A program made the translations under genes and the position numbers. The notes below the pieces were generated by a model. It did no database searches. It was not told the origin of the DNA and saw nothing but the letters and a program-made list of their open reading frames with translations. From Bacteroidota bacterium (lineage in GTDB: Bacteria > Bacteroidota > Bacteroidia > Bacteroidales > GCA-2748055): a stretch of DNA of 38,052 nt. Positions 1 through 38,052 of the stretch are shown here, piece by piece. The stretch spans positions 1 to 38,052 of the forward strand of contig DAOWFP010000066.1 in assembly GCA_030637895.1 (NCBI GenBank), given 5' to 3'. Each line of letters begins with the position of its first letter. Positions within the stretch are counted from its first letter, which is position 1.

Positions 1-2172
1 AGGTACACCATTTAATTCAGCTGATTGGATATATATGTTTGTGCCGGTAGAATTCTTAGCAATTAATTTGAAGGTATTTCCATTCTGTAAATGGATTGAT
101 ACTTTACTAAATACCGGGCTTGTAATTGTATAAAATGGAATTCCGGGTTTGATGGGAAAAAAGCCCATGGATGAGAATACTACAAATGCGGACATGGAAC
201 CCCCATCTTCATCACCAGGGACACCGAAAATGTTATCCTGAAACCATGTATCCAGAATTTGCCGGGTCCATTTCTGGGTTTTCCAGGGAGAATCGGTATA
301 ATTAAAAAGGTATGGAATATGAAAGGAGACCTGGTTTCCCATGGAAAAATTGCCGATCAAACCAGTTTGATCTGGAAATTTTGCCCAGAAATGATATTTA
401 CTCTGGTCCAATCCCTCCCTGAAAAGTTGGTCAAGGCGGTTTTCAAACAGAATTTTACCCCCCATCAGGTCCTGAAGACCTTCGATGTCATGTTGTACAT
501 ACCATAAATAAGACCATCCATTGTGCTCGTTGTAATAATCTCGCCCCCCGGGGCCACCATCAAATTTGGGATCAATTTCTATCCAGTTTCCAAGCGCATC
601 TTTTGGCATAAAAAATCCTTTTTCAAACCAATACAGGTTTTTATAGTTCTCGGATTTTAGAATGAATCGCCTGTTAATCATATCATTACCCAACTCCATC
701 GCCATTTCACTTAATGCCCAGCTGTCGTAACTATGTGCTAACGTTATAGCTACTGCTGATCGTTTTTGCCCCGGTTTTCCCAGGGCCAGTGTATCCGTTT
801 CCTTCTCCCCGGGATGTAACGCAGGATAATATCCATTCATATTATAGAAATCTTCAAGCAAGCCTTTCGGACCATTCCGGCTGGGAAGCATGGTTGCCAG
901 CTCAGCACTTTTCAATATGCCTTCAAACGCTTTATCAACATCAAAGTTTCTAATCCCTTTGCGATAGGCATCCAGGAACATGATGGATGAATGAAATCCA
1001 AACATACCAGCCCGGTCTCCAAAATGTCTTGGATAATCAGGCATCCAGCCACTTTGCCGGTACATCCTGACATATGAATAAAGCATATCCGATTCTACCG
1101 CTGGATTGAGGAGCATGCGTAAGGGATGAAGCGCAATAAAATTCCCCCAGGAATAGTCATCCACATAAAAAGACCTGCTATCTTCATGAATCTGATTGTC
1201 ATATCCACTGAAATACCTCCCATTCTCAGTGATATTTACCATCCGGACATAACAGCGATATAAAGCTGTATAAAAGCTGCGTTTCTGTCCTTCGGTTCCA
1301 CCTTCTACCTGTATCTGGCTGATAACTTTATCCCAGGCCGATCTCCCATTATTCTTGAGTTCTTCAAAGCTTACCCCATTCAACTCCTGATAGTAATTAC
1401 TTTTCGCCTGGTCCTGGCTGATAAATGAAATAGCATAACGAAATTCAACACATGATGAATCGCTTTCTGAATAGTTGATCCAGACTTTATTTCCTTCACT
1501 TTTATATCCGGGAATCCCGGTAAAAACCCCATATAAATATGCAATCCCATTTTGTTGATGATGCAAATCAGTCACTGATTCTTTGCCATAAATTTCATTT
1601 GGAATAGCCATCTCATATGAGCCATTTGCATAATAATGTGACAACAATAGATTCTTTTTGACATTTTCAGGAAATGAAAATCGGTAAATTCCGGTTCTTT
1701 CTCCTGCAGTAAATTCAAGAAGTATGTCATCATCTGTAAGCAAGGTGGCATAATACCAGGGCCGGGTTATTTCATGGTTATATTCGTAATTCAATCGCTT
1801 GCTAACACTCACATCAGTTACTTCTCCAGTTAACGGTTTGATGGAAAAAATAAGTTGTGGAGTAATGACATTCAATGCGAGACATGGAAAATCGGTGATC
1901 TCAGCATCCAGATGATCTTTCCGGTTTGGGAATACCCTCACCATTTGATTTGGTAAATGAACGACTGGCCTGTTAGGATTTAGAAGAGGCGCCACATTGC
2001 CAATCGTAGGATCAATATAGTTGAGGTCGGGGTTGCATGCAGGGTTTTGATCATATGAATAAATGGAGTGATGTTGAATTTGGGAAAACCCCGGTTTACA
2101 AATAAGTATTGCTGTCAAAAATAAAATGAGATGCAGGGTATTGCTGGTATTACACCTCTGAGTATTTTTCAT
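1..2172 (-). CDS. Divergent GH92 glycosidase, secreted (3' end outside window)
   Basis: This gene runs off the left edge; 724 codons are present and GH92 proteins are usually about 750 residues, so only the last few dozen are missing. The N-terminus is a signal peptide ending near GFSQ, with no convincing lipobox, so a periplasmic or secreted enzyme is likely. GH92 enzymes are calcium-dependent inverting exo-alpha-mannosidases. The GH92 acid motif is visible as NEHNGW (Glu549) and the base loop as GVPGDEDGG (653-658). The usual N-terminal FPGA..PFGM block is instead of the type HLPNQMVRVFPNRKD, as in the GH92 gene at 7409-9661, so the sugar specificity may differ from classical mannosidases. 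The start at 2172 was chosen because it gives a complete signal peptide. It is last in view of the run from the sulfatase operon, 49 bp after its upstream neighbour. The family call is secure; the substrate is not. Confidence 0.9.
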   Translation of the reverse strand, partial: MKNTQRCNTSNTLHLILFLTAILICKPGFSQIQHHSIYSYDQNPACNPDLNYIDPTIGNVAPLLNPNRPVVHLPNQMVRVFPNRKDHLDAEITDFPCLALNVITPQLIFSIKPLTGEVTDVSVSKRLNYEYNHEITRPWYYATLLTDDDILLEFTAGERTGIYRFSFPENVKKNLLLSHYYANGSYEMAIPNEIYGKESVTDLHHQQNGIAYLYGVFTGIPGYKSEGNKVWINYSESDSSCVEFRYAISFISQDQAKSNYYQELNGVSFEELKNNGRSAWDKVISQIQVEGGTEGQKRSFYTALYRCYVRMVNITENGRYFSGYDNQIHEDSRSFYVDDYSWGNFIALHPLRMLLNPAVESDMLYSYVRMYRQSGWMPDYPRHFGDRAGMFGFHSSIMFLDAYRKGIRNFDVDKAFEGILKSAELATMLPSRNGPKGLLEDFYNMNGYYPALHPGEKETDTLALGKPGQKRSAVAITLAHSYDSWALSEMAMELGNDMINRRFILKSENYKNLYWFEKGFFMPKDALGNWIEIDPKFDGGPGGRDYYNEHNGWSYLWYVQHDIEGLQDLMGGKILFENRLDQLFREGLDQSKYHFWAKFPDQTGLIGNFSMGNQVSFHIPYLFNYTDSPWKTQKWTRQILDTWFQDNIFGVPGDEDGGSMSAFVVFSSMGFFPIKPGIPFYTITSPVFSKVSIHLQNGNTFKLIAKNSTGTNIYIQSAELNGVP

Positions 2173-2221
2173 AGCATTTTGAATTTTTTGAATCCTGCAG
2201 GGTTCAAATTTCCAGTCTTAC

Positions 2222-4159
2222 CTAGTCGATCACCTTGTAATGTTTCATAAGCTTCACATAGTCTTTCCGCTTGTCCAATTCAGCTTTTGATACATCTTTG
2301 CCTTTTAAGCTCTTATTCTCAGCTTCAATTCTGTATACTTTGTTTTGCAAAGCCCTGTAGTATCCATCGGCGGTGGCCTTATTGGTAAAATGGGCATTGG
2401 TGTATGGATTGTTGGCTATACCAGCGTCCAGAGTTGCAATCCAGTCCGCAGGGATAGTGGAAGTCCCGGTCAATGCTCCACAAAGGGCTGCAGCACTGGC
2501 TGCAGTACAATCCGTATCATATCCCCTGTTGGTTGCTATAAGAACACTCTGTTTTACATTGCCTTTTGTTGCCTTAAACAGGGCAAATGCAAAGCCTACA
2601 TTTTCATAAATACTTGAGTTCGGATATTTCTCTATTCTTGCGAATGCGTTGTACTTACTATCCGGATCCATGTATACATCTGTTAATTCCTGCCACATAT
2701 CCCTGTTCATCGGATCATCATACTTCTCTGTGATGCTCATCACATACCTGAGTTCTTCCTCAATTTCAGGCGAAGCATATTCAAGGGCTCCCTCAATGAC
2801 CGATTCGACTGTTGCATCGGGAAGCATTGCCAAAGCCATTGCTGCATTATAAACAGCACCCCAGGCAAATGCATCGTCATTGGGATCTTCATAGTAGAAT
2901 TTCCCCATTTCATTCATATCAGCAATTGCATTGTCAGGATCGCCGGCATTAATTGCGGGCAATGCCTGAAAGGTGCGGGCTGTTAAATGAATATGCTCAC
3001 CCAGGTCTCTTGGAGAACCGAATTTCGTGATTGGAAAATCTTCTGGCTCTACTCCCCACTGTACAAAAGCCAATAATACCCGGTCATAATTCTGGGTCAT
3101 GTGGTACATATCTTCAATTTCAGCATCACGCAACCAAACCTTCATTAAATCCTGGTAATCTATGCGATCCTGTTTTTCCATGATAGCAGTCGAAATCAGT
3201 TTATGCCTCTCGCCACCGTCTTCAGTCGCGCCGGCCGGATGCGTCCAGGCACCAGAGTAGTGTTTGTATGGAATAAATTTGTCCTGAAAGCCAAACATTT
3301 CCTGAATCCGGTCCTGAGAACAATTGTATTCAGTAATTGCTCCCATGGCACATCCCGCTCTGAATCCCAGCAGCGTGCCATAAATTCTGTCGTAGACAAC
3401 ACTACGAATCGGCTCTCCATCGTCATTTTGTATGGTATAATAATGTGATTCAACGGTGGCAATATTTGCGTTTTCAGCAGATACCAGTCGAATGACAACT
3501 GTTTCATCATCTTCAGGAACAAGATCATCTTTCACCTGGAATCTAATGAAGCCTTCATCATTACCTGCCGGAATGATAAGTTTCTTAGATTCGAACAGGA
3601 AATCTTCACCTTCTTCCGCCAGTACACCCTGAACAGTATATCTTAAGTCTATGGCCTCAGGGAAGGTATTCGATAGCATAACCTTCACTTCGACTGATTC
3701 ATTCGATTCAACATTAATGGAAGAAGGCATCTCAAATTCAACATCAGGGAAAGCGGCATCAAGAATCTGAATGGAGGCCTGGCTATATTGTTCATCAATT
3801 ACATAGTCTTCGCTTTCAAGGATTCGTATTCTGGCCTCTTCAGTTCCTTCCAATAATCCATCATCAATCGGCCTGATATGGATCTCATTGTATTTATCTA
3901 CTTTCTGAATATTTCCCAGTCCAAGTGACCGGTAATCAAGGCCTTCTCCAGCGCTTCCCTCGCACTTTAATTTCACCTTCAGGCCGGGGACTGGCTCCCC
4001 TAACTGATATACCCTGAATGTACCCACATTTTGTCCCTCCTTACAGTGGCCATCCCATACAACAATTGCAACCTTTGGTTTTTGTCCAAATAGAACCGAT
4101 CCTGGAATAACCAGCCAGCAGGCCATTGCTGTGATCAGAAGTTTTAAGATGTGTCTCAT
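2222..4159 (-). CDS. Secreted Calx-beta / ADP-ribosylglycohydrolase-fold protein
   Basis: The 645-residue product has a signal peptide (about 1-26, ending LFGQ). Two Calx-beta-like beta-sandwich repeats follow (about 28-134 and 140-246), each ending in the acidic DDG/E-rich strands typical of the family. From about residue 253 it is an ADP-ribosylglycohydrolase (DraG-like) domain, opening with DRIYGTLLGFRAGCAMG. Two expected metal sites are visible: ATEDGG at 311-316 and GYDTDCTA at 546-553 (Asp548, Asp550). Family members remove ADP-ribose or related N-glycosyl groups, but a secreted copy inside a glycan locus has no obvious ADP-ribosylated substrate, so it may act on a glycosidic or N-glycosyl bond instead. 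It lies 54 bp after the phosphoesterase gene and 49 bp before a GH92 gene, apparently in one transcription unit. Domain assignment is good; the reaction is unknown. Confidence 0.82.
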   Translation of the reverse strand: MRHILKLLITAMACWLVIPGSVLFGQKPKVAIVVWDGHCKEGQNVGTFRVYQLGEPVPGLKVKLKCEGSAGEGLDYRSLGLGNIQKVDKYNEIHIRPIDDGLLEGTEEARIRILESEDYVIDEQYSQASIQILDAAFPDVEFEMPSSINVESNESVEVKVMLSNTFPEAIDLRYTVQGVLAEEGEDFLFESKKLIIPAGNDEGFIRFQVKDDLVPEDDETVVIRLVSAENANIATVESHYYTIQNDDGEPIRSVVYDRIYGTLLGFRAGCAMGAITEYNCSQDRIQEMFGFQDKFIPYKHYSGAWTHPAGATEDGGERHKLISTAIMEKQDRIDYQDLMKVWLRDAEIEDMYHMTQNYDRVLLAFVQWGVEPEDFPITKFGSPRDLGEHIHLTARTFQALPAINAGDPDNAIADMNEMGKFYYEDPNDDAFAWGAVYNAAMALAMLPDATVESVIEGALEYASPEIEEELRYVMSITEKYDDPMNRDMWQELTDVYMDPDSKYNAFARIEKYPNSSIYENVGFAFALFKATKGNVKQSVLIATNRGYDTDCTAASAAALCGALTGTSTIPADWIATLDAGIANNPYTNAHFTNKATADGYYRALQNKVYRIEAENKSLKGKDVSKAELDKRKDYVKLMKHYKVID

Positions 4160-4213
4160 GACAAAAAAATTTATTGATTTATATCACTAATTAAAGTGAA
4201 ACGGGTATTCATT

Positions 4214-5785
4214 CTATTTGATATTAAAAATCTGATATGCTGTAAATTCATTGTTGAACATATCGGTAGTACTTATTTTTATCATATGCGATCCTTCCTG
4301 TAAATCAAAAGGCATTTTTGCTGTCCAGATATGTGAGCACTCCTGGGCTTTGACCCATTCATCGATATCTTTATAGGCATTGAAAAATTCAACAACAAGC
4401 GGATCGGTCATGATCTGGTGATTCATCCTTACAGGAGGGCGGTCGTCCAGTTGATATGTCACTTCGTCATCAGGATTTCCGGCAAACACATTCACAATGA
4501 TCTGTTCACTTTCAAGACTATCCAATGATATTTCGCCCCTGGGTGCACTGATCCTCATTTGAAAATCGGGATGATGATTGGCGGGATGAAATTTAAAGCT
4601 GTAGGTATTGTCCTTGAAATTAAAAACAAAAAAACCATTGGGAGTGCCGTCCTGTGCCACGGCTAATGGAATACCGCGCTCATCCTTCACCTTCGACCAC
4701 CATGAACCACAGGCTGCACCAACTACGAGATAGTGAAATTGTACCGGCTGGGTCCAGTGCTTTTCCTTATCGTAATTCATGTTTACAATCTTATGCTGGT
4801 GCCCGGCAAGAGCCAGCAAATGTTTTCTGTTTTTCAATGTATCGAAGACCTTATCTATGGTTTCCTTTTTCATGGGGCCTTCAAGGATCGGGATATGTGT
4901 TATGATCACAAGCAAATAATCATCAGGGACAAATTTCAGGTCATTTGCCATCCATATTAATTGTTTGTCATCAAAACCACCGGAATATCTGCCATTTTTG
5001 TCTTCCTTTTTGTTCCATCCCTTATATTGTATGGAATTCAGGACCATGAAATGCACCTTCCCCTTATTAAAAGAATAATAGTCCGGGCCGAATACCCTTC
5101 GGAATGTTTCTGCTTTGAAGCTGTCGCTTTCGGCTTTTAAATTCATGTCGTGATTCCCGATCACATTGTAAGCCGGTATTTCAAGATGCCTGACTCCATC
5201 GTTAAGTTTGCCATAAAGGCTTAAATCGTCCTCAACCAGGTCGCCCAGAGCCATATAGAAATCTGCATCGTAATCAAACATTTCGGAAACCACATCGTTC
5301 AGGTAGTAATTAACCTGCTCGGCTGTATAGGGTTGCGGATCGCCAGTTATAATTACATTGAACTGATTCTTCTGTTCCGATGCTATCAGTGCAAAATTCA
5401 CGCTCTCAGGCAGGGCCCCAGTAACAGGTATCCCCTCATAATCGAGCCCTTCTGGCGAACCCCCGGGTTGATGGATGTAGTAGAATTGGGGCAAATTATT
5501 TTCATCGAGAGGAACATCATAAGCACTTGGTTTTGAAACGAATATTAAGGTCCTGTCACTTACCGGCAGTGAATATCTGCCTTTGGAATCGGTTTTAACT
5601 GCTTCACGCTGATTTGAAACGATCACATCCGCAATCCCCGGTTCATTCTCATCCAATATCCCATTGGCGTTTACATCATGAAACACGATGCCGCTTACAA
5701 GATCATTGTCCTGTGCAAAACTACTTATCTGAATCAATGACAGGGTAAGAATTATCGCCGGTAAAACTGTGAATCTGCTTCTCAT
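4214..5785 (-). CDS. Secreted calcineurin-like phosphoesterase with SdrD-B-like N-domain
   Basis: The product has 523 residues and a signal peptide ending near SSFAQ. Residues about 28-85 form a prealbumin/SdrD-B-like module with a calcium-loop-like run, DVNANGILDENE. The metallophosphoesterase core follows, with GDPQ (148-151), GDLVED (181-186), GNHD (210-213), THIPI (His297) and GHQH (328-331), the full set of metal ligands apart from His replaced by Gln in the first motif. Residues about 425-523 match the C-terminal beta domain usually seen in this subfamily. These enzymes hydrolyse phosphomonoesters or diesters; in this neighbourhood the target may be a phosphate on the glycan. It sits 28 bp downstream of the sulfatase gene and is probably cotranscribed with it. 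Family call is firm; substrate is inference. Confidence 0.88.
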   Translation of the reverse strand: MRSRFTVLPAIILTLSLIQISSFAQDNDLVSGIVFHDVNANGILDENEPGIADVIVSNQREAVKTDSKGRYSLPVSDRTLIFVSKPSAYDVPLDENNLPQFYYIHQPGGSPEGLDYEGIPVTGALPESVNFALIASEQKNQFNVIITGDPQPYTAEQVNYYLNDVVSEMFDYDADFYMALGDLVEDDLSLYGKLNDGVRHLEIPAYNVIGNHDMNLKAESDSFKAETFRRVFGPDYYSFNKGKVHFMVLNSIQYKGWNKKEDKNGRYSGGFDDKQLIWMANDLKFVPDDYLLVIITHIPILEGPMKKETIDKVFDTLKNRKHLLALAGHQHKIVNMNYDKEKHWTQPVQFHYLVVGAACGSWWSKVKDERGIPLAVAQDGTPNGFFVFNFKDNTYSFKFHPANHHPDFQMRISAPRGEISLDSLESEQIIVNVFAGNPDDEVTYQLDDRPPVRMNHQIMTDPLVVEFFNAYKDIDEWVKAQECSHIWTAKMPFDLQEGSHMIKISTTDMFNNEFTAYQIFNIK

Positions 5786-5813
5786 TTTTTCTGATTATGC
5801 TGTTTCAAGTGTC

Positions 5814-7295
5814 TTACCTGGTATTTTCTGAATTTCGTATCTCGTTCAACTTCTCCGATAGCTTAAACGCCATGCCTGGATTGGTCTGGATGAGATTTGT
5901 GGTCTCGCCCGGGTCTTTGCTCAAATCGTACAACTGGGCTTCAAAGTCCTTCAGGTTCTCCAGCCTGTTCTCCGGTAAACCCTCGGGAGGGGTATCATCA
6001 ATAAATTTCCAGTTTCCATCGTGCAATGCGTGCATCCCGTTGACATCGGCAGTTACCATGGAAGTTCTCGGATTGGGATTGCTTTTGTCCAGCAGCGCGG
6101 GCAGGAAACTATAGCTATCCGGAGCCACATTTTTTGATGCAGGAAGCGTTCCCTCGGTGATATCGCACACAGTGGCAAATATGTCCAGGAGATTTATCAT
6201 ATCATCTGAGACTGATCCCTCCTTCACCACCCCAGGCCAGGATACAATTAAGGGAACATTGCACCCTCCCTGGTAAATGGTATGTTTATCACCCCGAAGC
6301 TCACCGTTAATTTTCAGGCCATATTTCTGGGCCAGTCGTTCAGGAGCCTCGGGCCTGTGAGGCCCGGGAATATCACCCCCATTGTCGCTGGTAAAGATGA
6401 TCACTGTATTCTCCAGCAGATTCATATACTCCAGGGTTTCAATGATCCTGCCCACACTCATATCCAGATCCTGGATGAAATCGCCGTATGGGCCACAATC
6501 GCTCATTCCGCGCATCTGGGCCGAGGGAGTACTTGGATGGTGAACAGCTACGGGAGCAAAATAGAGGAAAAAAGGATCCTCACTGCTTTGCTCTTTGATC
6601 CAGTTTACAGATTTCTCTGTCAGCAACTCCATCACCTCCTCATTAATTCTCTGGGGTGCATCATAGCCAATGTAGCGATCTCCGTAATAGGACCGGGAAT
6701 AGGGCTGTATGCGATCACTCCTGATGCCGTAAATTTGATCGTTTTCAATATATACCCCCAATTTGTCATCATGATTCTGCGGTACTCCAAAATGATAATC
6801 AAAACCTAAATCCAGGGGCCCTGGAGATAGTTTCCCGGTATATGCCATGGGATCCTTATTGAGCCCGTGACCGTAGCCTAAATGCCATTTCCCAACAGCT
6901 GCGGTATGATAGCCTCTCTCCTTTAACCAATCAGCCACCGTGGTTCTTTCCGGATCCGGAAGCAGGTCACCCAGCGGGTGAGTTACCCCATATTTCAGGG
7001 GGGACCTCCAGGAGTATCGCCCGGTAAGAAATCCATAGCGGGTCGGGGTACAAATGGAGGCGGGTGTACTGGCATTGGTGAACCGCATACCACGGTCGGC
7101 TATGCGGTTTATGTGCGGGGTCCGAACCAGTTCCGGATCTGCACCGTAGGAATTTAAACTGCCATATCCAAAATCATCCGCCAGGATGAATATGATATTA
7201 GGCCTTTGTGGATTTTCCTGAGCCATGGCTGAGAATGCCATTCCGAATATGGCAATAAATACAATTATTCTTCCAATTGATTTTCCTTGTATCAT
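5814..7295 (-). CDS. Secreted type I (formylglycine) sulfatase
   Basis: This is a 493-residue arylsulfatase-type enzyme that removes sulfate esters from carbohydrates. The open frame extends upstream to 7430, but the start at 7295 is preferred because it places the signal peptide (MIQGKS... ending AMAQ) at the N-terminus. The metal-binding opening motif is NIIFILADDFGYG (Asp40, Asp41). The maturation motif CTPTR is at 82-86, followed by YGFLTGR, so Cys82 would be converted to formylglycine. GKWHLG (135-140) and TSDNGG supply further active-site residues. No maturase gene is in the window. It follows the second GH92 gene after 113 bp without a visible terminator and precedes the phosphoesterase by 28 bp. 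Its presence suggests the target glycan is sulfated. The S1 subfamily was not determined. Confidence 0.95.
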   Translation of the reverse strand: MIQGKSIGRIIVFIAIFGMAFSAMAQENPQRPNIIFILADDFGYGSLNSYGADPELVRTPHINRIADRGMRFTNASTPASICTPTRYGFLTGRYSWRSPLKYGVTHPLGDLLPDPERTTVADWLKERGYHTAAVGKWHLGYGHGLNKDPMAYTGKLSPGPLDLGFDYHFGVPQNHDDKLGVYIENDQIYGIRSDRIQPYSRSYYGDRYIGYDAPQRINEEVMELLTEKSVNWIKEQSSEDPFFLYFAPVAVHHPSTPSAQMRGMSDCGPYGDFIQDLDMSVGRIIETLEYMNLLENTVIIFTSDNGGDIPGPHRPEAPERLAQKYGLKINGELRGDKHTIYQGGCNVPLIVSWPGVVKEGSVSDDMINLLDIFATVCDITEGTLPASKNVAPDSYSFLPALLDKSNPNPRTSMVTADVNGMHALHDGNWKFIDDTPPEGLPENRLENLKDFEAQLYDLSKDPGETTNLIQTNPGMAFKLSEKLNEIRNSENTR

Positions 7296-7408
7296 AGTCG
7301 CTCTATTTTTTATAAAATATTCCGATAACACAACAATCAAATACCACCTTTTGAAGTAGTGCTTTTCCATTTTTAGAGTAAACGATTTATTTAGAGGCAA
7401 GACGACAC

Positions 7409-9661
7409 TTATTGGACTCCAGCTCCCCACGATTTATTGGCTTTTGGCCCCATTTCAAATAGCAGTTTCCCACCCTTCATCACTTCTTCATGAGTGATCC
7501 ATGGTGCGTCCAGTGTTTCGCCATTTAGCTCAGCAGACTGGATATACTTGTTTTCAGCGGATACATTCCGGGCCTCTAATTCAAAAAGCTGTCCATTACC
7601 CAGGTCGACCGAGACATGCTCAAAGACAGGACTCCCAATGGTATAGACCGGATCCCCCGGTGTCACAGGGTAGAGCCCAATCTGGCTGAAGACAACAAAG
7701 GCTGACATGCCTCCTCCATCTTCATCACCAGGCACTCCCATTAAATCGTTGCGAAACCACTCATCCAGTAATTTCCTAATGGATTTTTGCGTCTTCCAGG
7801 GCTGACCCGCATAGTTGTACAGATAAGGCACATGTAGGGAGGGTTCATTGGCCATGGAGAACTGTCCCACGTTCCCGGTATGATCTGGTAACTGGGCATA
7901 AAAACTATATTTACTTTTCCCCAGGGGTTCTTTGAACATGGCATCCAGTTCCCTGACAAATGCTTCCATACCACCCATTAGCAGGATAAGGTCGGGAATA
8001 TTATGTTGTACATCCCATCGGTAGACCCAGGCGTTATTCTCTCCATAATAGCCCCTGGCTCCCATTCCCCCCGAGTACCTGTAGTCGAAGGGCTCAATGA
8101 AGTTCCCGTTCCAATCCTTTGGGTGAAAAAATTTGGTTTCCCCATTGAACAGCTTCCGGTAATTGAGTGAAGCCTCCATGAAGTGTGCCGCATCCTCATT
8201 CTTCCCCAGTTCCTCTGCTAATTGAGCAAGGCACCACTGGTCGTAGGAAGTCCCCAGAGTGACAGCCACCGGCTGGCGGCGCTCAAAGGAATGCACCTCA
8301 GGGATGGTCTCTTCATCACCTTCGTATAATGCAGGGATGTAGCCCTTTTCATGGTAAAATGCATCAAGTTTTCCGGCAGGCAATCCTGACCAGGGTGCCA
8401 GTGTTTTTTCCATAATAGCTCCCCTGGTAGCGTTGTAAGCTTTTTCCAGGTCGAAATTGCCCAGCCCTTTTCGATGGGCATCGATTACGGAAGCTACTCC
8501 ATGGTTGGAGTTCATGCGCCGGCTGTCTCCTGTTATCTCAGGAAAGGTGGGCCACCAGAAGCGATCCATCTGCTCAGACATCAATACAAAGGAGTGAAGA
8601 ATATCTTCCTCCTGTTCCGGATCAAGAAGAATACGGAGCGGATGATGGGCTCGGTAAGAATCCCAGATCCAGTCATCCGTGTAAAAGGGCCGTCCTTTAT
8701 CCTCATGGACCTTGCCGTCAAAAGCACTGTAATATCGTCCGTTTTCCGAAATGCAAACCGGCCTCTCAAAACAACGGTAAAGGGAGGTGTAGAATACTAT
8801 CTGGTCATCGGTCGAATTTCCTTTGATACGGACTTTACCCAGAGCCTCGTTCCAGATATTGCGTCCGGCAGTTTGAAGTTCGTCTATTGTTTTTCCAAGC
8901 ACTTCACGCTCCATGTTCTGCTTTGCCTGGGCTTCATCAATAAAGGATATGCCGTATTTCATCTGCAGTATCCTGGTTTCCTGGGGGTACCTTAATATCA
9001 GGCAGGCATCCTTTCCTTCAGCCATGATAGCTTCACTGGTCGTTCCGTCTTTCATTGACACAACATTGGCAGGAGCCTTTTCTGGAAGAAAGTAAAGGTA
9101 AACCCGCGTATCGTTCTCAATGACCTGGAATCCGCTGATGGCCTCGCCGTCCCATTTTAATTCTCCCCTTTTTGAGTTCAGGACCAGTTGGACCGGGGCA
9201 TCCTTTTCAAACTCAAGTTTATAAGCAGCAGATTGATGCGACAGCCCGAAATCTACCTGGACTTGGGCCTCATCAAGGTAGACTGAATAGGAATAGGGCG
9301 TGAGTTTTTCCTGGTCGTAACTGTAATCTATAACGGATTTTAGCTGGGTCTCTTCTCCCTGAAAAGGGCTTAGATTAAATGCCGAACTGCCCCTGTGGCT
9401 GGTCACTACCAGGGGTAGACCATGTAGGCTGACTCCGGTATAGTCTCTTCGCTCAGGGTAAACCCGCAGCATGCTGTTGGGAAGGTGTATGGTGGGGAAA
9501 GTAGGGACCAGCAGATGGCTGATGTTTCCCATGTAAGGGTTCACGTAATCAACCGCTTGTTTTTCTCCTCCTTTGTGCAATTCCGGTTGGGATTTACAGC
9601 CCATACAAAGAAGTAGGATCAGGCCTATGCTTGCGCTAAAATAAAATTTATGTTTCTTCAC
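7409..9661 (-). CDS. Divergent GH92 glycosidase, lipoprotein
   Basis: The 750-residue product starts with a lipoprotein-like signal (lipid-anchored Cys22 in CMGCKS), so it is probably tethered to an outer or periplasmic membrane face. GH92 features include YTDDWIWDSYRAHHPL (327-342), the acid motif GENNAW (Glu541), and the base loop GVPGDEDGGGMSAF (642-655). The N-terminal segment reads HLPNSMLRVYPERRD rather than the canonical FPGA..PFGM..SPD block of the GH92 gene at 22629-24926. It therefore pairs with the GH92 gene at the left edge as a divergent subgroup. Classical members are calcium-dependent alpha-mannosidases; this subgroup may recognise another sugar or linkage. It is the first gene of the unit GH92, sulfatase, phosphoesterase, DraG-like, GH92, and has its own promoter of the shared regulon type at 9742-9786. 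Confidence 0.92.
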   Translation of the reverse strand: MKKHKFYFSASIGLILLLCMGCKSQPELHKGGEKQAVDYVNPYMGNISHLLVPTFPTIHLPNSMLRVYPERRDYTGVSLHGLPLVVTSHRGSSAFNLSPFQGEETQLKSVIDYSYDQEKLTPYSYSVYLDEAQVQVDFGLSHQSAAYKLEFEKDAPVQLVLNSKRGELKWDGEAISGFQVIENDTRVYLYFLPEKAPANVVSMKDGTTSEAIMAEGKDACLILRYPQETRILQMKYGISFIDEAQAKQNMEREVLGKTIDELQTAGRNIWNEALGKVRIKGNSTDDQIVFYTSLYRCFERPVCISENGRYYSAFDGKVHEDKGRPFYTDDWIWDSYRAHHPLRILLDPEQEEDILHSFVLMSEQMDRFWWPTFPEITGDSRRMNSNHGVASVIDAHRKGLGNFDLEKAYNATRGAIMEKTLAPWSGLPAGKLDAFYHEKGYIPALYEGDEETIPEVHSFERRQPVAVTLGTSYDQWCLAQLAEELGKNEDAAHFMEASLNYRKLFNGETKFFHPKDWNGNFIEPFDYRYSGGMGARGYYGENNAWVYRWDVQHNIPDLILLMGGMEAFVRELDAMFKEPLGKSKYSFYAQLPDHTGNVGQFSMANEPSLHVPYLYNYAGQPWKTQKSIRKLLDEWFRNDLMGVPGDEDGGGMSAFVVFSQIGLYPVTPGDPVYTIGSPVFEHVSVDLGNGQLFELEARNVSAENKYIQSAELNGETLDAPWITHEEVMKGGKLLFEMGPKANKSWGAGVQ

Positions 9662-9741
9662 TTGTTCAATTTATCAGTTTTAAAATACCCTGTTGACTTC
9701 ATCACCAGATACCCGGATTCCTGAAGCTCTATATACAAGGG

Positions 9742-9786
9742 ACAATATATAACGGAGGAAGTAATAAAATATTAATATTTCTTTAA
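9742..9786 (-). promoter_or_regulatory. Regulon promoter/operator of the GH92-sulfatase operon
   Basis: On the minus strand TTAA occurs at 9786-9783 and 9775-9772, a direct repeat with 11-bp period. A near copy, TTAC, follows in phase at 9764-9761. The -7-like box TATATTGT starts at 9749, exactly 26 bp after the start of the second TTAA. Transcription would begin near 9735, leaving about 74 nt before the GH92 start. The layout is identical to that of four other sites in the window (12751-12806, 19767-19811, 22564-22608, 24949-24993). The adjacent 9662-9741 and 9787-9909 hold nothing else I can support. Confidence 0.65.
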
Positions 9787-9909
9787 TATCCCTTTCATTA
9801 CCCCAATCCTTGTTGGGATTCTTCCCTAAGCTGATCCTCATCCCCGTTCAGTCCTCCATAGGTTGAAATATCAGAGAAGGGCGTTTCTGACAACACTCTA
9901 TGATGGTAC

Positions 9910-12645
9910 TTACGAATTCAGCTTCAATGAGGTCGTAGAATAGAACTTATATTTACCTGAACCAATTTCTATTTCTGCCTGGCCATTCTCAAAACCACGC
10001 AATTGAATTTCCTTGCTATCCAGTATGGAAATACCGCTCTCAGTAATATCAGTTTTGGAGCTTGCCGGAATAAAAACAGTGGCTGATGTATTTTCCGGAA
10101 TATCAACTTCAAGGATAAAGCTTTCTTCGGTTTTCTCCCAGCTAACTTCAATCTTACCATAGGGAGAAATATGATAACCTAAGGCCCACTGCAGCGAATC
10201 AATTTGGGCGGGTTTAATGATAATATGCTTATAACCCGGGGCTTCCGTGTCGATCTGAATGCCTAATAAACCGCGTTGAAACCAGCCACCAATCCCATTC
10301 AGGCAACCATGAACCCGTGAATTGACCGGCTCCCAGTACTCGGGCCAGGTAATCTCACCCCTTGCAATAAACTCCCCATAGCTGGGATAGGTGGTTTGAT
10401 TCATGAGTGTGTGCAAGAGCTCATGCTTCCCTGTTTCGGTCAGGTATTTGGTCAGATAGTAGGTACCGTGAATTCCGGTATCAAAATGGCCATTCTGGTT
10501 TTTATTTATTTCTTCCGCCAACCTTTTCTCTACTTCAGGAATATCTTTCTCAGGCACTATTCCGGCCATCAGTGGCATCACCAGGTGGGTTTGTCTGGTA
10601 TCGATGTAGGTGTAGTTTATAGAATCATAATAGAAGTGGTTAATCGCATCGCTTAATTCCTGTGCTTTGGTCCGGTAAGCAAGGGCATTATCTTCCATTT
10701 TCAGAATATGAGCGATGTTGGCCGCAATTTTCAATACATATACATAGTAACAGTTGTTAAACAAGCTGGCTTCAGCAGTAAAACTTTCCTCATTTCCATG
10801 TGGATTTGCCCAATCCCCAAGGAAAAGCCATCGCTTACCATCCATGTACTCCCAATCGCCTGCGGATACCACATTCAGCAATCCATTTTCATTTATATGT
10901 TCTTCCATATACACGAGCCATTTTTGAGCAGCAAGAAAGGTGCTTTCCAGTATCCGTGTATTGCCATAGCTCAGATATACTTCCCAGGGCAGGGTGAGAA
11001 TAAAACCACTCCATGCAGGACCTCCTCCGCCCCCCAGAGTAGGTGCAGTATGGTTTATGCGCCCGCTTGCATCCTGAATATCCACCCAGTCCTGTGCCCA
11101 TTTTGTGAAGAAGGGGTGTGAAGCATAGGCATCGTTTGCTATATCCAGGCTGCCATGACCGTCGCCTCCGTATCCCAGCCTTTCACGGTGAGGGCAATCC
11201 ACAGACATACCTCCGGTGGATAGACTCTCGTAGGTATAGCAGGTGTTATCGTAAATCTGGTTCAGCAACTCATTTGAACAGTGAAAATCACCAAAGCGTT
11301 CACGGTCATTTGTAACCTGGTATCCAACTATATCATGTAGCTCCGGCTGGTAATCAATACCAGCAATGCTAATATATTCAACCTGGTGATAGGAAAACCT
11401 GTTTCTAAACTTCCCCTCTCCATCATCACCAATTACCAGCACGTTTGTCTGGTTAAATTCCACCGCTCTGTCCGGATAGGAGGAAGCTGAAATGGAGATA
11501 CGCTGTCCCGGCCTTCCCTTCAATGTGGCCTCAATCCAACCTGTGTAGATGGAATCCATGGTAAATTGATACTGTCGCTCTCCCGTTTTCTTCAAGGATA
11601 TAGCCGACCGTTTCTTTACCATCCTGTTGGGTTCCAGAAAATCAGAACTTAGCTTCAATCCACATGCTACCACATCAACCCTGGCCCACTGGCTCTCCTC
11701 AAAATGGTCTAGTGCCCATTCCACATCATGATCCGCATCCACAACCAGGTCTCCACCAAAATCGCTGTTTTGCCATCTACCCAGGTGGTAGGTATTGCTC
11801 GCCGAATAGCTCCACGATTCTCCTGTGGCGATCCAATGCTCCGGACTAATTCGAAATTGAGCCCTGCATAAAGGACTTTTTTCTACATTGAAATCTACTT
11901 TGGGATTAGCATCCGAAAAATCTGCCCATCCTGACGACAACCAGATAACAATGTTGTTCTTGCCTTCCTTCAAGTGTGGAGCAATATCATAACTTGAATA
12001 CAGGACCCTGTTTCTAAGATCTGAAACCGAGGGGCTAAGCACAGCATCGCTTACCTTCTTGCCATTCACATATAGTTCGTGAAATCCAAGGGATGCGACA
12101 AAGGCAGGGGCAAAAAGGGGTGTTCTATCCAGATCAAAATCATATTTAAAGTAGGGACAATTGCTTGAATCAATGTCCGGACCATAAATCCATTCTCCAA
12201 GCCACTCATTTTCATCCAGGATTCCCGTCTCGAAAGATGCCCATTTGCTGAATTTACTTTTGCTTCCCTTATTATCTTCAATTTGAATTCTCCAATAGTA
12301 TTTCCTTGCCGATTGGAGGGGCTCGCCTTCATACCTGATATTTACAGAATTCCCGGAAGGTATTTTACCTGAATTCCAAATGGGCCAGCTAGCATCCTCA
12401 GGTATTCTTTCAGATTCATATACCAGTATTCTGTACGAGGACTGAGCAACATTCCGTCTGCCAGGAGCATCAATTTCCCAGCTCAGGTAAGGACGTGAAT
12501 GTTCAACACCCCTGGGATTGGATAAAAACTCACACTTAAGCTTCCTTGCGATCAGGTCATAGGACAGATCTTTCTTATCCTGACAGGCCGTAAGGAGGAT
12601 AAGAGTCCCTATCATCAAAACAAGATTTACTGACCTATTTATCAT
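9910..12645 (-). CDS. GH78 alpha-L-rhamnosidase, lipoprotein
   Basis: This 911-residue enzyme cleaves terminal alpha-L-rhamnose by inversion. The N-terminus is a lipoprotein signal with lipobox LLTAC (Cys21). An Ig-like domain (about 32-140) precedes the rhamnosidase N-domain (about 150-330, with FHELYVNGKKVSD and the LSSGW loop) and a beta-sandwich (about 345-440). The (alpha/alpha)6 catalytic domain spans about 450-790, and a C-terminal beta domain follows from about 795. The GH78 acid region is DCPHRERLGYGGDGH (483-497, Glu488), and the base region ITWPEYWEP (765-773) corresponds to the usual TxWExW, with Glu769 as candidate base. It is flanked by spacers of 176 bp upstream and 248 bp downstream and has its own regulon promoter, so it is probably a separate transcription unit. 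Family assignment is secure; the glycan is inferred. Confidence 0.94.
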   Translation of the reverse strand: MINRSVNLVLMIGTLILLTACQDKKDLSYDLIARKLKCEFLSNPRGVEHSRPYLSWEIDAPGRRNVAQSSYRILVYESERIPEDASWPIWNSGKIPSGNSVNIRYEGEPLQSARKYYWRIQIEDNKGSKSKFSKWASFETGILDENEWLGEWIYGPDIDSSNCPYFKYDFDLDRTPLFAPAFVASLGFHELYVNGKKVSDAVLSPSVSDLRNRVLYSSYDIAPHLKEGKNNIVIWLSSGWADFSDANPKVDFNVEKSPLCRAQFRISPEHWIATGESWSYSASNTYHLGRWQNSDFGGDLVVDADHDVEWALDHFEESQWARVDVVACGLKLSSDFLEPNRMVKKRSAISLKKTGERQYQFTMDSIYTGWIEATLKGRPGQRISISASSYPDRAVEFNQTNVLVIGDDGEGKFRNRFSYHQVEYISIAGIDYQPELHDIVGYQVTNDRERFGDFHCSNELLNQIYDNTCYTYESLSTGGMSVDCPHRERLGYGGDGHGSLDIANDAYASHPFFTKWAQDWVDIQDASGRINHTAPTLGGGGGPAWSGFILTLPWEVYLSYGNTRILESTFLAAQKWLVYMEEHINENGLLNVVSAGDWEYMDGKRWLFLGDWANPHGNEESFTAEASLFNNCYYVYVLKIAANIAHILKMEDNALAYRTKAQELSDAINHFYYDSINYTYIDTRQTHLVMPLMAGIVPEKDIPEVEKRLAEEINKNQNGHFDTGIHGTYYLTKYLTETGKHELLHTLMNQTTYPSYGEFIARGEITWPEYWEPVNSRVHGCLNGIGGWFQRGLLGIQIDTEAPGYKHIIIKPAQIDSLQWALGYHISPYGKIEVSWEKTEESFILEVDIPENTSATVFIPASSKTDITESGISILDSKEIQLRGFENGQAEIEIGSGKYKFYSTTSLKLNS

Positions 12646-12750
12646 GCCTGTGAATTAGATTTACCGGACATTTACAAGAAACTCCATGGAAGATAGAAAC
12701 AGATAGTTTTTTGGGTTAATTCTCATCCTCTGTTAAGCCTGTTGGCTATC

Positions 12751-12806
12751 CTAATATAGGATCCCGGGAATAGCAAAACATTAAAGTCGCATTAATAAAA
12801 GATTAA
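12751..12806 (-). promoter_or_regulatory. Regulon promoter/operator upstream of GH78
   Basis: Three TTAA repeats lie on the minus strand at 12806-12803, 12795-12792 and 12784-12781, with perfect 11-bp period. The -7-like box TATATTAG starts at 12758, exactly 26 bp after the start of the last TTAA. The box sits inside an inverted repeat (ATCCTA-ATA-TAGGAT, 12748-12762) next to the palindrome TCCCGGGA (12762-12769). Predicted transcription from about 12744 gives a 5' leader near 100 nt. That leader could encode only a 21-residue peptide (MRINPKN...), for which I see no support. Same layout as four other sites. Confidence 0.68.
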
Positions 12807-12821
12807 AGCTTCAATAATAGC

Positions 12822-15230
12822 TTAAAGGTGCTTTGTCCAGATCTCTTTGATGGTTTCCTCCTGGGAATAACCAGTGGGGCATTCCTCACTTTTTGTATTC
12901 GCATGGTAGTTGCCATTTGTTTCGTTGGGACAGGATATCATGCGACTCACCGGCATTTGCAGATGTCCGTTGGGATCGGTTTCTTTTAACCAGTTAAAGG
13001 CATATTTCAACCAATCGTTCCTGTATTCCTCTGGCTGCTGAGCATACCAGGAGATCTCATCCCAGCCCCAAACAAAGATGGAGGTGGTGTCTGCTTCATT
13101 GGGTGGAGTCTTTCGTCCGTAGTTATCAAACTCAACCAGGTAAGGAAGGCTTTTACAGCTCCAGCCACTGGGTGAGATACATCCTTTACTTTTTTTGAAA
13201 AGCCCATCCAGGTAGTTCACCTCCAGCTTACTTTCATAGGGTTTCTCAGGAATTTCTTTGATGCGCATGGGAAAGGAGTTAAAATCGATCAGGCTTACAC
13301 CGTCCTTTACCATATCTCCCCTGGGCACATGGGCATCAAGCAGGACCCAATTCCTGCGGGCATGCTTCCCTGCATACTCCCGGATCTTTGTCAAAAGTCC
13401 GGCCCAATCTTTCCGTTCCGGATCATTCATTCCAATGAGCTCCACCTGTCCCAGATGAAAAGCTTCACAGCCCAGATCCATGTACGATCCTGCCAGGTAG
13501 TAGAACCAGAGTCGCGATTCCACTTTACTGATATCAGGCACGCTGCTTCCCTCCCGCCAGTGATTCACATAAATACCCTTGTCATTCAGCATGGCTTCAT
13601 AGGAGAAATTTCTTTGCTCATCAGGCAATCCAAAATCTTCAAATACCCAATGTGGTATTTTCACCTCATTCACTTCTTCGGTCACAATTTCAAATAAACA
13701 GCCCTGGAAAATTATTTCCGGATCAAATGCATGGAGGGTATCCATCAGGGATTTTGCATCGCTCCAGAAATCAGGATCATTTAAACGACTTTCGCCTCCC
13801 CAACGATAGAGGGCCCGCCCGATAAATTTGGCACCGATATTCTTTATTAATCGGATATCGTCGGAATGAAAGGGATAGGTACGTCGGCCTTCGGGATGAT
13901 GTGGTACCAGGAAAAAGGCCATGGTGACTGAGCGGTCCAGGTAGTTTTCCAACACCTCTCGTGATATCCCATCTTTATCAAAATTGAATGACCTGGACCC
14001 TCCAAATGTCCTGTTATATAGATTCTCCTCTTTATCAAAGCAGCCTGCCATTTGAATAACAGCCTGATCATTCTCAATGCTTATGGGAGAATCGGAAACA
14101 TAATTTCTCATGCGGCTTCCCCATATGGATACAGTTAATTTCTTATCTCCTCTTACCAGCAGGAAATCCCATGACATATTTTCAGGGACCGTGGTAAGTG
14201 CTCCATTCCCCCCCGAAAATGCTTCCACATTGCTCAGAGAAGTATGCCCCTCTCCTTCGATAATGATGGGATGTATATTTTCAACGCTCTCGCCGGTATT
14301 GGCGATAATGGAGCCCTGTGCAATCTGCCAGTTACGGTTCTTTGTGTTGTTGCCTCGTTTTAAAATGCCAACAGCCACACAGTCGAAGTTGAAATTGGTA
14401 AGTTGCCCGTAGGATTCTCCATCCAGCAGAATCCCTCCATAAGTGCCAAAGGTGAAGAGATCAATCAGCTGTGCATTATCGGTATGATTTATGGTAAAGG
14501 TAAAGGTCTTTTTTGCGATGACGGCATCCACCACTTCCCTGCTGAACTGCCCTCCAATAAAACGCTGTATGGCAGGATTCACATGACAATGCAAGATGCG
14601 TGGAACATCATAACAGTAATTTATCCGGATAAACTCACCACTGAGGGGGTATCCGTAGCAGTGTTCAAAGGTCATTAGCTCGCAGGCAAATTTTCGCTGC
14701 GCATTAAAATCAAAGGCCAGGTATTCACCGTAAAAGGTAAGGCATGAAAGGTAGACACCCTGAGATCTGCTGGTTTCCGAAACCTTTATGGTGGCCGGAT
14801 ATGGAATAATGGCCGTCGGATCATCAATGGTTTGCTCGGGATACCAGAACTGGATCCCCTTTATCTGTGTACCCGACTCTACGGTAATGAAGGCATTCTC
14901 CTGATCGGTAATGGCAAAAACACTTCCCACCGGCTGCTTTTTGGTTGAATGGGCCGTCCCCCGCGGAGTTGGTCCATGCACCCCGATCAGTGAAACATTT
15001 TTCTTCAAAATGATTCCGCCGTCCACTGCATAGGGTTCTTCTGAGGGTTCTACCAGGAGAGCCGAACCGGTAGCAGAGGCCCAGTCAATGGCTTTTTGAA
15101 GGTTGAGCTTATTTTTGGCGGAACTGTTCCCCGGCTTTACACCAAATTTTTGAATACTTGGTATCTCGGATGCTACGGCCAGATTTATACTGAGGACCAG
15201 CAGCAAAGATATGATTGCAATCCTTTTCAT
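12822..15230 (-). CDS. Secreted two-domain protein: pectate-lyase-like beta-helix plus putative TIM-barrel glycosidase
   Basis: The 802-residue product begins with a signal peptide (about 1-21, ending AVAS). Residues about 25-420 resemble the pectate-lyase-3/right-handed beta-helix superfamily: IQKFGVKPGN.., then NLQKAIDWA, GGIILKKNVSLIGVHG and repeated short beta strands. From about 430 a different, alpha/beta domain begins (HPEGRRTYPFHSDDIRLI). It has barrel-like segments ending in acidic residues, such as FQGCLFEIVTEE (Glu514) and HLGQVELIG (Glu597), and ends in Trp-rich loops. I do not recognise this C-terminal domain as a named GH family. It could be a retaining glycosidase acting with the rhamnosidase and mannosidases, with the helix as binding or second catalytic module. 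It lies 9 bp after the metallophosphoesterase gene and is probably last in the transporter operon. Confidence 0.7.
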   Translation of the reverse strand: MKRIAIISLLLVLSINLAVASEIPSIQKFGVKPGNSSAKNKLNLQKAIDWASATGSALLVEPSEEPYAVDGGIILKKNVSLIGVHGPTPRGTAHSTKKQPVGSVFAITDQENAFITVESGTQIKGIQFWYPEQTIDDPTAIIPYPATIKVSETSRSQGVYLSCLTFYGEYLAFDFNAQRKFACELMTFEHCYGYPLSGEFIRINYCYDVPRILHCHVNPAIQRFIGGQFSREVVDAVIAKKTFTFTINHTDNAQLIDLFTFGTYGGILLDGESYGQLTNFNFDCVAVGILKRGNNTKNRNWQIAQGSIIANTGESVENIHPIIIEGEGHTSLSNVEAFSGGNGALTTVPENMSWDFLLVRGDKKLTVSIWGSRMRNYVSDSPISIENDQAVIQMAGCFDKEENLYNRTFGGSRSFNFDKDGISREVLENYLDRSVTMAFFLVPHHPEGRRTYPFHSDDIRLIKNIGAKFIGRALYRWGGESRLNDPDFWSDAKSLMDTLHAFDPEIIFQGCLFEIVTEEVNEVKIPHWVFEDFGLPDEQRNFSYEAMLNDKGIYVNHWREGSSVPDISKVESRLWFYYLAGSYMDLGCEAFHLGQVELIGMNDPERKDWAGLLTKIREYAGKHARRNWVLLDAHVPRGDMVKDGVSLIDFNSFPMRIKEIPEKPYESKLEVNYLDGLFKKSKGCISPSGWSCKSLPYLVEFDNYGRKTPPNEADTTSIFVWGWDEISWYAQQPEEYRNDWLKYAFNWLKETDPNGHLQMPVSRMISCPNETNGNYHANTKSEECPTGYSQEETIKEIWTKHL

Positions 15231-15239
15231 TTTTTTGTA

Positions 15240-16328
15240 TTAAGGTTCTAACAACTTTGATAAGTCCACCGAATCGTAGGGTTTTTCTCCGAATCCCGCA
15301 TAATACTCCAGGAGAATCCTTTCGCCTGTTTCATCTATTTTAATCACAGCATATCCGGGTAAATCGGTCTGTTTAAAATAGCTTACATGCTTCGCCTCTT
15401 CAGCCAACATGGCCTTTCTAGCCTCCAGAGTTTCGGGCTGCCACCCGCTCATGTTTTCCGCAAGCGATGGGCCATATTCCGTAATCACTTTTGCAGGCTC
15501 CTGGTAATCTCTTTCTTTGATCACACTGATTACCATAAGTTGTACCACTGGCCCGTAGGGAGTTTCCCGCCGCACAAGCGAATAACGATGCAGGTGGCCG
15601 CATAAGACTATCGCTTTGTGACTGGCAATGACTTTAAGAAGCTCATCCCGCTTTTCAGTATCCCGCCTCAGGGTGTGCCAGCACCTTTCTGTAACCGGGA
15701 TTACAGGTTCATGGATAGCCACGAATTTATACTTCGCATCCGACCCTGAAAGTTCCTGCTCAAGGAAAGAGATCATATCTGTCTCTTTATCCCAGGGATC
15801 CAAACAGGTGATCTGAACATTGTTGTAGCAGTAGGAATAACTGGCACGCTTGATATCCGGATTTCCGGTCTGTTTTCTGATCATGGGAACATAGTGTTCC
15901 TGAAAGGCTTCATGTGCTCCGGGCCCTGTTATATCGTGATTTCCCTTGGTCAGGATCCAGGGTGCGGGCATTCTGGCAGCTTCAATGGCTTCCATGGTAT
16001 TGGATGCCATCTGATGGGCTTTTACATCATTACCGGCAAGACCTTCCGACAGATCTCCCAGTTGAATGATCGCTTTTACTGGTGGATCGGTATGTTCAGC
16101 TCTCTTTTTGAGAACCGACATAAAATCGGTCCAGTTCTCCCTGGTGTAAACGGTGTATTCTTCCGTCACCTGGCGCAAGTCACCCGGCTTCTGCTTAAGC
16201 CAGTCCATATCATGATCATCCAGAAGATCATAATGCAAATCCCCAAGCACGATGAAACTGCTGCTCTGGTCCTCTGAGCAATTACTTAGTAAAACCAGCA
16301 GTGAAGCCAGCAACAAAAATCTTTTCAT
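15240..16328 (-). CDS. Lipoprotein calcineurin-like metallophosphoesterase
   Basis: The product has 362 residues. The start at 16328 (ATG) is chosen over an upstream TTG at 16343 because it opens directly into a signal sequence MKRFLLLASLLVLLSNC, with Cys17 as likely lipidation site (Asn at -1 is unusual). All core metal motifs are present: GDLHYD (29-34), GDLSEG (91-96), GNHDITG (129-135), AIHEP (His206) and GHLHR (244-248). Unlike the phosphoesterase at 4214-5785, the first motif keeps Asp-x-His, so it should bind two metals. It lies 17 bp after the Gfo/Idh gene and 9 bp before the beta-helix gene, within the transporter operon. It may dephosphorylate sugars or glycan fragments in the periplasm; this role is inferred from neighbours. 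Confidence 0.88.
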   Translation of the reverse strand: MKRFLLLASLLVLLSNCSEDQSSSFIVLGDLHYDLLDDHDMDWLKQKPGDLRQVTEEYTVYTRENWTDFMSVLKKRAEHTDPPVKAIIQLGDLSEGLAGNDVKAHQMASNTMEAIEAARMPAPWILTKGNHDITGPGAHEAFQEHYVPMIRKQTGNPDIKRASYSYCYNNVQITCLDPWDKETDMISFLEQELSGSDAKYKFVAIHEPVIPVTERCWHTLRRDTEKRDELLKVIASHKAIVLCGHLHRYSLVRRETPYGPVVQLMVISVIKERDYQEPAKVITEYGPSLAENMSGWQPETLEARKAMLAEEAKHVSYFKQTDLPGYAVIKIDETGERILLEYYAGFGEKPYDSVDLSKLLEP

Positions 16329-16345
16329 TACAATAAGATTCAACT

Positions 16346-17437
16346 TTACCTGCTTAATTTAACCGGCATCCCGGTTTCGCTGCTTTGACGTGCAGCCTCC
16401 AGGATCTCTACTACAGTAAGGTTTATTTCCAAAGAGGATAAATCGGTAGGAGCAACCTTGATATCTCCTTTGACCGCTGCCGCAAAAAAGGCAAAAGGAT
16501 CCGTAAATGGAGCCGCTGATACCGGCACTTTCTTAAGTTCCTCACCTGTTTTTTCGTCCAGGCGGAACCTGATGGTTTCTGCATCATCTATAAATACATA
16601 TCCGGAATTTCCATAGATATGCATGTCTTTCCGGTTGAAGGGCCAGTTCCATGAGGCATGAATAACTCCCTCCATGTCCGGATAGGAAAGAACGATGGTA
16701 GCATCATCATCCACATGGGGATAGACATCTGGCTTATACTGCTTTAATTCAGCATATACAGTGAGGGGCTTTTCCCCTTTGAGCATCCAGGTGATCAGGT
16801 CAGCGCCATAACATCCAAAGTCGATCACAGCCCCACCTCCATTTAACACAGGATCGGTCAGCCACTCTAAAAATTCAGGATTCACACCAATTTCTTTGGG
16901 ACCTTTATGGCCGTCGTAGACAATAACCTTTCTTAATTCCCCGAGCTCTCCATTTCTTACCATGTCATATCCCACATAATTAGAAGGATACCAGGTGGTT
17001 TCATAGTTGGTCAAAACCTGAATTCCATGCTCCTCTGAAAGCTTTTTCATGATCCCTGCATGTTCAGTAGATACGGCCAGGGGTTTTTCAACCATCACAT
17101 CAATGCCTCGTTTGGCACAGGCTTGCACCACCTCTAAATGATCGAAGATTGAAGTAAAAGTGATAACCCCATCAGGCCTGGTCTTCTCCAGCATCTCTTC
17201 CAGTGACTCATAAATCAGATTCTTGTCAAGGTGATAAGCCTCAGCATATCGATCTGAAAGATCGGTATTGCTTTCTGCGATTCCCACAATTTGAATATCT
17301 TCCCGATCCAGGTTTCTAAGTAAAGGGATCACATGCGAATGAGACAATCCCGCAACCCCAATTCTTACAGGCTCCTGGCCGGATATGGGATTCATTAGAA
17401 CTCCCATGCACAGAATAAAAAGAGTGGTAATTCTCAT
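16346..17437 (-). CDS. Exported Gfo/Idh/MocA-family oxidoreductase
   Basis: The 363-residue product carries a Sec-type signal (MRITTLFILCMGVLMNPISGQ) followed at once by the Rossmann strand VRIGVAGLSHSH. The dinucleotide loop is GVAGLSHSH rather than the usual GxGxxG. The family's catalytic lysine motif is VEKPLAVSTEH (Lys118), and GGGAVIDFGCYGADLITWML matches the helix bearing active-site residues. Gfo/Idh proteins oxidise or reduce sugar hydroxyls with tightly bound or free NAD(P). An exported copy would need to carry its cofactor out, as in glucose-fructose oxidoreductase, although Sec export makes that harder than Tat. It lies between the ROK kinase (28 bp upstream) and the metallophosphoesterase (17 bp downstream). 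Substrate is unknown; a sugar released by the locus is likely. Confidence 0.87.
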   Translation of the reverse strand: MRITTLFILCMGVLMNPISGQEPVRIGVAGLSHSHVIPLLRNLDREDIQIVGIAESNTDLSDRYAEAYHLDKNLIYESLEEMLEKTRPDGVITFTSIFDHLEVVQACAKRGIDVMVEKPLAVSTEHAGIMKKLSEEHGIQVLTNYETTWYPSNYVGYDMVRNGELGELRKVIVYDGHKGPKEIGVNPEFLEWLTDPVLNGGGAVIDFGCYGADLITWMLKGEKPLTVYAELKQYKPDVYPHVDDDATIVLSYPDMEGVIHASWNWPFNRKDMHIYGNSGYVFIDDAETIRFRLDEKTGEELKKVPVSAAPFTDPFAFFAAAVKGDIKVAPTDLSSLEINLTVVEILEAARQSSETGMPVKLSR

Positions 17438-17465
17438 AGCAAACCGTAAAGTTTGGCATTAGGTA

Positions 17466-18569
17466 TCAGGTACTAATCTGCTGCAGTGCATAGGCATAAG
17501 CACCCAGCGCTATAGACTCACTGGCTCCCCTTGTGCTGGTGGCGATGGCCAGCCTGGGTACCGGATCATAGGATATGGTTTTGTCAGTTCCCGGAATAGG
17601 AAGGGTTTTGGAATAATCCCTGAAAAAATCCTTCCGCTCCTCTTCATTGTCCAGGTTAAATACCTTCTGTACCAATCTGGGTAGTTCATCTGCATTGGAG
17701 GGACGAAACTTGTAGTTCAACTCCTCCATCACGGCTGGCATATAAAGATCCCTTGCGCCGGTAATCCCTCCACCGATCACAGCGATTCCATCAGAAAGAG
17801 TCAGGATATTGGCTACCGTATCACCCAGGGCACGTCCTGTGGCTTCATATGCTTTCAAAGCTGCTTCTCTGTTCCCCTCCTTCTCTCCTCTGGCTATCTC
17901 ATATATATCCTTGGGTTCCAGTTCGTTGGGATATTTAATACCAGCCTCTTCGGCGTAAAACCTTTGAACAGACCGAATGCTCACCGCATCTTCAGCATTG
18001 ATGGTAGGGTGATGCCTGTTGCTGAAAAGCCACACTTCTGCAGCAGTTACATTATCACCGGTGATCAGCTGACCGTTCGAAACAAAGCCACCACCAAAAC
18101 CGGTACCCAGTGTAAAGCCAAAGAGGTTCTTGTATCTTTTTGGACTTCCTGAGGCCTCAAGTTGGCTGTTGATCTCGGGTAAAATCCCTCCAAGAGCCTC
18201 TCCATAGGCAAAGAGGTCGCCATCATTGTTTATATATACCGGCAATCCAAACTCCTCTTCCAGGATGCTTTTCAGCGGCACACCTCCCTGAAAAGCAGGA
18301 AGATTGTTGGAATTATCTATGATCCCGTTGGCATAGTCTGCCGGCCCCGGAAAGGCAAAACTAATTGCCACGGGGATCTCCTCTATGGATTGAATAACCT
18401 CACTAAAGCCCTCCTTCATGGTGGCCAGGCATCTTTCCAGGTGATCTGCATTGGAATCCTTTCTGATCCCGCCTGTGATGGCTTTGCCGCTTTTGAATGC
18501 ATTAAATACGAAATTAGTTCCACCTGCATCCAGGGTCAACACCACCCGTTCATCATTATAAATATTCAT
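17466..18569 (-). CDS. ROK-family sugar kinase (cytoplasmic)
   Basis: This 367-residue protein is an ASKHA-fold ROK kinase that would phosphorylate an imported monosaccharide. The ATP phosphate-1 loop is TLDAGGTNF (12-20), the sugar/catalytic loop YINNDGDLFAYGEAL (112-126, Asp116 as base), and the phosphate-2 loop FTLGTGFGGGFV (152-163). The Cys-rich zinc motif typical of many ROK kinases and repressors is absent, and there is no N-terminal helix-turn-helix, so it is an enzyme and not a NagC/XylR-type regulator. It lies 3 bp after the transporter gene, so transport and phosphorylation are almost certainly coupled. Glucose, mannose or fructose are possible substrates; the sequence does not decide. 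Confidence 0.9.
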   Translation of the reverse strand: MNIYNDERVVLTLDAGGTNFVFNAFKSGKAITGGIRKDSNADHLERCLATMKEGFSEVIQSIEEIPVAISFAFPGPADYANGIIDNSNNLPAFQGGVPLKSILEEEFGLPVYINNDGDLFAYGEALGGILPEINSQLEASGSPKRYKNLFGFTLGTGFGGGFVSNGQLITGDNVTAAEVWLFSNRHHPTINAEDAVSIRSVQRFYAEEAGIKYPNELEPKDIYEIARGEKEGNREAALKAYEATGRALGDTVANILTLSDGIAVIGGGITGARDLYMPAVMEELNYKFRPSNADELPRLVQKVFNLDNEEERKDFFRDYSKTLPIPGTDKTISYDPVPRLAIATSTRGASESIALGAYAYALQQIST

Positions 18570-18572
18570 CTC

Positions 18573-19730
18573 TTATGCTTTAGAGGTTCGGGTCGCGATG
18601 TACAGAATATATATCATGCAGAGACCGGGGACAATAAATCCGGCCATCAGACCTGCCATGTCTGCAACCACACCAAACAGGATGGGTACAAAGGCTCCTC
18701 CAATAATAGCTGTTACCATAAGGCCCGAAATTTCATTGCTTCTGTCAGGGTAGGCATCCACAGTAATGGAAAATATGAGTGGGAAAATATTTGCAAAACC
18801 CAGCCCGATGATGGCGATAAATACAAAGGCCAGCACCTCACTTGAGGCAATAAAGAGACCAGCAATACCTAAAATGGAAAGGATGCTGGTAATAATCAGG
18901 AACCTCTTAGGTGATAACCAGTTCAGAATCACACCGCCTAAAAACCTTCCGGTCATCAGGGACAAAAAGAAAAACAGGGTGCCAAACAATCCCTTTTCTT
19001 TGATATCGAAGTCAAATTTCGCTTCTAGAAAGTTAGGGAGTTTCGCACTCATGCTCACCTCGGAGCCCACGTAGAGAAAAATGCCAATGACCATGAGCAG
19101 TATATAGGGATTCTTCAACAGTCCTAAACATGATTTCAGTGTGGCCGGCTTTTCAGGAGTGGCCTTTTCTTCGATGCGAGTGACTAACAATATAACTACA
19201 ACCAGTAGCATCACCCCTCCATAGATCGGAAACAGTAATTTCCAGTCCAATCCCCAATAACGTGCAGCCAGAATGGGGATCAGTGAACCCGACAGGGAGC
19301 CAATGGCCTTCACAAACTGTCCGAAGCTTAGGTTCCTGGAATATTTCCCTTCTGGCGAAACATCCCGCATTATTGGATTCCCTGCTACCTGAAGCATTGT
19401 GGCTCCGGTACCCAGAAAAAGAAGACCTCCCAGAATTAGTATAAAGGATTCATAATTTCCAATGATGGGCAGGATCATTCCCACCAGTGCTGCAAACAAG
19501 CCCATCATCAGCACATGCTTCCTTCCCTTCCGGTCCTGGTACAAACCCATTGGAATGGAGAGTAAGCCAAACATAATGAAGGCCATGAAGGTTACCAGCC
19601 CGGCCTGAAAATTATTCAGGGCGAAATCTGATTGCAGTTGGCTGGTCAGGGGTCCGGATACATCTCCAAAACCCATCACCAGGAAAGCCAGAAATATGGG
19701 CGTCGATTTAAACATGTTGTTCTTTGTCAT
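18573..19730 (-). CDS. FHS-type MFS sugar:proton symporter
   Basis: The 385-residue protein is almost entirely hydrophobic, with about 12 predicted membrane helices. It has an MFS loop between helices 2 and 3 (MGLYQDRKGRKHVL) and the Gln-Val-Ala-Gly-Asn-Pro stretch (LQVAGNPIMRD) characteristic of the fucose/galactose/glucose:H+ symporter group. FLYVGSEVSMSAKLP in helix 7 also fits that group. It brings free monosaccharide across the inner membrane. It is the first gene of its operon and is divergent from the regulator across a 202-bp spacer that carries a regulon promoter. Its presence instead of SusC/SusD suggests that saccharification to monosaccharides happens outside the cytoplasm. Confidence 0.92.
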   Translation of the reverse strand: MTKNNMFKSTPIFLAFLVMGFGDVSGPLTSQLQSDFALNNFQAGLVTFMAFIMFGLLSIPMGLYQDRKGRKHVLMMGLFAALVGMILPIIGNYESFILILGGLLFLGTGATMLQVAGNPIMRDVSPEGKYSRNLSFGQFVKAIGSLSGSLIPILAARYWGLDWKLLFPIYGGVMLLVVVILLVTRIEEKATPEKPATLKSCLGLLKNPYILLMVIGIFLYVGSEVSMSAKLPNFLEAKFDFDIKEKGLFGTLFFFLSLMTGRFLGGVILNWLSPKRFLIITSILSILGIAGLFIASSEVLAFVFIAIIGLGFANIFPLIFSITVDAYPDRSNEISGLMVTAIIGGAFVPILFGVVADMAGLMAGFIVPGLCMIYILYIATRTSKA

Positions 19731-19766
19731 AGCTCAAATTGGTCGGTTCGAAAAAAGAATTTTTGT

Positions 19767-19811
19767 TTAATATAGCATCATTGCTGAAAAAAAACATTAA
19801 TTAATTCTTAA
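19767..19811 (-). promoter_or_regulatory. Regulon promoter/operator of the transporter operon
   Basis: TTAA lies at 19811-19808 and 19800-19797 on the minus strand (11-bp period). The -7-like box TATATTAA starts at 19774, exactly 26 bp downstream of the second TTAA. Predicted transcription from about 19760 leaves a leader of about 30 nt before the MFS start at 19730. TTAA is its own complement, so the same bases could serve the divergent regulator gene. The remainder of 19731-19932 is AT-rich with no gene apart from a possible 13-codon leader. Confidence 0.68.
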
Positions 19812-19834
19812 AAAGATCAAACAAAATATATTTC
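19801..19834 (+). promoter_or_regulatory. Possible plus-strand promoter for the regulator gene
   Basis: On the plus strand a TTAA at 19801-19804 is followed, with the same 26-bp register as the other sites, by TATATTTC at 19827-19834. The second TTAA expected 11 bp further upstream is missing; TTAA at 19797 and 19808 are out of register. If used, it would place a 5' leader of about 95 nt ahead of the regulator and mean autoregulation. This is a weak call from position and box only. Confidence 0.25.
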
Positions 19835-19894
19835 CATGTGTTGAAAGCACTAACTTGTTTTTCTAATATAATTCATACATCTTCGCAACAAGCT

Positions 19895-19936
19895 ATGGAT
19901 AAATTTTTTGCCTATTCACAAGTTCTCAGCGGGTGA
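19895..19936 (+). CDS. Possible 13-codon leader peptide overlapping the regulator start
   Basis: An ATG at 19895 opens a 13-codon frame (MDKFFAYSQVLSG) whose TGA overlaps the GTG start of the regulator (GTGA at 19933-19936). Stop-start overlap of this form is typical of translational coupling and would explain a non-ATG start without an evident ribosome-binding site. No strong ribosome-binding site precedes it either. It may be chance; homologous loci would have to keep it. Confidence 0.2.
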   Translation: MDKFFAYSQVLSG

Positions 19937-22458
19937 CCTATAATACAAAAACAAAGAATAGCTTATTGAGTCGGATATTATGGCTATTCCTACTCGCCTT
20001 CATGCACTTATGCACCATTGTTGAAGGACAGTATTATGGAATGAAGTTTGCCGGTATTGAACATTCTCTTGATCAGCGATCAGGTCTTAATCTTACTCCG
20101 GAGCATTCTCTTAATTTCAAGGGCAATCTGGATCTGGAGTTTTACCTTCGTTTTGAAGCGGATCATGAATCCTACTTTGGTTACATCTTTCGACTCATTC
20201 TCGGAGATAAGAACATCGACTTAATTCATGGTGTCGTCCCCGGTAATCCCAATAACTTCGAATTGATCCTCGATGGGAAAACCAGTGATATCGCTTTTAA
20301 GGTTCCTCTTGATGATCTAAGAAAAGGCTGGTTAAAAATCAGGCTGGAGCTAAATTTCGAAGAGGGTCAGATTACCTTCTATTACAATGACATAGCTCTG
20401 GTGGAAGATCTAGACGCCTATGATCCTAGAAGTGGTTTTCGATTGATGTTTGGGGCCAACTCATTTGGTAACTTTTCATCCACAGATGTTCCAAATATGA
20501 TTATCCGGGACGTGCAGGTGAAAAGTGGGAAAAACACCAGGATAATCTGGCCCCTGGATGAAACTGGTGGTATTATCGCCCATTCCTTTCCCGGGGGAAA
20601 TAATGGAATTGCAGTCAATCCGGAATGGTTATTGAAATACCATAATACCTGGGACCAGAGGTTGAGCAAGCAGATATCCGGAGAAGTAAAGACAGCCTTT
20701 GATTCCAAAAACGATGATCTTTATTTACTCACTACGGATTCTCTCCATATATATAATATAGCGGATGATTCCATAAGAAGCTTAGCTCTGGGATTAGCTT
20801 ACCCCCTTGAAAGTTCCACCCAAATTATCTTTGACACCTCCTCCAATAATCTATTGATGTACTCCCTGGATTATAATTTTATAGCCACTTTTGATTGGGA
20901 GACAAGGATGTGGGACACATATGATACGGGTCCAAGAGATATTACAGTCTACTGGCACCACAGCCGTTTTATTGATCAGGATGGATCGCTTATTGCCTTC
21001 GGTGGCTATGGGCAGTATACCTTTAAAAATTCGGTATTTCTCTGGAATCCCGAAAAGAGTCGTTTCGATAGCATTAGTTACCAGGGAGACTTTCTTCCCA
21101 GGTATCTTGCAGGGGCAGGCTATAATCCCGGCGATAGTCTTTTCTATTTAATAGGTGGCTACGGTAGTGAAAGCGGAAAACAATCTGAGAGTCCGGACTA
21201 CTATTATGAGTTGATCCGTTTCTCCCCGGACGACAGAGCTTTTTCCAATGTGCATAAGTTCGAGGATACAGAGGCCGGATTCTGCTTTGCTAATTCCATT
21301 GTTTTTGATGATGCCAACAATCTTTATGCGCTTTATTTTCCCAAATATCAATTTGACAACCAGCTCCAGTTAATCAAGGTCTCACCTGAGAATCCTGAAA
21401 TTTTTGAGCTGGGGAACGCCATTGATTTCAGTTTTCTGGATATAAACTCAAGTGCTGATCTTTATTACAGCCAGAGATCCGGTTCCCTCCTGGCATTATC
21501 ATCCTACACTTCAGATGGCACCACTCAGGTCTCTATTAATACCATTGCATTTCCACCGCAAAGTTTTTCGACAAAAACTGTAGCAGAGCAAAAACGAAAC
21601 CCTGGTATTGTTAAATACTTTTTGATTGCAGTCCTGGTGTTTGTAGCCAGCTACCTGATTAGTCTTCTAAGGAAAAAGGGGAAGTCTTCAAAAAGAAAAA
21701 CTATTTCTACCCACAGGGAAGGAGCTCCAACAACCAGGGCGAACTCCATCATCCTATTCGGGGGATTCCAGGTAATAGACAAAGCCGGGAACGATATCAC
21801 AGGTCAGTTTACCCCCCTGCCGAAGAAATTATTTCTGTTCATTCTTCTGCACTCCTTGCGAAACGATAAAGGGGTCTCATCCAACACCCTTTATGAAACC
21901 TTCTGGTTTGAAAAAGCAGTGGAAAGTGCCAGAAATAACAGGGCTGTGAATATCGTAAAATTGAAATCCCTGCTCGACAGTCTTGATTCTGCTGCCATCT
22001 CAAAAGCTACCGGTTACTGGAAATTCAATTTTGACCCTGCTGCGATATCTATAGACTATTTTGAATACCTGCAACTTGTCAGCCAGACAAAGGAAACAAC
22101 AAGGGAGCAAGTTGTTCGTCTTCTGGCTATTATTGAAAACAATCCCTTTTTAAACAATACAAATGCTGATTGGCTCGACCCCTTCAAATCTGAAGTATCC
22201 AATGCCATCATTGACACCTTATTCAGGTATATCCATAACGCTGATGATGATCCAGAGTTTCTGCTGCACCTGACCAAATGCATTTTTCAATGTGATATCG
22301 TTAGTGAAGAAGCACTTAAGATCCAGTTGCGCTTGCTCATCAAGCAAGGCAAGCACAGCCTGGCACAGAAAGCTTACTCGATTTTTCTTAAGGAGTACGA
22401 AACGCTTTATAATGAAGCCTACGGTTTAAGCTTTAAACAGCTTATTGGCGAGGAGTAG
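19933..22458 (+). CDS. Membrane-spanning SARP-like transcription activator with LamG/Kelch-like sensor
   Basis: The 841-residue product has a signal/anchor segment (about 13-32). A LamG/concanavalin-like domain follows (about 35-205), then a beta-propeller region with Kelch-like strands (about 235-545, IAFGGYG at 354-360 and YLIGGYG at 405-411). One membrane helix (about 559-580) is followed by a basic stop-transfer, KKGKSSKRK. The cytoplasmic part has a SARP/OmpR-type winged helix (about 605-710; PLPKKLFLFILLHSL and SARNNRAVNIVKLKSLLD) and a helical BTAD-like tail (about 711-841). It should sense a glycan in the periplasm and switch transcription directly. The start is GTG at 19933, with an in-frame stop at 19900 upstream; TTG at 19966 is an alternative, and the first in-frame ATG (Met24) would spoil the signal. 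It is divergent from the transporter operon and flanked by regulon promoters. Confidence 0.83.
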   Translation: MTYNTKTKNSLLSRILWLFLLAFMHLCTIVEGQYYGMKFAGIEHSLDQRSGLNLTPEHSLNFKGNLDLEFYLRFEADHESYFGYIFRLILGDKNIDLIHGVVPGNPNNFELILDGKTSDIAFKVPLDDLRKGWLKIRLELNFEEGQITFYYNDIALVEDLDAYDPRSGFRLMFGANSFGNFSSTDVPNMIIRDVQVKSGKNTRIIWPLDETGGIIAHSFPGGNNGIAVNPEWLLKYHNTWDQRLSKQISGEVKTAFDSKNDDLYLLTTDSLHIYNIADDSIRSLALGLAYPLESSTQIIFDTSSNNLLMYSLDYNFIATFDWETRMWDTYDTGPRDITVYWHHSRFIDQDGSLIAFGGYGQYTFKNSVFLWNPEKSRFDSISYQGDFLPRYLAGAGYNPGDSLFYLIGGYGSESGKQSESPDYYYELIRFSPDDRAFSNVHKFEDTEAGFCFANSIVFDDANNLYALYFPKYQFDNQLQLIKVSPENPEIFELGNAIDFSFLDINSSADLYYSQRSGSLLALSSYTSDGTTQVSINTIAFPPQSFSTKTVAEQKRNPGIVKYFLIAVLVFVASYLISLLRKKGKSSKRKTISTHREGAPTTRANSIILFGGFQVIDKAGNDITGQFTPLPKKLFLFILLHSLRNDKGVSSNTLYETFWFEKAVESARNNRAVNIVKLKSLLDSLDSAAISKATGYWKFNFDPAAISIDYFEYLQLVSQTKETTREQVVRLLAIIENNPFLNNTNADWLDPFKSEVSNAIIDTLFRYIHNADDDPEFLLHLTKCIFQCDIVSEEALKIQLRLLIKQGKHSLAQKAYSIFLKEYETLYNEAYGLSFKQLIGEE

Positions 22459-22467
22459 TAACACCCT

Positions 22468-22501
22468 AAAAAAAGAGAGTGTACCTTTTGATACACCCTC
22501 T
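22468..22501 (-). terminator. Intrinsic terminator, minus strand
   Basis: Read on the minus strand, AGAGGGTGTA pairs with TACACTCTCT over 10 bp (one G-U wobble) around the loop TCAAAAGG and runs into seven T residues. On the plus strand the stem has an A-C mismatch and no T-run, so the orientation is minus. It ends 10 bp short of the regulator stop codon, closing transcripts that arrive from the GH92 gene at 22629-24926 or from the promoter at 22564-22608. Confidence 0.8.
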
Positions 22502-22557
22502 AAACCTGAAATACTTCAACTAACTAAATTACTACTAAAAAACTACTTGCGTTATTC
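22468..22557 (-). ncRNA. Predicted small RNA controlled by the glycan regulon
   Basis: A complete regulon-type promoter (22564-22608) points into a stretch of about 90 nt that has no ATG and no usable frame, and that ends in a strong intrinsic terminator. A small hairpin (TGAA-GTAT-TTCA) lies between about 22506 and 22517, upstream of the terminator stem. If regulator mRNA reads through its 3' end, this RNA would be its perfect antisense there; it could also act elsewhere. The alternative is that this is only the 3' untranslated tail of the GH92 gene plus an incidental promoter-like sequence. The rest of 22459-22628 shows no gene. Confidence 0.42.
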
Positions 22558-22563
22558 TGGGTG

Positions 22564-22608
22564 CTAATATATAGCTGGATAAATAAAAAATTATTAATAA
22601 TACCTTAA
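22564..22608 (-). promoter_or_regulatory. Regulon promoter/operator with no downstream ORF
   Basis: On the minus strand TTAA is at 22608-22605 and 22597-22594 (11-bp period), and TATATTAG starts at 22571, exactly 26 bp after the start of the second TTAA. The -7-like box is identical in sequence to the one upstream of GH78. The site lies between the 3' ends of the convergent regulator and GH92 genes, so it cannot serve an ordinary downstream gene. It faces a terminator about 65-100 bp away. Confidence 0.6.
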
Positions 22609-22628
22609 TACAGTAATTAATTTCGTTT

Positions 22629-24926
22629 TTATTCCCAGAACACTCTTTTTTCTGGTCCCATTATGAATGTAATGGTGGCACCTGCCTCAATATCAGCGTG
22701 ATTAATATATGGTTCCTCTAGCTTAACTCCATTTAGTTGAACCTCCTGTACATATGGATTGGCTTCTGATCTGTTCCTGGCGATAACACTAAAAATCTTC
22801 CCATTGGCCATATCAATTTCCACCCTGTCAAAGGAGGGGCGCCCTATAGAGTAACGAACATCACCCGGACATACAGGATAAAAGCCAATGGAATTCAGAA
22901 TGTACCAGGCAGACATCTGTCCGCAATCCTCATTCCCCACAATTCCATCAGGTTTATCTGTGTAGAACTGCTCCAGGATCTCTGAGACAAGCTCCTGTGT
23001 TCTCCAGGGCTGATCCACGTAGTTATAAAGGTAGGCGATATGGTGACTGGGCTCATTTCCATGTGCATACTGTCCAATCAGGCCTGTAATATCCACACTT
23101 TTCTCTTCCCCAAGAACTTCTGAGGTAATGCTAAAGAGCGAATCAAGTTTAATGATAAATGACTCTGGCCCTCCCATCAGATCAATCAGCCCGTAAACAT
23201 CATGCGGTACATACCAGGTCCATTGCCATGCATTTCCCTCAACATAGGGTGTTGCCCAATGGGCCGAGTACCTTGGATGAAAGGGCTCCAACCAGCTTCC
23301 ATCCAGATTCTTACCACGCATAAAGCCAAGCTCTGGATCAAAATAGGTGGAGTAGCGCTTTGACTTTGCGAAGAACTCCTCGGCTAAATCCTCTTCACCC
23401 ATTTCTTTTGCCATGCTTGCTATGGCCCAGTAGTTATAAGCGAATTCCAATGCCTTTGATACAGAAGAATGCTCCAGATCGCATGGAATGAAGCCATATT
23501 TTTCCTCAAATAACTTCGCTTCCGGCATCAGGTTCCCCCAGGCCTCCTCAGAGGGATAGTTGATCTCTTTAATGGTGTCATAAGCCACTGAATGAACGAT
23601 TGCTTCAAGTGCCTTCTCCGCATCAAAGTTGCGATGGCCCTTCATATAGGCATCAACGATTACCGAAACCGCATGTGATCCGATCATGGTTCCTGTATAG
23701 TTGGAAGCCAATCCCCACATGGGTAATATTCCGCCTTCATCGTATTTCCGCAGGAGAGCCCTGATTAGCTCCTGGTTGTAATCCTGGTTCAGTATGGTAA
23801 ACAAGGGATGAAGCGCACGGTGGGTATCCCACAAGGAAAATACTGTATAATTGGGGCTGCTGGAGTAATGAATCTGCTGATCCATGCCCCGGTAGGTCCC
23901 ATCCACATCAGAATAGATCCCCGGGTATATGGAACTATGGTACAGGGCAGTATAAAAGGTCCTTTTCTCACTCAGGTCATTTGTCTCTATCCGTACTTTT
24001 GACAGCTCCTTCTCCCAGATCCTCTCCGCCTGGCTGCTGATGTAATCGAAATCCCATCCATTTAACTCCTGGTTCAGGTTCTTTGCCGATCCTTCATAAC
24101 TAACTGCACTAAGTCCAATCTTTGCAATAACCTGCTCCCCTTCTTCCGTATGAAATTTTAATTTAAGCTTCGCATTCTTACCTGATACACTTGTACTGCC
24201 CTCCTGCAGCTCATTGTCCAGGTATAACTCGGCATCAAAGGGTTTTGAAAATTTCGCAGTAAAATAGACATAATGATTCTTCGCCCACCCGGAAGTCACT
24301 TTCAGGCCCTGGATCTCTTGCTTATTAAGTATTTTAATCTCGTGAAGAGGGTTTTCATGACCATGAATGGTATGTGTTAGATCTATCAGAATTCCAGCAT
24401 TCTCTGCTTCAGGAAAAGTATAGCGGTGCATTCCCGTATGGTAAGTCGAGCTTAATTCAACTCCTACATTATAATCTGTTAGCTCAACGCTGTAGTAGCC
24501 AGGTCGGGCACTTTCCTTCTCTTTGTTAAATCTTGATCTGTATCCTGAATCGATCTGATCTTCAGAACCTGCATCCAGGGAAACTTCCCCGGTATAAGGC
24601 ATAAATAAAATATCTCCATAGTCTCCAATTCCGGTTCCACTCAGATGGGTATGGCTGAAACCAAGGATGGAAGAGTCTGAGTAGTGATAACCGGCGCAGG
24701 CATCCCAGCCAAGGGTACGTGTATCAGGACTAAGTTGTACCATACCAAAGGGAAGTGTGGCACCGGGAAATGTATGTCCATGGAAATCAGTACCGATAAA
24801 AGGGTCTACATAAGCAACGAATTCTGCACGATTCCGGCTTTTTATTATGGGCCCGCCACAGGCAAAAACGATAAGCGCAAATAGCGTGATGAGGAAAAGT
24901 GGACTTTTGAATCCTATCGTTGTCAT
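22629..24926 (-). CDS. Canonical GH92 alpha-mannosidase, probable lipoprotein
   Basis: This 765-residue enzyme carries the full set of classical GH92 motifs: VDPFIGTDFHGHTFPGA (40-56) and PFGMVQLSPDTR (59-70) in the N-domain, and GWDACAGYHYSD (73-84). It also has LWDTHRALHPL (365-375), YVEGNAWQWTW (561-571) with acid Glu563, and GIVGNEDCGQMSAWY (661-675) with the base aspartates. These enzymes use calcium to distort mannose and release it from alpha-linked mannosides with inversion. The signal sequence ends in a probable lipobox at Cys23 (FACGG; Phe at -2 is unusual). It stands alone, convergent with the regulator, and has its own regulon promoter. The linkage (1,2, 1,3 or other) is not settled by the sequence. 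Confidence 0.95.
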   Translation of the reverse strand: MTTIGFKSPLFLITLFALIVFACGGPIIKSRNRAEFVAYVDPFIGTDFHGHTFPGATLPFGMVQLSPDTRTLGWDACAGYHYSDSSILGFSHTHLSGTGIGDYGDILFMPYTGEVSLDAGSEDQIDSGYRSRFNKEKESARPGYYSVELTDYNVGVELSSTYHTGMHRYTFPEAENAGILIDLTHTIHGHENPLHEIKILNKQEIQGLKVTSGWAKNHYVYFTAKFSKPFDAELYLDNELQEGSTSVSGKNAKLKLKFHTEEGEQVIAKIGLSAVSYEGSAKNLNQELNGWDFDYISSQAERIWEKELSKVRIETNDLSEKRTFYTALYHSSIYPGIYSDVDGTYRGMDQQIHYSSSPNYTVFSLWDTHRALHPLFTILNQDYNQELIRALLRKYDEGGILPMWGLASNYTGTMIGSHAVSVIVDAYMKGHRNFDAEKALEAIVHSVAYDTIKEINYPSEEAWGNLMPEAKLFEEKYGFIPCDLEHSSVSKALEFAYNYWAIASMAKEMGEEDLAEEFFAKSKRYSTYFDPELGFMRGKNLDGSWLEPFHPRYSAHWATPYVEGNAWQWTWYVPHDVYGLIDLMGGPESFIIKLDSLFSITSEVLGEEKSVDITGLIGQYAHGNEPSHHIAYLYNYVDQPWRTQELVSEILEQFYTDKPDGIVGNEDCGQMSAWYILNSIGFYPVCPGDVRYSIGRPSFDRVEIDMANGKIFSVIARNRSEANPYVQEVQLNGVKLEEPYINHADIEAGATITFIMGPEKRVFWE

Positions 24927-24948
24927 GCCTTCTAAATTCTAATTAGGC

Positions 24949-24993
24949 ATAAAATAAGATTGGCAACTTAATTTTCGATTAACAAATGATTAA
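24949..24993 (-). promoter_or_regulatory. Regulon promoter/operator of the canonical GH92 gene
   Basis: Three TTAA repeats run on the minus strand at 24993-24990, 24982-24979 and 24971-24968 with exact 11-bp period. The -7-like box TATTTTAT starts at 24956, 26 bp after the start of the middle TTAA. Transcription would begin near 24942, giving a leader of about 16 nt with AGAAGG just before the ATG at 24926. The first repeat lies directly behind the stop codon of the SGNH hydrolase gene. Confidence 0.66.
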
Positions 24994-24994
24994 T

Positions 24995-25717
24995 TTACCG
25001 GGAATCCAATAATTTTGTAGTTGAACTCACTAATTTACTGATAATTTCCCCCACCCATTCCCTGTATTGCTCTCCACTGGGGTGCAATCCGTCTTCGGCC
25101 ACCAGTCCAGGCTCACTTAGCCCCCTCCTGGATATGGGTGTGATATCTAAGCAGGCAATGTCAAATTCAGCTGCTATCCTTTTATTAATCTCGTTATAGG
25201 CATCTATTTCTCTGCTTATGGTCTTGTCCCTTTTCCCAAAGGGTGTAAAGGCATAATCGGGAATAGAGAGTATAAACACTCGGGAGGAATCCTGGGCGAC
25301 AAGCTCCAGAGCCTTATCGATGATTTGCCGCAACTCAGGTTCATAGATATTGATATCCAGGCCCTGGTACTGATTATTTACGCCAATAAGGATGGATACC
25401 AGGTTATAGCTTATATTCCTGTCAAGATCCTTATTAAAACCATTTAATAGATCTGAGGTGGTCCATCCTGTAACTGCAATGTAATCAGGATCCTTTGCTT
25501 TTATACCCTTACTCCTGAGAGCAGCTATAAACTGATATGGCCATCGCTGTTCAGGCTTCACACTCTCTCCAATGGTATAAGAGTCACCCAGTGCCAGCAT
25601 TCGAACCTCCTGCGAAATTGTAATTTCCTGTGACAGAATTTGCATATTCATAGCTAAAAGAATTATATACAGAAAAAGATTTTTTAGAGCTAAACTTTTT
25701 TTAAATATTCGTCTCAT
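24995..25717 (-). CDS. Secreted SGNH/GDSL hydrolase (putative carbohydrate esterase)
   Basis: The 240-residue product begins MRRIFKK... with a signal peptide ending near ILSQ; the upstream extension to 25765 was rejected because it would bury that signal. Block I is LALGDSYT (42-48, nucleophile Ser46), block III is IGVNNQY (111-117, Asn114), and block V is DGLHPSGEQY (209-218, Asp209 and His212). The block II Gly is plausible in AVTGWTTSDLL. SGNH enzymes of this type often remove acetyl groups from glycans or act as lysophospholipase/thioesterase-like esterases. It is divergent from the DUF1080 gene with only 46 bp between start codons, and is followed by the GH92 promoter. An esterase role on the glycan is inferred from location. 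Confidence 0.88.
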   Translation of the reverse strand: MRRIFKKSLALKNLFLYIILLAMNMQILSQEITISQEVRMLALGDSYTIGESVKPEQRWPYQFIAALRSKGIKAKDPDYIAVTGWTTSDLLNGFNKDLDRNISYNLVSILIGVNNQYQGLDINIYEPELRQIIDKALELVAQDSSRVFILSIPDYAFTPFGKRDKTISREIDAYNEINKRIAAEFDIACLDITPISRRGLSEPGLVAEDGLHPSGEQYREWVGEIISKLVSSTTKLLDSR

Positions 25718-25763
25718 GCTTAGTTGTTTTGTACATTCGTATGATATAATAATAAAAACAATC

Positions 25764-26459
25764 ATGAAAAAAACGCTTTCTCATTCCCTAACAACCTTAT
25801 TCCTTCTATTTTCACTGTTTGCAAGCTCCCATGGACAAGAGAGCTGGATCAAGCTTTTCGATGGTCAGACATTGAAGGGATGGTCCGTACACAGTGGTAA
25901 TGCCACTTACAAAGTGGAGGACGGAGCCATTGTGGGACAGGCCGTGAAAAACAGTCCCAATACCTTCCTGTGCACCGACCGTGAATTTAGTGATTTTATC
26001 CTTGAATTCGAGGTTTTGGTTGATGATGAACTCAATTCCGGAGTGCAGTTCAGAAGCCATATCGCTCCTCAGGAATTGGTCTTCTGGTTCAGGAATGATA
26101 AAGGAGACTATCAGCCTACAACCATCCCTGCAGACAGGGTATACGGGTACCAGGTGGAAATCGCTGCCGGAGGTGGGTCCGGGGGGGTTTACGATGAAGC
26201 CCGAAGGGCCATGACGCCCTGGTGGCCAGAGGAGGGTTCAGAAGAAAGAAAGGCATTTAAGAGTAAGAAATGGAATATCTATCGGATTGAATGCAAAGGT
26301 GATTCAATCAGGACCATTGTGAATGGAGTGATCGTAACTGACTTCAGGGATGCTCTGTCGGGCAGAGGTATCATTGGCCTGCAGGTACATGATGTGGGTA
26401 ATGATTCCACCCCCTACCAGGTACGATGGAGAAACATCAGGCTGCTGCCACTGGATTAA
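25764..26459 (+). CDS. Secreted DUF1080 (3-keto-disaccharide hydrolase family) protein
   Basis: The 231-residue product starts at the ATG at 25764, giving the signal MKKTLSHSL... ending SSHGQ; the upstream frame to 25716 is not used. The DUF1080 beta-sandwich begins with WIKLFDGQTLKGWS and contains WKVEDG-like YKVEDGAIVGQ, FILEFEVLVDDELNSGVQFRS and the C-terminal GIIGLQVHD. This laminarinase-like fold includes proteins that cleave glycosides previously oxidised at C3. Gfo/Idh oxidoreductases and a sugar isomerase-like protein are encoded nearby, matching such a pathway. A TATAAT sits at 25746-25751, but it is close to the start codon. It converges on the DUF1846 gene with a 6-bp gap. Confidence 0.88.
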   Translation: MKKTLSHSLTTLFLLFSLFASSHGQESWIKLFDGQTLKGWSVHSGNATYKVEDGAIVGQAVKNSPNTFLCTDREFSDFILEFEVLVDDELNSGVQFRSHIAPQELVFWFRNDKGDYQPTTIPADRVYGYQVEIAAGGGSGGVYDEARRAMTPWWPEEGSEERKAFKSKKWNIYRIECKGDSIRTIVNGVIVTDFRDALSGRGIIGLQVHDVGNDSTPYQVRWRNIRLLPLD

Positions 26460-26465
26460 AATTGA

Positions 26466-27980
26466 TCAGTTTCCCATAAACAGACTGGCTGAAGAAAATT
26501 CCGGATCGCAGGTAAGATTCACGTGCAGCTTTCGAAGTCCGGCTTCATCGCCCGGTGTGGGAATATGGGTCAGGTGGACCTCACAGTTCCGCAATTCGGC
26601 AAGTTTTTCAATAGCCAACTGAGCCGCGGGGTTGGAGATGGCAGAGATTCCGAGCATAATAAGGGTTTCTTCCACGTCGAGGCTGATCATTTTTCCAGTG
26701 AGGACTTCCTTTTTAAGAAATGTGACTTTTTCTATCATGTTTGCCGGGAGAAGGTGCATATGATCGGGCAGCTCTGCCAGGTGCTTGGCAGCATTCAGAA
26801 TCAAGCTTGATGCCGAATGCAACAAGGGGGAATTCTTGCCACTTATGAGGGTGCCATCTCTCAGTTCAATGGCGGCCCCGCAAAATATTCCATTGGACCC
26901 TTTACCTGATTCTCTTGCATCCAGGGCAGCCTGTCTGGCTGGCTGAACCACCTTCCTGTCTTTTACTCTGGCATTTACCTTTTCCATAATTAACTCGGCC
27001 CTGTCAAGGGCTTCTCTGTCCACAAGCCCCATGGTATACTCCACAGCACACCGGAAATACCTGCGGATAATTTCCTGGTGGGAAGCCTCTGCGATCACCG
27101 CATCATCTACAATACCGGCACTTGCTCTGTTGACGCCCATGTCAGTGGGACTTTTGTAGATGGACTCCTCCCCTGTTATCTTTTCAAGTATTCTTCTTAG
27201 TAAAGGAAAGGCTTCAATGTCCCTGTTATAGTTAACCGTTTTCTCATTATATGCTTCCAGGTGATGATGATCAATCTGTACGATGTCCTTCAGGTCCACC
27301 GTAGCTGCCTCGTAAGCAGTATTCACATTATGCGAGAGAGGAAGGTTCCAGATGGGAAAGGTTTCGAATTTGGCATACCCGGCCTTAACTCCAAGTTTAT
27401 ATTCATGATACATATTGTTGAGACAGGTAGCCAGTTTTCCACTGCCCGGTCCGGGAGCAGTCACAACCACGATAGGTTTTTTTGTCTCTATGTAAGGATT
27501 GGCTCCATATCCCTGATCACTGACTATCTGGTCCACATCCATGGGATAACCCTTCGTATATCCATGTGTATATACCTTGATTCCGTTTCTCTCAAGCTTG
27601 TTTTTGAATGAGGTTGCCTGGGCTTGTTCATGGTAGCGTGTTATTACCACAGCAGTTATTTCAAGTCCCCATTCCTTAAACTCATCAATGGTTCTTAGTA
27701 CATCTGAATCATAACTTATGCCAAAATCTGCCCTGATTTTCCTTTTTTCGATATCGCCTGCATGCACACAAAGAATGATATCGATTTTATCTTTTAATTC
27801 CTGAAGGAGACGCATTTTTACATTCGGATCGAAACCAGGCAGAACCCTTGAAGCATGATAATCGTACATGATTTTCCCCCCGAATTCCAGATAGAGTTTC
27901 TCGGGAAAATGATTCACACGCTCCAGGATAGAAGTGGTTTGTTCCTTAATGTAGGCTTCATTGTCGAATCCAATTTTCAT
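26466..27980 (-). CDS. DUF1846 family protein (cytoplasmic)
   Basis: This 504-residue protein has no signal peptide. It matches the DUF1846 family by its length and its conserved runs: IGFDNEAYIKEQT near the N-terminus, FGGKIMYDYHASRVLPGFDP (33-52), and a P-loop-like VVVTAPGPGSGKLATCL (171-187). QIDHHHLEAYNEKTVNYNRD and YKSPTDMGVNRASAGI follow further on. The GPGSGK segment suggests nucleotide or phosphate binding, but no biochemical role is established that I can name. It is convergent with DUF1080 and 59 bp downstream of the isomerase-like gene, so it may be cotranscribed with it. Its place among carbohydrate genes may be coincidental. Confidence 0.85.
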   Translation of the reverse strand: MKIGFDNEAYIKEQTTSILERVNHFPEKLYLEFGGKIMYDYHASRVLPGFDPNVKMRLLQELKDKIDIILCVHAGDIEKRKIRADFGISYDSDVLRTIDEFKEWGLEITAVVITRYHEQAQATSFKNKLERNGIKVYTHGYTKGYPMDVDQIVSDQGYGANPYIETKKPIVVVTAPGPGSGKLATCLNNMYHEYKLGVKAGYAKFETFPIWNLPLSHNVNTAYEAATVDLKDIVQIDHHHLEAYNEKTVNYNRDIEAFPLLRRILEKITGEESIYKSPTDMGVNRASAGIVDDAVIAEASHQEIIRRYFRCAVEYTMGLVDREALDRAELIMEKVNARVKDRKVVQPARQAALDARESGKGSNGIFCGAAIELRDGTLISGKNSPLLHSASSLILNAAKHLAELPDHMHLLPANMIEKVTFLKKEVLTGKMISLDVEETLIMLGISAISNPAAQLAIEKLAELRNCEVHLTHIPTPGDEAGLRKLHVNLTCDPEFSSASLFMGN

Positions 27981-28039
27981 TGCAGTTCCAGGTATATTGG
28001 TTAATAAGCACTTTTAATTTCCAATCTGATCTATGAAGC

Positions 28040-29149
28040 TTAGTTTAATGATTCCACCACATCATCCAGCAGTTTCAATGTTCCTTCCACAGGGTCACCT
28101 CCTGCTTCATATTCAGTGGAAATATACCCCTTGTAGTTTGCATCATTCAGAACCTGAACACAGCGGGCTATATCCACATCCGGATACCTTGACCACCGCT
28201 TGGCATGGCACATCGAAGTGGCCATGGGGATCAATACTTCAAGACCGTTATAGAGCATATACGCATGTTCCCAGTTGCAAAAATCGGGAGAGGCTTCGCA
28301 GAATGGACTATTTACCTCATTGAGGATGATTCTAATATTTATGGGATTTGCAGCCAATCCCCAATGGTTCTCTATGGTAAGCTTAACACCAACTTTTTCA
28401 CCATAATCGGCCATTTCCTTAAAGGATTCAATGGCATTCTTCAAATAGGGTTCGATCTCCAGATTCTGAGGATATCCACCCTGAATGACAGATGCAGGTA
28501 TAATCCGGGGACCACCTGTATTTACACGCATGGACTGAACACCAATGTGTTTGGAAGCATCCAACCATAGTTTTGCCACCCGAATTCCTTCCTTTCTTTT
28601 TTCTTCATCCAGGTCAGCAATATTTCGGGGTGCATTGTTTGAGATATGGACAGCCTTCAATCCACTTGTTGAGATTTTATCAGCAAGCTTATCCAGGTAG
28701 GCTTTTGCTGAAGCTGCGCCCGGATCAAAGTCCCGGAGATAGGTGCGCCCATTTCTTTCAACCTTAACAAACATCGTATCGTCGGACAGATCTCCAAAGA
28801 GTGATGACCAAAGATCCATGGCCGGAACTCCGGGATAGGTATCAAGGGTGAACTGTGGGAAATTGAGAAGCGTAATCTCTCCATATTTTTCCTTTAAAGC
28901 AGTTGTCTCCGGACGTTCAGGTCTTGAGCCATAGGGCCGTCTTATAAAAAGCTGATTGACTGCATAGCTGTTTGATGCCATTTGCTTTAAACGCTCTTCC
29001 CTGCTTCTTTGAATCACTTTTTCATCAGGAACATGTATTGCTGATGCCCGAGTGCCCATCCCGGCTACTCCTACCATTCCAATTCCGGCTGACTTTAAAA
29101 AACTTCGACGTCTGATTGCTGAGGATTGCTTGTCAGGTAAGGATTTCAT
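28040..29149 (-). CDS. Tat-exported sugar isomerase/epimerase-like (AP-endonuclease 2 fold) protein
   Basis: The 369-residue product starts at 29149 so that the Tat signal RRRSFLKSAG (13-22) lies at the N-terminus; the frame continues to 29305 but that extension has no support. The body is a xylose-isomerase-like TIM barrel. A likely metal site is formed by Glu260 (LTIENHWG), Asp289 (ASPDFCNWE), His315 (MCHAK) and Glu346 (STEYEAGG). Tat export fits a protein that folds with metal in the cytoplasm. Relatives isomerise or epimerise sugars; some act on 3-keto sugars together with Gfo/Idh and DUF1080 partners. It is divergent from the Tat-exported Gfo/Idh gene across a 447-bp spacer. Confidence 0.86.
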   Translation of the reverse strand: MKSLPDKQSSAIRRRSFLKSAGIGMVGVAGMGTRASAIHVPDEKVIQRSREERLKQMASNSYAVNQLFIRRPYGSRPERPETTALKEKYGEITLLNFPQFTLDTYPGVPAMDLWSSLFGDLSDDTMFVKVERNGRTYLRDFDPGAASAKAYLDKLADKISTSGLKAVHISNNAPRNIADLDEEKRKEGIRVAKLWLDASKHIGVQSMRVNTGGPRIIPASVIQGGYPQNLEIEPYLKNAIESFKEMADYGEKVGVKLTIENHWGLAANPINIRIILNEVNSPFCEASPDFCNWEHAYMLYNGLEVLIPMATSMCHAKRWSRYPDVDIARCVQVLNDANYKGYISTEYEAGGDPVEGTLKLLDDVVESLN

Positions 29150-29596
29150 CTGCTTCTGTATTTTTGTTGGTTCGCGGGATAAGGTAATGATTTTATGTCT
29201 TTTTTTACTGAACTGGATAATGAGTATAATGAGCCGGGGCAGCAATGGATGAATACCATCTCTCTGATTATGAACGATATTCTGGATTCTGTGCGGCAAT
29301 TCCACAGTTTTTATTTCGTCTTTCCCTTGTTTTGTTTTTCAGATCAGGATTTTATTTTCTAATTTGACACAAACTCTTTATCTTCCTGCCCATGAAAGAG
29401 ATTGTTTATCCAAAGAAATTGGACGTGCCCTGTACCCTGGGCAATATTTTTGATCTTCAGGAATATTTCTGTAGCGGAAGGCATACCCGTGCCATAGCGA
29501 GAATTGAAATGGTGAAGTGCAGAAAACTTCATTACAACTAAAATCCTGTCACTCATTAGCTTAATAACCAATAACCAATAACCCTTTTCATATCCC
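29150..29596. other. 447-bp spacer with weak promoter and short repeat
   Basis: This is the longest stretch without a confident gene. It contains a possible 49-codon plus-strand frame (29392-29541, MKEIVYPKKLDV...) that I do not recognise. A -7 box of the Bacteroidota type (TATTTTTG, 29445-29452) has TTGG 26 bp upstream. Three tandem copies of AATAACC lie at 29563-29583, just before the Gfo/Idh start. A minus-strand frame also crosses the area but overlaps the gene start. The 49-codon frame may be a remnant or chance. Confidence 0.35.
29419..29452 (+). promoter_or_regulatory. Candidate housekeeping promoter for the Gfo/Idh-PIG-L pair
   Basis: TATTTTTG (29445-29452) fits the Bacteroidota -7 consensus TAnnTTTG exactly, with TTGG at 29419-29422 at a plausible -33 position. 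It would give a leader of about 140 nt ahead of 29597. Supported by consensus match only. Confidence 0.35.
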
Positions 29597-31000
29597 ATGA
29601 AAAAGTCAGATAATCAGAATTCAAGAAGATCATTTCTCAGGAAAGCGGCGCTGGGTACAGCTGCCGTCACTTCAGCCCCTATGGTAATCGGTGGAAGCTA
29701 TAAGCAAAGTCTGCTACTGGGCTCCAGGTCCTACGCACCGGCATCATTTGCAGCAAATGACAGCATCAACCTGGCTCTGATTGGCACAGGCATCCAGGGT
29801 ATCTGGGATACCACTTCAGCCCTGAGGGTTCCAGGTGTAAAGCTGGTGGCCACCTGTGATTTATATACAGGGAGGCTAGCCCGGGCCAAAGAGCTCTGGG
29901 GCAATGATATTTTTGTAACCAGGGACTACCGTGAAATCCTGGACCGAAAAGATGTGGATGCTGTGATTATCGCTACTCCCGACCACTGGCACAAGCGGAT
30001 CAGTATTGAAGCATTGAAAGCGGGAAAAGCGGTTTATTGTGAAAAACCGATGGTGCAGAATTTCGACGAAGGTCATGAACTGATCGAGGCTCATCAAAAA
30101 TCCGGTAAAGTCATGCAGGTGGGTAGCCAGGGCATGTCGTCGCTGGGAAATGAAAAGGCCAAAAAGCTATATGAGGATGGAGCCATTGGTGAGATTGTGA
30201 TGCTCGATATGTATAACGACCGTTACTCATCCCAGGGAGCATGGAATTACCCCATTCCTCCAGATGCCAGTCCCGATACCGTTGATTTTGACACTTTCCT
30301 GGGTGCTGCACCTAAAGTGCCCTATGAATTAAAGCGATTTTTCAGATGGAGAAACTACAAAGACTACGGAACAGGAGTTGCCGGAGATCTCTTTGTGCAT
30401 GCCTTCTCCACCCTGAACTTTGTTATCAGCTCCAATGGCCCCAACCGTGCACTGGCCACTGGCGGATTGCGCTATTGGGATGATGGCCGGGATGTTCCTG
30501 ATGTCAGCATCACACTTTATGATTATCCAGAAACCAAAAACCATGCGGCCTTTAATGCTTCCTTCCGCGTCAATTTCATTGCCGGCAGCGGAGAAGCAGG
30601 CGGATTTCGGCTGGTGGGAACCGAAGGTGCGATGCACGTGGGCTCACAAAGCGTCAAACTTATCCGGACCAAACTAGGAATGAAACCTAGTGAGTATGCA
30701 CTGATAGCACACACCGAAGAGAATCAGAAAAAGATTGTGGCCGCTTATGACAAAAAATTCGCTGATGAAAGATCCAAGGATCTGAACATTGGTGAAACCC
30801 TCTGGGAGGCCCCGTCTGACTACAAAGGGAGTCACTATGATCACTTTAACAACTTCTTCCAGGGAATACGTGGAGAAAAGGAAATTATCGAAAACCCCAC
30901 TTTTGGATTGCGGGCTGCAGGAGCAGCACTTCTGGCCAATGAAAGCTATTACAGAGGGCAACCGGTTAAATGGGATCCCGATGCAATGAAACTAATCTAA
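29597..31000 (+). CDS. Tat-exported Gfo/Idh/MocA oxidoreductase
   Basis: The 467-residue product begins with a Tat signal, SRRSFLRKAALG (9-20). The Rossmann loop is LIGTGIQG (61-68), with Asp88 at the end of beta 2, which favours NAD(H) over NADP(H). The family motif is CEKPMVQNFDEGHEL (148-162, Lys150). Export by Tat lets it fold around its dinucleotide before crossing the membrane, as for glucose-fructose oxidoreductase. Expected role: oxidation or reduction of a sugar hydroxyl, possibly at C3 of a glycoside that DUF1080 and isomerase-like neighbours then process. It is followed 15 bp later by the PIG-L deacetylase gene. It differs from the Gfo/Idh gene at 16346-17437 in length, signal type and cofactor loop. 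Confidence 0.92.
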   Translation: MKKSDNQNSRRSFLRKAALGTAAVTSAPMVIGGSYKQSLLLGSRSYAPASFAANDSINLALIGTGIQGIWDTTSALRVPGVKLVATCDLYTGRLARAKELWGNDIFVTRDYREILDRKDVDAVIIATPDHWHKRISIEALKAGKAVYCEKPMVQNFDEGHELIEAHQKSGKVMQVGSQGMSSLGNEKAKKLYEDGAIGEIVMLDMYNDRYSSQGAWNYPIPPDASPDTVDFDTFLGAAPKVPYELKRFFRWRNYKDYGTGVAGDLFVHAFSTLNFVISSNGPNRALATGGLRYWDDGRDVPDVSITLYDYPETKNHAAFNASFRVNFIAGSGEAGGFRLVGTEGAMHVGSQSVKLIRTKLGMKPSEYALIAHTEENQKKIVAAYDKKFADERSKDLNIGETLWEAPSDYKGSHYDHFNNFFQGIRGEKEIIENPTFGLRAAGAALLANESYYRGQPVKWDPDAMKLI

Positions 31001-31015
31001 ACGAACAAGATACAG

Positions 31016-31888
31016 ATGAAACGAATACTTATTTCTCTCTGTCTCATTTTGGGGACAGCATTTATATATGCACAGGACTTACCTTTGAATGTAATTGTAT
31101 TAGGAGCCCATCCAGATGATTGTGAAGGCGATGCAGGTGGTCTGGCCCTGCTTTATGCCAAACTGGGACACAATGTGAAATTTGTTTCTCTGACCAATGG
31201 GGATGCAGGGCACTATGCCAAAGGAGGAGGCGCCCTGGCTAAGATACGGATGGCTGAAGCAGAAGAGGCTGGAAAGAGGCTTGGTGTGAAGGAGTACGTG
31301 GTCATGGATAATCACGATGGCGAACTGATGCCCACTCTTGAAAACCGCCTGAAGGTGATCAGGGAGATCCGGAAATGGGACGCAGATGTTGTGATTGGCC
31401 CCCGGCCCAACGATTACCACCCGGATCACAGGTATACGGCTATATTGATGCAGGATGCTGCTTTCATGGTAGTCGTCCCCAATATAGCGCCTGATGTCCC
31501 TGCCCTGGAAAAGAACCCGGTATTTCTTTATGCAGCGGACCGCTTTCAGAAACCAAACCCATTTGAAGCAGATGTTGCCATAGATATAGATGATGTATTT
31601 GAGCAAAAGATCAATGGTATGGCTGCCCATGCTTCCCAATATTTTGAATGGCTTCCATGGCTCTCCGGGACCCTGGATCAGATCCCGGAAGATGAGGCAG
31701 GCAGGTTAAAATACCTGGCCAAACGTCGGACATTCAGGCCCGGAGCATCCACCAGAGAATCCCTGATTAAATGGTATGGGGAGAAGGGCGAAACAGTCCA
31801 ACATGCCGAAGGTTTTGAGATTTGCGAATATGGCAAGCAACCCAGCGAAAAAGAGATTCGCAGGTTGTTCCCCATGCTGCCTGAGTAA
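31016..31888 (+). CDS. Secreted PIG-L/LmbE-family deacetylase
   Basis: The 290-residue product has a signal peptide ending FIYAQ. Two zinc-binding motifs define the PIG-L family: GAHPDDCEGDAGG (30-42, His32 and Asp35) and DYHPDHRYTA (133-142, His135 and His138). Members hydrolyse N-acetyl groups from GlcNAc-type sugars or conjugates, and an exported copy would act on amino-sugar-containing glycans or glycosides. It lies 15 bp after the Gfo/Idh gene and is probably cotranscribed. It converges on the serine hydrolase gene with a 5-bp gap. Family is certain; the substrate is not known. Confidence 0.92.
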   Translation: MKRILISLCLILGTAFIYAQDLPLNVIVLGAHPDDCEGDAGGLALLYAKLGHNVKFVSLTNGDAGHYAKGGGALAKIRMAEAEEAGKRLGVKEYVVMDNHDGELMPTLENRLKVIREIRKWDADVVIGPRPNDYHPDHRYTAILMQDAAFMVVVPNIAPDVPALEKNPVFLYAADRFQKPNPFEADVAIDIDDVFEQKINGMAAHASQYFEWLPWLSGTLDQIPEDEAGRLKYLAKRRTFRPGASTRESLIKWYGEKGETVQHAEGFEICEYGKQPSEKEIRRLFPMLPE

Positions 31889-31893
31889 AGAGA

Positions 31894-33357
31894 TTAATTC
31901 TTCTGGAAGAAATATTCCTGGGAGCCCTCATAAATAGTGATCCCGGTCACGGCCCGTTGTTCATCTATTGAGAATTCAAACTCGGATCCATCATCCTTGT
32001 TGAAGAATCTGGTGGCTGATTCCGGATACATCTCGAAGGGGAAGTCATTCCATATCTGCACACCCTTTAAATGGTTCTCCATTACAGTGATCTCAACAAT
32101 CAAATCCTGGCCCTGATAGGTCCATTGATACTGTCCGGCAAGCCTGTTAATTTCCAGTTCCGATAAGGGAACAATGGACTTGATGCTTGGCTTATATTTT
32201 TCCCAATTATAGACCTTTGAAAAGGAACGTAGAATTTCTGACATCAGTTGGCCACCTTTGTCACCGTTGGTCATTATGGCAACTCCCTGCCCCAGTTTAG
32301 TAAAGGCATACAGACTGCACCTGAAACCTGCATTTGATCCACCATGGGTAAAAGTGATAAGCTCCCCGGAGCCCCCTACGACAGGTCCAAGTCCGTGCAT
32401 ATTCATCTGAGGAGTTAGCATTTCGTTTGTCATCTCCTGTGAGATAATCAGATTTGATTCTCCGGCAAAAGATTGTTGCACTTCAACAGCATACCTGAGC
32501 AGATCGCTTGGTGTGGTCCAGAGCCCGGCAGCAGCCATTTCCGGATAGGTATTCCATCTTCCCTCAATCATCTCACCGTTGGCATGATGCCCGGAAGCAG
32601 CGTTTTCCCATAAAGCTTCAACTAAGGGTTGGTGATAGCTACTTGACTTCATTCCAATCTTTGAAAGGACCGCTTCTTCCATAAGCTCCGGAAAGTCCAT
32701 CCCTGTTACATCGCATAGCATATGTTGCATTATGGTATAGCCCCCACCTGAATAGCTGTATTGTACGCCCGGAATTGTATCTGGATAGATCCTGCCAGAA
32801 TTGGCAGGCTCCTCTCCATTTAAGACTTGTACAGTGGATGGCACTTCATCATCGAAAGCATATCCGCCAAAGCCGTGAACTGTCAATCCGGCACTATGGG
32901 AAAGGATTCTGCGCAGGGTAACTTTCTCTTCCTGGGTAAATTTGTTCTCTTCCACCTGCCACCCCTTGAGGTAGAGATTCACATCATCGTCCAGACCGAT
33001 TTTTCCCTCTTCCACCAGTGCAAGGGCAGCCAGTGCCGCCACAGGTTTGCTGATGGAGGCTGCCTGGAAGAGTGTATTCTCATCCACAAGCCGGGAGCTG
33101 TCGGCAGAGGTAAATCCATATCCCTTCGCCCAGGCTATCTTTCCCTCGTTCAAAAATGCGATACTTACCCCGGGAACCTTATAATATTCCATCCGCTCAA
33201 GGATATTGAATCCATCTCCCCCTTCGCCTTCCACAATAACTGAAGGCAGCAGATTGTTTTCAATAGTTTCTATCAATGCGATATCAGGATCAGGTTTGCT
33301 TGTACAGGAAACCAGCAGGATACACAGGCCTGCACAAAAGATGTTTAGCTGCTTCAT
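31894..33357 (-). CDS. Lipoprotein class C beta-lactamase-like serine hydrolase
   Basis: The 487-residue product has a lipobox LLVSC (Cys18). The serine hydrolase core shows the SxxK motif in AASISKPV (Ser101, Lys104) and a tyrosine motif in QYSYSGGGY (199-207), where YSG replaces the usual YxN. The third motif is HGG in FTHGGSNAGF. A C-terminal beta-sandwich (about 395-487) follows, as in many non-lactamase members. Such proteins are esterases, D-amino-peptidases or transesterases rather than resistance enzymes. A match to the -7 consensus lies upstream at 33413-33420. No clear functional link with the glycan locus is visible. Confidence 0.9.
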   Translation of the reverse strand: MKQLNIFCAGLCILLVSCTSKPDPDIALIETIENNLLPSVIVEGEGGDGFNILERMEYYKVPGVSIAFLNEGKIAWAKGYGFTSADSSRLVDENTLFQAASISKPVAALAALALVEEGKIGLDDDVNLYLKGWQVEENKFTQEEKVTLRRILSHSAGLTVHGFGGYAFDDEVPSTVQVLNGEEPANSGRIYPDTIPGVQYSYSGGGYTIMQHMLCDVTGMDFPELMEEAVLSKIGMKSSSYHQPLVEALWENAASGHHANGEMIEGRWNTYPEMAAAGLWTTPSDLLRYAVEVQQSFAGESNLIISQEMTNEMLTPQMNMHGLGPVVGGSGELITFTHGGSNAGFRCSLYAFTKLGQGVAIMTNGDKGGQLMSEILRSFSKVYNWEKYKPSIKSIVPLSELEINRLAGQYQWTYQGQDLIVEITVMENHLKGVQIWNDFPFEMYPESATRFFNKDDGSEFEFSIDEQRAVTGITIYEGSQEYFFQKN

Positions 33358-33412
33358 GGAAAGTTGTTTTTGATATGAGAAAGTTAAAAAAATTCTACCT
33401 TTAAGCTGAATC

Positions 33413-33420
33413 CAAAACTA
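33413..33420 (-). promoter_or_regulatory. Candidate -7 box for the serine hydrolase gene
   Basis: On the minus strand TAGTTTTG matches TAnnTTTG exactly and would give a leader of roughly 50 nt. No clear -33 element was found upstream, so the call rests on the single box. Confidence 0.35.
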
Positions 33421-33425
33421 ATCCA

Positions 33426-34223
33426 ATGAAAAGAGCCACATTTTTGCTGACCGCTATTGCGTTTATCGTCATGACTTCCTGCTCCCAGACAAGCGAGCAG
33501 GTCCAGACAGAAACACCCCAAAGAGACTACTTCCATCTCAAGATATTTAGTTTCGAAAGCGCGGAACAGGAAGCTTCGCTGGATACATATTTCCAGAATG
33601 CACTTCTTCCGGCACTTCACAGATCAGGTATTAAAAATGTGGGTGTATTCAAACCCATAGAAGGACTCAATGAGCGCAAAGATTTTACGATGGTCTTGCT
33701 ACCTTTCCAATCGCTGGAACAGTTTGAGCAACTTCCCGGACTTTTATCACAGGATGCAGAATACCAGCAATCCGCTCAGGCCTATATTGATGCACCACAC
33801 GACAAAAGTCCCTATACACGCATCGAAAGTATGATCCTCCGTTCCTTCAGCGCTACTCCTGTAATGGTCCTTCCGGATTTGACCAACCCCAGAACGGAGC
33901 GGGTCTATGAATTCAGAAGCTATGAGGCAGCCACTGAAAAGCTGTATAATTTAAAGGTTGAGATGTTTAACGAAGGTGAATCGGCCCTTTTCCAGGAGCT
34001 GAAATTCAACCCGGTTTTCTTCTGCGAGGTACTCTCCAGTGCACATATGCCCCACCTGATCTATATGACCACTCATGCAGATACTACAGCCCAAAAAGCT
34101 AACTGGGATGCCTTTGTGAGCCACCCTGAGTGGGATAGAATGAAGAATCTGGATCGCTACCAGAACACCGTATCGAGTATAACGAAATACCTGCTTTATC
34201 CTACAGAGTACTCGGACTATTAG
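33426..34223 (+). CDS. NIPSNAP-family lipoprotein
   Basis: The 265-residue product has a lipoprotein signal (MKRATFLLTAIAFIVMTSC, Cys19). It contains two dimeric alpha/beta-barrel (NIPSNAP-like) repeats. The first spans about 35-135 (YFHLKIFSFESAEQ). The second spans about 152-262 and is recognisable from RVYEFRSYEA, NPVFFCEVLSS, PHLIYMTT and WDAFVSHPEWDRMK. NIPSNAP proteins have no established enzymatic role; bacterial ones are often found near sugar genes. Its stop overlaps that of the convergent DUF1028 gene by four bases. Confidence 0.85.
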   Translation: MKRATFLLTAIAFIVMTSCSQTSEQVQTETPQRDYFHLKIFSFESAEQEASLDTYFQNALLPALHRSGIKNVGVFKPIEGLNERKDFTMVLLPFQSLEQFEQLPGLLSQDAEYQQSAQAYIDAPHDKSPYTRIESMILRSFSATPVMVLPDLTNPRTERVYEFRSYEAATEKLYNLKVEMFNEGESALFQELKFNPVFFCEVLSSAHMPHLIYMTTHADTTAQKANWDAFVSHPEWDRMKNLDRYQNTVSSITKYLLYPTEYSDY

Positions 34224-35221
34224 AGCTTCAGAATATCCTGCAGTTCTGTATCAGTGACCGTCAATAAGCCTGAAGAAGGCAATCTGCGGGTGAGCTCCCG
34301 CCAGTTGTTGTCACGGTCAAACACATATTCAAAAACCGGCAGGGCTTCATCCATACGACCGTTGTTAGCCAGGGCCACGGCCTTCCAGTATTTCATCTCC
34401 AGGTTGCGGGGAAACATCTTTTCAGCGGCAGCATATTCCCTGAGTGCAGCCTCCATATCCTGGTGTTCCACAGCCAGATCTCCCCGGTTCATATGATCAT
34501 ATGCCCGGTGGACGCGCAGAAGCCGATCCAGCTCTCCAAGTGGATCCTGATGATCATCTACCCGAAGATTAATCTTATGATCGCTCCACACCTCCTCCAC
34601 CACTTCCGGGCCCACCACAATAAGGGCAGCAGATTGTTTCCCGCGGATATCCCCCCCTGCCGACTGGGCAGCCTGAAGGACCTTCAGAACTCTTTCGGCC
34701 AGTGGAAGATCCCTATGTTCCAAAAAAGCCTTGCTCATGGCCGGAACCACATCGTCATTCAGCATCATATTGGCTTGGACAGAATAATTCTCTCCTATGG
34801 CATGTGATGCCGATGAAATACAACTACTTCCTGTATAGGCTGAAACAGATCCTCCGGCATCCAGGAAAGCCACCTGCCGGTAATCCCTTCCCCTATCGGC
34901 CTTCACCAGGAGTTGCAGAGCCTCCTCGGCGCTCTTTCCCTGCGACATCAGATCCAATCCGTTGGGCCCGTAGGCCGGATTTACAAAGGACTGGGTGGCA
35001 ACCACCCCAACGCCGGAACGGCCCCATGAAATAATGGTACCTACCGAAAACCAGTGACTCTGAACCCCGATGGCCATCTCACCACTTGCCGTATCCAGAG
35101 CAACAATAGAAAAGGTGTGAGCCAGGCGATCACCGGTTTCAGGATGAATTTGTGCGTGGAGCGATTGAACTGAGAAAAAAAAGAATAGACCCAGGATAAT
35201 AGAGGCGAAGCGGACTGTCAT
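34220..35221 (-). CDS. Secreted DUF1028 protein with C-terminal TPR-like region
   Basis: The 333-residue product has a signal peptide ending SLHAQ. The DUF1028 domain, with an Ntn-hydrolase-like fold, covers about 35-225: AHTFSIVALDTASGEMAIGVQS, GVGVVATQSFVNPAYGPNGLDLM and NYSVQANMM are typical. DUF1028 proteins are suspected hydrolases of unknown substrate. Residues about 240-333 add a helical TPR-like tail (LREYAAAEKMFPRNLEMKYW, then ALANNGRMDEALPVFEYVF), so the protein is longer than the bare domain. It lies 50 bp downstream of the cyclase gene and converges on the NIPSNAP gene with a four-base overlap of stop codons. Confidence 0.85.
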   Translation of the reverse strand: MTVRFASIILGLFFFFSVQSLHAQIHPETGDRLAHTFSIVALDTASGEMAIGVQSHWFSVGTIISWGRSGVGVVATQSFVNPAYGPNGLDLMSQGKSAEEALQLLVKADRGRDYRQVAFLDAGGSVSAYTGSSCISSASHAIGENYSVQANMMLNDDVVPAMSKAFLEHRDLPLAERVLKVLQAAQSAGGDIRGKQSAALIVVGPEVVEEVWSDHKINLRVDDHQDPLGELDRLLRVHRAYDHMNRGDLAVEHQDMEAALREYAAAEKMFPRNLEMKYWKAVALANNGRMDEALPVFEYVFDRDNNWRELTRRLPSSGLLTVTDTELQDILKL

Positions 35222-35271
35222 TTGTTTGAAATTTTATTAAACGTCAGTCCTAAATTACATATTTAAGGTAA

Positions 35272-36666
35272 TCAATCCTCAACGATCAGCTTCTTAATCC
35301 GCTCAATCTGCTTCTGCTTGTTTACCTCGCGCAGACTGCGTGCAGTTTTGGTGAAGTAGGTGTGAGCAGAGATAAATTTCAGCTGCAGCTTATTCCAGTC
35401 ATTCAGGGTCCCGATTTTATCCTGTTCGCTCAGCTCCTTATAAAGAGTGTTGGAGACCGGGATCATATCACTTCTGCCCAGGTAATCGAGATCAGCATCA
35501 CAGATAATCTCCTGGTAAATATCACTGGGTTGTGGGGGCAGTTTTGTGGCCATGATGATGTTGCAGATTTTTTCAAGCTGCTCTTCCGTGTATCCGTATG
35601 CGGGAAGTAACTTTTTTACCAGTTCGGTGCCATGAAACTCATGTTCATCATAGGAAATGGTATGCCCCACATCATGAAACAGGGCGGCAGTCTTCAGCAG
35701 CAGGATCCCTTCATCATCGAGCCCCTCGGCCCAACCAATCAGTTCCACTTCAGTAACCACATCCACTGTATGCTTCACATTGTGATAATACAGATAGCGG
35801 GGCAATTCTTTCTCAAGCCTGTCAAGTATCAGTTCCTGGATATCGGTAAATTGTATCAATTTGAATTTAGTGTTGAACATGGCATTGGGCATTACTCCCC
35901 GTTCCCGCATGGAGAACTCCGGTCTGATTCCCTGCACCACAAACATCTCCAGATCACCCTTGTATTTCACTGGCATCCTACCATAATAGTCACAAACAAA
36001 AAACTCTTTGATCAGCTCGTAAGTCATTACCGAGATCAGAATTTTCCCGCTCTCACTCACCCCCTGCATACGATGTGCAATATTGACCGTATCACCTTTA
36101 ATGTCATAGCTAATCTTTCTCTTTCCAGATATAGTAGCTGTGACGGGACCGGTATGAATTCCCAGACTCAGGTTCCAGTAACGCTTGCCATCAATGCGCC
36201 TGAGCTGGTTCAGAAATATATTCATCTCCAGGGCAGCCATTATCACATCAATGGGATTCGTGATATTTTTTTCCGGAATCCCCCCGGCAGCCATATAGGT
36301 ATCTCCGATTGTCTTGATCTTATGTATCTTATACTTTTTCAGAATGCGGTCAAACTCAATAAGAACTTCATCCAGCTGGTCCATCACCACCTCGGAAGAA
36401 TCATTATCGGTGAGATGCTTAAATCCTGTGATATAAGCAAAGAGAACCGTAGCCATCTTATACTTCTTGATCCGCTCAACTGGTTTTGGCGCACTGCCCT
36501 CCTTTGCTTCAGCCCGGGACTCTTTCAGCTCTTGTTTAATCATATCCGCCTGCTCTGACAGCTCGGTATGCGATTTCTGCAGCTTTTCATTCTTATCATA
36601 CAGCTCCTGATTCTTCCTGACCAGTTTCTGGATCCGCTTTAACAGTTCATCCTGTTTTTGTCCCAT
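35272..36666 (-). CDS. Class III adenylate/guanylate cyclase-like domain fused to HD phosphohydrolase
   Basis: This 464-residue soluble protein starts with a coiled coil (about 5-55), then a class III cyclase domain (about 70-250) and an HD domain (about 290-440). In the cyclase domain the first metal-binding Asp, normally in FADI, is Tyr78 (VLFAYITGF). The second Asp122 (KTIGDTYM), Asn195 and Arg199 (NIAHRM) remain. Lys118 and Asp188 would favour ATP over GTP if the site were active. The HD domain keeps its ligands: His299, His331-Asp332 (FHDVGH) and an Asp in CDADLDYLG (Asp390 or Asp392). The fusion suggests making and breaking a nucleotide signal, or a pseudo-cyclase regulating the HD part. 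The start at 36666 is divergent from the endonuclease gene, 39 bp apart. Confidence 0.86.
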   Translation of the reverse strand: MGQKQDELLKRIQKLVRKNQELYDKNEKLQKSHTELSEQADMIKQELKESRAEAKEGSAPKPVERIKKYKMATVLFAYITGFKHLTDNDSSEVVMDQLDEVLIEFDRILKKYKIHKIKTIGDTYMAAGGIPEKNITNPIDVIMAALEMNIFLNQLRRIDGKRYWNLSLGIHTGPVTATISGKRKISYDIKGDTVNIAHRMQGVSESGKILISVMTYELIKEFFVCDYYGRMPVKYKGDLEMFVVQGIRPEFSMRERGVMPNAMFNTKFKLIQFTDIQELILDRLEKELPRYLYYHNVKHTVDVVTEVELIGWAEGLDDEGILLLKTAALFHDVGHTISYDEHEFHGTELVKKLLPAYGYTEEQLEKICNIIMATKLPPQPSDIYQEIICDADLDYLGRSDMIPVSNTLYKELSEQDKIGTLNDWNKLQLKFISAHTYFTKTARSLREVNKQKQIERIKKLIVED

Positions 36667-36675
36667 TATGTTTAA

Positions 36676-36683
36676 TATCTTTG
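36676..36683 (+). promoter_or_regulatory. -7 box for the endonuclease/exonuclease/phosphatase gene
   Basis: TATCTTTG is an exact TAnnTTTG match and lies 22 bp ahead of the ATG at 36706. A run ending in TTTG (36657-36660) lies upstream at short spacing. Probably the housekeeping promoter of this gene and possibly of uvrB. Confidence 0.5.
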
Positions 36684-36705
36684 TAGTGTATTATAAGCAA
36701 CGCCC

Positions 36706-37734
36706 ATGAAAAACAGAGCTATTCTGACTGCATTGATTTTTATCACATTGCAGTCCCTCTACTCTCAAAAGAACGTAAAATCGTTCCTGGTGGTTTCATA
36801 TAATGTGGAAAACCTTTTCGATACCATCAATTCTCCGCTATTTGATGATGACGAATTCACGCCCTCCGGGGCAAAAGCATGGACCTATGACCGGTATACC
36901 AAGAAACTAAATGACCTGGGGCGGGTGATACTCTCCATACCGGGCAGAGACCTCCCGGCTCTTATCGGACTTTCGGAGATTGAAAACCGGGGTGTACTGG
37001 AAGACCTGATCAAAGTTCGCGGTTTACGCAAAGGGGAATATGAGATTGTGCATGAGGATGACCAGGATCCCAGGGGCATAGAGTGTGCATTGCTTTACAG
37101 GCCCGATCTTTTCAAATACAAATCGCATGAATATATTCCCATAGCCGATCCGGTGGATCCTGATTATCTCTACAGGGGAATTCTGCATGTACACGGAAAG
37201 GGGCCCGATGGCTCCAGTCTGCATATTTTCGTAAATCACTGGAAATCGCGTAGCGGCGGTGAGCGGGAGACCCAGAGACAGCGGATGTTTTCGGCCATCA
37301 CCCTTCGGAAGCAGATGGATCTGTTAATGAGCAGAGAATCGGACTTTAAGGTGATTGTTATGGGCGACTTTAACGATGAGCCCACCAACCGAAGCCTTAC
37401 AAATGGCCTTTCGGCCCTAAACAAGCGTCGGAACATCCAGATGGGGGACTACTACAATCTCTTTTATGATCTACATAACATAGAGGCTAAGGGAACATAC
37501 AACTACCAGGGAAACTGGAATATGCTGGACCAGGTAATCGTCTCCTATAACCTATTGGACCAGGAGAGGGGACTCACAACAGGCTACGAAAGCGGAGTGA
37601 TATTGAAGGAAGAGTGGATGCTCTATGAGAGTGAAAAATATGGAGAGAGCCTTCCCTCGGCCACCTACGGGGGACCGGAATACTATGGCGGACCCAGCGA
37701 CCATCTTCCCATATATGTAGTATTCACCTGGTAG
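36706..37734 (+). CDS. Secreted endonuclease/exonuclease/phosphatase-family protein
   Basis: The 342-residue product has a signal peptide ending SLYSQ. The EEP metal-dependent core is complete: [11 protein letters not shown] (29-39), [10 protein letters not shown] (86-95), FVNHWKSR with the active His, [13 protein letters not shown], and [12 protein letters not shown] at the C-terminus. Members include secreted nucleases, sphingomyelinases and inositol phosphatases; the sequence alone does not choose among them. It ends one base before the uvrB start codon, so the two genes may share a transcript. Confidence 0.9.
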
Positions 37735-37735
37735 C

Positions 37736-38052
37736 ATGGAGTTCAAGCTCACTTCGGATTACATGCCCACAGGGGATCAGCCGGAAGCCATTCAAGAGCT
37801 GGTGGATGGATTCAATGCCGGTGAGCAGTTCCAAACTCTGCTGGGGGTCACAGGATCGGGGAAAACCTTTACTGTTGCCAATGTAATCAGGGAGCTGGAT
37901 CGTCCTGTACTGGTGCTCAGTCATAACAAAACCCTGGCTGCGCAGCTGTACAGCGAATTCAAACAATTCTTTCCTGAAAACGCAGTAGAGTACTTTGTCA
38001 GCTATTACGACTACTACCAGCCCGAAGCCTATCTCCCGGTAACAGACACCTA
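37736..38052 (+). CDS. uvrB: UvrABC excinuclease subunit B, N-terminal part (cut by window end)
   Basis: Only the first 105 codons are present. They are diagnostic for UvrB, the helicase-like subunit that verifies damage in nucleotide excision repair: [13 protein letters not shown] at 7-19, the Walker A loop GVTGSGKT, then [15 protein letters not shown] and the beta-hairpin-proximal [15 protein letters not shown]. The ATG at 37736 follows the preceding stop by one base. The downstream part is outside the window. Confidence 0.97.

Follow-up and report, generated by a model that had tools for sequence, protein, structure and literature searches.

The gap between two convergent genes of a glycan-degradation cluster contains a copy of a promoter that also precedes enzyme and transporter genes of the cluster, and this copy is directed at a terminator with no ORF in between. 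The anatomy supports well the reading that this regulon promoter drives a short noncoding RNA, a predicted transcript of ~93 nt (22468-22560, minus strand) whose start is placed from the promoter box and whose end is placed from a T run. On our preferred reading, which we hold tentatively and place just short of an even chance, a SARP-type promoter in the 3' UTR of a GH92 gene would produce this RNA as a cis-acting antisense brake on the regulator encoded opposite.

The window, by which we mean the whole stretch of DNA analyzed (38,052 nt), belongs to a genome assembly of 2.37 Mb that is 58.75% complete. A Pfam scan of 20 proteins, reaching as far as 34220, identifies the contig as a glycan-degradation cluster encoding two GH92 proteins, GH78, a sulfatase, phosphoesterases, and GFO/IDH/MocA, ROK, MFS transporter, GDSL lipase, and 3-keto-disaccharide hydrolase proteins. 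Because SusC and SusD were not found among the 20 proteins scanned (window positions 2222-34223) and an MFS transporter is present, the cluster is not a classical PUL. At the contig end, a further GH92-like gene appears by eye to be cut off (1-2190, minus strand). The regulator gene (19933-22458, plus strand) encodes an 841-aa protein in which kelch-type repeats are combined with a probable membrane helix and a C-terminal part predicted to have a SARP fold, and it converges with a GH92 gene (22629-24926, minus strand) that has its stop at 22629 and a 3' UTR containing the segment discussed here, leaving a gap of 170 nt (22459-22628) between the two.

The pattern TTAA-N7-TTAA occurs at just five places in the 38-kb window, every one of them intergenic, with minus-strand positions of 9786, 12806/12795, 19811, 22608, and 24993. 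The five sites have in common WTTAATG-type heptamers separated by 4-bp spacers, a period of 11 bp, and exactly 9 nt between the third heptamer and a TAnnTTnn box, the third heptamer of the GH78 site being degenerate in the common register. Four of these putative promoters, all on the minus strand, precede the GH92 gene that ends in the gap (24951-24994), the MFS transporter gene and the genes after it (19769-19812), GH78 (12753-12807), and the other GH92 gene (9744-9787). The gap copy, also on the minus strand, consists of heptamer 1 (ATTAAGG, 22603-22609), heptamer 2 (ATTAATA, 22592-22598), and a degenerate heptamer 3 (TTTATTT, 22581-22587), with TATT and ATTT as the spacers, followed by ATCCAGCTA and, 9 nt past heptamer 3, the -7-type box TATATTAG (22564-22571). 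An extra TTAA half-site (22617-22620, minus strand), found in the window and in two of the related loci described below (L002 and L003), lies 12 bp upstream of the TTAA of heptamer 1.

The proposal in the preliminary description of this DNA that a fifth copy of the regulon promoter lies between the convergent genes is confirmed by a weight matrix derived from the four remaining sites, with which the held-out gap site scores 28.1. The best score outside the sites and the shifted or reversed registers of the GH78 repeats is 15.2, and none of 5000 dinucleotide shuffles of the gap reached 28.1, the maximum being 23.0. The loose strict pattern alone was found in 70 of 20000 gap shuffles, and the weight therefore rests on the full match. 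Across the 2.37-Mb assembly, the strict pattern has six matches, compared with one for the reversed control, and all six are inside the window, namely the five sites and one opposite-strand match at GH78. The same description had also equated the gap box with that of the GH78 promoter, and indeed TATATTAG occurs at the correct distance in only two places in the assembly, GH78 and the gap.

The same geometry was surveyed in seven related genomes by taking 40 of 81 strict-pattern matches, picked by eye for a TTA-like third half-site and without knowledge of gene positions. All but one of these sites (39/40) have a co-directional ORF starting within 250 nt downstream, and none is inside an ORF (0/40). 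In a comparison set consisting mostly of weaker third half-sites, 23 of 29 are before ORFs; this set shares 3 sites with the test set, leaves out L050 by the position filter, and counts L035 on both strands. As the comparison set is also mostly before ORFs, the third half-site adds modestly. Judged from this placement, the 11-bp/9-nt geometry is a mark of putative promoters. The bare pattern count is not specific in AT-rich genomes, as exemplified by G018, with 15 strict-pattern matches and 14 for the control. The layout seen in the gap, with a terminator starting 20-250 nt past the box, was found at none of the 40 survey sites. Separately, six loci from genomes of the same genus (L025, L027, L028, L032, L040, and L051) carry another recurrent, promoter-like element, TTAACATNAANTTAAT with a TATTTT box at the same spacing, 5-33 nt before ORFs, which is perhaps a second regulon with 11-bp repeats.

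Downstream of the gap promoter, a hairpin on the minus strand (22501-22474) has 12 pairs and a 4-nt loop when two G-T pairs are counted, or 10 bp and an 8-nt loop when they are not, and is followed by seven T. It is the only terminator-like site in 21500-23500 on either strand, and hence the sole candidate terminator for the GH92 mRNA as well, and the terminator ends 9 nt short of the regulator stop codon. The minus-strand hairpin and its seven T were described correctly in the earlier account, but the ~90 nt given there as the distance to the terminator is the distance from the box to the end of the T run, the stem starting 62 nt past the box. The segment between box and terminator has no ATG, as that account also stated. 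In addition, no reading frame in it is conserved across three species.

The segment lies in the GH92 3' UTR and shares the single nearby minus-strand terminator candidate, and its location there with a shared terminator makes the predicted RNA a candidate 3' UTR-type sRNA with its own promoter. By published criteria, 3' UTR-derived sRNAs share a terminator with the parental mRNA or have a processing site, are noncoding, and arise from a TSS or processing site toward the 3' end of a coding gene (PMC7366714, in part). The segment agrees in having one candidate terminator for both putative transcripts and no ATG or conserved frame, and as to the start, a putative promoter is present 3' of GH92. 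The hairpin is most likely an ordinary terminator that also ends the GH92 mRNA. Hairpins of this type, with the core TGTATC-AAAA-GGTACA, were found in 10 of the 28 genomes of the family when 3 or fewer mismatches were allowed, and an identical copy of 26 nt is present at C184 between two ordinary convergent ORFs. An instance lies at L056 (1508-1533), and the terminator type is either spread or convergent in the genus. A search of the genome with the gap gave, apart from the gap itself, only two matches at E < 1, with E values of 4.5e-09 and 0.008, and both are to the terminator stem. Since it is a recurrent genus terminator type, the hairpin alone is no evidence for an RNA gene. What stands of the proposed sRNA-gene architecture is therefore a regulon promoter leading to a terminator with no ORF between, but the same stretch is also the GH92 3' UTR and its hairpin is generic.

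A search for the regulator in 28 family genomes gave six positives, including the window's own, at E values up to 1e-150, and among the family genomes a convergent GH92 gene next to the regulator was found in the window, L002, and L003. A search of genome contigs returned four loci, of which L021 was new, whereas L020 is identical to L002, L022 to L003, and L023 to the L006 locus, the last having the regulator without a convergent GH92 gene. Sampling 393 genomes from the order and 7 from the family of G392 gave nothing further except L024, which is L021 again. This makes four loci in all with the convergent pair (the window, L002, L003, and L021). The preliminary description had suggested checking whether promoter, spacer, and terminator are conserved together and had held that a terminator kept without the promoter would speak against an RNA gene. 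Promoter and terminator are both kept at three of the four loci, both are absent at one, and neither is found alone at any (0/4, a small sample); the conservation comes from three loci in fragmentary assemblies of a single genus, with 10 N in the spacer of L003.

L002 and L003, whose regulators have 58-59% identity, retain the extra upstream half-site, heptamers 1 and 2, and the 9-nt spacing, with TATATTAG or TATATTGC as the box, and each has a minus-strand terminator directly beyond the regulator gene. Their stems and that of the window show no sequence relationship. At L021, the regulator and GH92 genes are 11 bp apart with neither promoter nor terminator, and the site before GH92 is still present. 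The element is therefore dispensable. The L021 regulator gene (453-2953) has an in-frame TAA, which may be linked to loss of the element or decay of the regulator, or may be an assembly error. The gap promoter is no better conserved between species than a neighboring gene promoter (30, 32, and 35 of 46, compared with 35 of 46).

These comparisons bear on the alternative that no functional RNA is made, the hairpin being the GH92 terminator and the promoter either a remnant of a gene since lost or a site where the regulator binds for some other purpose, such as to damp convergent transcription. The ordinariness of the hairpin type in the genus and the absence of the element at one of four loci are both consistent with such an explanation. 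However, a remnant would be expected to decay, and yet three species retain the half-sites, the 9-nt spacing, and the box; the rarity of the strict pattern among gap shuffles (just the 70 in 20000 given above) also argues against it; we regard this explanation as rather unlikely.

A second alternative, in our estimation unlikely, accepts the RNA as described but has it act in trans, its unpaired 5' part pairing with other mRNAs in the manner of GibS and FopS. Trans-acting sRNAs related to PULs are known from the material available in PMC11697453, and the three spacers contain 2, 2, and 4 copies of AGTAGT; in 20 of 5000 shuffle sets, some 6-mer occurs twice or more in each of the three spacers. 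The motif was picked after looking, however, and the 5-mer version of the test gives 570 of 5000, while a 7-mer common to all three spacers arises in 723 of 5000. The complement ACTACT is not enriched before ATG in the genome (46, compared with 49 in the control), and none occurs near a gene start in the window. Nor did any Rfam family match the window at its gathering score, permissive matches in the gap being at chance level, and L002, L003, and L021 together gave just two snoRNA-type chance matches, both in L021. Trans action would require a conserved seed, and with mixed statistics and no target signal for the sole shared candidate, AGTAGT, it is unproven. A third alternative, that the segment codes for a very short peptide, would account for a promoter and terminator arranged as at a gene but is highly improbable, given the lack of an ATG, the richness in TAG and TAA, and the lack of any frame kept among the three species.

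The spacer between promoter and terminator has diverged more freely. The alignment of the window and L002 spacers beats 300 of 300 shuffles, and for the two pairs with L003, the score is reached by 13 and 29 of 300 shuffles. The spacer thus seems to drift between a retained promoter and a retained terminator, a pattern that action in cis would permit.

Sequence searches with the regulator detect kelch-type repeats only, and a probable signal peptide and single membrane helix can be read from the sequence by eye. The C-terminal 251 residues, modeled from 16 sequences with a pLDDT of 90.4, have no match in Pfam up to E 10 or in NCBIfam up to E 1, so that a family sequence model for SARP proteins does not recognize them, and a weak winged-helix match to SaeR in the PDB has an E value of 0.075. 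With the predicted structure, Foldseek places AfsR and EmbR first (E 3.2e-06 to 1.6e-04), and VIA-align against their SARP domains gives Z scores of 14.4-15.3 with an rmsd of 4.2-4.4 over 229-230 aligned residues, the next-ranked row having 8.1. The model contains both the OmpR-type winged helix and the BTA helical domain that define the SARP architecture, and as modeled, the C-terminal domain folds like the SARP activators AfsR and EmbR. The promoters agree with this, as the five sites have 11-bp repeats with 9 nt to the box, compared with the 8 bp described for SARP promoters, and we infer that the 841-aa regulator binds the five sites. It is possibly a member of a class of membrane-bound glycan sensors with their own promoter code; no kelch-SARP regulator of glycan loci is named in the titles and opening lines of abstracts covered by our literature search.

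Returning to the antisense brake, the active regulator would turn on the gap promoter along with the promoters of GH78, both GH92 genes, and the transporter. The predicted RNA would start near 22560 and stop near 22468 at the GH92 terminator. No plus-strand terminator was found in the gaps of the window, L002, or L003, and the regulator mRNA should therefore enter the segment, to which the RNA is complementary; the earlier claim that the RNA would be antisense to regulator read-through is accordingly right as geometry. The RNA would be complementary over its whole length to the regulator mRNA in its 3' UTR and would most likely act in cis, so that induction of the regulon would place an antisense brake on the regulator. 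Feedback via antisense to the 3' end of the regulator gene is plausible from this arrangement, with binding, activation, the transcript, its pairing with the regulator mRNA, and the feedback itself all being steps that we infer. Because any GH92 mRNA that extends to the shared terminator would itself be antisense to the regulator mRNA, a separate RNA could be redundant; antisense RNA would be present even without the added promoter, which would increase its amount and set its timing. A more elaborate version is doubtful. In it, a membrane-spanning kelch-SARP sensor of Bacteroidota would control its glycan regulon via 11-bp-repeat promoters, and a further copy of this promoter in the 3' UTR of a target enzyme gene would produce an antisense RNA that brakes the sensor mRNA, closing a negative feedback loop within a convergent gene pair. 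As this RNA would act solely in cis, its sequence could drift freely.

If the brake is real, Bacteroidota glycan loci would gain feedback by an RNA that is coupled to the activator itself. It would also suggest that membrane-bound regulators with a SARP fold form a class whose promoter code can be read, consisting of half-sites every 11 bp, 9 nt, and TAnnTT, so that regulons and orphan RNAs could be predicted from sequence in uncultured species.

As far as the sources consulted extend, sRNAs at Bacteroides glycan loci and, in other phyla, 3' UTR sRNAs with their own promoter are already known. The latter include MicL in cutC, DapZ in dapB, and MicX, and MicL is controlled by the regulator of its own pathway, sigma-E (PMC9438474, in part). 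The predicted RNA resembles them in that its promoter is located at or close to the 3' end of a coding gene, but it is in another phylum, its promoter is past the stop codon, and its activator would be SARP-like. DonS-type antisense RNAs of Bacteroides PULs are 78-128 nt long and are divergent from, and antisense to, susC (PMC7366714, in part). A short RNA in a glycan locus that is antisense to a neighbor is common to both cases, whereas the neighbors here are the regulator, at its 3' end, and GH92, and neither SusC nor SusD was found in the scan of 20 window proteins. GibS and FopS are Bacteroides thetaiotaomicron sRNAs tied to glycan use (PMC11697453, in part), and they share with the predicted RNA an association with glycan use, an intrinsic terminator, and a loosely structured 5' part, although the promoter type is different and the FopS covariance model (RF04319) scores 17.6 on the gap against a gathering threshold of 56 (E 2.1). 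Within the portions of the literature examined, we did not encounter the combination proposed here, in which a promoter of the locus activator is located within a target gene's 3' UTR and faces the 3' end of the activator gene. The closest parallel for the promoter is that of SARP activators, which have 11-bp repeats with the last one 8 bp from the -10 box (PMC10936776, in part). The regulator and its sites resemble AfsR and EmbR in the fold of the DNA-binding and activation domain and in 11-bp repeats 8-9 bp before the box, but here that domain forms the C-terminal part of the protein, following kelch-type repeats and a probable membrane helix, and the box is of the Bacteroidota -7 type, described as TAnnTTTG in the source material available.
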